Shown here: in pieces, positions 1-41,836 of the stretch | How positions within the stretch are numbered: the stretch's first letter is position 1 | Layout of the letters: every line of letters begins with the position of its first letter | Source: a virus | DNA: 41,836 nucleotides | IMG/VR virus record: IMGVR_UViG_3300024290_000001 | Span: 1 to 41,836 of that record | Direction: 5' to 3' (one strand) | Translations under genes and position numbers: made by a program | The notes under the pieces: generated by a model | The model's input: the letters and a program-made list of their open reading frames with translations, nothing else | Told to the model about the DNA's origin: nothing | Database searches by the model: none

Positions 1-127
1 AGAAATGAAGAAAAGAGCAATCAGAAAAATGAGTTTCATTAAAGCCTCGAGTTCATTGTGATGAAGTTTGTCGCTAGCGGTATCAGCCCTAGAGCTGCCT
101 GCCCCGCCGTAGCGCCGGCAATCGTAC
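1..127. repeat. Terminal direct repeat, copy 1 (assembly overlap)
   Basis: Identical over 127 bases to 41710-41836. Reading across the join restores gene order: the fibre gene stop (39-41) overlaps by one base the ATG of the next late gene (41746-41748, equivalent to 37-39). The length equals a common maximum assembler k-mer, so this is most likely an assembly overlap of a circular or circularly permuted genome rather than a physical terminal repeat. Confidence 0.9.
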
Positions 128-2150
128 CTTGGACGAATGTACTCTGCGCCGATGTGAGAGTACCGGCTATCGCTGTTGTAGCAAAGTTTCCTGCACCTGC
201 GCCGAAAGTGATTGCGGTAGCTGAAGTTGCCGCAATCGTTGGCGCTATGCGCATAGGTACGAAGTACTGAACAAAGATGTAGCCCGTCGTAGACGCGTTG
301 ATCGTTCCTATACCTAGAGGGTAATTGACAAGTCCTCCAAATATTTCGAAATAGCGCTGGCATAATGCCATCTCGGCGGCAAGACTTCTGATAGCCAATG
401 GCGTAGCTGAAACACCAGCTTCAAGTTGAACCTTGCCAATATCGAGCGTGACGTTCTGGGCCTGCGTCGAATCTGTCCAGAAGAATACCGCGATATTGTT
501 GGCAGAGGCGCTGATCGTCCCGGTGAGAGAGATCGACGTCAGGGTGTTTGCAACAAGCGCAGTTGACCCCGTAGCCGTGACTGTTGTTGATGTCGTGGTG
601 AAGAAATTTCCGGCCGTGAAGGTCGCGTTCGTCCAGTCAAGAACGATGTCTTTCGTGATCGCGTCTGCCGTTCCCGTCCATTCGATGATGGCATAGCGAA
701 GCGTCGTGCTTGCGGACATGCGAACGCGGGCAGAGAGAACAACAGCCTGTCCTCGAAGGTCTATGCAATTTTCTCTCTCAAGCCACTGGATGCGTCCGAA
801 GCGCTGCGCCGTTGCCTGCGCCTGGAGCGACCGCATCATGTATGGCGTTGTGTTCTCGACCAGCGTTTGCTGGGAGACGGTGACGGCCGCCGTCTGTGTC
901 AGGGTCAACCATTGATCAAAATCATAGGTCACGTCAGTTTGCGATCCGACGCCTGCCTGATTGACTTGACCGCTTGGATTGATGACACGATTTCTGAAGC
1001 CGAACGCGCCATCCAGTTGAATGGCGTTCGTTGAATTTGTGATGCCGGATGTCAGGGTGAACGCGCCGGTATTGCCAGCGATCGACGAGACCGAGCCGGC
1101 AGAGCTGATCGAGGAGACCGTTGCCTTTTTCAATGCGGCGCCGGCCACATCCCACAGAAACATCTCATCAGCCGCGGCCGGACTGCCTTTGACCGTCAGA
1201 CCATCAATCGTGATATCTGTAGGTGTAGCAGCGCTTCCCGTGTTGTTGACCTTGAATGACCATGCTCCCATTGTCGCCAGCTTGGCGTTCGTGATGGCAT
1301 TCGCGGCGACCGTGATGGCGGGGCCTGACATGGTTGCATCGCCGGACATGGTTTGGAACGCGAGTGCCGTCCCGGCCGAATTGACCCCGAGGAATTGGCT
1401 TGCAGTGCCCTGGATATCGGCGACGTTTGCGGTGGCGTTTCCGGTTACGCCGATGACGGAGCGCGCAACGCCCTGCGCCTGCATCGCTCGCGTGACCTTG
1501 TTCGCCCCGATCGTCGTTGCATTTCCGACGCTGGTAACGTCGCCGGTCATGTTGGCGTTGGTGGTAACGGTCGCAGCAAGCGTGGCATTGCCCGCGGTGA
1601 GACCCGCAGCCGTCCCGGTCAGATTGGTGGCAACGCCAGAAGTCGGCGTTCCGAGTGCAGGTGTTACTAGAGCGGGAGAATTGAACGTCCCGCCCGTAAC
1701 CGTCTTGCCGGTGAATGTCAGGGTCGTCGGAAGAGAAATCGTCTCATTGCCGGCAACGCCATCCCCGTTTGTGACGGTGATCTCGTTCGTCGTGCCGGTG
1801 AGCGTGCGCAGCGCCCATGTGCCCGTTCCCGTGCGGGAGAGCACGCCAGCTCCAGTCAGCGCGGCGATGGCCTGCAGATCTGCGGAAAGGCTTGATGTCA
1901 GCAAAGACGCGAGCGTGACGTTCTTGTATAAGCCCGCCGAGACGTCATTGACCGCAATATAGGCCGTCGTTGGATCGGTGATCGGGCCCGGCGTGAGGAT
2001 CGAATAATCGACGTCGAAGGTATATGTTCCGCCTGAGTGCGTGATGGTCAGAAACTTCTGGCCAACCACATTAGCCGGAAAGTTGACGAGCGTCTTGACC
2101 TTGATTTGCGCCTTCCGGACAACATTGACCTTGATCTGAGGCACGGTCAT
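39..2150 (-). CDS. Tail fibre protein (703 aa)
   Basis: Probable receptor-binding tail fibre. The middle (about residues 100-380) is low-complexity, rich in Thr/Ala/Gly/Asn with recurring GTPTSG, GNAT and TGDV-like turns, typical of beta-structured fibre shafts. The C-terminal part carries the fibre-tip signature AAEMALCQRYFE (about residue 595) followed by a beta-rich domain. Its ATG overlaps the stop of the upstream 113-aa gene by four bases (ATGA), and its TAA overlaps the ATG of the next gene across the genome join (TAATG), so these genes are translationally coupled. Fibre identity is inferred from composition and position in the late operon. Confidence 0.8.
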   Translation of the reverse strand: MTVPQIKVNVVRKAQIKVKTLVNFPANVVGQKFLTITHSGGTYTFDVDYSILTPGPITDPTTAYIAVNDVSAGLYKNVTLASLLTSSLSADLQAIAALTGAGVLSRTGTGTWALRTLTGTTNEITVTNGDGVAGNETISLPTTLTFTGKTVTGGTFNSPALVTPALGTPTSGVATNLTGTAAGLTAGNATLAATVTTNANMTGDVTSVGNATTIGANKVTRAMQAQGVARSVIGVTGNATANVADIQGTASQFLGVNSAGTALAFQTMSGDATMSGPAITVAANAITNAKLATMGAWSFKVNNTGSAATPTDITIDGLTVKGSPAAADEMFLWDVAGAALKKATVSSISSAGSVSSIAGNTGAFTLTSGITNSTNAIQLDGAFGFRNRVINPSGQVNQAGVGSQTDVTYDFDQWLTLTQTAAVTVSQQTLVENTTPYMMRSLQAQATAQRFGRIQWLERENCIDLRGQAVVLSARVRMSASTTLRYAIIEWTGTADAITKDIVLDWTNATFTAGNFFTTTSTTVTATGSTALVANTLTSISLTGTISASANNIAVFFWTDSTQAQNVTLDIGKVQLEAGVSATPLAIRSLAAEMALCQRYFEIFGGLVNYPLGIGTINASTTGYIFVQYFVPMRIAPTIAATSATAITFGAGAGNFATTAIAGTLTSAQSTFVQGTIAGATAGQAALGLIPLATNFITMNSRL

Positions 2151-2488
2151 ATTTCAGCAATCCCATCGTAGATCGATACCGTACCTGAGAATAGCTGATT
2201 GATCGAGCCGGCGAGCGAGTAGACGGCACCGACCTTGTATGATCCAGGGATCAGCGTTTTCATCTGCGAGGCGGTGAATGTAACTTCAAGCCCGAGTCCC
2301 GCGATGATCAAGGCGATTCCGCTTCCGATCGAGGCCGTCAATCGCTGGCAATCGTTTTCATCTTTGATTGTGAGCGTGACAGCAGCTCCGGTGAAATCGA
2401 TCGCAGCGCCCGTATCCGCATCGGTCGCTATGATATCGAAGGCCCAATCAGCTTTGTTAGATCGTTCGAAATTGATGATGTATGCCAT
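2147..2488 (-). CDS. Small tail/fibre-associated protein (113 aa)
   Basis: Unrecognised beta-rich protein lying between two fibre genes in the late operon. The N-terminus (MAYIINFERSNKADWAF) followed by an FTGAAVTLTIKD-type strand pattern resembles small immunoglobulin-like or baseplate upper-protein N-domains that attach fibres. It starts four bases after the collar-fibre gene ends and overlaps the next fibre gene by ATGA, so it is very likely a structural adaptor or fibre chaperone. The function is not shown by any specific motif. Confidence 0.6.
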   Translation of the reverse strand: MAYIINFERSNKADWAFDIIATDADTGAAIDFTGAAVTLTIKDENDCQRLTASIGSGIALIIAGLGLEVTFTASQMKTLIPGSYKVGAVYSLAGSINQLFSGTVSIYDGIAEI

Positions 2489-2491
2489 GGG

Positions 2492-3472
2492 CTAGAGCTT
2501 GATGTAGATGCTGACCAGCATCTCGGGAGGGACTGCGGAAACAGCGGTCGATGACGTTCCAACGCTGGTGACTGTAATATTTCCTGATACCTGATTTTGT
2601 CCTCCCCATGGATTACCACCACTGATAACAATAGGTCCCCAGCTACTGCCAGTTCCAGATCCTGCAAGCTGTGCTCCTACAATGGTTTGCCCGCCAGCAA
2701 TAGCCGCGAATGTCTGACCGCCAACTACGGTCATTGTATTTGAACCTGCGGACGTCAACGGAGGGATATTGGCCGCTATCAGCGTCTTCGATTGCGTTCC
2801 TCCGACGACTCCCAAGGTCGTCGCTGCCGATCCGAAATACGTCGTTGTCAGGTTACCCGCAGCCGCGTTCCCCATGTCGTCGAGTCCGGCCAAGGTTCGA
2901 CCGCGCAGATCAGGCAGGGCAATCGTCTTGTTTGCAGCAAAGTCCGCCGCAGCGCTCACACCTCGCCCTGTCGATACCGCCAGGTTCGGATCGCCGTTCC
3001 ACAGGAAGCTGAACAGCGCCGTAGTGTCAGCGTTTGCGCGTTCCGTCGCCCCCGAGGTCGCACTGCCGATCGTTCTGGCGTTGCACCGAACAAAGCCGGA
3101 AACGACGCCAACGCCGTAGATATGCTGCAGCCAGCCGGTCTGAAGAACGGTCGTCGGATCGACTGGTGAACCACCTCCTCCCCCTGACGATGCTCCGGTG
3201 ACGATCAGGCCGTCAGCGACGAGCTTTTCCACCCCGTTGACATCGGTCAGCCGGATCTTGATCGAACCGTCAGCCAGGAAGAATTGGGGCAGTCGTCCTG
3301 ACGCATCAAGGATGATCGGGTTCGGCAATGGCAAGGTGAGTGCGGAATCCTGAAATCCGTTTTGCGGGGTGCTGGTCGTCCCTGCCTGGATGAGATAGAG
3401 TTTTCCCCCGACAAGGGGAGCCCCGAACTCGTCCAGTTGCTGGGTCATGCTCAACGGAATTGTGCCGGCCAT
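2492..3472 (-). CDS. Tail fibre with collar-like C-terminal domain (326 aa)
   Basis: The N-terminal 85 residues (LSMTQQLDEFGAPLVGGKLY, then PNPIILDASGRLPQFFLADG) match the N-domain common to tail fibres of temperate phages. A Gly/Ser linker (SSGGGGGSP) follows, then a phage tail-collar-like domain with FSFLWNGDPN and the LPDLRGRTLAGLDDMG signature. It probably acts in host adsorption. It is the first gene after the terminator hairpin at 3483-3512, so its expression depends on read-through or a local promoter. Confidence 0.8.
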   Translation of the reverse strand: MAGTIPLSMTQQLDEFGAPLVGGKLYLIQAGTTSTPQNGFQDSALTLPLPNPIILDASGRLPQFFLADGSIKIRLTDVNGVEKLVADGLIVTGASSGGGGGSPVDPTTVLQTGWLQHIYGVGVVSGFVRCNARTIGSATSGATERANADTTALFSFLWNGDPNLAVSTGRGVSAAADFAANKTIALPDLRGRTLAGLDDMGNAAAGNLTTTYFGSAATTLGVVGGTQSKTLIAANIPPLTSAGSNTMTVVGGQTFAAIAGGQTIVGAQLAGSGTGSSWGPIVISGGNPWGGQNQVSGNITVTSVGTSSTAVSAVPPEMLVSIYIKL

Positions 3473-3482
3473 GCTCTTCTTT

Positions 3483-3512
3483 CAAAGAAAAACCCGCCGA
3501 TGATGGCGGGTT
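3483..3512 (-). terminator. Rho-independent terminator inside the late operon
   Basis: Read leftward, a perfect 8-bp stem (AACCCGCC 3491-3498 with GGCGGGTT 3505-3512, loop of six) is followed by a U-rich tract (complement of 3484-3492). It lies between the 675-aa ejection-type gene (ends 3670) and the collar fibre gene (starts 3472). It could also mark the 5' flank of the rightward gene at 3526. Confidence 0.75.
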
Positions 3513-3525
3513 GGGGGAACTTTAG

Positions 3526-3978
3526 ATGATGTACGTCGTTCAAATCGCCGTAGTCGTCTTCATCACTTGGGCGAGCATTCACTACGGTTGGGACGCCCAT
3601 GGCCCCGCAATCGCGTTCGTGGCCATCATGGCCGCGGCGATCGTCACCGGAATCATTGTTGAAGCCAGGCTATTGCCGTCGCGCCTCGCGCGGCTGCGTG
3701 ATCGCGTTTTCGGACTGAAGGATGAGCCTGGAGACGAGATAGCCAGCCTCGGTGCTGCCTTTCGGCATCCTCGATATGCGTTCGAGGATCGGGGCCGATC
3801 TCGGATCGGTAAAGATCCGAGCCAGTTCGTCAAGGTTGGAACCGAGCTTCCATTGTCCGTATTTGTCGCTGACGATGGTCCACCACTTCCCCGGGCTGAG
3901 CCCGGTTTTGACGGCCTCCCCGATGATGCCAGCCCCGGACATGGCCCCAAGCTCTTGGGCGTTGAACGCGGTAAGTGA
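3526..3978 (+). CDS. Putative rightward membrane protein, antisense to late gene (150 aa)
   Basis: Rightward ORF inside the leftward late operon. Residues 1-20 and 26-46 form two hydrophobic segments (QIAVVVFITWASIHYGW; AIAFVAIMAAAIVTGIIVE), followed by a basic stretch (LPSRLARLRDR), the usual layout of a small inner-membrane protein. A GGGGGAA Shine-Dalgarno lies just before ATG 3526. The last 300 bases are antisense to the C-terminus of the 675-aa gene, which looks genuinely coding, so only the N-terminal membrane part is well supported. It could be a moron-like membrane protein or a spurious ORF. Confidence 0.4.
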   Translation: MMYVVQIAVVVFITWASIHYGWDAHGPAIAFVAIMAAAIVTGIIVEARLLPSRLARLRDRVFGLKDEPGDEIASLGAAFRHPRYAFEDRGRSRIGKDPSQFVKVGTELPLSVFVADDGPPLPRAEPGFDGLPDDASPGHGPKLLGVERGK

Positions 3979-5697
3979 GCCCTTGGCCTGCCGTGTGCCA
4001 GTTGCTTCGGCTGCCTCTAGGAAATTATCGACGCCCTGCCAAATCCTGTTCCCACCTGGAAGAGCGGTAATCGCCGCCTCGAGGTTCGTGCGCTGCTGGA
4101 TATTCCCCACAAGCGCCTTGGCAAATCCGGCAGCCCCCATTTGGTTTGGACCACCCTGCAGGTTCTTCGTCGCAGCGTTCCAGACGCTTTCGAGATGAGC
4201 CCGCACGAGCTGCGTTGCGGCGCCGGGGTTCTTGGCCGCCAGCCTCTGCACCGCGTCGTGGATCTCGATATGGCTATTCGGCAGCGGATTGGTGGGAAAC
4301 AGTGCCTCGATCGCCCGTTGCGTGGTTACGTCTTTTTTCGCGAGCCGCCCGAGCGGACCTTGCAGGAGTGGATCAAGGTATTGCTCCCGTGCCTGCTTCT
4401 GGATTCCCAATGCAATCGCATAATCTTGAGACTTTACCTCGCCGATCTGCTTCAGCGCAGATGCCGCCATTTCGTTGGAAGCCTGCACTTCCTTGTTCTT
4501 GGCCGGGTTAAACTTTGACGCAGCATTTTCGGCCTGCTGGTCGAAGTGCTTCTTCACCTGATTAAGGAACCCGACCGAGTTGTCAGGAAGATGGGCAACC
4601 CGCCAGCCGATCTGCGGATTGTTCCGAACCGCGTCGCGCGCCTCTGTCCAACCCGGAATCGCCTTGACGTGGCTCATTTCGGCCGGCGTCAAAAGAACGC
4701 CTTCGGCCTGCTGATAATAGGGTTCCGATGCCTTGTTGATCGCGGTGCGAACATCTCCGATCGAGCCTTGAGCCGCCTCGCTGACCTGGGGCCCGATCTG
4801 GGATGGCGTGCGCGTGCCAGGCGCAACCTGTCCGAACTCGTTCAGCGCGGCCTGGTCGAACTGCTGTGGCCGCTGCGAATAGAAATCCTGCATCCGGGTC
4901 CGAGAGCCCTGCGCGCTCTCCAGAATGCGCTGGGTATCGGACAAGACTGGTTTCCCAGCTACCTGACTGAGCGCTTCCGGCCAAGTCAGGGCAATGCCCT
5001 TTTGCTGGGCGACCTGCATCAGGTTGCGCGCATCGTCGATCGTGCCGGCTGGCAGGTTCGGCAACTGCTTGCGGATAGCCTCCACAGCGCTCGCAGGCTG
5101 GCTCAGGATCGCGCCAGCGCCGCCAGCAGCTATGCCAGCCGCAGCCCTCGCATAAGGCTCCAGTGAACTCCCTGCGGTCGCCTGCCCGGCCGCTTCTGAG
5201 GCGATGCCTGGAACGACCGCCTGCAGCGCGACCTTGCGCGCGATGCCGCCTGGACCGAGCAGCGCGGATGGCAGGAACTCGCCCGTTGTCTCGGCATAAT
5301 GCCCATAGGTGGTTTGAGGCTTGTAGAAATCCCCGGTGACACCTTCAACGTTCTTTTGCAGGCTTGCCTCGGTCGGAAGAATTGACTCGGTGGCGCGCGG
5401 GCCGGGATCAAGTCCGGTTTTCTCCGCAATATAGTCGGTCGCGGCCTGACTGCCCTTGGCCATGAGATTGGCCACTTCGCCGGGGAAGCCGGCAATCCCG
5501 AGCACGCCTTTGGCCACGCCGACTCCGCCCGATTTGGCGACGTCACTGGCAATAGTACTGGCGCTAGGAGCTTCCGGGAAGGCGTCCCACGAATCCTTGC
5601 CGCCACCAGAAGGCGGTTTATCTGGGAAATCGTCCCATGTCGTCGGTCTATTGGGCTGAAGCGGCCCGAGATTTGGACCGGTGTATGGCTCAGCCAT
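3670..5697 (-). CDS. Putative internal virion / DNA ejection protein (675 aa)
   Basis: Large late protein after the tail genes, where podoviruses encode ejection proteins. The N-terminus has repeated TWDDFPD / SWDAFPE motifs (residues 18-45) typical of phage internal virion proteins. Next comes a Gly/Ala-rich region with hydrophobic helices (VAKGVLGIAGFPGEVANLM; YARAAAGIAAGGAGAILSQ) that could insert into membrane, then long charged helices. It ends with a compact helical tail. Its ATG overlaps the stop of the upstream 542-aa gene. No enzymatic motif (such as a transglycosylase) is seen. The ejection role is inferred from position and composition. Confidence 0.65.
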   Translation of the reverse strand: MAEPYTGPNLGPLQPNRPTTWDDFPDKPPSGGGKDSWDAFPEAPSASTIASDVAKSGGVGVAKGVLGIAGFPGEVANLMAKGSQAATDYIAEKTGLDPGPRATESILPTEASLQKNVEGVTGDFYKPQTTYGHYAETTGEFLPSALLGPGGIARKVALQAVVPGIASEAAGQATAGSSLEPYARAAAGIAAGGAGAILSQPASAVEAIRKQLPNLPAGTIDDARNLMQVAQQKGIALTWPEALSQVAGKPVLSDTQRILESAQGSRTRMQDFYSQRPQQFDQAALNEFGQVAPGTRTPSQIGPQVSEAAQGSIGDVRTAINKASEPYYQQAEGVLLTPAEMSHVKAIPGWTEARDAVRNNPQIGWRVAHLPDNSVGFLNQVKKHFDQQAENAASKFNPAKNKEVQASNEMAASALKQIGEVKSQDYAIALGIQKQAREQYLDPLLQGPLGRLAKKDVTTQRAIEALFPTNPLPNSHIEIHDAVQRLAAKNPGAATQLVRAHLESVWNAATKNLQGGPNQMGAAGFAKALVGNIQQRTNLEAAITALPGGNRIWQGVDNFLEAAEATGTRQAKGSLTAFNAQELGAMSGAGIIGEAVKTGLSPGKWWTIVSDKYGQWKLGSNLDELARIFTDPRSAPILERISRMPKGSTEAGYLVSRLILQSENAITQPREARRQ

Positions 5698-7325
5698 CAG
5701 GGCACGTACCTGACTTTGCCGCTCGGATCGGTGAATGAATCACCGCTCTTGAGCTTGCCGGCCGCGACTGCGGCATGAACTTCGCTCGGCGAGGAGAATT
5801 GCGGCTGCGCGGCGCGCGCCCCGTTTGCTGGCGCCTGCTTTTCCTTGCCGTCGATGATGCTTTGGAATCGCTGGACCTCGGCCGGCGTGAACAACGGTTT
5901 GTTCTTGTCCATTTCGCGGACTTTTTTGTCAAAGCCGACGTCCAGCACGCCATCCTTGTAATTCTGCGCCATGTCCGATACTTCGACCGCGCGTTGCTGG
6001 ATTCTGATTGCCACATTGGCCAGGAAACGGTTCGTCTGCGGAGTGTTGTCGGGCGACATGGCGGCAGTTGAGGCCAATTTCATCTCAGCCACCCGGATCG
6101 GGCCGAGTCCCTTGAGCGAGCCGAGCCCATTCAACACGCTGTCCGCAATGACTTTCCCAACGATTTCCTGCGGCGCGGCCTTGTTCGGATCACCTCCCAG
6201 CGCCACAGCAACCCGTTTCAGGGCCAAATTGTAGTTGTTCCCGATGCCGGAATAGAAGTCCGGACTATCCATCTGCTTGAGCGCGGCCTGAAGCTTGGGA
6301 ATTTCCTGGATGGCCTTGGTTCCGGCTTCATCGATCGCCTGATATTTGGCGACGTAGCCCTTGGCTGTCTCGACCGCGCCGGCCTGCTGCGCTGCAAGAT
6401 CGCTCTGCGACGACTGATATTCTGGGAGGGATTGGCCGCTCGCCGCGGCGTTCTTCATCTCGGTTGTAGGTTCCTTGGCCGCCAGATAGCTCTTCAGGCG
6501 AGTTTGCGCGGCCGCGGCCGTAGCTTTATCCGGACTGGCCGCGAGGAGGGTGAGGCGTTTGAGAACAGGGTCATCCTGCGGGGCAAGCGGCGGGGCCTGC
6601 TGAACGGGCGCAGCCTGTGCGGGCTGCTGAGCCATGGCGGGTTGGGGGCCTTGGGGCTGCTGAGCCACCTGTTGCGGCGGATTGTCGCCGGGCTGCGGCG
6701 GCTGGACCTGCCCGACACCCATGCGCTTGATCTGAGCGATGGCCGGCGCGAGGACGTTACGGACCTGCGGATCATTGACATCGATCGGAGCCGTGGGATC
6801 GACGCCAAGTTGACGAGACACGGCCGCGCTTGCGGCGCCGAGCTGGTCGTTCGGGATACCCTGAGCGGCCAGGATCTTCATGACCGTGACAGGGCCTTGT
6901 GGCGCGGGCTGCGCTCCTGCGGCAGGATTACCTTGCGCCTGCACGCCACCGCGGTTCAATGGCGGTGCGACGATCGTAGAGGCGCCACGGTTGGCCGATG
7001 GCGGGCTGACGATCGTGGATGCTTGCGGCTGTCCCTGATCAACGCTATCGAGCTTTGCGCGCTCCGTGGGTCCGATCGATGCGCCGATCAGCGCGTTGCC
7101 TTCGTTGAGGCCGCCCTTCTGATAGAGCGTCTTGGCCATCGCGCCGAAGTCGGGGGAACCATCCTGAAGCGTCGGAATGCCGCCCTTGAAGGCGTCGCGG
7201 AGGTCGTTCTTGGCCTTCTGATCGCGGCCGGCGTTGTAGGCATCTACCGGACCCGAGAACAAACCCGAGAAGTCAGCGCGGGTATTACCGCCTACACCAG
7301 AAATGATCTCGTCGATGCCAGCCAT
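5697..7325 (-). CDS. Putative internal virion protein (542 aa)
   Basis: Late gene between the 220-aa and 675-aa proteins, with its start overlapping the upstream stop and its stop overlapping the next start (single-base and four-base junctions). The N-terminus is helical (DAYNAGRDQKAKNDLRDAFKGG, split here by charge). Residues about 90-260 are very rich in Pro/Gln/Ala (QPQGPQPAMAQQPAQAAP) and probably disordered. The C-terminal half is helical with AETAKGYVAKYQAIDEAG-like segments. This architecture is common in podoviral internal/ejection proteins. No catalytic motif was recognised. Confidence 0.6.
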   Translation of the reverse strand: MAGIDEIISGVGGNTRADFSGLFSGPVDAYNAGRDQKAKNDLRDAFKGGIPTLQDGSPDFGAMAKTLYQKGGLNEGNALIGASIGPTERAKLDSVDQGQPQASTIVSPPSANRGASTIVAPPLNRGGVQAQGNPAAGAQPAPQGPVTVMKILAAQGIPNDQLGAASAAVSRQLGVDPTAPIDVNDPQVRNVLAPAIAQIKRMGVGQVQPPQPGDNPPQQVAQQPQGPQPAMAQQPAQAAPVQQAPPLAPQDDPVLKRLTLLAASPDKATAAAAQTRLKSYLAAKEPTTEMKNAAASGQSLPEYQSSQSDLAAQQAGAVETAKGYVAKYQAIDEAGTKAIQEIPKLQAALKQMDSPDFYSGIGNNYNLALKRVAVALGGDPNKAAPQEIVGKVIADSVLNGLGSLKGLGPIRVAEMKLASTAAMSPDNTPQTNRFLANVAIRIQQRAVEVSDMAQNYKDGVLDVGFDKKVREMDKNKPLFTPAEVQRFQSIIDGKEKQAPANGARAAQPQFSSPSEVHAAVAAGKLKSGDSFTDPSGKVRYVP

Positions 7326-7987
7326 CAGCCGAACATCCCGAACAGGTTACCGGCCATCTTTCCGACATCCTTCAGCGCATTCAATTGGTTCTGTCCGATG
7401 TTGTAATTATTCATCGTCGCCGCCGCGGTGCTCGCGCCCTGTCCCGTATAATTGGCATTCGCGGCTTGGCCCTGCCCTTGGTAGGACTGATTGAGTGCTC
7501 CCCCCTGACCTGTCGCGACACCGGCCGCGCCTGCAGTGGCTTGCTGCTGGCCCTGCAGATACGGCGACAAGCCAGCGAGATACCCGCTATAGGACTGATT
7601 GGCCAATCCCGTCGCATACTTCAGGGTGTCCGCATCAGCATTGCCGCTGGAGAGATTTCCTGCTGCGGCGTGGGTCCGATCGAGCGCTTGCAGGCCCTGA
7701 TCCATCTGGAACTGATAGCCGGGATTCTGCTGGAAATTCTGTTGTGCTCGAGCATATCCAGCCGCGCCATTCGCGCCAGATGCATCTCCATAGGCGCCGG
7801 CTCCTGCTGTGTTCGAGCTTAGCAGGCTATCATAAAGGCTTCCCGCCTTGCCGTAGCCAGCCGTCAGCGCATCGCGGCCCTGTCCGTAGTTAGATGATAG
7901 CGCATCATAGCCCTGCTGAAGACCGGCATTGCGTTGCTGTGCGGCCTGCTCGGCTGTGTCGTTGCTGAAGAGATCAAAAAGTCCGAT
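7325..7987 (-). CDS. Virion/ejection-type protein with apparent ATC start (220 aa)
   Basis: Ala/Gly/Gln/Asn-rich late protein with tandem A-G-Y-[GL]-like helical segments, typical of small podoviral ejection proteins. The frame is open from 7325 upstream to a stop at 7997. A perfect AGGAGG (complement of 7993-7998) lies five bases before an ATC codon (complement of 7985-7987) that begins a canonical-looking N-terminus (GLFDLFSND). The next ATG is 94 codons downstream (7705), with no GTG or TTG between. So either ATC is the initiator or ATG was changed to ATC by mutation or sequencing error. The upstream gene stops at 8000. Confidence 0.65.
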   Translation of the reverse strand: MGLFDLFSNDTAEQAAQQRNAGLQQGYDALSSNYGQGRDALTAGYGKAGSLYDSLLSSNTAGAGAYGDASGANGAAGYARAQQNFQQNPGYQFQMDQGLQALDRTHAAAGNLSSGNADADTLKYATGLANQSYSGYLAGLSPYLQGQQQATAGAAGVATGQGGALNQSYQGQGQAANANYTGQGASTAAATMNNYNIGQNQLNALKDVGKMAGNLFGMFG

Positions 7988-7999
7988 GACAGCCTCCTA

Positions 8000-8494
8000 T
8001 TAGTCTTGGCGCCGAGCCTGAATGATGCCGTAAACGCTGCATGTGCTGACAGTGAATATTGCTGCGGCTACCAGAAATATCGTTTGCCCGCCCGAGAATT
8101 TAGTACTCGGGATGCTTAGATTGAAGACATTTCCGCCACTGACAACAGCAGCCATCGGGAGAATTGCGTAAGCGCCGGGAGCTGTGTCGATGGCATTTGT
8201 AAGCGAGATGCTGGCTACAATAGCCGTCATGCTCGTTGTTGCTGCAGGCTGGAAATAGACGTGACAATCCACGTCGTGATCTCCAGTAGGAAGAACAAAA
8301 CTTGTCACAGTTTTTGCGACTGTGCTTACCAAAGGAACTGCCGAACCAGCCGGAAGAACGCTTTGAATATAAGCTCCGTTGGTTTTTCCTTGAAAATAAT
8401 CTATCCATGTCTGCGACATGAATCCGGTAAATTGTCCGGTTTGTGGGTTCTTGGCGAGCAGAGGAACATCTATTCCAGGAAACGGCCTGCTCAT
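8000..8494 (-). CDS. Virion-associated protein, unknown role (164 aa)
   Basis: The N-terminus (VPLLAKNPQTGQFTGFMSQTWIDYFQ) is a pattern seen in phage tail-associated proteins preceding beta-rich domains. The rest is a beta-rich domain, with alternating hydrophobic residues through AIVASISLTN and GGQTIFLVAAAIF. Its ATG overlaps the stop of the gp10-like gene (ATGA), so it is co-translated with a tail component. Probably a small tail or needle accessory protein; the exact role is unknown. Confidence 0.6.
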   Translation of the reverse strand: MSRPFPGIDVPLLAKNPQTGQFTGFMSQTWIDYFQGKTNGAYIQSVLPAGSAVPLVSTVAKTVTSFVLPTGDHDVDCHVYFQPAATTSMTAIVASISLTNAIDTAPGAYAILPMAAVVSGGNVFNLSIPSTKFSGGQTIFLVAAAIFTVSTCSVYGIIQARRQD

Positions 8495-9933
8495 CGCGTC
8501 AGCCTCGTATCCTGATTGCCGCCCATAAACCCCGCGTAAATCGGATCACTGATCTTCATTCGCCAGCGCCGGCCGTGCGTGCTGGTCATACCGGTTCGGA
8601 CCATTGCAATGCGCGAGTCCGTCGCCTGTCGACCGAGTTCACGCACAAATTCGTTGCTATAGGTGATCCCGCCGTCGTTTGACCATGAGATGCCAACTTT
8701 GGGGTTCGTCGCGATCGGATCGGCACCGGTTGCGATACCCACGCCAGTAACGAAGTTGAAATCTGCCTTTCCAACCTTGGTCCGGGCTGGGAAACCGATG
8801 ACGGGCCCGCTGTCCATCTGCATGACCAACGGACTTCCGAACTCGTCTAGCGCGGTCGCATCTACTTTCAGCAACCTGCCGCCCTGCGTATCTCCGACAA
8901 TCCACTGATTGAAAGCATTGTGCCCGGAGATCGCGCGCCAACGGGTCTGAAGGTAGCTTGCGCGTTCATTCCACTTTTGAGATCCGAGATCGAACTCCCA
9001 AGTGAATGTGGGGCATGAGATCACCCATTTCGGGTGACCCTGCGAGATATAGACGGACGCCTCAAGCGTTGTCTTGTTCGGCACAAGCGCAATGAGCCGA
9101 TCGAGATCGGGCGGAGAGATCTTCAGCGGATTAGGCGTGCCATTGGCCTGAACCACCGAGAAGTCGTCCGCAACCCAGATCAGAGCGCTCCCGAAGCCAT
9201 TCTCCTGTCCGGCGATTGCATAAGGACCAATCAATCCGCGCTGGATTACATAGGACCGGGTGAACGGAAACCCCACCGGGTTTGCGGTATCTGCATAGAC
9301 CGCGCCGAAGTTAGGACCGAATACGTAGTACTGTCCGTTGAACGGCAGGCCGCGGATCAAGCCGCCCGGCTTTGCCTGCTCTTTGGTCTTGTCAGTCGTG
9401 GCGATCGTGACGTCATTCAGGCCGGATGCCTGGATCGTACCGTCGCCATAGGTGAAGATGAAATATCCATCAAGAAAGCCAACGCTGTTCGGAGATCCGA
9501 TATCCGGATCAGCAAACGAAATGACAGATCCGGTCAGAACCGAGAACGCACCGGTGCCAGGTGCCACGCAAACGACATCAGGTGTGCTCACCTTGTTGTT
9601 GCGGGCGAAAAAGACCTTTTCCGTTCCAGTCAGCGAGCCTGTTAGCAGCGTTTCGACGCCTAAGCTCGTGAACGATGAAACCTTGCCGGACCATGCAACG
9701 TAAAGCGTGCTGTCGACCAGAATTGCACCGCGGAATCCAGTCTGAGCCGAAGCCGCGAACAGGGACAGGCCAGGACATTTGCGCCAGACGACGCGCGGCG
9801 GAGCGAGCTTCTTGGTTGCTTCGACGTCCTGTCCTAACGGTTCCGCGTAGCAGTTGATCAATCGGCCAGCGCTCTCCTGCACATTCGCGCCCGGCGCCGA
9901 ACTCAGCGGCCATGGGATCGGAGGTGCAACCAT
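8491..9933 (-). CDS. P22 gp10-like packaged-DNA stabilisation / tail hub protein (480 aa)
   Basis: Resembles the P22 gp10 family, which closes the portal after packaging and forms the tail hub. The N-terminal signature APPIPWPLSSAPGANVQESA-RLINCYAEPL, then repeated beta-propeller-like blades with FLDGYFIFTYGDGTIQASG, and a C-terminal GRRWRMKISDPIYAGFMGG match the family pattern. The length fits gp10 (about 470 aa). It overlaps the upstream gp4-like gene by one base and the downstream 164-aa gene by four, as expected for a tail operon. Confidence 0.85.
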   Translation of the reverse strand: MVAPPIPWPLSSAPGANVQESAGRLINCYAEPLGQDVEATKKLAPPRVVWRKCPGLSLFAASAQTGFRGAILVDSTLYVAWSGKVSSFTSLGVETLLTGSLTGTEKVFFARNNKVSTPDVVCVAPGTGAFSVLTGSVISFADPDIGSPNSVGFLDGYFIFTYGDGTIQASGLNDVTIATTDKTKEQAKPGGLIRGLPFNGQYYVFGPNFGAVYADTANPVGFPFTRSYVIQRGLIGPYAIAGQENGFGSALIWVADDFSVVQANGTPNPLKISPPDLDRLIALVPNKTTLEASVYISQGHPKWVISCPTFTWEFDLGSQKWNERASYLQTRWRAISGHNAFNQWIVGDTQGGRLLKVDATALDEFGSPLVMQMDSGPVIGFPARTKVGKADFNFVTGVGIATGADPIATNPKVGISWSNDGGITYSNEFVRELGRQATDSRIAMVRTGMTSTHGRRWRMKISDPIYAGFMGGNQDTRLTR

Positions 9934-10271
9934 CAGAAGTATTCGACAATCTGCGGACTGAAGCCCGGCGTTTGCCTGACCAGAATACGCAATCGATTGC
10001 GCAAGGCTTGCGCTTTGGCCTCATCCGAAACACCAGCGAACTCATCCGCCGCAGCATTCGCGACCAGCTTGCAGAACGTGATGAACAGCGCATCATCGAG
10101 CTTGTTCGGGTCGTCGATATAGATCGTCCCGTCAGCATTCAGCTCGGCCACGACGCTATCGATATACCCGTCGAGATCGGTCGCGTCCTCTGCTGACACG
10201 CTTGCGCCGACGTCGCCACCGGTGAGGATGGCGAAGGCTTTGAACTGGATCTCTTGACGGGTTTTGGTCAT
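9933..10271 (-). CDS. P22 gp4-like tail accessory / head-completion protein (112 aa)
   Basis: Small helical protein directly upstream of the gp10-like hub, the position of gp4 in P22-like phages. Features are the N-terminal helix TRQEIQFKAFAILTGGD, a long central alpha-helical stretch with a DDALFITFCKLVANAAADEF core, and a C-terminal QTPGFSPQIVEYF. It would bind beneath the portal as the first tail component. It is shorter than P22 gp4 (166 aa) and has no visible muramidase motif. It starts just after the hairpin at 10287-10312. Confidence 0.75.
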   Translation of the reverse strand: MTKTRQEIQFKAFAILTGGDVGASVSAEDATDLDGYIDSVVAELNADGTIYIDDPNKLDDALFITFCKLVANAAADEFAGVSDEAKAQALRNRLRILVRQTPGFSPQIVEYF

Positions 10272-10286
10272 GTCACCTCACGAGAG

Positions 10287-10312
10287 AAAAGGGCGGGAAG
10301 ATGACCCCGCCC
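10287..10312 (-). terminator. Terminator-like hairpin in the late operon
   Basis: Read leftward: a GGGCGGG/CCCGCCC stem (10306-10312 with 10291-10297, 8-base loop) followed by TTTTCTC. It separates the 140-aa head gene from the gp4-like gene. Confidence 0.7.
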
Positions 10313-10333
10313 CCTTGAGTTTTCCTGGGAGGA

Positions 10334-10756
10334 TCAGGTGAGAGCGTTCTGTGCCGGCTGGGGCTCGGGCGGCTTGATGGAAGCTGCTTGAGCAGGCTTA
10401 TCTGCCGGCTTGTCCGCGTCCTTCGTCATCGCTTCCGCGTCGGCCTTAGCTTCCTTGGCCTTGGCCGCGGCAGTCTTGGCGTCTTCCTCAGCCTTTGCCG
10501 CCGCTTCTTTTGCCGCAGCGATATCGGCATTGGAGGGTCGGCCGCGCTTCTTGGCCACGGTCGGCGCCACACCGTCGTCCTTCTCGACCTTCACGTCGAA
10601 ATGCTTGTTGCCAGTCAATTTCGCGATCAGGTGTTCGTGGTCATAGGAGTTGAGTTCGACGGGCTTGCCATCGAAGAACGTCACTCCGCCCATCTCGACG
10701 ACCTTGCTGTCACCCGGAGGGGCGACATAGGTTGCTGTAGCTTTCTGCATGTTCAT
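10334..10756 (-). CDS. Head-region protein with AT-hook-like motif and Ala/Lys helix (140 aa)
   Basis: Residues 1-60 form a small domain (VVEMGGVTFFDGKPVELNSY). They are followed by KKRGRPSN, an AT-hook-like minor-groove binding motif, then a strongly charged Ala/Lys/Glu/Asp helix (AAAKEAAAKAEEDAKTAAAK) and a Pro-rich tail. It sits between capsid-accessory and tail genes. Proteins of this layout occur in the head modules of tailed phages. It could bind packaged DNA or act in head completion; this is inference from the motif and location. Confidence 0.6.
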   Translation of the reverse strand: MNMQKATATYVAPPGDSKVVEMGGVTFFDGKPVELNSYDHEHLIAKLTGNKHFDVKVEKDDGVAPTVAKKRGRPSNADIAAAKEAAAKAEEDAKTAAAKAKEAKADAEAMTKDADKPADKPAQAASIKPPEPQPAQNALT

Positions 10757-10772
10757 GTCTCCTGTTCGGCTC

Positions 10773-11186
10773 TTACTGAGCCATGAAGCCTTGAAGGTAG
10801 ACGGTCACCGTTCCCGCGACTGCAGTGGCAGCCTGGGTGGCGATCGTCAGAATGATTTCCGTGTCCGTCGTATTGAGGAACAGAAGGCCGGCCGCGGCCA
10901 GTGTCCACGAGGTGACGGCCGCCTGAGTGCTGACGCTCGCGACATACCGAGCCGCGTTTCCGGCATCGCCGATGGTGATGAGCATCGCCGCTCCGCTGTC
11001 CATATCAGTAGCCGAGCCTAGAATGCCGGTAACAGTGAATCCGGCCGGCACCTTGAATAGCCCGACCGTATTAGCGGTGACGTTATCCGCAACCGTGATG
11101 GTTGCCGTACGGCCGATCGTCTTCATGGTCGAGGCGAACCCCATCGGGCCGACCTGCGGCTGAATCCAGTCCTTACGATAAGTCAT
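10773..11186 (-). CDS. Putative capsid decoration protein (137 aa)
   Basis: Small beta-rich protein immediately after the major capsid gene, the usual place of head decoration or stabilising proteins. Hydrophobic strands alternate with Thr/Gly/Ala turns (ATITVADNVTANTVGLFKVP; AGTVTVYLQGFMAQ at the end). Strong composition bias and no charged active site suggest a structural role. A large hairpin at 11211-11237 lies between it and the capsid gene. Confidence 0.6.
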   Translation of the reverse strand: MTYRKDWIQPQVGPMGFASTMKTIGRTATITVADNVTANTVGLFKVPAGFTVTGILGSATDMDSGAAMLITIGDAGNAARYVASVSTQAAVTSWTLAAAGLLFLNTTDTEIILTIATQAATAVAGTVTVYLQGFMAQ

Positions 11187-11210
11187 ATTTTCTCTCCTGT
11201 TGATTGAATG

Positions 11211-11237
11211 CCCGGGCCGAAGTCATTCCGGCCCGGG
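11211..11237. other. Strong intergenic hairpin after the capsid gene
   Basis: Perfect 9-bp GC-only stem, CCCGGGCCG (11211-11219) with CGGCCCGGG (11229-11237), loop of nine. No U-run follows on either strand, so it is more likely an mRNA 3'-end stabiliser or processing signal for the abundant capsid message than an intrinsic terminator. Confidence 0.6.
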
Positions 11238-11251
11238 TCGCTTATCGAGGA

Positions 11252-12448
11252 TTAGGCGTTCGCCACACCCGAGACGAAGCCGGTGACCATACCCCAATCG
11301 ACGAGCGTGCCGCTTGAGTCGTTGATCGATGCTTTGGCGACCTTGCCAATTCCGTACTGCGCTTCGATGCCCATGCCGGTGATGAAGTCGTAATCTCCGT
11401 CTTCAAGCGTGGTCGGCCGCGGCATCTGGCCCATCGCATAGGCCAGCGCGCCCTGACCGCACAGGAACACGGGTTCGACCGCGATGTTGGAGGCGCCGAC
11501 GCCGGCCAGAAGCAGGCGCTGGGTGATTTCCGGGATTTCCAGATAGATCACGCCATCGAAGATCAGGCCGCCACCGTTGAAGATCGGATTGCTCTTCGTC
11601 GGATCGGAACCCTCACGCTCGCGAGCGTCGCGATTAGCTTGGAACATGACCGGATCGGCCTTCAGGTCGCGCATGGCCCGCGAGCCAAGGAAGCACACAT
11701 ACCATTCCTGATCCGTGCTCTTCATCTGGAACGGGGTAATTTTCGGAACACCGGTGTAAACGCCGGGATTGGATGCTGAGACGCCGGTCTGCTGGGCAAC
11801 GCTCTTCATGAGCGAGCCAACCGCCGCCGTCATCTTATCGTTGGTCGAGTCGACGTTGGCCACCGCAGTCGCGAAGGTCGCCGAGTAGTTCGCGATGACG
11901 GAACCGAACACGACACGATCGACGTTCGCAGCCGTCCAAGCGTTCTTCTGCGCCGTGGTTGCGGCTGACCAGCGCACGCCGTTCACCCGGTTGCCGCCGT
12001 TGGTGGCAGTCAGGCGGCCGGATTGCACCGCAGCGGTCGGGATCGAGAGCAGCGCATCCACAATGTCGTCCCGGACGATCCGGCGAGCCCAGCCCGAGAG
12101 CAGGGAGCGCGCCGTCGAGCGGATCGAGAACGAGGATTCCTTGTTCACGGCCCGGTTATTGGCGACCGCGTTGCGGGCCCAGTCCGCCCAGATCGGAAAG
12201 CCGTAGCTGTCGAGCTGTTCTTCATTGCCTCGCAACAGGCCAGCGCCGACGCCGGCACCGGTGAGCTGCGTGACCAGAGGAACGTTGATTTCCTTACCGT
12301 CCGCGGCGAGGTCGTTCATGCGGACGATGACAGAGGTCGAATCCGGCCCCATGAAGGGGTCGAACCTGGACTTGCGGAGGAAGTCGACCGCAGCCGTCCT
12401 GCGGAATTTGATGATTTCATTGTTGACGTGGTTGGCAGTGAGGGCCAT
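11252..12448 (-). CDS. Major capsid protein, N4 gp56-like family (398 aa)
   Basis: Probable HK97-fold major capsid protein. The N-terminal half has the pattern of the N4 gp56-like (DUF4043) family: a helical N-arm (VNNEIIKFRRTAAVDFLRKS), then GKEINVPLVTQLTGAGVGAG, GNEEQLDSYGFPIWADWARNAV, and a helix with WARRIVRDDIVDALLS. The length fits. It lies between the scaffold and decoration-type genes. The capsid gene is bracketed by a terminator-like hairpin upstream (12486-12509) and a GC hairpin downstream (11211-11237), which may tune its expression. Family assignment is by eye. Confidence 0.85.
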   Translation of the reverse strand: MALTANHVNNEIIKFRRTAAVDFLRKSRFDPFMGPDSTSVIVRMNDLAADGKEINVPLVTQLTGAGVGAGLLRGNEEQLDSYGFPIWADWARNAVANNRAVNKESSFSIRSTARSLLSGWARRIVRDDIVDALLSIPTAAVQSGRLTATNGGNRVNGVRWSAATTAQKNAWTAANVDRVVFGSVIANYSATFATAVANVDSTNDKMTAAVGSLMKSVAQQTGVSASNPGVYTGVPKITPFQMKSTDQEWYVCFLGSRAMRDLKADPVMFQANRDAREREGSDPTKSNPIFNGGGLIFDGVIYLEIPEITQRLLLAGVGASNIAVEPVFLCGQGALAYAMGQMPRPTTLEDGDYDFITGMGIEAQYGIGKVAKASINDSSGTLVDWGMVTGFVSGVANA

Positions 12449-12485
12449 TGGCCTTAGTCCTTTCTATGGCCGCCCACCGCCCAAT

Positions 12486-12509
12486 AAAAAACCCGCCTCG
12501 AGGGCGGGT
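12486..12509 (-). terminator. Terminator-like hairpin between scaffold and capsid genes
   Basis: Leftward reading gives a 7-bp stem (ACCCGCC 12491-12497 with GGCGGGT 12503-12509, 5-base loop) followed by TTTTTT (complement of 12486-12491). No obvious promoter lies between it and the capsid ATG at 12448, so late transcripts must read through. Confidence 0.75.
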
Positions 12510-12532
12510 CTGTCATCAGGATTTAGGTTGGA

Positions 12533-13378
12533 TCAGCCGGTTGTTTGGGCGAACAGTTCGTGGTCGTTGACGTCTCCGTCTTCCGACCGCAGCAGAGCAT
12601 TCGAGCGGCTTGCGCCGTTCAGTGAGGGTGGAAGGTCGACACGAGGACGACCGTTGTTCTGCGCTGGAGACGCATCGGCACGCCAAGCTTCCATGGCCGC
12701 CTTGCGAAACTCCGGATCTTTCAGAGCTTCTTGGCGCAGCCGTTCCTTGTACGCATTGAGATCGCCGCCGATCTCGGCCTGTGTTTTCCGCTCACGATGC
12801 CACTCGATCAGGGTTTCGCCGGGGTCACGGGACTGCTGCATGCGAGCCTTTAGAGCAGGATCGACAGCCTTTTGTGCAGCCGCGTAAGCCTCTTCAAACT
12901 CCGTCTTGTAGATCTTGTGAGCATTGGCCAAGCTGGCCTCGCGCCGGTCGTTCAGGAGCCGTTCCTCGAATTTGGTTTCGAGGTACTTCTCGTAACCTTC
13001 CGGATCGAGCAGTGGATCAGGCTTGGCCGCTTCCTTGACCGGCTCGGTCGGTTTCGGAGGTTGTCGCTGCCAGTTCTGCCGTTCTGCCTCTAGCGCGGCC
13101 ACACGTTCGGCAAGCGCACGCTTCTCGTCGTTGATCTCCCGAACCCGCCATGACGGCACCTGCGGCGCGTTGTCGTCGACCACGGGCTTTTCCGCGGTGA
13201 CGGCAGGCGCTTCCGGCTCAGCCTTGGCAAACTTCCCCGTTTCGTCGCGGGGCTGGCCTTCGGTAGGTTGCTCGGTGACAACTTCTGCAGGTTCTGTTGC
13301 GACCGTCGTTTCCGCCGGCTCGTCCGATACCGCATCGTTGAACAACGACTGGTCGTCGATCTCCTCATCTCCAGGCAT
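12533..13378 (-). CDS. Putative scaffolding protein (281 aa)
   Basis: Acidic, highly charged protein directly upstream of the capsid gene. The N-terminus is disordered and acidic (PGDEEIDDQSLFNDAVSDEP), with Glu/Pro/Thr-rich stretches, then a predicted coiled coil (EINDEKRALAERVAALEAER, about residues 85-110) and more long helices to about residue 240. This is the classic layout of phage scaffolding proteins, which bind capsid protein through the helical C-terminus and leave before DNA packaging. Confidence 0.8.
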   Translation of the reverse strand: MPGDEEIDDQSLFNDAVSDEPAETTVATEPAEVVTEQPTEGQPRDETGKFAKAEPEAPAVTAEKPVVDDNAPQVPSWRVREINDEKRALAERVAALEAERQNWQRQPPKPTEPVKEAAKPDPLLDPEGYEKYLETKFEERLLNDRREASLANAHKIYKTEFEEAYAAAQKAVDPALKARMQQSRDPGETLIEWHRERKTQAEIGGDLNAYKERLRQEALKDPEFRKAAMEAWRADASPAQNNGRPRVDLPPSLNGASRSNALLRSEDGDVNDHELFAQTTG

Positions 13379-13455
13379 GGTTTCATCCTCTTCGCCGTTT
13401 CGTGGCGCATACGTGTTGCCTGATATCGCTCAGGCATGCGGGGTAGCATTGCCCT

Positions 13456-13641
13456 TTATCGTGCAGGCGAACGATCTCGTTTAGCGCTAATCTCGGCGCG
13501 CCGCTTCCGCGGGTAATACATGCATTTTCCATAAGTCATTCCACGAATGACATTAAAAGCCGCTTCCAATCGACCCGAGCCATTGAGGCGAAGTAGATCG
13601 AAAAGCATCTTCCGGCCGCGCATGCGATTAATAAGCCCCAT
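13456..13641 (-). CDS. Small basic protein of the head operon (61 aa)
   Basis: Very basic peptide (MGLINRMRGRKMLFDLLRLN at the start, YPRKRRAEISAKR near the end). Its ATG overlaps the TAA of the upstream exported protein (TAATG), which supports this start over an in-frame ATG six codons upstream. Probably binds nucleic acid or is a small virion component; unknown. Confidence 0.5.
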   Translation of the reverse strand: MGLINRMRGRKMLFDLLRLNGSGRLEAAFNVIRGMTYGKCMYYPRKRRAEISAKRDRSPAR

Positions 13642-14069
13642 TACAGATAGAATCCCCATGCCGTCGTGATCGCCACGGTCGCGCCAGCGCCAAGCGCCGG
13701 GCCGTTGACGGCAATCGCTACACCCACCGAGGTCGCGGGAACGCAGGGCATGAACATTTCGTCATATGGCCCGGCCGCGGGGATTGTCGCGCCTAGCGCC
13801 AAGGTCGGATAGGCGAACGACATCGTTCCGCCGATGACCCCGGTGATGGTGATCGCGCCGGCCTGCGCCGCGGTGGCGTTGGAACCGTTGAACGAGAACC
13901 CGCAGATATAAGCGGTCTTGTTGGCCAGAATCGGTATGGTCGCCACCACGGCTCCAGTCGTCCCGCTTGCGCTGACCGTGATCGGAATCGCGCCCGGCGG
14001 ATAAACCACCTGCGCTATTGCCGAGGTCGAGAGCAGCAGCGCCGCGAGAAGTGCTGAAATCCGTGTCAT
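13641..14069 (-). CDS. Exported beta-rich protein in head operon (142 aa)
   Basis: The N-terminus is a clear Sec signal peptide: basic MTR, hydrophobic core ISALLAALLLSTS, cleavage site AIA-QVV near residue 20. The mature part (about 122 aa) is beta-rich and Gly/Ala/Thr-rich with two cysteines (YICGFSF; MPCVPAT) that could form a disulfide. It starts with ATGA overlap on the portal stop, so it is co-translated with portal. A signal peptide on a gene between portal and scaffold is unusual. It could be a periplasmic factor or an outer-surface virion decoration. Function unknown. Confidence 0.65.
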   Translation of the reverse strand: MTRISALLAALLLSTSAIAQVVYPPGAIPITVSASGTTGAVVATIPILANKTAYICGFSFNGSNATAAQAGAITITGVIGGTMSFAYPTLALGATIPAAGPYDEMFMPCVPATSVGVAIAVNGPALGAGATVAITTAWGFYL

Positions 14070-16057
14070 GCTGGAGCCACTTGCGGCTGCTGGGCCGCCT
14101 GCTGCGCCGCCTGAGCGGCCAAATCCTGCTGGTGCTGTCGATCCGCTTCGTTCTGCATGGCCTCGTGCGCGCGATCCTGCGCCGCATTGATGTGGTCGCT
14201 CGCCATTTGGCCAAAGCCGAGCACAGCCTCAAGCTTGGTAGCCAGGATCGAGCTATCCTGGTCCGACTTGGCTCCGATCCGCGCAACCTCGATCGAGGTC
14301 AGCGCGGCAAGCTGGGCCTTGCGCCATTCGATGCTGTTGTCAGCCGCGTTGGTCTGCACCTTGGCCTGCGTATCCATCTGCTTGGCCTGCATCGCAGCGG
14401 CAACCTTCGGATCAGGCGGAGGAGGCTGGCTCTGCTTTTGCTGGATTTTATTGAGCATCTTAGACTTGACGGAACCCTGAAGCGGCGACAGTTCGAGCGC
14501 GATCTCTGGGAACTGCTGCAGGAACTGTGGCCCGAGGCTTTGCAGCACCATCATGGAATCGCCGGCCAGGTTGTTCGCGTCCGGCCCCTCATCGATGATG
14601 ATGTCCACATCAAGCGATCCGATCGCGTTCACAATGGCCGGCCGGCCATACTGGTCGAGTTCCATTTTGTTGATCTGGAAGAATTGAGCCACGTTCTGGT
14701 CGTCCGTAACACGGATCCAACGCTCTGATGTCCAGTACCGTTGAATGATATTCCAGATGTCACGATAAACTCGTATTTTCCAGTTTTTGTGGGCACTGAG
14801 ATAAGGACCAAGCTCCGCAATCCCCGCCTCTTGTAAGAGCTTAATGGCGCGCCCACTCGAATCCTCCAGTCCCTGCCCGATCAAGGCCGGGTTCGGCCCG
14901 AAGTTCTCAATTTCATTCTTGGCCTCCTGAAGCATTTCCAGTTGGCCCTTGAAGTCGCTCAGCGCGGTATTGTCCGGCGTCATGGCGAGGCCAGGATTGG
15001 TCTCCACCCAGCCGTCAGACTTCGCCCATTCGCGCCGCGCTACCTCAACGTCGTCAACCGCGCCCTTCTCTGACACGACACGACGGGTATTGAGCAGGTG
15101 CAGCGCCTTGGAGCGCCGGTGGTTGATCTCGTCCTGCGGGCCCTTCAGGTTCCGGATGAAGCCGTAGCGATCGCCATCATGATCAACCGCGGCCGAGAAC
15201 ATCCGATACCGCGGGAACGTCTTGCCCTTCTCGTCGATGAACGGCGAGATGCCCTGCATCAGGATTTCATTGCCGATGTAAAGGCACCAGCGCCATTTCC
15301 CACCCTTGATGTACCAGTGGTCGACGAGCTGCAGCGGGCGGCGGCCGTCCGTGTTCTGCCAGTTCTTTTCACGATCCTGAGCCGCGATGGTCGTCATGTC
15401 GTGGCCAGCGTCTGAGAAGATGCCGTCGATCAGGTCGGCTTTGTCTGGAACTAGTTCTTTGGCCTGCTCTGGATCTATGGGTTTGGAGATACCCAGAAAA
15501 CGGGCATCCGTGAATCCCTCATCGACCGAGCGAGGGTCATAAAAGAACCCGTCGCCATAGGCGATGTGCATTTCAAGGGATGGGTCTCCCTCATCTCCCG
15601 GCACCAGATCATATTCAATGCCGGCAATGCCATCGACGGCGCCGGCGTGCGCAATGCGGGAAGACTTTGACTTCCAGTCGTTGTTATCAAGAACAAAGCG
15701 CAGCGTTGCGGTTGCGAGCTCGGCGCCTTCGTCATGCTTAGGTGTCCTCGCATAAGCCTTCGGGTCCTGCCGCAGGCGCTCGACCAGCCCGCCAATCGCA
15801 TCGATCTTGCGCACGATCCGGTTCGATGTCACGACCGGCTGTTTCCGGCGCCGCAGCGTTGCGATCTCGGCTGACGTCCACTGGTCTCCGTGGTAATAAT
15901 GCCGACTGTTGACCATTTCTCTGGCTTCGTCAGCCTTTGCCGCGGCGTAGTCCTGATATTGCCGTTTCAGCCGCGCAACGTCGAAATAGTCCTCAGCCTT
16001 CCCCTGGTCGATGCGCGTGAGCTGCTGAGTTGGCTGCACGGCTGGGAGATTTTGCAA
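14066..16057 (-). CDS. Portal protein, P22-like family (663 aa)
   Basis: Dodecameric portal through which DNA is packaged and ejected. Length and motifs match P22-type portals: EMVNSRHYYHGDQWT near residue 55, RRRKQPVVTSNRIVRKIDAI, GLVERLRQDPKAYARTP, and the D-W-Y-I-K-G-G-K-W-R-W barrel region around residue 250. The C-terminus is a long helix with a Gln/Ala-rich barrel (QDLAAQAAQQAAQQPQ). It begins at TTG (complement of 16055-16057), a few bases after the preceding stop. The next in-frame ATG is 47 codons later, inside a conserved region, so TTG is the supported start. Confidence 0.9.
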   Translation of the reverse strand: MQNLPAVQPTQQLTRIDQGKAEDYFDVARLKRQYQDYAAAKADEAREMVNSRHYYHGDQWTSAEIATLRRRKQPVVTSNRIVRKIDAIGGLVERLRQDPKAYARTPKHDEGAELATATLRFVLDNNDWKSKSSRIAHAGAVDGIAGIEYDLVPGDEGDPSLEMHIAYGDGFFYDPRSVDEGFTDARFLGISKPIDPEQAKELVPDKADLIDGIFSDAGHDMTTIAAQDREKNWQNTDGRRPLQLVDHWYIKGGKWRWCLYIGNEILMQGISPFIDEKGKTFPRYRMFSAAVDHDGDRYGFIRNLKGPQDEINHRRSKALHLLNTRRVVSEKGAVDDVEVARREWAKSDGWVETNPGLAMTPDNTALSDFKGQLEMLQEAKNEIENFGPNPALIGQGLEDSSGRAIKLLQEAGIAELGPYLSAHKNWKIRVYRDIWNIIQRYWTSERWIRVTDDQNVAQFFQINKMELDQYGRPAIVNAIGSLDVDIIIDEGPDANNLAGDSMMVLQSLGPQFLQQFPEIALELSPLQGSVKSKMLNKIQQKQSQPPPPDPKVAAAMQAKQMDTQAKVQTNAADNSIEWRKAQLAALTSIEVARIGAKSDQDSSILATKLEAVLGFGQMASDHINAAQDRAHEAMQNEADRQHQQDLAAQAAQQAAQQPQVAPA

Positions 16058-16059
16058 CT

Positions 16060-16239
16060 TCAGTCGCCTCGCTCGATTTCCCGCATTATGATGCGCGACG
16101 CACTCTCATAGCTGATCTCTCGAGATGCCATGAGATACCTGATGCGATCTTCGATGTGGTCGATAACGCGGTTGATGATTGCCTCGCAGGCGGGATCAGG
16201 CTCTGGCCTCGGCTTCGGCACGGCGGGGACGGGAGGCAT
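16060..16239 (-). CDS. Small helical protein between terminase and portal (59 aa)
   Basis: Starts MPPVPAVPKPRPEPDPACEA and continues as an amphipathic helix with AIINRVIDHIEDRIRYLM and a C-terminal REIERGD. Its ATG overlaps the upstream TGA (TGATG), and its stop lies just before the portal TTG. No family was recognised. Confidence 0.55.
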   Translation of the reverse strand: MPPVPAVPKPRPEPDPACEAIINRVIDHIEDRIRYLMASREISYESASRIIMREIERGD

Positions 16240-16457
16240 CAGGCAGGATCGCCCTTCAATGCATCGTGCCAAAAACGACTACAAGACCCGACTAAGCCCA
16301 TGTCATCGCGCCCATGCGAATGATTCTCATATTCGTCGGCATATTCGCGCCGGTCCTCTTCGGTCCATCCATCCCAATCAAGGAACGTCAGGCGTCCTTT
16401 GACTCGATCAGCGTAGATAGGCCCTTCGATGCCGTGCTCCGCCATTGGGCCTTTCAT
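16239..16457 (-). CDS. Small acidic protein between terminase and portal (72 aa)
   Basis: Contains GWTEEDRREYADEYENHSHG, a charged helix with His/Asp residues that could bind metal, and a C-terminal FWHDALKGDPA. ATG at 16455-16457 sits in an ATGA overlap with the upstream 29-codon frame. An alternative ATG lies two codons upstream (16463). Unknown function. Confidence 0.5.
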   Translation of the reverse strand: MKGPMAEHGIEGPIYADRVKGRLTFLDWDGWTEEDRREYADEYENHSHGRDDMGLVGSCSRFWHDALKGDPA

Positions 16458-16543
16458 CGGCATGGCTTTCCGTTGAACCACCCGTAATCCCTCGGGCTCG
16501 GCGGAGGGTTCGGATTATAGGGCGTGGGGTTGTAGCGGCGCAT
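16454..16543 (-). CDS. Tiny Pro/Asn-rich peptide (29 aa) after terL
   Basis: Frame MRRYNPTPYNPNPPPSPRDY... whose ATG overlaps the terL TGA by one base and whose stop overlaps the next ATG by four bases. The overlaps on both sides are the main support. It could be a real coupling peptide or only a translational relay. Confidence 0.4.
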   Translation of the reverse strand: MRRYNPTPYNPNPPPSPRDYGWFNGKPCR

Positions 16544-18021
16544 CAGTATGTTTTCCAATCTTCAGCGGCGCTCGCCTGCGCCGACTTGTATCCGGAGATG
16601 TTCGCTGGCTTCTCGTCTTTGGCCTTCTGCCTGATCCAGGGTCGCGACATGCAGCCATAGCGGATATCGTCCGCAGCGTGATCTTCCATGTCGCTGTCCA
16701 GATCCTCCGGCTTCAGCGCGTCATGCTGCAATGCAGGAACCGTCCTGATCGTATCCTTGCAGGTCGAGAACACGACCAGCATCGGCAAGCCGTCCTCGTC
16801 TCCGACAAGTCGTCCACGAACCTGATCCCAGCCGCCCATCGCGCCGCGGCCTGGTACGCGCTTATTGTCAGCCGGGCGGAACGGAACTAGCTTTTTCTTG
16901 ATCAGCTCCGCGTTGATCCTCTCAGAAATAGGCGGACCACCGTCCTCGCTGAAAGCAGCAGGATCAAGTACACCACCAACAAGACGAGGATCGGAAGCTT
17001 CCAGTAGCGCCAGGTGCTCGCCCACCTTGTCAGCGTGCATCTTAAGACCAACATTCGGTTTCCCCGGCTGCATGCCGTACCATTCCCGGTAACGCACCAA
17101 GCAACCACGCGGAAGCCAAACCCCGCCAGGCGTCTTGAACTTATCTCCGACTACAGCCCACCAACCGAACGAGAACGGCTTGGCCGATCCCCAATCCCCC
17201 GATCGGAATCGCGTCCAGTCCTCGGGGATCTCAAATGGCCTGATGACGTGGCGCTCATTCGACCAGCAATCGAAGAACGCGCCGTCAATGACAGACCAGT
17301 CACCTTCAAGCCAAGCCCGTACTAGATTATCAGAGCCAACCTGAAACAGATTCGCAACGTAATCATCCCCAAGATACTTGTTGTCGTTCACCTTCGATGG
17401 GATGAAAACCCGCGTCTTTTCAATCTTCTTCTTCGTGAACGGGTTCTCGAACTCAAACCGGAAAATCTCCATTCCCTTCGGATGAAGATCGAGCTTGTAT
17501 CGCGCCTTTACCCATTGATGACCGGGCCCGCCAGGGTTGCAGGTTCCCTTCATCTGGCAGGGAACTCCATTACCGCTGCGAAGCGTCGCCTGCATCTTGT
17601 TAATCGGGACTTCGCTCGGAAATGTCCCCATCTCCTCGGGATAGAGCCTGGTATAGCTGTGGCCCTGATAGGCGTCCGCGTCCGAATCGCTCTCCAGATA
17701 CGTGAACCTGAGCCTTCCACCTTTCGGACCTCGGAAGAACTTGTCCTGCTCATGCCATTTATAGCCGAGCTGACTGAGAACCTGCTTCGATCGCTCGATC
17801 AGCTCGACGAGCTGCGTGCGCTCCCGGCGAAATGCAATCCCGATCGCATGTTCGCCATAAATGTTCTCGTGGCTGATCCAATCTCCGACCACACCATCAG
17901 ATTTTCCGCCGCCGCGCGCCCCGCCGAACCCCGTATCGTCAGCCGGGCAAGTGATAAACGCGGATTGTCTGGGCTGCGGTTCCCAGCTTACTGTAAACTC
18001 CGGTTCGCCTGTCTCTGCCAT
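16543..18021 (-). CDS. terL: Terminase large subunit (492 aa)
   Basis: ATPase and headful or site-specific nuclease that pumps DNA into the prohead. The Walker A motif GGARGGGKS is at residues 33-41, a Walker B-like segment RLYPEEMG near 125-132, and RFRSGDWGSAKPFSFGWW plus GGVLDPAAFSEDGG in the C-terminal half carry the RNase H-fold nuclease acidic residues. The length is typical. It lies directly after a TerS-like gene with a 34-base overlap and before portal, the normal packaging order. It belongs to the type found with P22-like portals. Confidence 0.95.
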   Translation of the reverse strand: MAETGEPEFTVSWEPQPRQSAFITCPADDTGFGGARGGGKSDGVVGDWISHENIYGEHAIGIAFRRERTQLVELIERSKQVLSQLGYKWHEQDKFFRGPKGGRLRFTYLESDSDADAYQGHSYTRLYPEEMGTFPSEVPINKMQATLRSGNGVPCQMKGTCNPGGPGHQWVKARYKLDLHPKGMEIFRFEFENPFTKKKIEKTRVFIPSKVNDNKYLGDDYVANLFQVGSDNLVRAWLEGDWSVIDGAFFDCWSNERHVIRPFEIPEDWTRFRSGDWGSAKPFSFGWWAVVGDKFKTPGGVWLPRGCLVRYREWYGMQPGKPNVGLKMHADKVGEHLALLEASDPRLVGGVLDPAAFSEDGGPPISERINAELIKKKLVPFRPADNKRVPGRGAMGGWDQVRGRLVGDEDGLPMLVVFSTCKDTIRTVPALQHDALKPEDLDSDMEDHAADDIRYGCMSRPWIRQKAKDEKPANISGYKSAQASAAEDWKTY

Positions 18022-18266
18022 TCGTCTATGTCTGCGATTGGCTGTGGCAATCTTGCAACATAAGTTGTTGCTACCTCTCCCGAATGTTCAACTGATGTGA
18101 GATCTGGCAAAACCTTCTTGAGGAGGCCCAAAGCGGCTGTCACGGCAGCCGGCTCCATGATTACTTCACCCTCAATGAATTTCATGAGGCGCGTGATGAT
18201 ATTGCCAGCTTTTATTTTCGCCCTGGTATTTTCGTCGTGGCGGATTTTTTTGACGCGGGCAGGCAT
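17988..18266 (-). CDS. Putative terminase small subunit (92 aa)
   Basis: Immediately upstream of terL and overlapping it by 34 bases in another frame. The sequence starts basic (MPARVKKIRHDENTRAKIKA), then helices ITRLMKFIEGEVIMEPAAVT and ALGLLKKVLPDLTSVEHSGE. The -LLKKVLPDLSSVE-like segment followed by a short C-terminal tail is the pattern of small TerS proteins in alphaproteobacterial podoviruses. It would recognise phage DNA and regulate TerL. Identified by pattern and position. Confidence 0.65.
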   Translation of the reverse strand: MPARVKKIRHDENTRAKIKAGNIITRLMKFIEGEVIMEPAAVTAALGLLKKVLPDLTSVEHSGEVATTYVARLPQPIADIDEWQRQANRSLQ

Positions 18267-18269
18267 CTG

Positions 18270-18488
18270 CTATCCCAAGAAATGGTGAAATGTTTCAAGC
18301 TTCCGACGAGCCTTTGCTTTGATCTTGTCGGCCTGCTCTTCAGAGATATTACCAGCGCGCTCTGATCTTGTTGCACCGCCGATGGCGAGTTTTGCGTGGG
18401 TTGGATCGCTGATGGGAAAGCTCTTGCCTGGTCCCGCGAAATCCTTCTTTGGCATTTCCTTACGGTCTTCAGAGTCGAGCTTGGCCAT
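18270..18488 (-). CDS. Small conserved-type phage protein (72 aa)
   Basis: Contains KKDFAGPGKSFPISDPTHAKLA and ISEEQADKIKAKARRKLE, a layout common in small phage proteins annotated only as hypothetical (a compact loop domain plus a basic helix). Its ATG overlaps the upstream TAA (TAATG). It precedes the TerS-like gene. Unknown role. Confidence 0.6.
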   Translation of the reverse strand: MAKLDSEDRKEMPKKDFAGPGKSFPISDPTHAKLAIGGATRSERAGNISEEQADKIKAKARRKLETFHHFLG

Positions 18489-18697
18489 TATGGCTTATCC
18501 CATTCGCATCTTCGGTTAAGCGTCAGGTTCTTGGCGAAGCGGATGTCCTCGTTTGAGAATGTCCAGCATTCGCCCGTGGCGTTGATTGCGGTAACCCATT
18601 CGAGATCTGAATCTGTGCCGCGGTCGATCAGAAACTTGGCGAGAGCTAATCCCTTTGGGGTATCGAGCCAAATCGCCTGTTGGATTTCGTGGATCAC
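18488..18697 (-). CDS. Hypothetical protein (69 aa)
   Basis: Starts at GTG in a GTGA overlap with the preceding stop. The sequence has WLDTPKGLALAKFLIDRGTD and TGECWTFSNEDIRFAKNLT, suggesting a small alpha/beta domain often seen in phages as a hypothetical protein. It is second in the late operon. Confidence 0.55.
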   Translation of the reverse strand: MIHEIQQAIWLDTPKGLALAKFLIDRGTDSDLEWVTAINATGECWTFSNEDIRFAKNLTLNRRCEWDKP

Positions 18698-19011
18698 GCA
18701 GCAGGCGTATTGGCCGGGATGTCAGCCTGAAGCTTGGTTGCGGAGGTTTGCAGCTCGGTGACGGTAGTGGCCAGCGCTGCGATGTCGTCGGCACCGAGCG
18801 TTGCCCCTGCCGCAACCTGCCCTTCCAAGGTGCTGATCTGGTCACTCAGACCTTTGATCTGAGCGGAAAGCGCCTGGAGCGCGAGGTCGGCCGACTGCTC
18901 GAGCGAGGTGTTCAGCTTGACCTGATCCAACACCGATTGGACTTGTGCGGAAATCGTCATGAGGATGTCCTCTCGTTCGTTATGGTGATGGATGTGAAAG
19001 TGATGGTGCAC
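18694..19011 (-). CDS. His-rich N-terminus plus coiled coil, first late gene (105 aa)
   Basis: First gene after the putative late promoter. With the GTG start at 19009-19011 (GAGGG five bases upstream) the protein opens with a histidine cluster, HHHFHIHHH. CAC and CAT codons are mixed there, which favours a protein-level signal over a DNA repeat. An ATG at 18960, also with a GAGGA element, would give an 88-aa protein without it. The rest is a helical coiled coil (SAQIKGLSDQISTLEGQVA) with a Thr/Ala-rich tail. The His cluster could bind metal. Role unknown. Confidence 0.6.
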   Translation of the reverse strand: MHHHFHIHHHNEREDILMTISAQVQSVLDQVKLNTSLEQSADLALQALSAQIKGLSDQISTLEGQVAAGATLGADDIAALATTVTELQTSATKLQADIPANTPAA

Positions 19012-19280
19012 TTGGACCCTCGAATGGTTGTCTGGGCGATCTACGCCAGAGCTTTTCGCCAACAATGCCTTACGGACACGTCCAACCACAAATCTCGCTT
19101 GCGATTATAGTCAATGTACCTGATTTGCCCCGGGGGCAATCTTTTCTGAAGTTGTGCACATTTTCCATAAAAATGATGGGCGGGAGTGGGCATTGGCTCG
19201 CTGCACTCCATTACGAGTTAACCTTTCAACCCTTCCGGATCCTCTGCCATGAGGTTACCCGGCGAAGTCGTCCATCGAAC
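18961..19280. other. Intergenic region with late leader and promoter
   Basis: About 270-320 bases between the DUF6456-like gene and the first late gene. It holds a TATAAT box (19104-19109, leftward), a 15-bp palindrome (19125-19139) and a long leader that may encode the His-rich N-terminus described at 18694-19011. No other gene is seen in 19140-19280. Confidence 0.6.
19104..19139 (-). promoter_or_regulatory. Putative late promoter with palindromic activator site
   Basis: Leftward TATAAT (complement of 19104-19109) without a -35 match. In its place lies a palindrome, TTGCCCC-G-GGGGCAA (19125-19139), ending 15 bases before the -10. This fits an activator-dependent promoter. It precedes the whole late operon and directly follows the putative late regulator gene (19281-19832). 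Confidence 0.5.
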
Positions 19281-19832
19281 TCATCGCATAGCCAGCCCGT
19301 AAATCACCGCCATGGTGTCGAGCGCGCCGCGAAACCGCTTACCGAAATAATCCTCCCAGCTTCGGCCGGTCAGCCCGCGGGAGCCCGCAATGGCCCGCAT
19401 GGTCCAGCCAAACACGAGAACCTGATGCACGACTGCGGAGCCCTCGATCCCAAGCGCGGCTTCAATCTTGTTCAACCGGGCTACAATCCTCATGCGAGCC
19501 TCGGTGATGAGTTCAGGTAGCGCCCCGCCGTCAACGTACTCCTTGCCCGGATCAATCGCTCTAGGACCGTTCTCTGCCAATTCAAAGTCCTGTTGAAACA
19601 TCCTGCCAGCCTGGTACTGCGCTTCAGAGATGGTTTTGCGCGCGTGCTGATCGCCGAGCGGGTCGTCACGGGTCGACCGCATGACGACGAGCCTGGCGCC
19701 GCGTTCCAGCGGATCGTCAACCTCGATTGGGGCAACATGGCCGCCGATACCGCGGTTGAACTCAGTCGCGCGGCGGTCGTGGATTTTGGCCGCGGCTGGG
19801 TCGTAGGGCTTCTGGCGCTTAGGGCGGCTCAT
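19281..19832 (-). CDS. DUF6456-like protein, candidate late regulator (183 aa)
   Basis: Last gene of the leftward early operon, just upstream of the putative late promoter. The basic N-terminus (SRPKRQKPYDPAAAKIHDRR) is followed by YQAGRMFQQDFELAENG, a helical ELITEARMRIVARLNKIEAA, LGIEGSAVVHQVLVFGW, and RGALDTMAVIYGLA. The motif order resembles DUF6456 proteins of alphaproteobacterial phages. The position matches late activators or antiterminators of other temperate phages. The regulatory role is inference. The start is taken at the ATG two bases past the upstream TGA. Confidence 0.6.
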   Translation of the reverse strand: MSRPKRQKPYDPAAAKIHDRRATEFNRGIGGHVAPIEVDDPLERGARLVVMRSTRDDPLGDQHARKTISEAQYQAGRMFQQDFELAENGPRAIDPGKEYVDGGALPELITEARMRIVARLNKIEAALGIEGSAVVHQVLVFGWTMRAIAGSRGLTGRSWEDYFGKRFRGALDTMAVIYGLAMR

Positions 19833-19833
19833 T

Positions 19834-20076
19834 TCAGATTTCCTTCGCAACGTGCTGGCCGAGTTCAGTCAGACGCCAGTAACCGCCGCCAAATGTTACG
19901 AGCCCTCGCCGCTTGCATTTCTGACGTGCGCGGTTTTCATCCTGAGACATTTGTGGCCCAAGCTCCTGCGAAGTCGCCGCACCCTCCCAGCGCCGCAACA
20001 AACGTAAAAAGTTGTGATCCCCCTCCCCGAGCAATGAGGCTATCGCCCGCGCTTTAGATCGCATCAATCCACTCAT
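19834..20076 (-). CDS. Small winged-helix-like protein (80 aa)
   Basis: Reads MSGLMRSKARAIASLLGEGD, then an apparent winged-helix arrangement: LLRRWEGAATSQELGPQMS, ARQKCKRRGLVTFGGGYWRL, TELGQHVAKEI. The last segments (helix, beta hairpin, then TELG) are typical of MarR/replication-type winged helices. It starts by ATGA overlap with the upstream gene. Probably DNA-binding. Confidence 0.55.
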   Translation of the reverse strand: MSGLMRSKARAIASLLGEGDHNFLRLLRRWEGAATSQELGPQMSQDENRARQKCKRRGLVTFGGGYWRLTELGQHVAKEI

Positions 20077-20276
20077 TTCGTGCCCTTCCGTTCGTGATAG
20101 TCCTTCAGCCATTCGCGGGATTTCTCAAGCTTTGCCTGCATTTGCGGCCGAGTGGATGCTGTTGGAAGTCCAGACGGGACCGTTGCTGGAACTCCCATTT
20201 CGCTTTTCGGCCTGTGAATCTGCAGGTCGGCCTTTGGTGGTTCTCGCACCGATCCGTCCGATGGATCTCTGATCAT
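20073..20276 (-). CDS. Hypothetical protein (67 aa)
   Basis: Pro/Ser-rich N-terminal half followed by a basic helix (RPQMQAKLEKSREWLKDYHE). It begins three bases after the DUF1376 gene with AGGG upstream and overlaps the next gene by four bases. No family recognised. Confidence 0.5.
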   Translation of the reverse strand: MIRDPSDGSVREPPKADLQIHRPKSEMGVPATVPSGLPTASTRPQMQAKLEKSREWLKDYHERKGTK

Positions 20277-20278
20277 TG

Positions 20279-20752
20279 CTAGACCCTTCGTAGTGTTGCC
20301 AAGGCTTCGGTACTGATCGAATGCTTCGATCGTCCTGTATCCTCAGAGACAGTAGAAGAAGGTTTTATAGGTGATTGTGTCATGCTTGAGCAAAACGGAG
20401 CATTTGCTTTCGCTATGAAGCTGTTCATTTGCGTCCTAGAACCACCCTTTTGCCCAGCAATTGCCCTAGCATTTGCTACCCTTTCCCGCTTCGCAAGCTC
20501 GGCTTCAAGCCGTTTGTGCTGCCAACCCATGTAAAAGAATGCCTGGATCGTTTCTTTGCTGTCCAACCAAATGCGCAGCGGTAGCTTAGCAATTGCTGCT
20601 AGTTGCTTGTCGTCGTTTGGGAGCTCACGCTTACGCCAATAGTGCATCAGCAGGAGCAAGTATGCCCCGTGTTGGGTGGTCGTCAGGTGCCCCGTATCGG
20701 CGAGGTAATCGCCAACATAGAGAGGCATCCAGAGGTCGGTCTTTTTGCTCAC
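20279..20752 (-). CDS. DUF1376 / YdaU-like replication-module protein (157 aa)
   Basis: The N-terminal 90 residues match the DUF1376 pattern: WMPLYVGDYLADTGHLTTTQ, HGAYLLLLMHYWRKRELPND, LAAIAKLPLRIW. This domain is a replication-associated winged helix found in phage and prophage replication modules, usually beside a DnaC/helicase loader or DnaA-like gene. The C-terminus is low-complexity and Ser/Thr-rich. It overlaps the gapR-like gene by four bases. It probably helps assemble host replication proteins on phage DNA. Confidence 0.75.
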   Translation of the reverse strand: MSKKTDLWMPLYVGDYLADTGHLTTTQHGAYLLLLMHYWRKRELPNDDKQLAAIAKLPLRIWLDSKETIQAFFYMGWQHKRLEAELAKRERVANARAIAGQKGGSRTQMNSFIAKANAPFCSSMTQSPIKPSSTVSEDTGRSKHSISTEALATLRRV

Positions 20753-21021
20753 ACTGTCATTCCGAGAGCATGCATATAGACCTCCAAGATCGATTCTTCT
20801 TCTTGCCTGTCGTTTGGATCTTGCCGACGCATACGAACGATGGCCCGGAGCGCCTTGCAGTCGTAGCCGTTCCCTTTGGCTTCGCTGTAGATGTCGGCCC
20901 GGTCGGACTGAAGCTCCTTGATCTCGCCATCGAGGTTTTCGATGCGCTCTATGATTGATCGCAACTGATCCTTGGAGAAGCTATTGTGGCCAGCGGCTGG
21001 CGCCGTTTGAAGTTCGCTCAT
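20749..21021 (-). CDS. gapR: GapR / DUF2312 nucleoid-associated protein (90 aa)
   Basis: Clear DUF2312 (GapR) signature: SIIERIENLDGEIKELQSDR, then DIYSEAKGNGYDCKALRAIV, RMRRQDPNDRQEEESILEVY. In Caulobacter GapR binds overtwisted DNA ahead of replication and transcription and helps topoisomerases. A phage copy lies here beside DUF1376 and a DnaA-like gene, so it probably supports phage replication or host nucleoid takeover. The start MSELQTAPAAGHN fits the family N-terminus better than the ATG nine codons upstream. Confidence 0.9.
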   Translation of the reverse strand: MSELQTAPAAGHNSFSKDQLRSIIERIENLDGEIKELQSDRADIYSEAKGNGYDCKALRAIVRMRRQDPNDRQEEESILEVYMHALGMTV

Positions 21022-21199
21022 GGGGTTCCTCGTTCTGTGAATATTCACGCAAGGCGACTGAAGCGCCGTCGATTAAAACGTTGGCAAGGTGCGCTTTCGA
21101 GATCTCGAAGCGCTGGATTGGCCCGTCTCCGACCTGAATGTTGAGGACGAAGACGCCAGGCGCTGGCGTGGTCAGGTAGGCGAGTTTGGCTTTGGTCAT
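20981..21199 (-). CDS. Small protein of replication operon (72 aa)
   Basis: ATG lies in an ATGA overlap with the methyltransferase stop, and the 3' end overlaps the gapR start by about 40 bases. The sequence MTKAKLAYLTTPAPGVFVLN has an N-terminal beta hairpin with GPIQRFEISKAHLANVLIDG. Unknown function, but conserved-looking spacing in the operon. Confidence 0.55.
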   Translation of the reverse strand: MTKAKLAYLTTPAPGVFVLNIQVGDGPIQRFEISKAHLANVLIDGASVALREYSQNEEPHERTSNGASRWPQ

Positions 21200-21774
21200 G
21201 CCGCATCCCTCTGCAGCCAACGAAGCTCAGCACAACCCTCATGGCCATGCTCCCAGACTAACCAGCAATAATCCATCTTGCCCCCGCCCGGCTTCTTTCC
21301 TGCCGCGATCGTATGACCGGGCGGCATGCTCGGCCGTGGCGTCATTAGCCAGACACGTTTCAGGGGCGTCCCACGCAGCCAGTGAGCGGCGTTGAGGCGC
21401 GCGGTAGGAAAGATCATCGCAACTTTTCCAGGAACCATGAGGGCTCTCTGAGCGAACGCAGGAGCAATATCGAAGGGTGGATTGCAAACGATGTTTGGCG
21501 CAAAGATGTGATCACATTTCATGAAATCTATTGTGCCGCCGAGCCGCCGATATCCTCGATCGACCAGATCGGTCCCAATCCCACCGATACCAGCCATAAT
21601 AGCTCCATCTGGAATCCGTCCAAAACCACAGCACGGATCCCAGATACCGCCGTCGAATCGTTCTTCCTCAAACAATCTGTTCGAGCACCAGTATGGCTCG
21701 ACATAGTGTTCGTGCTCTTCGCGCTCCCAAACATGCGCGTTGACTTCCTTGAAAGCCGCTCCAAGTTCGCTCAA
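21196..21774 (-). CDS. DNA adenine methyltransferase-like protein (192 aa)
   Basis: Small class I SAM-dependent methyltransferase. A motif I-like DPCCGFGRI at about residue 46 is followed by an acidic residue (GTDLVD) that would bind SAM, and a catalytic motif IV variant, CNPPF (about residues 97-101), characteristic of N6-adenine enzymes. No target-recognition domain is obvious beyond the C-terminal HGHEGCAELRWL. It lies in the replication operon, so it may protect phage DNA from restriction or mark it for regulation. Confidence 0.75.
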   Translation of the reverse strand: MSELGAAFKEVNAHVWEREEHEHYVEPYWCSNRLFEEERFDGGIWDPCCGFGRIPDGAIMAGIGGIGTDLVDRGYRRLGGTIDFMKCDHIFAPNIVCNPPFDIAPAFAQRALMVPGKVAMIFPTARLNAAHWLRGTPLKRVWLMTPRPSMPPGHTIAAGKKPGGGKMDYCWLVWEHGHEGCAELRWLQRDAA

Positions 21775-21968
21775 GCCGATCTCCTATGCTTGCGCCGGCC
21801 GACTTCCTTGCGCAGCTCTGCCGTCATTTCGTGTTTCAAAGCAGCCTCCAGCTCAGCTCGGCGAATGGAGCGCCGCGGCGCCAGGGCCGTGAGAGACTGG
21901 AGAAACGCGATCCGGTGAGGTCTTGGAAGGCGCCGCAGGCGGCGCAGCGTTGTGAAGATGTCGTTCAT
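21771..21968 (-). CDS. Small Arg-rich protein overlapping the DnaA-like gene (65 aa)
   Basis: Highly basic (RRLRRLPRPHRIAFLQSLTA; RKEVGRRKHRRSA). It starts inside the 3' end of the DnaA-like gene in another frame and ends with an ATGA overlap to the methyltransferase. The 3' overlap supports translation. Probably DNA- or RNA-binding, or only a coupling frame. Confidence 0.45.
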   Translation of the reverse strand: MNDIFTTLRRLRRLPRPHRIAFLQSLTALAPRRSIRRAELEAALKHEMTAELRKEVGRRKHRRSA

Positions 21969-22500
21969 TGTGCCGCTCCGTGATGGATGCTTTTAGGCGC
22001 TCGATCCGCGCCATGAGTTCGTCGTCTTCTTGACAGAGACGAGCGATCTTGCGGACGCCGTGCATGATGGTGGTGTGATCACGGCCGAACTTCCGGCCGA
22101 TCATGGGGAGGGTAGCTGGCGTCATTTCCTTGGCGAGATACATCGCGACCTGGCGCGGTCGGACGATCGAGGCTTGATGACGGTGGCTCAGCATATACTT
22201 GAGCTGGATCTCGTAATCCTTTGCCACAGCTCGCTGAATTTCTGGAATTGATATGCCGGTGTCGCCGATTTCCTCGATGATGTGAAACCAAGGTTCCTTC
22301 GGTGGCGGTAATGGGATCTCGTTTTGACGCTCGACCCAAGCCGTGATGTCAGGTTCAATTAGTGTGATCAGAGGAACCTTTGCCGAAGCCGATGGACATG
22401 AAATCCCGGTATCCGGCTTTGCTTGGCGCGCGATCTTGGCTCGAAATGCCTTGTGCTTCTCCATGCATTCGATCTGCGTCGGTGTGAGCATGACGTTCAT
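21853..22500 (-). CDS. DnaA domain IV-like replication initiator (215 aa)
   Basis: Residues about 85-165 match the DNA-binding C-terminal domain of DnaA: AVAKDYEIQLKYMLSHRHQA, RQVAMYLAKEMTPATLPMIG, and the signature GRDHTTIMHGVRKI, close to the DnaA motif GRDHSTVLHA. There is no AAA+ ATPase domain, so it probably binds DnaA-box-like sites and recruits or competes with host DnaA. The start is the ATG at 22500 with GGGAG six bases upstream, rather than the ATG nine codons before. The C-terminal 40 residues are Pro/Ser/His-rich. Confidence 0.8.
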   Translation of the reverse strand: MNVMLTPTQIECMEKHKAFRAKIARQAKPDTGISCPSASAKVPLITLIEPDITAWVERQNEIPLPPPKEPWFHIIEEIGDTGISIPEIQRAVAKDYEIQLKYMLSHRHQASIVRPRQVAMYLAKEMTPATLPMIGRKFGRDHTTIMHGVRKIARLCQEDDELMARIERLKASITERHNERHLHNAAPPAAPSKTSPDRVSPVSHGPGAAALHSPS

Positions 22501-22523
22501 GTTTTCTCCCGTTGATGAAACGC

Positions 22524-22904
22524 TCAAGTCTTTGGCGGGCTCGACGAACCCGCCACCATTTCCACAAAGCCCTGATCAACCTCATTCAATTGCCCCCGCA
22601 GAGCCGCCAGCTTGGCCAGCTCGTTCGCATGCTCTTGTTCAACGCGGTTGCACAAATCGCGGTAGGCATCGCGGATCGACAGGAAAAGCGTGATCCGCGG
22701 TTCTTTGACTTCCGAGTGGTTTGATAGAAATTTCTTCAGCCAGGACGACGAAGCCCCGACTTTCTTAGCAACGGCCTCGTAGGCAATTTCCCGCGAGCCG
22801 GTGCGGTGTTGCTCCTTCTGGAGCAGGTGGCCGAGCGCGTGTCTGGTTGCGTCGGTCAAGGCAAGTGCGGACATGGCAGGCGATTCCCTGTCGAAGTTCC
22901 TCAT
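22524..22904 (-). CDS. Helix-turn-helix protein (126 aa)
   Basis: Helical protein with a central HTH-like segment EIAYEAVAKKVGASSSWLKK FLSNH (split here), then a coiled coil (RDLCNRVEQEHANELAKLAA) and a Ser/Pro tail. The start may be the ATG at 22904 (GAGG upstream) or the next ATG at 22874. It is third in the leftward operon after the Cro-like gene, so a CII-like or operon-specific regulator role is possible but unproven. Confidence 0.6.
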   Translation of the reverse strand: MRNFDRESPAMSALALTDATRHALGHLLQKEQHRTGSREIAYEAVAKKVGASSSWLKKFLSNHSEVKEPRITLFLSIRDAYRDLCNRVEQEHANELAKLAALRGQLNEVDQGFVEMVAGSSSPPKT

Positions 22905-23001
22905 CTAATTACCTCTGTCATGGTGTCTGAATGCTCCCATGACGGAGGATGACTTTGTGTTCGAGCCGATCGCAGTTGCCGCCGCTAGGCTCGTCAGACG
23001 A

Positions 23002-23433
23002 CTAGAAGACAGACGCTACAGAGGGAGCGAAGAACAGCGCATAGACCACGGCGACAAGGAAGAAAGGCAGCGCGACGAGGCCGAGAGCGAAGAAGGAAAA
23101 TGCCGTCGTTCTGAGATTTCTCAGCGACTGGTCGAGAAAGAGTGCGTGGGATGCCGACCTTGAACGGATCTTGAAACCATGGCTTTCGCCACACGATGCC
23201 GAAACCGCAGGTCGACTTTCTGGGAACAACCGTTCCCCACGCTGAACGATTGAGGTGCCTTCGGCATCGTCGAACTTGAAAGGAGGGCCGGCGTCCCCAG
23301 CCGGGGCATGAACAAGGGACGCCGGACGCGCGTTCGATTTGAGGATGTTGCGCGCGTTCTGTGCGCAGGCTGGTCCGGGCCCGCGCATATAGTGTTCGTT
23401 GGGGTGGTAGGAGGTTCCGAAATTACGAGGCAT
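23002..23433 (-). CDS. Hypothetical protein with C-terminal membrane segment (143 aa)
   Basis: Starts MPRNFGTSYHPNEHYMRGPG with GAGGGG upstream. The first 100 residues look soluble and poorly structured, and the last 33 are strongly hydrophobic (AFSFFALGLVALPFFLVAVV), a C-terminal membrane anchor. It lies in the leftward early operon between the Cro-like and HTH genes. A rightward frame in the same place (22939-23163) has no membrane or family pattern and is less likely. Function unknown. Confidence 0.5.
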   Translation of the reverse strand: MPRNFGTSYHPNEHYMRGPGPACAQNARNILKSNARPASLVHAPAGDAGPPFKFDDAEGTSIVQRGERLFPESRPAVSASCGESHGFKIRSRSASHALFLDQSLRNLRTTAFSFFALGLVALPFFLVAVVYALFFAPSVASVF

Positions 23434-23460
23434 GCGAGATCCCCTCAACTAAAGTTGTGA

Positions 23461-23559
23461 TTATTTTTCTTGCAACCGGCTGCAATCGATTCCATTGTCA
23501 TGGTTTCGACACATCCCGGAATGGCCGACATGGGCAACGTTGTGCAGTTCGCGCGTCAT
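23461..23559 (-). CDS. Small His/Cys-containing peptide after the Cro-like gene (32 aa)
   Basis: ATG in an ATGA overlap with the Cro-like stop, and the frame runs 32 codons with four His and two Cys (MTRELHNVAHVGHSGMCRNH). Coupling is the only support. It may be a leader peptide or metal-binding microprotein, or may not be expressed. Confidence 0.35.
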   Translation of the reverse strand: MTRELHNVAHVGHSGMCRNHDNGIDCSRLQEK

Positions 23560-23771
23560 GCGCGGGCCTCGTCGGCAGTTAGCGGATACAGGTCAGGGCG
23601 AAGCTCATGGCGAGATACGCCAGAGACGCTTTCGACCTTGAGCACCCGCAAGGGTGGAACCTCGACCCATTGGGAAACTGCTTGCGGTGTGACGCCAATC
23701 GCCCGGGCGAAGGCCGCTTGCCCCCCGGTTCTCTCGACTGCTCGTTTGAGTGCTTCTGTTCTGTCGCTCAT
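23556..23771 (-). CDS. Cro-like / YdaS-type regulator (71 aa)
   Basis: Compact helix-turn-helix: LKRAVERTGGQAAFARAIG-VTPQAVSQW, the YdaS/Cro pattern of short DNA-binding proteins that start early leftward operons. It is divergent from the CI-like gene with operators O1-O3 between them, so it is the probable Cro of this switch. ATG at 23771 is preferred; an ATG six codons upstream (23789) lies inside operator O1. It likely binds the same AAGC-N3-GCTT sites and represses the CI promoter. Confidence 0.8.
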   Translation of the reverse strand: MSDRTEALKRAVERTGGQAAFARAIGVTPQAVSQWVEVPPLRVLKVESVSGVSRHELRPDLYPLTADEARA

Positions 23772-23781
23772 AGTTCGAAAC

Positions 23782-23843
23782 TCAAGCATAGCTTTATATC
23801 AAAGTCAAGCGTTGCTTTGTTGTTTCGATCAAGCAGAGCTTTA
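23782..23843. promoter_or_regulatory. Left operator cluster, three 15-bp sites (O1, O2, O3)
   Basis: Three near-identical sites with core AAGC-N3-GCTT: TCAAGCATAGCTTTA (23782-23796), TCAAGCGTTGCTTTG (23805-23819), TCAAGCAGAGCTTTA (23829-23843). Start-to-start distances are 23 and 24 bp, about the spacing of lambda operators. Site O2 contains a leftward -35-like TTGACT. Site O3 overlaps the TATAAT of the repressor gene promoter. They should bind the CI-like and Cro-like proteins. Confidence 0.85.
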
Positions 23844-23847
23844 TAAT
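23820..23847 (+). promoter_or_regulatory. Repressor promoter giving a probable leaderless mRNA
   Basis: TATAAT at 23842-23847 with a weak TTGTTT -35 (23820-23825, 16-bp spacer). The expected start site is at or within a base or two of the ATG at 23854, and no Shine-Dalgarno lies before that ATG. This resembles lambda cI transcribed from PRM. Operator O3 overlaps the -10, giving a route for autoregulation or Cro control. Confidence 0.6.
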
Positions 23848-23853
23848 ATTGAA

Positions 23854-24174
23854 ATGACTTTAGGAAAACGCATAAAGACCGCTCGGGAACGGCTGAAACC
23901 TCATCTCACTCAGGCCGCCGTCGGAAAGCATTTTGGCGTTTCAGCTCAGGCGGTTTCGGGGTGGGAACGAGACGACACGATTCCCGATCTCAATAAGATA
24001 GCTCCGCTCGCAAGGCTGCTCCGAGTGCCGGCTATTTGGCTGCTGGAGGGCGGAAGTCCGGTTCCTGCCCCGGACTCCATAGAAACAACGATCGAGCAGC
24101 TCACGCCCTCCCAGCGGGCGATGCTGAACGCTGTTGCCAGGTCAATCCTGAAGGAAACCGACGAAGTGGCTTGA
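23854..24174 (+). CDS. CI-like repressor lacking a cleavage domain (106 aa)
   Basis: XRE-family helix-turn-helix in residues 1-60 (LGKRIKTARERLKPHLTQAA; GKHFGVSAQAVSGWERD; IAPLARLLRVPAIWLLEGG) plus a 40-residue helical tail (LTPSQRAMLNAVARSILKE). It lies between the two operator clusters and is the best candidate for the lysogeny repressor. It is much shorter than lambda CI and has no S24 peptidase Ser/Lys pair, so RecA-driven self-cleavage is not expected. Induction would need an antirepressor or another signal. A terminator follows at once. Confidence 0.75.
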   Translation: MTLGKRIKTARERLKPHLTQAAVGKHFGVSAQAVSGWERDDTIPDLNKIAPLARLLRVPAIWLLEGGSPVPAPDSIETTIEQLTPSQRAMLNAVARSILKETDEVA

Positions 24175-24175
24175 A

Positions 24176-24204
24176 GCCCGGTTCGGGCCGGGCAATCTTT
24201 TTTT
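24176..24204 (+). terminator. Terminator after the repressor gene
   Basis: GCCCGG (24176-24181) pairs with CCGGGC (24188-24193), followed within five bases by seven T (24198-24204). It insulates the repressor transcript from the early rightward operon. Confidence 0.75.
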
Positions 24205-24214
24205 GACCAATAGC

Positions 24215-24252
24215 TAAAGCAACGCTTGACAGTCAAGTAAAGCCGTGCTTGA
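24215..24252. promoter_or_regulatory. Right operator cluster (O4, O5) and early rightward promoter
   Basis: Two sites inverted relative to O1-O3: TAAAGCAACGCTTGA (24215-24229) and TAAAGCCGTGCTTGA (24238-24252), 23 bp apart. A perfect -35, TTGACA, lies at 24226-24231, at the end of O4. The -10 would fall at O5 (no strong TATAAT match). The mirror pair O2/O1 has TTGACT in the same place, so both early promoters have the same operator geometry. Repressor binding should block rightward early transcription. Confidence 0.8.
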
Positions 24253-24279
24253 GTGCTTCTACCGCAACGGGAGCACGAC

Positions 24280-24516
24280 ATGGCATCCATTCCGAGAAAA
24301 TGCACAGCAGTCGATATCAAGCTCGGTGAGCGGCTGCGCGTGATGCGCCAGAATCTTGGCCTGAGCCAATCCGATCTCGGCGCCGCGATCGGCGTCAGCT
24401 TCCAGCAAATCCAGAAATACGAAGCCGGCAAGAACCGGGTGGCCGTGAGCACGATGCTTGCGCTCACGGATCACCTCGGGATTTCGGCCGCTCGTTTTTT
24501 GAGGGGGATCGCGTGA
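24280..24516 (+). CDS. XRE-family regulator, first rightward early gene (78 aa)
   Basis: Standard alphaproteobacterial XRE protein: VDIKLGERLRVMRQNLGLSQ, SDLGAAIGVSFQQIQKYEAG, MLALTDHLGISAARFLRG. GGGAG lies before the ATG at 24280, and operators O4/O5 lie directly upstream. It may be a second Cro-type regulator of the early operon or modulate repression. Confidence 0.8.
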   Translation: MASIPRKCTAVDIKLGERLRVMRQNLGLSQSDLGAAIGVSFQQIQKYEAGKNRVAVSTMLALTDHLGISAARFLRGIA

Positions 24517-24758
24517 TGGAACAGTGCCGAACGCATCATTTTGCAACCGATGACGTGATCACCGGTCTCTGCCCGAACGGCGAGTTCGGTGCCTATCTTG
24601 AGCGACATGACGGCCGCGTGCGCGGGTATGGCCACACCCGCCATGCAGCGATTGCCGATCTGGTCGAATCGCTCGAACTGCAGGAGCCGGAGGATTTCGA
24701 CAGGCAGGCTGCGGCTTTTGATTACGCGCATGATCTTCGGAAGAATTGGGAGGCGTGA
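24516..24758 (+). CDS. Hypothetical protein (80 aa)
   Basis: ATG overlaps the preceding TGA. The sequence has NGEFGAYLERHDGRVRGYGH, TRHAAIADLVESLELQEPED, and a charged C-terminus. The GHTRHAAIADLVE segment looks like a small alpha/beta repeat similar to HicB-type partner folds, but no family is assigned. Confidence 0.55.
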   Translation: MEQCRTHHFATDDVITGLCPNGEFGAYLERHDGRVRGYGHTRHAAIADLVESLELQEPEDFDRQAAAFDYAHDLRKNWEA

Positions 24759-25025
24759 ATGTTCAGAGTTGGGCAGAAGGTCGTGTGCGTGAATGCATCC
24801 GGGTTTGAAAGCTTAATTGCACGCGGATCTGTTTATCAGATCCGAAGCATCAACATAGAATTTGGTCAGATGTGGCTTCGTCTCGCCGAGATAGCGCCAC
24901 GGGTAGACCAGGCTGGGTTTTGTTCTACCCGCTTCCGCCCCATCGTCGAGCGCAAGACCGACATCTCGATCTTCAAGGCGATGCTGACGCCGGCCGGCAA
25001 GAAGGAGCGCGTCAATGCGCACTGA
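24759..25025 (+). CDS. Hypothetical protein (88 aa)
   Basis: Begins MFRVGQKVVCVNASGFESLI with a small beta barrel-like pattern (FRVGQKVVCV..GSVYQIRSI..MWLRLAEI), then a FCSTRFRPIVERKTDISIFK tail ending with a basic stretch. Similar short proteins with a KVGQKVVCI-type N-terminus are widespread in alphaproteobacterial phages. Function unknown. It overlaps the next gene by 11 bases. Confidence 0.6.
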   Translation: MFRVGQKVVCVNASGFESLIARGSVYQIRSINIEFGQMWLRLAEIAPRVDQAGFCSTRFRPIVERKTDISIFKAMLTPAGKKERVNAH

Positions 25026-25170
25026 CAGCCAAACCCGCGCCAATGATCTCCTGGCAATCTGGCAGCTCCAGCGCGAGATGGGCATAAAGCCTGAAGATCG
25101 CCGGCTACCAGATGACGGGTTCGAGCGCGATCTGGAGATCATCCGCCAATGCATCGAGCGGAAGATATGA
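25015..25170 (+). CDS. Small helical protein (51 aa)
   Basis: ATG 25015 overlaps the previous gene. The sequence MRTDSQTRANDLLAIWQLQR then FERDLEIIRQCIERKI is helical and charged. The stop overlaps the next ATG (ATGA). Unknown. Confidence 0.5.
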   Translation: MRTDSQTRANDLLAIWQLQREMGIKPEDRRLPDDGFERDLEIIRQCIERKI

Positions 25171-25286
25171 GCGACGACTACGCGATCGATACGAGAACAG
25201 TTCTGATCTGGCTCATTCTGCTGAATATCGCGCGTTGGGCGTTCTATGACGTTGGCGGGATGGTGATAGGGAGGATTTTCGGATGA
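25167..25286 (+). CDS. Small membrane protein (39 aa)
   Basis: MSDDYAIDTRTVLIWLILLN with one hydrophobic segment (VLIWLILLNIARWAF) and a Gly-rich tail. It is flanked by four-base ATGA overlaps on both sides, which supports translation as part of the recombination operon. Unknown. Confidence 0.5.
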   Translation: MSDDYAIDTRTVLIWLILLNIARWAFYDVGGMVIGRIFG

Positions 25287-25984
25287 GCAACAACGCAGTC
25301 GAAAAGATCGAGCAGCAGCAAGCTTTGGCGATCACGCCGATGGATATGCTTAACCGCGCTGTCTCATCAGGCGCCGATCTCGACATGATCGAGAAGTTGA
25401 TGAACCTGCAGGAGCGCTGGGAAGCTGGCAACGCTCGCAAGGCGTTCGAAAAAGCTCTTGCTGCTGCAGGTGGCGAACTCCCGATCGTGATACGAAACGC
25501 AACCGGCCACAATGACAAGAAATATGCGGACTTCTCCGCTATCGCGAAAGCTATAGATCCGGTCTTGTCGCGCCATGGGTTGTATTACCGCTTCAAAACG
25601 CTGCAGACCGAGAAAACGATCACCGTGACCTGCGTGCTGTTCGGCCACGGCCATAGCGAGGAAACTGCACTAACCGCCGGCGCCGATACCTCTGGCAACA
25701 AGAATGCCATTCAGGCGATCGGCTCCACGCTTACCTACCTGCAGCGCTACTCGCTCGTGCAGATGCTTGGGCTCGCTGCTGCGAAGGACGACGACGGGGC
25801 GGCCGCGCCGGGCAATGCAATCAGCCTGGAGCAGGTTGAGGAACTAGTGACCCTCGCCGATGAGGTCGGAGCCGATAAGGAAGCATTCTGCCGATATTTC
25901 AAGGTCGGCGGCTTTGCCGATATCTCGACGAAGGACTTCCCGCGCGCCGTCGCCGCCCTGAACAAGAAAAGGAAGACGGCATGA
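25283..25984 (+). CDS. erf: ERF-family single-strand annealing protein (233 aa)
   Basis: Matches ERF-family recombinases: ALAAAGGELPIVIRNATGHN, KKYADFSAIAKAIDPVLSRH, and a core ...IQAIGSTLTYLQRYSLVQML GLAAAKDDDG... (split here). It would anneal homologous single strands, the partner of the exonuclease in the next gene. Four-base overlaps on both sides place it in a phage recombination module with exonuclease and NinB. Confidence 0.9.
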   Translation: MSNNAVEKIEQQQALAITPMDMLNRAVSSGADLDMIEKLMNLQERWEAGNARKAFEKALAAAGGELPIVIRNATGHNDKKYADFSAIAKAIDPVLSRHGLYYRFKTLQTEKTITVTCVLFGHGHSEETALTAGADTSGNKNAIQAIGSTLTYLQRYSLVQMLGLAAAKDDDGAAAPGNAISLEQVEELVTLADEVGADKEAFCRYFKVGGFADISTKDFPRAVAALNKKRKTA

Positions 25985-26616
25985 CCGCGGAAATCATCCA
26001 AGGTTCCGACGAATGGAAAGCGCTTCGTCTCGGTAAGGTCACGGCCTCGCGTGTCGCTGACGTGGTAGCCAGGACTAAGAGCGGGTACAGCGCTAGCCGA
26101 GCCAACTACGCTGCTCAGCTCATTGCGGAGCGCCTGACTGGCACGCCAGCGGAGTCCTATACCAACGCGGCCATGCAGCACGGCACCGAAACCGAGCCGG
26201 AAGCGCGCGACGCCTATTGCTTCTACCAAGGCGTGACGGTCGAAGAAGTTGCGTTCGTTCCCCATCCCAAGATTGGCCAAGCCGGATGCAGCCCAGATGG
26301 CTTGGTCGGCGAGGACGGCCTAGTCGAGATCAAGTGTCCCCAAACCGCTACCCATCTGGAAACACTGCTCGGCCAGGCCGTCCCCGCAAGGTACGAAACC
26401 CAGATCCAATTCCAGATGGCCTGTACGGGACGGAAGTGGTGTGATTTCGTCTCCTATGATCCCCGCATGCCCGAGCAGATGCGATTGTTTATCCGGCGCG
26501 TGCCCCGTGACGACAAGCGGATTTCAGAACTCGAAAACGAAATCGCAGGCTTCCTGCTGGAACTAGCCGTCAAGCTTTCGCAGCTCAATAGCCTGTACGG
26601 ACAGGAAGCAGCATGA
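25981..26616 (+). CDS. YqaJ / lambda-type exonuclease (211 aa)
   Basis: 5'-3' exonuclease of the PD-(D/E)XK fold. Key pieces are GSDEWKALRLGKVTASRVAD near the start, AMQHGTETEPEARDAY, then GCSPDGLVGEDGLVEIKCP with the catalytic D...E-x-K, and a C-terminal QFQMACTGRKWCDFVSYDP. It degrades one strand from ends and feeds the ERF annealing protein. The length is close to lambda Exo (226 aa). Confidence 0.9.
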   Translation: MTAEIIQGSDEWKALRLGKVTASRVADVVARTKSGYSASRANYAAQLIAERLTGTPAESYTNAAMQHGTETEPEARDAYCFYQGVTVEEVAFVPHPKIGQAGCSPDGLVGEDGLVEIKCPQTATHLETLLGQAVPARYETQIQFQMACTGRKWCDFVSYDPRMPEQMRLFIRRVPRDDKRISELENEIAGFLLELAVKLSQLNSLYGQEAA

Positions 26617-27005
26617 GCCGGGCCGCTATCATTCTCAACAGCCGAGCCGAGCGCGAGCGCGCTGCCAATTGGGCTGCGAAGCTTCCGAGCGGCACGCGCG
26701 TTGAGTTCAAGGCAGCGCGGCGAACTTTGGATCAGAACTCCAAGCTATGGGCGATGCTCACGGAAGTAGCCATGCAAGTTCATTGGCACGGCGCCAAGCT
26801 GACGCCGAATGACTGGAAACTGGTCTTCCTTGATGCGTTGAAGCGCGAGACGCGGGCTGTCCCGAATATAGACGGAACCGGTTTCGTGGAGCTCGGCCGA
26901 TCATCGTCTGACCTTTCCAAGTCGGAGATGGGAGATCTCATAGAACTAATCTATGCCTTCGGCGCTACGCATGGCGTGAAGTTTCGGGAGCTTGAGTTAG
27001 CATGA
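26613..27005 (+). CDS. ninB: NinB recombination protein (130 aa)
   Basis: Matches NinB (Orf of lambda): LPSGTRVEFKAARRTLDQNS KLWAMLTEVA (split), NDWKLVFLDALKRE, and the C-terminal EMGDLIELIYAFGATHGVKF. NinB binds SSB-coated single strands and helps annealing proteins replace RecFOR. It is directly downstream of erf and exonuclease. Confidence 0.9.
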   Translation: MSRAAIILNSRAERERAANWAAKLPSGTRVEFKAARRTLDQNSKLWAMLTEVAMQVHWHGAKLTPNDWKLVFLDALKRETRAVPNIDGTGFVELGRSSSDLSKSEMGDLIELIYAFGATHGVKFRELELA

Positions 27006-27388
27006 ACATGCGAGGCGAGAAGCGCACCGAGTTTCCGCAGGCAATCAAGAAGGCTGCGTTTGCCCGTTCCTGCAAGCCTGACGGGATTCCGAAGTGCGAG
27101 GCGCCAGGCTGCGGCAAGGTGATCCGCGCCGGCCATCTGATATTCGAGCATGTGCAGCCGGACGGGCTCGGCGGTGAACCAACAATGGAGAATATCGCCG
27201 TCTATTGCGACGTCTGCGCGACGAAGAAGACATTCGAGGAAGACAACCCGCGCATGGCAAAGGCCGATCGCGTGCTCAAGGCAACGTTCGGCATGAAGCG
27301 CAAGGGTCGGCCGATGCCAGGATCAAAGGCAAGTGGATTCAAGAAGAAGATGTCTGGCGTTGTCGTCAGACGTGGCTTCTCTCGGTAA
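27002..27388 (+). CDS. HNH endonuclease-like protein (128 aa)
   Basis: Contains a zinc-bound HNH arrangement: KCEAPGCGKVIRAGHLIFEH VQPDGLGGEP (split), MENIAVYCDVCATKK, with C-x4-C and C-x2-C zinc pairs, the HNH His in FEH, and Asn in MENI. The basic C-terminus (MKRKGRPMPGSKASGFKKKM) likely binds DNA. It could resolve recombination intermediates or cut host DNA. HNH proteins are frequent beside phage recombination genes. Confidence 0.75.
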   Translation: MNMRGEKRTEFPQAIKKAAFARSCKPDGIPKCEAPGCGKVIRAGHLIFEHVQPDGLGGEPTMENIAVYCDVCATKKTFEEDNPRMAKADRVLKATFGMKRKGRPMPGSKASGFKKKMSGVVVRRGFSR

Positions 27389-27404
27389 TGGGAAACAAAG
27401 GCAA

Positions 27405-27923
27405 ATGTCACAACGAGATTCCGGATACGAGCGCAAAGAGCGGGATCTATACGAGACGCCGGCGTGGGTGACGGAAACGCTATTGCCTCACATCCAGTCA
27501 CGTCGATTGAAGATCTGGGAGCCCGCCGCCGGAACAGGAAAAATGTCCGCTGTCTTGGCGCGATCACACGATGTCTTTTCCTCTGACATCGAGAACGGCG
27601 ACGACTTCCTGAAATGCACCACGACCGCATGCGACGCGATCGTGACCAATCCGCCGTATGAGCTTGCGACTGAGTTTATTCAGCACGCCCTTGTACTAAC
27701 ACAAGGCTGGGGACTGATTGCCATGCTCTTGCGGACAGATTTCGACCACGCCAAGACACGCGCGCACCTTTTCGCAGACTGTCCGATCTTCGCAAGAAAG
27801 ATCGTCCTGACCAAACGTATCCGGTGGTTCGAAGACAGCACCGGATCGCCTTCGTTCAACCATGCGTGGTTCATCTGGAATTACTATCATGCCGGCCCGC
27901 CCACGCTGGCCTACGCACCATAA
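27405..27923 (+). CDS. Adenine-specific DNA methyltransferase-like protein (172 aa)
   Basis: SAM-binding motif EPAAGTGKMS (about residues 43-52), an acidic DIENGDD after beta-2, and the catalytic NPPY (about residues 83-86). The N-terminus (YETPAWVTETLLPHI) is typical of small phage adenine methyltransferases of the Dam/MT-A type. It has the second NPP motif in this genome (the other is at 21196-21774). It may protect phage DNA. The start ATG 27405 follows AAAGG. Confidence 0.8.
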   Translation: MSQRDSGYERKERDLYETPAWVTETLLPHIQSRRLKIWEPAAGTGKMSAVLARSHDVFSSDIENGDDFLKCTTTACDAIVTNPPYELATEFIQHALVLTQGWGLIAMLLRTDFDHAKTRAHLFADCPIFARKIVLTKRIRWFEDSTGSPSFNHAWFIWNYYHAGPPTLAYAP

Positions 27924-27939
27924 TTGGGAATTAAAGCAA

Positions 27940-28185
27940 ATGACCGTCTACATGGGTTTCAAGAAGGCGATGATCACCATGCAGATCAAGGGATCGCGCA
28001 TGGTCAAGACCTGCACGAACGCAACACCCATAGGTTATGTCTATCACGTCATTCCTGGGCAACCTGGCGGCAAAGCCGGTCAAGTCTCGGTGGATATCGC
28101 CGAGAAGATCAAGCAGCATCCCCAGGTTCTCGCCGCAGAAGACGGCCTGTTCCCCGGTCGCTCACAGACTTGGATATTTTCTTAA
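27940..28185 (+). CDS. Hypothetical protein (81 aa)
   Basis: MTVYMGFKKAMITMQIKGSR start, then GYVYHVIPGQPGGKAGQVSV and VDIAEKIKQHPQVLAAEDGL. It looks like a small beta-alpha domain and no family is recognised. It follows the methyltransferase by 16 bases and is likely co-transcribed. Confidence 0.55.
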   Translation: MTVYMGFKKAMITMQIKGSRMVKTCTNATPIGYVYHVIPGQPGGKAGQVSVDIAEKIKQHPQVLAAEDGLFPGRSQTWIFS

Positions 28186-28210
28186 TGCCCCGACACCGAA
28201 AGGTTAAGCC

Positions 28211-28393
28211 ATGACTGAGCCGAGCGCGCTGGAAGCCCTTCGGGTTACGGTTTGTGACCGCTGTCTGCAAGCCTCTTGTTGGCAAGGTGAGTTCATGTGC
28301 GATGAGGCAAGATATGCAGGTACAACTACCAAGACGGTAGCCGAGCTGCGCAAGCTAAATCTTGAACATCCAGACTACTGGACGAAAGGTTGA
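28211..28393 (+). CDS. Small Cys-containing protein (60 aa)
   Basis: Contains CDRCLQASCW...MCDEARYA, four cysteines in two pairs that could bind zinc. The start context GGTTAAGCCATGA recurs at several neighbouring genes. Unknown role; small zinc-binding proteins are common in phage early regions. Confidence 0.55.
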   Translation: MTEPSALEALRVTVCDRCLQASCWQGEFMCDEARYAGTTTKTVAELRKLNLEHPDYWTKG

Positions 28394-28396
28394 GCC

Positions 28397-28522
28397 ATGA
28401 GTGCAGCAATGATCTACGTCTTGGCTTTTGTCGGCGCGTGGACTGTCGCAGGGTGGTCACGCGATCTCTGGCGCACCCGGAAAGACAAGGGCTATGACGC
28501 AAGCAAGTGGGGAGCGCTTTAA
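28397..28522 (+). CDS. Small membrane protein (41 aa)
   Basis: MSAAMIYVLAFVGAWTVAGW is an N-terminal membrane segment followed by a basic cytoplasmic tail (RDLWRTRKDKG). The start context is GGTTGAGCCATGA; the stop TAA overlaps the next ATG (TAATG). Function unknown. Confidence 0.5.
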   Translation: MSAAMIYVLAFVGAWTVAGWSRDLWRTRKDKGYDASKWGAL

Positions 28523-29175
28523 TGAGTGATTTATGTGAACGGCTCCTCAAACAGGCTGAAGCTTGGGATGGAGAGCCTGGAAACCTTCTGGAAGAAGCCG
28601 CCGACGAGATCGCCAGCCTCCGCGCCCAGCTTGCTCAAAAGCAAACATCTGATGAGGCTGAGATATTTGCGTGGGTTGAGACCATCAACGATAGGCGCGA
28701 TCAGGAACTAACGAAACTCCGCGCCCAGCTTGCGAGCGCGAGGAAGGCGCTGGAGCGGATAGAAAAGAGCGATCGGCGATGGGTATCTCCATATGCGATG
28801 GACGCATATGACATCATCGAGCGTGCACCCAGCGGGAACGTTCTTGTCCATGGACCTGAAGGTAGAATAGCGCGTGATGCTCTGCTTTCTTTAACTCCCG
28901 ATCACCGCGAAATCCAGCCGAGCGGGATGCAGAAGGGCTACGTGGTCCTGAGCGCCGAAGAGCGTGCTCGCGGCTTTGTTCAGCCAGTTCGCCGCACTTA
29001 TGTGCACAAAAAGTGCGGGGTAGCCACAACGATGGGGCTCGCTTTGGCCGAGACCTACGCGCGTGACCCCAAGTTCTACACCGGGACGTACTGCGTCGGT
29101 TGCCGAACTCATTTCACGTTCGGACAGCCTGATGGCGAGTTCACATGGGACGACGGGTCGAGGGTGGGCGAATGA
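28522..29175 (+). CDS. Coiled coil plus Cys-pair protein (217 aa)
   Basis: Residues 1-85 are long helices with coiled-coil heptads (LLEEAADEIASLRAQLAQKQ; LTKLRAQLASARKALERIEK). The C-terminal part has KKCGVAT...YCVGCRTHFTFG, a CxxC-type zinc-ribbon-like arrangement. It starts by TAATG overlap and ends in ATGA overlap. Similar proteins recur in phages of alphaproteobacteria with unknown function. Confidence 0.6.
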   Translation: MSDLCERLLKQAEAWDGEPGNLLEEAADEIASLRAQLAQKQTSDEAEIFAWVETINDRRDQELTKLRAQLASARKALERIEKSDRRWVSPYAMDAYDIIERAPSGNVLVHGPEGRIARDALLSLTPDHREIQPSGMQKGYVVLSAEERARGFVQPVRRTYVHKKCGVATTMGLALAETYARDPKFYTGTYCVGCRTHFTFGQPDGEFTWDDGSRVGE

Positions 29176-29432
29176 AAACAAAAATCCATACCGCGAGTCC
29201 CGAGCACGAGATCGTCTATCAAGAACTCGTCGCGCTGGTCCGTAAGCATGCTGAGCATCTCGACGCAATTGAGATGCTGGCAATAGCGGCGAACATGCTG
29301 GGCAAGTTGTGCGCGATGCAGGACCAGCGCGCCTATACGCCGGCCATGGTCATGGAGATTGTCGCCCAGAACGTCGAGGAAGGCAACCGACAGGCGGTTG
29401 CCGAAGTGATGAGCAGCAAGGGTCGCGCGTAA
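29172..29432 (+). CDS. Hypothetical helical protein (86 aa)
   Basis: Helical, EIVYQELVALVRKHAEHLDA then IAANMLGKLCAMQDQRAYTP and MVMEIVAQNVEEGNRQAVAE. It overlaps the upstream stop by ATGA. Unknown function. Confidence 0.55.
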   Translation: MKTKIHTASPEHEIVYQELVALVRKHAEHLDAIEMLAIAANMLGKLCAMQDQRAYTPAMVMEIVAQNVEEGNRQAVAEVMSSKGRA

Positions 29433-29460
29433 GCGATAAACACCACTTAAGGAAAACCCA

Positions 29461-29703
29461 ATGTCCGTGCAGGTAACAGACAAAATGTGCGAGGATGCTC
29501 TTAAGGCTGACGCGCACGACCGCATTCATGGGTATTCGTATAAGACCCTGCACGTAATCCGCGATGAATCTTTGCCTTGGGAGCAGCAAGAGATTTGGGC
29601 CTCACCTGTTGGTGGTCCGGCTGAGTATCAAGCATTTCAAAAACAACTTCGTATTGAGAGAATGCGAGTTGTGCTTCAAGCCGCTCTTTCGTTAACGAGT
29701 TGA
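29461..29703 (+). CDS. Hypothetical protein (80 aa)
   Basis: MSVQVTDKMCEDALKADAHD followed by IHGYSYKTLHVIRDESLPWE. The AAGGAAAACCC upstream is a good ribosome site. No family recognised. Confidence 0.5.
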   Translation: MSVQVTDKMCEDALKADAHDRIHGYSYKTLHVIRDESLPWEQQEIWASPVGGPAEYQAFQKQLRIERMRVVLQAALSLTS

Positions 29704-29710
29704 TAAGGCC

Positions 29711-30256
29711 ATGAAGTATCGCTGCGCGCATTGTGGAAAGACCGCCGACAAATCCGCCGGCCACGTCAACCGTGCGCGTGAGCGAGGTCTAAACCTCTAC
29801 TGTAACCGCCGCTGTTCCGGCCTCGGTCGGCGCCAAGGGAAGACGAAAGCGCAGCGAATTGAGGAGAAGAGGCTTTACGATTTGGCTTACCGGACCAAAA
29901 ACCTTGAGATGCTAAAGGCCAAGAAGCGCGACTATTTCAAGCGCACATATGATCCGGTGAAGGCTGCCAAGGAGCGCAAGAAACGAGCGCCGCAGCATGT
30001 CGAGTACTGCCGGCAGCCTTGGTACAAAGAATGGAAGCGCGAATACGACGCCCGCTATAGGGCGAAAAAATTTGGTGCATTTGCGGACGCATACAGACTG
30101 ACCGTTGAATTAAACAAAGAAATCAAACGGAGAACCACCAATGAAGACCTCGAAGCGTCAAAATACCAAGACCGTCGCCGCAACAAAAGGCAGAGCCGTC
30201 AGCGCGAAGCTGGCCAAGAACGGGGTCCAAACCGTCATTCGGCCTCTCTCGGCTAG
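29711..30256 (+). CDS. Zinc-finger, lysine-rich protein (181 aa)
   Basis: The N-terminal zinc motif CAHCGKTADKSAGHVNRARE...YCNRRCSG (C-x2-C and C-x3-C) is followed by a long basic region with KRDYFKRTYDPVKAAKERKK and RNKRQSRQREAGQERGPNRH. This is a widespread phage protein type of unknown function that probably binds DNA or RNA. Its last 116 bases overlap the start of the next gene in another frame. Confidence 0.6.
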   Translation: MKYRCAHCGKTADKSAGHVNRARERGLNLYCNRRCSGLGRRQGKTKAQRIEEKRLYDLAYRTKNLEMLKAKKRDYFKRTYDPVKAAKERKKRAPQHVEYCRQPWYKEWKREYDARYRAKKFGAFADAYRLTVELNKEIKRRTTNEDLEASKYQDRRRNKRQSRQREAGQERGPNRHSASLG

Positions 30257-30446
30257 CAGCCTGAAGGACATCCTTTGGGAGACGCTGACCGACCTCAAGC
30301 ATGACCAGATCATGCCGAACCGCGCTGACGCGATAGCTGCCCAGTCGCGCGAGATTCTGAGGACCATCAAGGTTCAGCTCCAGGTAGCCGGACAGGCCAA
30401 GCGTAGCGTCCCGCAAGAGATCATCGAGTTCACGGAACGGCGCTAA
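30141..30446 (+). CDS. Small Lys/Thr-rich protein (101 aa)
   Basis: The N-terminus is Lys/Thr-rich (MKTSKRQNTKTVAATKGRAV), then a helical ILWETLTDLKHDQIMPNRAD with AIAAQSREILRTIKVQLQ. A GGAGAACC element precedes the ATG. The 116-base overlap with the upstream zinc gene in another frame is unusual. Function unknown. Confidence 0.55.
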   Translation: MKTSKRQNTKTVAATKGRAVSAKLAKNGVQTVIRPLSASSLKDILWETLTDLKHDQIMPNRADAIAAQSREILRTIKVQLQVAGQAKRSVPQEIIEFTERR

Positions 30447-30467
30447 CCATCGGATAGGGAAACCAAC

Positions 30468-30668
30468 ATGACAAGACGGACGGATGCCGAGGTGATGGAG
30501 TTACTGCGCAGCGATAGCGCTCTCAATAAAGCGCGGCATATATTCAGTGGCGAATGTGGTCGTATCGAGCAGGCCGGCATGCAGCGATTGCCGCCGGGTC
30601 CGATCGAGGTGCGCCGCATGGAATTTGAAGCGGTCGAAAAGATCGCTGCAGCTCTAACCTCGGGATAA
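30468..30668 (+). CDS. Hypothetical protein (66 aa)
   Basis: MTRRTDAEVMELLRSDSALN then CGRIEQAGMQRLPPGPIEVR. GGGAAACC upstream. Unrecognised. Confidence 0.45.
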   Translation: MTRRTDAEVMELLRSDSALNKARHIFSGECGRIEQAGMQRLPPGPIEVRRMEFEAVEKIAAALTSG

Positions 30669-30676
30669 GAGAAGCC

Positions 30677-30886
30677 ATGAGATCACAGCACCAGCAGATG
30701 CGTGACGCGATCAACGACGTTGAACTGGCCTTGAATGGCCTGGAGATCGATAGCGTCGCGCGACTGTTCGAAACCGCTGACGATTCCGTGATGGTCAAGG
30801 TTCCGCTCGGTGCTCTGCGCCAGCTCGCCCGCTGCTATCCGACGCTCAACCGGATCATCAACGATCCTGCTTTCGAACAGCGCTAA
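30677..30886 (+). CDS. Hypothetical protein (69 aa)
   Basis: MRSQHQQMRDAINDVELALN, helical, with VMVKVPLGALRQLARCYPTL. It is in a series of small genes with a GCCATGA start context. Unknown. Confidence 0.45.
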   Translation: MRSQHQQMRDAINDVELALNGLEIDSVARLFETADDSVMVKVPLGALRQLARCYPTLNRIINDPAFEQR

Positions 30887-30907
30887 CGAACTGTTAAGGG
30901 ACCTCAG

Positions 30908-31096
30908 ATGTTTGGGAAATTCATTTTCGAATGCGACCTCGATAACGTCATCGTTGCCGGCAAAGCAGTTCGGGCGCTCGCGAAGCATCCCGATAGCAAA
31001 GACATCATCATCAGCCAAGGCGACGGTGATAGCGAAATCAGAATGTACGCACGGCGCCTCAAGCGTAGTGTGAGCGTCAAACAGATCAAGCCATGA
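30908..31096 (+). CDS. Hypothetical protein (62 aa)
   Basis: MFGKFIFECDLDNVIVAGKA with DSKDIIISQGDGDSEIRMYA and a basic end. AAGGGACC upstream. Stop overlaps the next ATG (ATGA). Unknown. Confidence 0.5.
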   Translation: MFGKFIFECDLDNVIVAGKAVRALAKHPDSKDIIISQGDGDSEIRMYARRLKRSVSVKQIKP

Positions 31097-31332
31097 CCGA
31101 CACGCTCGACCATGACACCCGCGAAACGCTCTACGTCACCGACGCAGAGCTGATCCGGCGTATGGGCGTGCCGGAGAAGATTGCTCGAGCCGCGCTGCAT
31201 GCCCTCGACCGGGATCGCGCCTCAGGCTTCCCCCAAAAGAAGAAATTGTGGGGAGACAGGCGCTATTGGCCGGCTGTGAAGGCTTACCTTGATCGCACGA
31301 ACGGGCTTAAGGTGGATCGTAATATTTCGTGA
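31093..31332 (+). CDS. Winged-helix / excisionase-like protein (79 aa)
   Basis: TLYVTDAELIRRMGVPEKIA followed by RAALHALDRDRASGFPQKKK and WPAVKAYLDRTNG looks like the helix-turn-helix with basic wing used by excisionase or MerR-type proteins (recognition helix then a WPAVKAYL-type tail). It lies just before the integration promoter. An excisionase or directionality factor is a reasonable guess, not demonstrated. Confidence 0.55.
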   Translation: MTDTLDHDTRETLYVTDAELIRRMGVPEKIARAALHALDRDRASGFPQKKKLWGDRRYWPAVKAYLDRTNGLKVDRNIS

Positions 31333-31340
31333 ATACGAAA
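31325..31340. promoter_or_regulatory. Palindrome at integration promoter (site 1)
   Basis: TTTCGT-GAAT-ACGAAA (31325-31340), a perfect 6-bp inverted repeat with a 4-base centre, starting inside the end of the 79-aa gene. Confidence 0.6.
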
Positions 31341-31343
31341 GAC

Positions 31344-31372
31344 TTGCGTAATACGAAAATACTTCGTATGTT
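31344..31372 (+). promoter_or_regulatory. Integration operon promoter with operator (site 2)
   Basis: TTGCGT (31344-31349), 17-bp spacer, TATGTT (31367-31372). The spacer holds the palindrome TACGAA-AATAC-TTCGTA (31352-31368). Its half-site is the same TACGAA as in the palindrome at 31325-31340. It should drive the genes at 31400, 31678 and 31860 and be controlled by a bound regulator, perhaps the small HTH at 31678. Confidence 0.6.
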
Positions 31373-31399
31373 GCTTTTGTCAGCAACGGAGCAACGCAG

Positions 31400-31678
31400 A
31401 TGTCCATGCATCGCCTACCAAACGGACGCACAAAACTGAAGGCACATGATATTCGCCATCTCTGTGTCTGCACAAAATGCGGCGACTTGGCAGACGATCG
31501 CGAGACGGTAAGTCCGACCTATGCCCCGAACATAGAGGGACAATGGCACCCTGCATGCTTCTATCTAACGTTTGGAGCAACTGCTGTCGTGGAGCGCCTT
31601 ACGCGCAATCAACAGGACAAATTTGCTCTTGGTGACATACCGGTCGGGGTCATGAAAAAGCTCCTGGATTTACGTTAA
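31400..31678 (+). CDS. Cys-rich small protein of the integration operon (92 aa)
   Basis: Contains DIRHLCVCTKCGDLADDRET with a C-x-C-x2-C zinc-like site, then a Pro/His region with WHPACFYLTFGATAVVERLT. The first gene after the promoter at 31344-31372. The stop overlaps the ATG of the HTH gene. Probably a zinc-binding partner or regulator; unknown. Confidence 0.55.
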   Translation: MSMHRLPNGRTKLKAHDIRHLCVCTKCGDLADDRETVSPTYAPNIEGQWHPACFYLTFGATAVVERLTRNQQDKFALGDIPVGVMKKLLDLR

Positions 31679-31863
31679 TGACCCCCACCCAATACAAAGC
31701 CGCCATCAAATCCCTCGGCCTCAACCAAGAAGAGGCCGGGGAATGGCTTGGCGTCTCGGCCAGGACCGGACAGAATTACGCCGCCAAGGGACCGCCAGAA
31801 CCCGTCGCAAAACTCCTGCGTCTCTGCATCAAGCTGAAGCTGAAGCCCGAGGACGTGAAATGA
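31678..31863 (+). CDS. Small HTH regulator next to integrase (61 aa)
   Basis: A compact HTH, MTPTQYKAAIKSLGLNQEEA, GEWLGVSARTGQNYAAKGPP, with a LLRLCIKLKLKPEDVK tail. It overlaps the integrase by four bases (ATGA). It probably regulates integrase or excision through the TACGAA palindromes. Confidence 0.7.
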   Translation: MTPTQYKAAIKSLGLNQEEAGEWLGVSARTGQNYAAKGPPEPVAKLLRLCIKLKLKPEDVK

Positions 31864-33146
31864 CTAAGCCCGTGAAGGTCCGGAATGCGCCAGGTCTCAT
31901 CTGGCGGCAGCGCGGGACGAAATGGGAAGCCCGCTGGCAGGCGCGCACGGATCTGGTCAAGCGCGGGTTCGGCACTAAGTCTGTCAAGCTCTGGACCGGA
32001 CTTGAGGAGCCGAGCAAGGAAGAATGGGACGTGATCGCCGACCGCTGCAACGAGCTGCAGCAGGAGATGCTCGTCTGGTCCCGCGGCGGCCTGCCCGAGG
32101 TTGGCCCGTTCGATGGCACGCTCAGATCGCTCATGCGCGCCTACAAGACCGACCCGGATTCGCAGTACCGCAAGATCCGCTACAACAGTCGCGTCCACTA
32201 CGACGCCCTTATGTCGCTGATCGAGACCGAGCACGGCGACAAACTCTTGGCCGACCTGAAGGGTCGGACCTTCAGCCGCCTGCACGAGGACTGGACCGCC
32301 GGCGGAAAGATCGCTATCGCGCATGCGAAGATGGGCATGTTGCGGACGCTGTTCAGCTTCGGCGCGACCCTCCTGGAGGACGATGATTGTGGGCGCCTGT
32401 CTGGCATCCTGAGTAAGATGCGCTTCGCGATGCCCAAGCCACGCACCGAGCGCCTGACGGCCGCCCAAGCGATTGCCATCCGCGCCAAGGCGCACGAGCT
32501 CAGCCGCCCCTCGATCGCGCTTGCCCAGGCAATCCAGTTCGAATGCATGCTCCGGCAGAAGGACGTCATCGGGGAATGGGTACCGATCCGGGAGCCGGGA
32601 ATCTCCGACGTGCAAGCGGAGGGTCTGAAGTGGTTGCGCGGGATTCGCTGGGAAGAGATCGACCAGAACATGACGCTGCGGCACCTCACCAGCAAGCGGC
32701 AGAAGATGATAGAGATCAACCTGCGCAATGCCCCGATGGTCCGCGATGAACTCAATGTCATCGCGCCGGAATGCATTTACGATGTGGAGATCGAGCGCGG
32801 CGGGAAGAAGGTCGTAGAAACAAGGTGGGACCGTAGTTTGCTACCGGTCTCAGGACCGATCATTGTTTCAGAATGGGACCGCTTGCCATGGACCGGGCCC
32901 GAGTTTCGACGCTGGTGGAGGATCATTGCGGAGGCCGCTGGCGTGCCAAAGGAAGTCCGCAACATGGACAGCCGGGCTGGCGCGATCAGCGAAGCCACGG
33001 ACGCCGGGGCTGATCTGGAGCACGTTCGGCACGCTGCGACCCACTCCAACATTGCGATGACGCAGCGCTATAGCCGCGGCGCCGAGGACAAAATAGAAGT
33101 CGTGCAACTGGCCAGGCTGAAGCATCGGAACAAGCCGGAAACCTGA
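31860..33146 (+). CDS. int: Tyrosine integrase (428 aa)
   Basis: Tyrosine recombinase for integration and excision. The catalytic domain shows Arg232 (MLRQKDVIGEW), Lys279 (TSKRQ), Arg372 in NMDSRAG, His395 in HAATHSNIAM and Tyr404 (TQRYSRG). The usual box II His (H-x-x-R) is Met369 here. The N-terminal half is a core-binding/SAM-like domain. It is translationally coupled to the small HTH. The tandem repeats at 33146-33165 follow. Confidence 0.9.
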   Translation: MTKPVKVRNAPGLIWRQRGTKWEARWQARTDLVKRGFGTKSVKLWTGLEEPSKEEWDVIADRCNELQQEMLVWSRGGLPEVGPFDGTLRSLMRAYKTDPDSQYRKIRYNSRVHYDALMSLIETEHGDKLLADLKGRTFSRLHEDWTAGGKIAIAHAKMGMLRTLFSFGATLLEDDDCGRLSGILSKMRFAMPKPRTERLTAAQAIAIRAKAHELSRPSIALAQAIQFECMLRQKDVIGEWVPIREPGISDVQAEGLKWLRGIRWEEIDQNMTLRHLTSKRQKMIEINLRNAPMVRDELNVIAPECIYDVEIERGGKKVVETRWDRSLLPVSGPIIVSEWDRLPWTGPEFRRWWRIIAEAAGVPKEVRNMDSRAGAISEATDAGADLEHVRHAATHSNIAMTQRYSRGAEDKIEVVQLARLKHRNKPET

Positions 33147-33165
33147 TGACTGACCATGACTGACC
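33146..33165. repeat. Two tandem 10-bp repeats after integrase
   Basis: ATGACTGACC twice in a row (33146-33155, 33156-33165), then GTGAC. It starts on the last base of the integrase stop codon. It may be an arm-type site for integrase or part of attP. Confidence 0.5.
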
Positions 33166-33170
33166 GTGAC

Positions 33171-33295
33171 ATTGATTCTAAAGTGGAAATTCTTCGTTAA
33201 TCTTAACGCCCTGCATCGGGAACGTTGAGCAAAATCAAGGCCCGCGTCAGCTATCGGTAGAGCGGGAAGCGGCAATAGGCGGTGAGGAGATTCGG
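33171..33295. other. Intergenic segment next to int, candidate attP
   Basis: 125 bases with no gene, between the integrase and a GAGGAG-led gene. It is A/T-rich at the start (33175-33215) and includes a short stretch resembling a tRNA D-arm (33246-33265). The attachment core cannot be fixed without a bacterial junction. Confidence 0.35.
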
Positions 33296-33532
33296 ATGGA
33301 CAAGGAAATGATGGACGCCCTGAGAGCCGATGCTGAGAAGCTTGGTCACCTGACCGGCCAGGATCATACCCCTGAGTTCCTCGCTGACTGCGAGGCCTGC
33401 GGAGGCCAAGGCTACATCGCCAAGACCATCCACGTCTATGAGGCGGGGTGCGGCTTCAGTCATCCCGACGTGGCGGAGACCCCGTGCGAGGCGTGCGGCG
33501 GGAACGGCTGGTTTGTGTGCGAAGCGCAGTGA
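33296..33532 (+). CDS. DnaJ-type zinc-finger-like protein (78 aa)
   Basis: Two CEACGG-x-G pairs (CEACGGQGYIAKTIHVYEAG; CEACGGNGWF) resemble the Cys-rich CxxCxGxG repeats of DnaJ. The strong GAGGAG Shine-Dalgarno fixes the ATG. Such small proteins are widespread in phages. Function unknown, perhaps protein binding. Confidence 0.65.
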   Translation: MDKEMMDALRADAEKLGHLTGQDHTPEFLADCEACGGQGYIAKTIHVYEAGCGFSHPDVAETPCEACGGNGWFVCEAQ

Positions 33533-33578
33533 CGGAAAGCCCGCGCCATCAGGACGGCGGGGGAACGCAGGAGGCGGT

Positions 33579-33779
33579 ATGGCGAAGCCAGAGAATTTCA
33601 AGAACGGCGACCGAGTCCGGCACGTCAGCCGCGACGAGGTCGGAACCGTCAAGATCACCGACGAAGGGCATGTGATGGTCACCTTCGATAATCCGACACC
33701 TCGTGGGCACAAGAGCGTTGGCGTCTTCGACTATAACTGGTTCGAGACCTATCCGAACGGTCTTGAGCTTCAACGCTGA
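33579..33779 (+). CDS. Small SH3-like/KOW-like protein (66 aa)
   Basis: FKNGDRVRHVSRDEVGTVKI, TDEGHVMVTFDNPTPRGHKS, VGVFDYNWFETYPNGLELQR: a GDRVRH...GTV...VTFDN pattern of five strands similar to KOW/SH3-like barrels. It possibly binds nucleic acid. GAGGCGGT is upstream. Unproven. Confidence 0.55.
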   Translation: MAKPENFKNGDRVRHVSRDEVGTVKITDEGHVMVTFDNPTPRGHKSVGVFDYNWFETYPNGLELQR

Positions 33780-33800
33780 CGGCAAGCAAAGGAAAGTGGG

Positions 33801-33980
33801 ATGTGCAAATCTGGGAAGGTGAAGCATTCCAAGTTCGGCGCCAAGGTTCTTCTCAGGAAGCTCAAGAACAAGGGCATGAACATCTACCAATGCCGCGACT
33901 GTGGCGCTTGGCATCTCGGCCGCAGCAATCAAGACTGGCGCCGGCAACAGCGCATCGATCAGCTACTCAATAAGCATTAA
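33801..33980 (+). CDS. Small basic Cys/His protein (59 aa)
   Basis: Residues 1-30 very basic (MCKSGKVKHSKFGAKVLLRK), then YQCRDCGAWHLGRS, a C-x2-C-x3-H zinc-like motif, and a basic helix. It likely binds nucleic acid. A GGAAAGTGGG element lies before the ATG. Confidence 0.5.
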   Translation: MCKSGKVKHSKFGAKVLLRKLKNKGMNIYQCRDCGAWHLGRSNQDWRRQQRIDQLLNKH

Positions 33981-34001
33981 CGCGTCGTCAGGGGAAACAG
34001 C

Positions 34002-34166
34002 ATGGCTACCGGGAAGAAGCGCAGAGCCCATCCGAGTTATAGTGTCATGATGACGTCGAAACCAAAGCACAAAGGTCCAGCGCTGCGCGGCAAGAACAGA
34101 GGCAAGAGTTTTGCCAAATCCGGACCAAGGCCAGTCGGGATTGGCAAGCGCGCCCGCTTCTTTTAA
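34002..34166 (+). CDS. Small strongly basic protein (54 aa)
   Basis: MATGKKRRAHPSYSVMMTSK, PKHKGPALRGKNRGKSFAKS: Lys/Arg/Gly-rich, no hydrophobic core, like a basic nucleic-acid-binding peptide. GGGGAAACAG is upstream. No family recognised. Confidence 0.45.
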   Translation: MATGKKRRAHPSYSVMMTSKPKHKGPALRGKNRGKSFAKSGPRPVGIGKRARFF

Positions 34167-34184
34167 TAGGTAGGTACTGCAAAC

Positions 34185-34457
34185 ATGGGCGCATCCATCC
34201 TCACATTCACTGTCGCAGTGGATCGGTCCGGCGTTGCACATAGTAGAGTTGAAACCCACGACAGTAGCTTTGCCGACGCTTACGATGCTCTGCTCGCCGT
34301 TCGCGCCGAGGTGCAGCACCAGATAGATAGTCGCAAGAACTGCCCCGCATACCGCATGTCGCGGGAATGTGCGGGATGCGGTCGTATTGCGGTTGGGTGT
34401 TCGAGTCCGGGTTGCCCAATGGTCAGTATTAATCAGCAGTTAAAGGAAGGCACATGA
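34185..34457 (+). CDS. Cys-rich C-terminal small protein (90 aa)
   Basis: The N-terminal half is a small alpha/beta domain (ILTFTVAVDRSGVAHSRVET), and the C-terminal half has four cysteines (RECAGCGRIAVGCSSPGCPM) likely to bind zinc. It overlaps the next gene (ATGA). Unknown. Confidence 0.5.
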   Translation: MGASILTFTVAVDRSGVAHSRVETHDSSFADAYDALLAVRAEVQHQIDSRKNCPAYRMSRECAGCGRIAVGCSSPGCPMVSINQQLKEGT

Positions 34458-34636
34458 GCGAATTTCCAGTAGAAGACCTCACGATTGAGGGCCGATTGGC
34501 CGACATCATAGAGCCAGATGATTGCGTGGTTCAAGTTGACAAATACAAGCTATCGCAAGCGGACAAGCAGAAGGTTGTTCGTGCATTGCGGTTGGCCAGC
34601 ATTGTCGCCAAGATCGCAAAGGACGAACCAACATGA
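34454..34636 (+). CDS. Hypothetical protein (60 aa)
   Basis: MSEFPVEDLTIEGRLADIIE, with KYKLSQADKQKVVRALRLAS. AAAGGAAGG upstream; ATGA overlaps on both sides. Unknown. Confidence 0.45.
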   Translation: MSEFPVEDLTIEGRLADIIEPDDCVVQVDKYKLSQADKQKVVRALRLASIVAKIAKDEPT

Positions 34637-34827
34637 TAGACCATCGATATACCCACATGACCCCTATCCAGCAAAAGCACGTTGAGCGTATTGCGCGGCA
34701 AATCGCGCGGGGCCTCGGACACAACGATGACGAAGGTATGGATTGGGAGCATTATATTGCGCCAGCGGTTATTATCTTGAACGAGAGTCCTAGGTTGATC
34801 AAAGCCGATCTTAAGTTGGTTGACTAA
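34633..34827 (+). CDS. Hypothetical protein (64 aa)
   Basis: MIDHRYTHMTPIQQKHVERI, helical, with ARGLGHNDDEGMDWEHYIAP. It ends in the tandem repeat at 34820-34849. Unknown. Confidence 0.45.
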   Translation: MIDHRYTHMTPIQQKHVERIARQIARGLGHNDDEGMDWEHYIAPAVIILNESPRLIKADLKLVD

Positions 34828-34849
34828 CCTTAAGTTGACTAACCTTAAC
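34820..34849. repeat. Tandem 15-bp repeat
   Basis: TTGACTAACCTTAAG (34820-34834) followed by TTGACTAACCTTAAC (34835-34849); the first copy overlaps a stop codon. Confidence 0.6.
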
Positions 34850-34867
34850 ATCACAACAGGGGACATC

Positions 34868-35050
34868 ATGAGCGACGATCGTATCGAGAAGGCTATTGCT
34901 GGTGTTTTGGCCGTGGCTGATTCAAACTTCCCGTCTGATACCGATATTTCGATATCGACGACAGGACGCAACAGCGCCAGCATCCGAATCTCGTCCTACG
35001 AATTGGCGGGCATTATGGCGTTAGCCAAGAAAGCCAAGGAGCAGCGCTAA
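34868..35050 (+). CDS. Hypothetical protein (60 aa)
   Basis: Start MSDDRIEKAIAGVLAVADSN. A GGGGACATC element precedes the ATG. Contains SIRISSYELAGIMALAKKAK. No family. Confidence 0.45.
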   Translation: MSDDRIEKAIAGVLAVADSNFPSDTDISISTTGRNSASIRISSYELAGIMALAKKAKEQR

Positions 35051-35052
35051 CG

Positions 35053-35253
35053 ATGACAGAAGGCGAACCGCATTGGGCCACGAAGAAAGACGACTTCGGA
35101 GAGGCCGTTGGCCGCTATTCGTGGCGCGGGATCAAACACGGCTGGTCATGCCATCATTGCGGCGGCCTATTCCGTGGCAAGACCGCTCTGCTTGAGCATC
35201 AAGAGAGAATGATCGCGCGAGACATCGCTAACGGTGAGGTAACGAAACCATGA
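35053..35253 (+). CDS. C2H2-type zinc-finger-like protein (66 aa)
   Basis: HGWSCHHCGGLFRGKTALLE HQERMIARD (split here) has C-x2-C then an H near the end, a zinc-finger-like arrangement. The ATG follows the preceding stop by two bases, and its stop overlaps the next ATG. Likely a small regulator or nucleic-acid binder. Confidence 0.5.
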   Translation: MTEGEPHWATKKDDFGEAVGRYSWRGIKHGWSCHHCGGLFRGKTALLEHQERMIARDIANGEVTKP

Positions 35254-35411
35254 GGTCACTGTTGGCAGAAGCGGAGATAATCCAAGCCGCGTTTTTGAGA
35301 GCGGTCCAAGAAGAAAATGATTGCGAAGAAACTGGGGAGCCGTGCCAAGACGAGAACAAATGTGGCTGCTGGCTGGAGATGTCCGAGCTGATTCGGAAAG
35401 AGTACAGTTAG
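35250..35411 (+). CDS. Acidic Cys-containing protein (53 aa)
   Basis: MRSLLAEAEIIQAAFLRAVQ, then acidic with four Cys (EENDCEETGEPCQDENKCGC). It is short and overlaps the previous gene by ATGA. Unknown. Confidence 0.45.
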   Translation: MRSLLAEAEIIQAAFLRAVQEENDCEETGEPCQDENKCGCWLEMSELIRKEYS

Positions 35412-35442
35412 CCCTACTAAGCTAAAACAACGGAGAACATCA

Positions 35443-35634
35443 ATGAAGACCTTCGAATCCGCTACCCAGGCAATGATCGACGCTGACCGGGATAACGGTC
35501 ACATCGGCGTAGACGATCCTGAGTGGGGAAGGTACGAGAGCATGCTGCGGGCTGCGCTGCTGGTAGTGAAGCAGCGTCTTCCGGGGACGGTTTGCGCACT
35601 TGCGGTCAATGACATTCTTAGCGGATCTCTTTGA
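35443..35634 (+). CDS. Last rightward gene, small protein (63 aa)
   Basis: MKTFESATQAMIDADRDNGH, then WGRYESMLRAALLVVKQRLP. It converges with the end of the leftward late operon (stop at 35660). No clear terminator between. Confidence 0.45.
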   Translation: MKTFESATQAMIDADRDNGHIGVDDPEWGRYESMLRAALLVVKQRLPGTVCALAVNDILSGSL

Positions 35635-35659
35635 GATAGCGCTCAAGAGCGAAGCGTAG

Positions 35660-35722
35660 TCACCCTGGATCGCAAATTGCTATCAGGATGAGGATTAGGA
35701 TGGTGTAGGCGATGATGCCCAT
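35660..35722 (-). CDS. Tiny membrane peptide (20 aa)
   Basis: MGIIAYTILILILIAICDPG, an almost uninterrupted hydrophobic stretch, last in the membrane-peptide series. A GGAG element lies upstream. It overlaps the 45-aa gene in another frame. Existence is tentative. Confidence 0.35.
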   Translation of the reverse strand: MGIIAYTILILILIAICDPG

Positions 35723-35832
35723 CGTTTGCGCTCCAACTGATCAGCGATCCAGCCGCACCCAACCCAAAGCGCCCAGAACGGCGCTAGCACGATCGCAGCC
35801 AAGATCATGAGCCAGCGAACAAGGTTGATCAT
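35695..35832 (-). CDS. Small membrane protein (45 aa)
   Basis: MINLVRWLMILAAIVLAPFW, one membrane segment, Trp-rich (WALWVGCGWIADQL), basic end. Its ATG overlaps the previous stop by four bases (ATGA). Confidence 0.55.
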   Translation of the reverse strand: MINLVRWLMILAAIVLAPFWALWVGCGWIADQLERKRWASSPTPS

Positions 35833-35924
35833 ATGCCTACCGTTGCGCCTCGGGCGATGAGATACCCGATCAGCAGCAGGCCGATCGCGGCTGGAATCGC
35901 GATATTGAAGATAAAGTACCCCAT
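35829..35924 (-). CDS. Tiny membrane peptide (31 aa)
   Basis: MGYFIFNIAIPAAIGLLLIG, almost entirely hydrophobic. The ATG overlaps the previous TGA (TGATG); the stop overlaps the next gene. Confidence 0.5.
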   Translation of the reverse strand: MGYFIFNIAIPAAIGLLLIGYLIARGATVGI

Positions 35925-36040
35925 CAAATTGCTCCGTTAAGAACGCTGAAGAACCCCCACAGGCCAACACTCATTCCGATGAACATGACGCAAGCGCATA
36001 TTAGCGCCTCTTCATCGGTCCACCTGTCATAGGGCCTCAT
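35924..36040 (-). CDS. Small membrane protein (38 aa)
   Basis: MRPYDRWTDEEALICACVMF, then IGMSVGLWGFFSVLNGAI, a single membrane segment. It lies between the 68-aa and 31-aa membrane genes with one-base overlaps. Confidence 0.5.
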   Translation of the reverse strand: MRPYDRWTDEEALICACVMFIGMSVGLWGFFSVLNGAI

Positions 36041-36041
36041 G

Positions 36042-36248
36042 TCAGTGACACTGCTCGATCTCGTAACCGTTGGTGGCATGTTTCAGGCATCGCTCATGGT
36101 CTTCGACGTATGTGCCTCTGGACTCGATCACCATCCCAACAATGGTGATGAGAGCGAGCGCGCCGACGATAGCAACGACTCCCTCAATTGCATGAGCAAT
36201 AACGTTCCTGACAGCCTGCCACGGATCATCAGACTGTCGTTCTTTCAT
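36042..36248 (-). CDS. Small membrane protein (68 aa)
   Basis: Single hydrophobic segment (VVAIVGALALITIVGMVI) between charged N- and C-terminal tails, with two Cys in the tail (HERCLKHATNGYEIEQCH). ATG 36248 is in an ATGA overlap with the previous gene; a longer TTG start is possible. A spanin or holin accessory is possible. Confidence 0.55.
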   Translation of the reverse strand: MKERQSDDPWQAVRNVIAHAIEGVVAIVGALALITIVGMVIESRGTYVEDHERCLKHATNGYEIEQCH

Positions 36249-36613
36249 ATCCTGCGCCACCAATGAGCCCTCGCTGGTTGAGTGTGATATCCGTGATCTG
36301 GATTATGGGGAGCCCTATCGCGCAGAGAGATGACGTTGACAACCAAGATCCACGCTCCACCAACGATGAACCCTGATGCTACCAGTGCAACGACCGGGTG
36401 AACGATCCAGTATTCTCGGAATCCAACCGTCAGACCGATAAAGACGGCATCGGCAAAGAACGCCCGCTTGCGGCTAAGAATTACGCTCGGTTTGTCGGTT
36501 CTGTTGAGATGAAGATCATCCATCGCCAGATACAAGACGTAGAGCAAAAGGCATGCGCCAGACATGGCGATGAGCGAATAAAAGTAGATGGATGCTTGGA
36601 GGAGGTTATTCAT
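36245..36613 (-). CDS. Three-segment membrane protein (122 aa)
   Basis: Hydrophobic segments at residues 7-30 (SIYFYSLIAMSGACLLLYVL), 52-66, and 72-93 (VALVASGFIVGGAWILVVNV), ending in a basic tail with WWRRI. It overlaps the upstream 97-aa gene by eight bases. A holin or superinfection-exclusion role cannot be told apart. Confidence 0.55.
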   Translation of the reverse strand: MNNLLQASIYFYSLIAMSGACLLLYVLYLAMDDLHLNRTDKPSVILSRKRAFFADAVFIGLTVGFREYWIVHPVVALVASGFIVGGAWILVVNVISLRDRAPHNPDHGYHTQPARAHWWRRI

Positions 36614-36899
36614 TCTTTGTCTTTCCGAGCAAATCCAGTTTGCTGAACATCACCTCTATGAGCATGAACCAATGCTTTCCGGTGGCTCCAACTCCTAGAG
36701 AGATCAGCTCGAGAGGGAGCGGAATTACCTTCAACAACTGAGGAGCAAGAAGGTTCGCCATAATCATTCCGGCGACCAAGTTCCAGATGACATTTCGAGC
36801 CGATACCTTCTCCTCAACCCTATAGAGATGCAGGGCGGAACCAATAAATCCAAATGCAATGCACGAGATGTAGATGTGCTCGAAAACCGCATCAAGCAT
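36606..36899 (-). CDS. Holin-like membrane protein (97 aa)
   Basis: Two to three hydrophobic segments: IYISCIAFGFIGSALHLYRV, then NVIWNLVAGMIMANLLAPQL, and ELISLGVGATGKHWFMLIEV. The loop between (EEKVSARN) is short and charged, like class II holins. It lies after the amidase-like gene. Start ATG 36899 with GGGG upstream is preferred to the GTG three codons before. Confidence 0.6.
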   Translation of the reverse strand: MLDAVFEHIYISCIAFGFIGSALHLYRVEEKVSARNVIWNLVAGMIMANLLAPQLLKVIPLPLELISLGVGATGKHWFMLIEVMFSKLDLLGKTKNE

Positions 36900-37386
36900 T
36901 CGCCCCACCGTTGGCCATAGCTTCCAAAGTGCTAGTCAACCAATAGAGCATCGTCGGGGTGATGCGGCCGGCCGGAACCTCCTTGTTTTCGGGTAGCAGT
37001 TTGCAGGCAAGAAGCCCCGTAGCAATGAACTGAGTGCATTCCCAAGCGCCAGGCTCATGCCAGTTTCGGCTGGCGAACGGCCCCCAAAAGTAGGTCACCG
37101 CAATGGGATCGTAGGGCTCGTGGAGGTGGCTGCGCAGAAACGCGACGAAGGCAGCGGCCTGTTCCTCGGTGGCCTTCAGACGGACGAATAGTTCCCGCCT
37201 GAAGCCTGCATCATAGCCGGGCTGAAGCTCTTGCACGCCACCGAAAAGATGGGCTCCGATGTAGGTTCCTTCGTCCGTCACTCCGTCGACGTGCGATAGC
37301 TCGGAACCGTATTGGGCAACGCCGATCAGCTTCGTAAATACCCCGGCTTCCTGTTCCACAAACCGAAGCTCGACGAACGTAGTCAA
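36892..37386 (-). CDS. YiiX/NlpC-P60-like (permuted papain) amidase (164 aa)
   Basis: The layout of circularly permuted papain-like phage hydrolases: VELRFVEQEAGVFTKLIGVA, GSELSHVDGVTDEGTYIGAH with the catalytic-type His of SHVD, and later WHEPGAWECTQFIATGLLAC with the nucleophile-type Cys. It is a candidate cysteine peptidase/amidase acting on peptide crosslinks. The start is uncertain: TTG at 37386 has no Shine-Dalgarno; GTG nine codons later is possible. It lies within the membrane-protein cluster, so a lysis or entry role is likely. Confidence 0.65.
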   Translation of the reverse strand: MTTFVELRFVEQEAGVFTKLIGVAQYGSELSHVDGVTDEGTYIGAHLFGGVQELQPGYDAGFRRELFVRLKATEEQAAAFVAFLRSHLHEPYDPIAVTYFWGPFASRNWHEPGAWECTQFIATGLLACKLLPENKEVPAGRITPTMLYWLTSTLEAMANGGANA

Positions 37387-37387
37387 A

Positions 37388-37604
37388 ATATTAACTTCGT
37401 TCGGAATAGACTGCTTTCAACCATCTGTAGAGCCCCCTAGCTCTGTGGGTGGCCAGACCTGACCTAACCGTTTCGACCGGTTGGGTTGGGTCGCCTCAAC
37501 AATTCCGGCAAATGCTTGGCGGTGCCGGCTCGGCCGGCGGCAACGAACAATCAGTAACACCACTCACATAGCGACATCCAGCGGGAACGTCCGAACCCTG
37601 CGCG
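37388..37604. other. Intergenic stretch with hairpins in membrane cluster
   Basis: 217 bases without a convincing gene. It holds AGAGC-CCCCT-AGCTCT (37419-37436 region) and a GCCGGC..GCCGGC repeat (about 37523-37540), but no U-tract terminator. A leftward AT-rich TTAATATT lies near 37390. It may contain a weak promoter for the amidase gene. Nothing else was seen. Confidence 0.4.
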
Positions 37605-37778
37605 TCAACGAATGGGGCTTCCGAACGCGTGCAGCCCGAGAATCCCCACGAGGATGAATAGCACGAGCCAGCTACCGAACGCACCATATGGCTTTGCTTC
37701 GCCCCACGGACCGATGCCCCAGATTCCGAAGCATCCGACGAGAACATAGATTAGCCAGAACCAGATATTTGCGCCCAT
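37605..37778 (-). CDS. Small two-segment membrane protein (57 aa)
   Basis: MGANIWFWLIYVLVGCFGIW, then a polar hinge (GEAKPYGAF), then WLVLFILVGILGLHAFG: two membrane helices. GAGGAG lies eight bases before the ATG. Typical of a small holin or pinholin; uncertain. Confidence 0.6.
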   Translation of the reverse strand: MGANIWFWLIYVLVGCFGIWGIGPWGEAKPYGAFGSWLVLFILVGILGLHAFGSPIR

Positions 37779-37783
37779 GGTCT

Positions 37784-37954
37784 CTACTCCTCTTCAATCG
37801 TGATGCGATACCGTTTTCCTGCCTTCAAGTTGAATTTCTCCCTGAGCACATTGAACCATGCTTCTTGCGGCTGTCTTCCTGAGTGATCAGAGATCAGGAA
37901 CTTGACAATTCCATTGTTGATTATCGGCTCTTGGCACTCCCCCGTGATTTGCAT
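37784..37954 (-). CDS. Small soluble protein (56 aa)
   Basis: MQITGECQEPIINNGIVKFL, SDHSGRQPQEAWFNVLREKF and a basic end. Starts one base after the upstream TAA. Unknown; the only soluble gene among membrane genes here besides the amidase. Confidence 0.5.
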   Translation of the reverse strand: MQITGECQEPIINNGIVKFLISDHSGRQPQEAWFNVLREKFNLKAGKRYRITIEEE

Positions 37955-37955
37955 G

Positions 37956-38492
37956 TTAAGGCCTCAGGCCCATGACTACGCCAAATATCAGCGCAGCCGC
38001 AGCGATAAGAACGGATGCGAGGACCAATGTCTGACCTTTGTCAGTTGATCGATCCTGCTTGCTCTCAACCGTGGCATTACCCCTACCCTCTCCAGTGTCC
38101 ATGCGTGATGTCAGGCGATCGATCTTCTCGTTCGTAGTCTGGTTTGCGGTGACAAAAGACGCCTGCAACTGCTTAAGCATGTCACCAATGGCAACCTCGC
38201 TTTTCGCGGCAGACTCCTTCTGCGTTGATAGCGCGGCCGTCAGAGCTACAGCATTTGCCTTGGCAAGCTGGTCGACCAGATCCTTGTTAGCAGCAAACTT
38301 TCCATCAATGGTCAGAACCATGGCCGACAATGTGGAAGCCAGTTCGTCACGGGCCAAAGTCACTGCCCTATCGTTAGCATCTATTCGGCTATTGATTTGG
38401 CTGGAGAGGTTCTTGATCGCAAGCGTCAGAGCTTCTTTGACTGCGACGGTCGGATCAGGATTTGTGACGACAATCTTTTCCAGATCGGACAT
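37956..38492 (-). CDS. Coiled-coil protein with C-terminal membrane anchor (178 aa)
   Basis: Residues 20-130 are long helices with heptads (VKEALTLAIKNLSSQINSRI; DRLTSRMDTGEGRGNATVES), and the end is hydrophobic (TLVLASVLIAAAALIFGVVM). A C-terminal anchor with a coiled-coil domain resembles Rz-type spanin or holin-antiholin partners. It starts three bases after the upstream stop. Confidence 0.55.
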   Translation of the reverse strand: MSDLEKIVVTNPDPTVAVKEALTLAIKNLSSQINSRIDANDRAVTLARDELASTLSAMVLTIDGKFAANKDLVDQLAKANAVALTAALSTQKESAAKSEVAIGDMLKQLQASFVTANQTTNEKIDRLTSRMDTGEGRGNATVESKQDRSTDKGQTLVLASVLIAAAALIFGVVMGLRP

Positions 38493-38494
38493 GT

Positions 38495-38887
38495 CTATCG
38501 CTTGATGATCCTGGCTACGTTCTCAAATCCACGCTTTACGAAGTAGAACGAGATCACGAGATTGGCAGTCACGGAAACCCAACCCACTAGCGGGTCTGTC
38601 GTTCCGAGTCCAAGCACCTTGTCCCATACGAGTAGCTTGAAATAGTAGACGAGCGTCACATAGGCGAAGAGCTTCTCCACCTCCCATGGATGGCCAATCT
38701 CTGAGATCTTCAATTGCGATTCTGCGAGGATTTCGGCCTGCTGCGCTCCGATCTCCTTCCCAGCCAACTCGGCAGCCGTCTGGTTATCGGTCGTAGTGGC
38801 CGTAAGGTGAGCCTGATAGGCACTCACAAGCGCCTTGGCTACGGGGCCACCGAGAAACTGGAATATGAGGCTTGCGAAGGCGAACAT
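38495..38887 (-). CDS. 3-TM holin-like protein (130 aa)
   Basis: Three hydrophobic stretches: FASLIFQFLGGPVAKALVSA, KLFAYVTLVYYFKLLVWDKV, WVSVTANLVISFYFVKRGF, with an acidic/helical linker (AGKEIGAQQAEILAESQLK) between the first two. The pattern resembles 3-TM holins (GTA-type). It is likely a holin releasing the endolysin. It overlaps the next gene by one base (TGATG). Confidence 0.65.
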   Translation of the reverse strand: MFAFASLIFQFLGGPVAKALVSAYQAHLTATTTDNQTAAELAGKEIGAQQAEILAESQLKISEIGHPWEVEKLFAYVTLVYYFKLLVWDKVLGLGTTDPLVGWVSVTANLVISFYFVKRGFENVARIIKR

Positions 38888-39168
38888 CAGTCGCCTGCCT
38901 TGGTCTGCGGCGTGGCGGCAACTTCACCCTTGGATCCTACCGGACCAGTCGTGACGTGACGCAGCCATTCCGTTATCATGCCGATCGCTGCAACGATAAT
39001 CGGAATGAACGGTGTATATTTCGGGGGGATGAAAATGCCGATCTGATCCCCGTTGACCAGTTGGAGAAGCGGCACGACCGCGCCGGCCAATAGCCCCATC
39101 AGAACGAGAAACCGCGCGAAGATAATTGTTTTCCAGCCCTTGAGCTTTTGCGTGATGCTCGCAAACAT
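38887..39168 (-). CDS. 2-TM holin-like protein (93 aa)
   Basis: Two hydrophobic segments, WKTIIFARFLVLMGLLAGAV and PFIPIIVAAIGMITEWLRHV, separated by a polar loop, and a Gly/Lys tail. The short size and overlap with the 130-aa gene fit a holin pair. Exact family not named. Confidence 0.6.
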   Translation of the reverse strand: MFASITQKLKGWKTIIFARFLVLMGLLAGAVVPLLQLVNGDQIGIFIPPKYTPFIPIIVAAIGMITEWLRHVTTGPVGSKGEVAATPQTKAGD

Positions 39169-39169
39169 C

Positions 39170-39322
39170 TCAGGACTTCCTTAGTGCGTCGGCCTGCGCG
39201 TGAAGCTTCGCGGATAGCGCGTTGGCACCGATCACCATCTTTTGGATAGTGCCCTTGAAAAACCATATCAGAGCCCCGCCGCAGCCGAAACCGAGCGAGA
39301 AGCTTAGCCAAAATTCCGTCAT
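39170..39322 (-). CDS. Small membrane protein next to endolysin (50 aa)
   Basis: MTEFWLSFSLGFGCGGALIW F (split) is a single N-terminal membrane segment followed by a basic helix (KGTIQKMVIGANALSAKLHA). GGAAGGAAA lies before the ATG. Possible pinholin, spanin or holin antagonist. Confidence 0.6.
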   Translation of the reverse strand: MTEFWLSFSLGFGCGGALIWFFKGTIQKMVIGANALSAKLHAQADALRKS

Positions 39323-39323
39323 G

Positions 39324-39938
39324 TCATTTCCTTCCGAATAGGCGTGTGAAGAGAGACGCGATGAAGGCGCCGATACTGCCAGGCGCTGGATGGGACACAG
39401 ATGGATGTGATGGTATGGCGATCGTAGAAGGCCGCGCGGTGGCTTGCGGCATCGTCGTTCCTGTCGCTGCATGAGCGCCTGCAAGGTTCAGGGCGCCCGT
39501 AACATTGCCGTTGAACATTAACACCTCGGCATGACGTCTACGGGTGAGTCCAGCCATCTGCCTGCCTCCAGCATGATCGTATTGGAGAAGCGTAGCCATC
39601 GCTGCACTGGAATTGCCTGCGTTGATCTTGTCATCGATCGATGATTTGGCGAGAGACCCGGTGTTGAAGTCGAACGACACCAGAGCATCGAACTGCGGCT
39701 GTGTCATCGGAACCTTGATGTAGCGCTCGACGTTTCGCTCGACTGCGGCAAGATCCGTAGCCAAAATGTCGTCGCATTGCGCATCGGTGATCGTCTGACC
39801 ACGATACACAGCAGGAGGACCGGCAGCCGACGTATGGCCATATCCGATTGTCAGAACCCCGGTTCCGTCGTCATAAGTGTGGAGAAATTTTCCTTCGAAA
39901 GCTTCGATGAAGGATCGCCCATTTGGTGACGTTTTCAT
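39324..39938 (-). CDS. T4-type endolysin (lysozyme, GH24) with C-terminal amphipathic helix (204 aa)
   Basis: Muramidase of the GH24 family. The catalytic triad E15-x8-D24-x5-T30 is visible in IEAFEGKFLHTYDDGTGVLT, followed by IGYGHTSAAG. There is no signal or SAR segment, so it needs a holin. The C-terminal 45 residues (PSHPSVSHPAPGSIGAFIAS LFTRLFGRK, split) form a Pro-rich linker and a cationic amphipathic helix that may bind membrane. The start ATG at 39938 overlaps the esterase stop (ATGA); a longer start is possible but lacks support. Confidence 0.9.
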   Translation of the reverse strand: MKTSPNGRSFIEAFEGKFLHTYDDGTGVLTIGYGHTSAAGPPAVYRGQTITDAQCDDILATDLAAVERNVERYIKVPMTQPQFDALVSFDFNTGSLAKSSIDDKINAGNSSAAMATLLQYDHAGGRQMAGLTRRRHAEVLMFNGNVTGALNLAGAHAATGTTMPQATARPSTIAIPSHPSVSHPAPGSIGAFIASLFTRLFGRK

Positions 39939-40825
39939 GGGATTACTGCATTCCAACGCTGACCCCATGTCGTCGCGCCGTAGGGGTAACTGAAATGGAT
40001 ATTGTCATATCGATATGGTGCCCCGAGCAGATCGCCATTTGGTCCTTGGAAGACATGCGCGGCGGGATTCACCACAGCCAATTGCGCCGCTGCGACCGCT
40101 GACGACGTGAGGCCATTGATGTAGGTTACCTGAGCGACGTAGATATCCACATTCGGCCAATAGGAGTGAATGCTGTTGATCAGGTTCTGCAGGCTGGCTT
40201 GGTATACCGATCCCGGCGTGTTAAGGTCGCTTTCGCCCTGATCAATAAGAACTCGGGTAGGAACAAGACCTGCAGCAGATAATCTGAATGCCGTAACGCC
40301 AAGGCGGATGTTGTTCGCCCCGCCCGGCTCCCAATCGTGCATGTAGGAACCACCTACACCAATCGGGATCAGGTTGACCCGATCAGCCTTGCCGGAAGTA
40401 ATGCGCTGGTCGCCATAGGAACTGAACCAACTCCCCGTTGGATATGGAGCAGACAAGCCAGGCGGATAGCCAGTGGCGCCTAGCAGAGGATCAATAGGTC
40501 CCCCTGGCTTGGCTGTATAGCAACCGCCATCCTTGATGTTGTAATTGATGAGCTTGGTCGGATTGACAGGGATGTGAACTCCGTTCGCGGAATTGGTCCC
40601 ATTAGACTGGCTAATAAGGATATCATTGTCGATCTTGACCTGTCCTGGCTGCGGCGCACAGGAGACCTGAATTTTTCCCTGCGGGTTATTCCAGTCCGGG
40701 AAATAGTTCGGCGTTGGGTCAGCGACGATGAATGGGGCCGGGACATAGAGCGCATTCGGATCGCGCGCAAGTGATGGGGATACGACCTGCAGGAACAGAA
40801 ATGCTACGGCTGAGATGCGGTACAT
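39935..40825 (-). CDS. Secreted SASA/SGNH-type carbohydrate esterase (296 aa)
   Basis: Starts with a signal peptide, MYRISAVAFLFLQVVSPSLA, cleavage probable after residue 20. SGNH motifs follow in order: Ser74 in ISQSN (block I), GGS (158-160) in IPIGVGGSYMHDW, QGESD (196-200), and DNIH (274-277) with the Asp-His pair. This matches the SASA/sialate-O-acetylesterase-type family that deacetylates sugars. Its likely target is acetylated host exopolysaccharide or lipopolysaccharide. Its ATG overlaps the upstream stop (TGATG), and its stop overlaps the endolysin start. Confidence 0.8.
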   Translation of the reverse strand: MYRISAVAFLFLQVVSPSLARDPNALYVPAPFIVADPTPNYFPDWNNPQGKIQVSCAPQPGQVKIDNDILISQSNGTNSANGVHIPVNPTKLINYNIKDGGCYTAKPGGPIDPLLGATGYPPGLSAPYPTGSWFSSYGDQRITSGKADRVNLIPIGVGGSYMHDWEPGGANNIRLGVTAFRLSAAGLVPTRVLIDQGESDLNTPGSVYQASLQNLINSIHSYWPNVDIYVAQVTYINGLTSSAVAAAQLAVVNPAAHVFQGPNGDLLGAPYRYDNIHFSYPYGATTWGQRWNAVIP

Positions 40826-41748
40826 CAGTTCCACACCTTGCCAAAGATTCCTGAAACCTGAGAAGGCGGGACAGAGCCCATCCAAGTATATTGGCCAGAA
40901 ACATACAGATGCTCGAGCGCCGGCATCGTGTTGTGGCCAGGCGGGACATAATCAAAGAAATGAGCACTTGTCGGATAGGACACCTGTATGGTGGTGGGGA
41001 GCATGCTGGCCTGTTGCTTGCTATCCGAGACGTCTCCGATTGCTCCGTTCAGGCCAATCCCGACGAATGCCGCGCCGCCACCGCCAGGTAGACCGCTAAT
41101 GACTTCGGCCTTATTGGTTACGTCGACAAGGCAGCTAGTCACGCAAAAAAAATCAAGCTGGTTCGCTGGATTTCCGTTCGCCTGCCGATAGGCTGTGGCG
41201 TTGCAGTATGGGGAATTGTTCGTGGTACAGACGATCCAAACAGTGGTGGGGTCCTGCACCAGCATCTTGCGCGGAACCTGCTGGTAGTAGTTGCTGAGCC
41301 AACGATGCGTATGATTGTCCTCGCACTGGATCAGCGCGTTGATGCGACAGCCGCCTATGATGAGCTTGGTATGATCCGAGGCCATAACCTCCATGCCGTC
41401 CTGCCAGGCGCGAGCCGGTGGCGTTGTATCGTTAGCGTAGGGCGCAGACCATGCCAGGACCGGAAGACCGCCACTCACGCTCACGATGATATCGTAATTC
41501 GTGAGAGCCATAAGTCCGGAGGTCGAAAGGCAATAGGTATCTCTGGCGACGTCGATCGAAACCCAATTTGTTCCGTCGTAGACCGTCAATTGATTATGCG
41601 GAGACTTGTACGGCTCTAGGCAGACTGAAGTGCTGCCGGCTATGTCGGCTTCGGTAACGGGAACGCCATGCTGCGCTGTGAGCCTGATATCCTGACCAGC
41701 CCATGCCGGAGAAATGAAGAAAAGAGCAATCAGAAAAATGAGTTTCAT
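40825..41748 (-). CDS. Secreted Cys-rich tail-region protein (307 aa)
   Basis: Signal peptide MKLIFLIALFFISPAWAG (cleavage after AWA). The mature part is beta-rich, with about nine cysteines (CRINALIQCED; VCTTNNSPYC; FFCVTSC) suggesting extracytoplasmic disulfides. It contains HNQLTVYDGTNWVSID, common in fibre-like domains. It follows the fibre gene directly across the genome join (TAATG) and precedes the esterase, so these two exported proteins form a unit. Function unknown; a receptor-binding or polysaccharide-modifying partner is possible. Confidence 0.65.
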   Translation of the reverse strand: MKLIFLIALFFISPAWAGQDIRLTAQHGVPVTEADIAGSTSVCLEPYKSPHNQLTVYDGTNWVSIDVARDTYCLSTSGLMALTNYDIIVSVSGGLPVLAWSAPYANDTTPPARAWQDGMEVMASDHTKLIIGGCRINALIQCEDNHTHRWLSNYYQQVPRKMLVQDPTTVWIVCTTNNSPYCNATAYRQANGNPANQLDFFCVTSCLVDVTNKAEVISGLPGGGGAAFVGIGLNGAIGDVSDSKQQASMLPTTIQVSYPTSAHFFDYVPPGHNTMPALEHLYVSGQYTWMGSVPPSQVSGIFGKVWN

Positions 41749-41836
41749 TAAAGCCTCGAGTTCATTGTGATGAAGTTTGTCGCTAGCGGTATCAGCCCTA
41801 GAGCTGCCTGCCCCGCCGTAGCGCCGGCAATCGTAC
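41710..41836. repeat. Terminal direct repeat, copy 2 (assembly overlap)
   Basis: Exact copy of 1-127; the circular genome is about 41,709 bp. Confidence 0.9.

Follow-up and report, generated by a model that had tools for sequence, protein, structure and literature searches.

Genes and sites at the locus

The window, i.e. the whole 41,836-nucleotide stretch of viral DNA analysed here, contains an integrase gene at 31743-33146 and, elsewhere, genes for terminase, portal, major head protein and endolysin, which identify the record as a temperate tailed phage. The two early arms and the region between them were found to hold the following genes, sites and predicted signals.

20279-22527, minus strand: leftward genes (replication arm) for a DnaA C-terminal-domain protein, a DNA methyltransferase and a DUF1376 primosomal-type protein
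23556-23771, minus strand: gene for a 71-aa Cro-type repressor of the YdaS/P22_Cro family, adjoining O1 and first among the leftward early genes
23780-23808, minus strand: predicted leftward early promoter (PR equivalent), TTGACT (23808-23803), 17 bp, TTGAGT (23785-23780), from sequence
23782-23796: O1, TCAAGCATAGCTTTA, overlapping the -10 region predicted for the leftward promoter, at -72 from the repressor ATG, likewise in relatives
23805-23819: O2, TCAAGCGTTGCTTTG, overlapping the leftward -35 and adjoining the TTGTTT -35 of the repressor promoter
23820-23847, plus strand: predicted repressor promoter (PRM equivalent), TTGTTT, 16 bp, TATAAT, from sequence
23829-23843: O3, TCAAGCAGAGCTTTA, overlapping the repressor -10
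23854-24174, plus strand: repressor gene, 106 aa, HTH_3/XRE, P22 C2/DicA type (Pfam HTH_3, 2.4e-9)
24176-24202, plus strand: intrinsic terminator, GCCCGG-TTCGGG-CCGGGC (24176-24193) followed by the T run AATCTTTTTT, between the repressor gene and the right operators
24215-24229: O4, TAAAGCAACGCTTGA, overlapping the -35 of the rightward promoter
24226-24254, plus strand: predicted rightward early promoter (PL equivalent), TTGACA, 17 bp, TTGAGT, from sequence and kept in relatives
24238-24252: O5, TAAAGCCGTGCTTGA, overlapping the -10 predicted for the rightward promoter
24280-24513, plus strand: gene for a 78-aa HTH protein, first under the rightward promoter
25283-27005, plus strand: rightward early genes (recombination arm) for an Erf annealing protein, a YqaJ/RecE-like exonuclease and NinB

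The Cro-type and repressor genes are divergent, with start codons 82 bp apart, and the gene order is the mirror image of that in lambda. The equivalent of OR, with three sites, lies between repressor and cro, and the OL counterpart, with two sites instead of three, lies past the repressor, where the recombination arm has its promoter. Neither of the two leftward genes that follow cro gave a CII-like match. On the replication arm, the product of 21853-22527 (minus strand) carries a DnaA C-terminal DNA-binding domain (E 5e-25) and is likely a replication initiator or DnaA-box binder. Each early arm also encodes a DNA methyltransferase of PHROG 799 (21196-21774, minus strand, and 27333-27923, plus strand).

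The operator array

A first-pass annotation, made from the letters alone, had described a five-site operator array around the repressor gene, three sites to its left and two to its right. This was borne out by an exact search of the window. Matches to AAGCNNNGCTT start at 23784, 23807, 23831, 24217 and 24240, which puts the starts of the 15-bp sites at 23782, 23805, 23829, 24215 and 24238 with spacings of 23 and 24 bp on the left and 23 bp on the right, all as annotated. The five sites thus stand where they had been placed, but the search pattern given with them misses O2 by one base. The right-hand sites had further been called inverted. This is true of the asymmetric flanks (TCAAGC..GCTTTA in the left cluster, TAAAGC..GCTTGA in the right) but not of the AAGC-N3-GCTT cores, as these are palindromic and orientation is meaningful only for the flanks.

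The core is rare outside the array, as the annotation required. Seven copies are present in the 41.8 kb compared to 0.95 expected in shuffled sequence, five of them within a span of 471 bp. The remaining two, at 19452 and 20495, are isolated and lack the flanking consensus bases. At the rate of the whole window roughly 0.01 sites would be expected in 471 bp, and the Poisson probability of at least five cores is about 1e-12.

Predicted promoters

Both early -35 elements were found as annotated, TTGACT on the minus strand and TTGACA at 24226-24231 on the plus strand. The two outward promoters are built alike (TTGACW-N17-TTGAGT), and in each the -35 and -10 elements are overlapped by separate operators. 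In both, TTGAGT is preceded by TGC, resembling an extended -10, and is itself weak; because it makes a poor -10, a strict consensus scan called no promoter. The annotated overlap of O3 with the repressor -10 was also recovered, in that TATAAT (23842-23847) shares the end of O3. From this position O3 is predicted to serve in autorepression or in repression by Cro. The TATAAT element stops 6 nt short of the repressor ATG, and the repressor mRNA is therefore predicted to be leaderless, with +1 expected at the ATG itself. A leaderless repressor transcript has been described for lambda cI and paaR2 (PMC8630535).

The encoded regulators

Among solved structures the nearest relative of the 106-aa repressor by sequence is the N-terminal domain of P22 C2 (PDB, E 4e-8). 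The structural model of the repressor (pLDDT 90) has 2r1j as its top fold match (E 1.2e-3, probability 1.00). In a tree of DNA-binding domains the repressor groups with P22 C2 and DicA with support of 96/94. Short repressors of the 106-aa type cluster together in the same tree, which comprises 77 columns and has weakly supported inner forks. The 71-aa protein matches Pfam YdaS_toxin (2.4e-16) and P22_Cro (2.6e-10) as well as the transcriptional repressors of PHROG 35 (8e-19).

These homologies bear on the proposal in the first-pass annotation that the region is an independent case of the lambda layout. Convergence could be argued from the operator sequence, which is unlike that of lambda, from the absence of an S24 domain, and from the phage being uncultured and having no close counterpart among named phages in a comparison of its left 24.5 kb at near identity. 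Against it stand the homology of the two regulators to P22-type proteins, the tree, which places the repressor beside C2 and DicA, and the half-sites TNAAG..CTTNA, which resemble those of P22. We therefore regard convergence as highly unlikely and rejected it on account of the homologous regulators. The switch is not independent, as both regulators are P22/DicA-type homologues and the plan is already known from DicA/DicC, RacR/YdaS and PaaR2/YdaS.

The Pfam name of the leftward protein, YdaS_toxin, together with the lethality of RacR deletion in E. coli, which acts via YdaS (PMC5700373), would fit an autoregulated toxin-antitoxin-like module with YdaS as the toxin, in place of a lysis-lysogeny switch. 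The surroundings speak against such a module, namely replication and recombination arms on either side, a further group of operators at the recombination promoter and an integrase. In addition, YdaS and YdaT have been argued to be analogues of Cro and CII and not a toxin-antitoxin pair (PMC8630535). The toxin-antitoxin reading is given very little probability.

The 78-aa HTH protein had been named as a third candidate reader of the sites, and its position as first gene under the rightward promoter may be cited in favour of that role. Among 21 related loci, however, it occurs only in L010/L082 (one contig) and in L070. Class A relatives (defined below) beyond these have the same sites and lack the protein, and its helix is a different one (VSFQQIQKYE). 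Being confined to near relatives, it is not a conserved partner of the sites. As an operator reader it was rejected, with hardly any probability left to that role, and by its distribution it is probably interchangeable cargo.

The S24 peptidase domain with a Ser/Lys dyad that marks an SOS-cleavable CI is absent from the 106-aa repressor, in which the HTH domain is followed only by two more helices and the C-terminus (Pfam and model). Induction must consequently be other than RecA-driven self-cleavage, and the trigger is most likely an antirepressor. No antirepressor gene was identified in the window. A search of the window for LexA boxes that could place such a gene under SOS control returned a single GTTC-N7-GTTC match, in the structural genes and at about chance level, and zero matches to two further box types.

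Recognition helices and operator classes

Nearly all Cro-type proteins and repressors associated with AAGC operators have recognition helices of the form x[QK]A[VIL], and those of the window are alike (PQAVSQW in the Cro-type protein and AQAVSGW in the repressor). In Rac-like phages with TTAGGC-N3-GCCTAA sites the helices are SPPSV in Cro and mostly xPPSI in the repressor, so that the AGGC class corresponds to PPS[VI]. In an AACC class, comprising the Pseudomonas phages Tr60_Ab31 and PS-1, both regulators have Q[AS]VQ helices. CAACC-N3-GGTTG palindromes occur at cI-cro of both phages (L091, Tr60_Ab31, position 1385; L093, PS-1, position 1344) and are a possible third operator class.

This covariation of repressor and Cro helices with the operator bases AAGC, AGGC and AACC suggests, at the level of sequence, that both proteins read the sites. 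It is based on few independent events, as the AGGC (Rac) set is close to a single lineage (one Cro cluster, two repressor clusters). QAVS-type helices are frequent among XRE proteins, and among AAGC loci at least L084 has a deviating helix. At another locus (L062:5373-7199) the operator is the variant GTAAGC..GCTTAC and the repressor helix is different (IDRGSVSQW).

Common sites for repressor and Cro are not to be assumed, since in CP-933P the footprints of PaaR2 and YdaS lie on two different repeat types (PMC8630535). By analogy the AAGC sites could serve the 106-aa repressor alone, with the YdaS-type Cro on other, overlapping repeats. The similarity of the two helices and their joint change with the operator in the AGGC and AACC phages argue otherwise, and a second conserved repeat is not apparent in the aligned operator region. 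Separate sites for Cro are on balance improbable, and shared reading by repressor and Cro is preferred.

Conservation of the operator module

The lambda-like geometry noted at first pass, with the repressor gene between its operator clusters, is kept in relatives. The five-site pattern recurs in the same register in relatives whose repressors are 99, 58, 51 and 50% identical; L013 deviates by a single base at one site per cluster. The leftward -35 element is invariant in the sequence comparison of relatives. A scan of 2.9 million viral contigs for the module AAGCN3GCTTGAC-N9-AAGCN3GCTT returned 74 stretches, compared to one for a reversed-pattern control, while none was found in 698 bacterial genomes (398 of one order and 300 of another). 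Upon searching eight records whole, six phages each had at most one module copy per orientation and nothing more. All 26 stretches with two copies have these facing outwards, and the CI-type gene, where it could be placed, sits between the two. A YdaS-type gene is nearby in about 64 of the 74 stretches.

Two registers were observed. In class A, which includes the window, the sites lie at -72, -49 and -25 from the repressor ATG and the repressors are P22 C2/DicA-like. The -10-like element fused to O3 and its distance to the ATG are kept across class A loci. Half-sites are nearly invariant and the three central bases variable at 16 class A loci, as predicted for a palindrome bound by a dimer. 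In class B the sites lie at about -74, -51 and -7, and the repressors begin with MLDN or MLEN and mostly have the S24 motif. Here O3 holds the repressor start codon, AAGCAATGCTTGAC reading ATG CTT GAC (e.g. L037, L067 and L052), and the N-terminus is thus partly fixed by the operator sequence. A repressor bound at class B O3 would cover its own start site.

At L070 (positions 459-461, IMGVR_UViG_3300031730_000077) the interval from O3 to the end of the repressor gene is shorter by roughly 301 bp. The missing stretch takes in the repressor promoter, half of O3 and almost the whole repressor; O1, O2, O4, O5 and the Cro gene are kept. L070 either lacks the repressor naturally or was misassembled.

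Comparison of the whole region with named phages by blastn gave chance matches only, and no description of the operator motif was found in the open-licence literature, an incomplete collection. A wider set of phages with common operators, two registers and exchangeable repressor C-termini appears to be undescribed in the literature searched.

Proposed switch

The region has the parts of a lambdoid immunity region, namely a CI/C2-type HTH repressor, a divergent Cro-type gene, three operators between them that lie on both predicted promoters, and a second cluster at the promoter of the recombination arm. The sites, their register, the gene order, the homology and the conservation are features of the sequence itself. 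Taken together they make the region, very probably, the immunity region of a temperate phage on the lambda/P22/DicA plan, acting as a lysis-lysogeny switch.

How the sites would be bound and the promoters used, including cooperativity and the partners of activation, we infer as follows. In the lysogen the 106-aa repressor would occupy O1 and O2 together with O4 and O5, shutting off the leftward (cro and replication) and rightward (recombination) promoters. O2, located beside the -35 of the leaderless repressor promoter, may activate that promoter, and O3, over its -10, would hold down production of the repressor. Expression from the leftward promoter would supply the YdaS-type Cro, which would bind the same sites and turn the repressor off, resulting in a two-state switch.

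A broader reading is more tentative, and we give it somewhat less than an even chance. AAGC-N3-GCTT may be one operator alphabet of a large, undescribed phage group with two fixed registers (class A and class B) that bears both S24-type repressors, predicted to be SOS-cleavable, and short non-cleavable ones. Phages with different triggers could then share or cross immunity, and the three-class code of helix and operator would predict which phage represses which.

A known switch type is hereby extended to many uncultured phages, with operators recognisable from sequence alone. Testable predictions concern which repressors cross-repress and which prophages would not answer DNA damage through self-cleavage. 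The way in which the helices of repressor and Cro vary in parallel with operator bases provides a natural data set on recognition specificity.

Relation to known switches

The RacR/YdaS pair of the E. coli K-12 Rac prophage likewise combines a short non-S24 repressor with a divergent YdaS. Its intergenic 15-bp sites have the same build as those of the window (TTAGGC-N3-GCCTAA, one being CTAAGCATTGCTTAA), and three complexes of RacR with the intergenic DNA have been reported (PMC5700373). Two more sites lie past racR on the opposite side, comparable to the second cluster here. These RacR-type sites, ATAGGTAATGCCTAA and ATAGGCTATGCCTAA at L090:2130 and 2155, are 25 bp apart and probably form the Rac left-operator cluster. 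Rac differs in its half-site (AGGC instead of AAGC), in a spacing of about 25-26 bp and in having four intergenic sites, and RacR, at 158 aa, is only a distant relative of the 106-aa repressor in the tree.

DicA of the Qin prophage (135 aa) has no protease domain and falls in the P22 C2 branch together with the 106-aa repressor. Its operators lie in the dicA-dicC and dicA-dicB intervals and form a bistable switch (PMC10448788). In contrast to the window, the DicA/DicC half-site is of the GTTAG type and three sites are reported per side.

In CP-933P, PaaR2, YdaS and YdaT comprise a leaderless repressor gene, YdaS as Cro and second operators at a PL-like promoter (PMC8630535). The window shares this layout, with a predicted leaderless repressor, a YdaS-type Cro and a second cluster at a PL-like promoter. 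CP-933P has another operator sequence, four palindromes and toxin-antitoxin genes after the repressor, and YdaT, its CII analogue, was not found in the window.

P22 resembles the window in C2, the top PDB match by sequence and by fold, and in the P22_Cro family match of Cro. Its half-sites are TTAAG..CTTAA, and OR and OL flank c2 as the two clusters flank the 106-aa repressor. It differs in the gap between AAG and CTT (4 bp, compared to 5 in the window), in having three sites per side and in the S24-type C-terminal domain of its repressor.

Gifsy-type repressors are, like the 106-aa repressor, short and without a cleavage motif. These non-cleavable repressors of about 136 aa are removed by LexA-controlled antirepressors (PMC3121763), whereas in the window an antirepressor was not identified and no LexA box stands out. 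The region of the window itself belongs with the lambdoid immunity regions of the DicA, RacR and PaaR2 sort.
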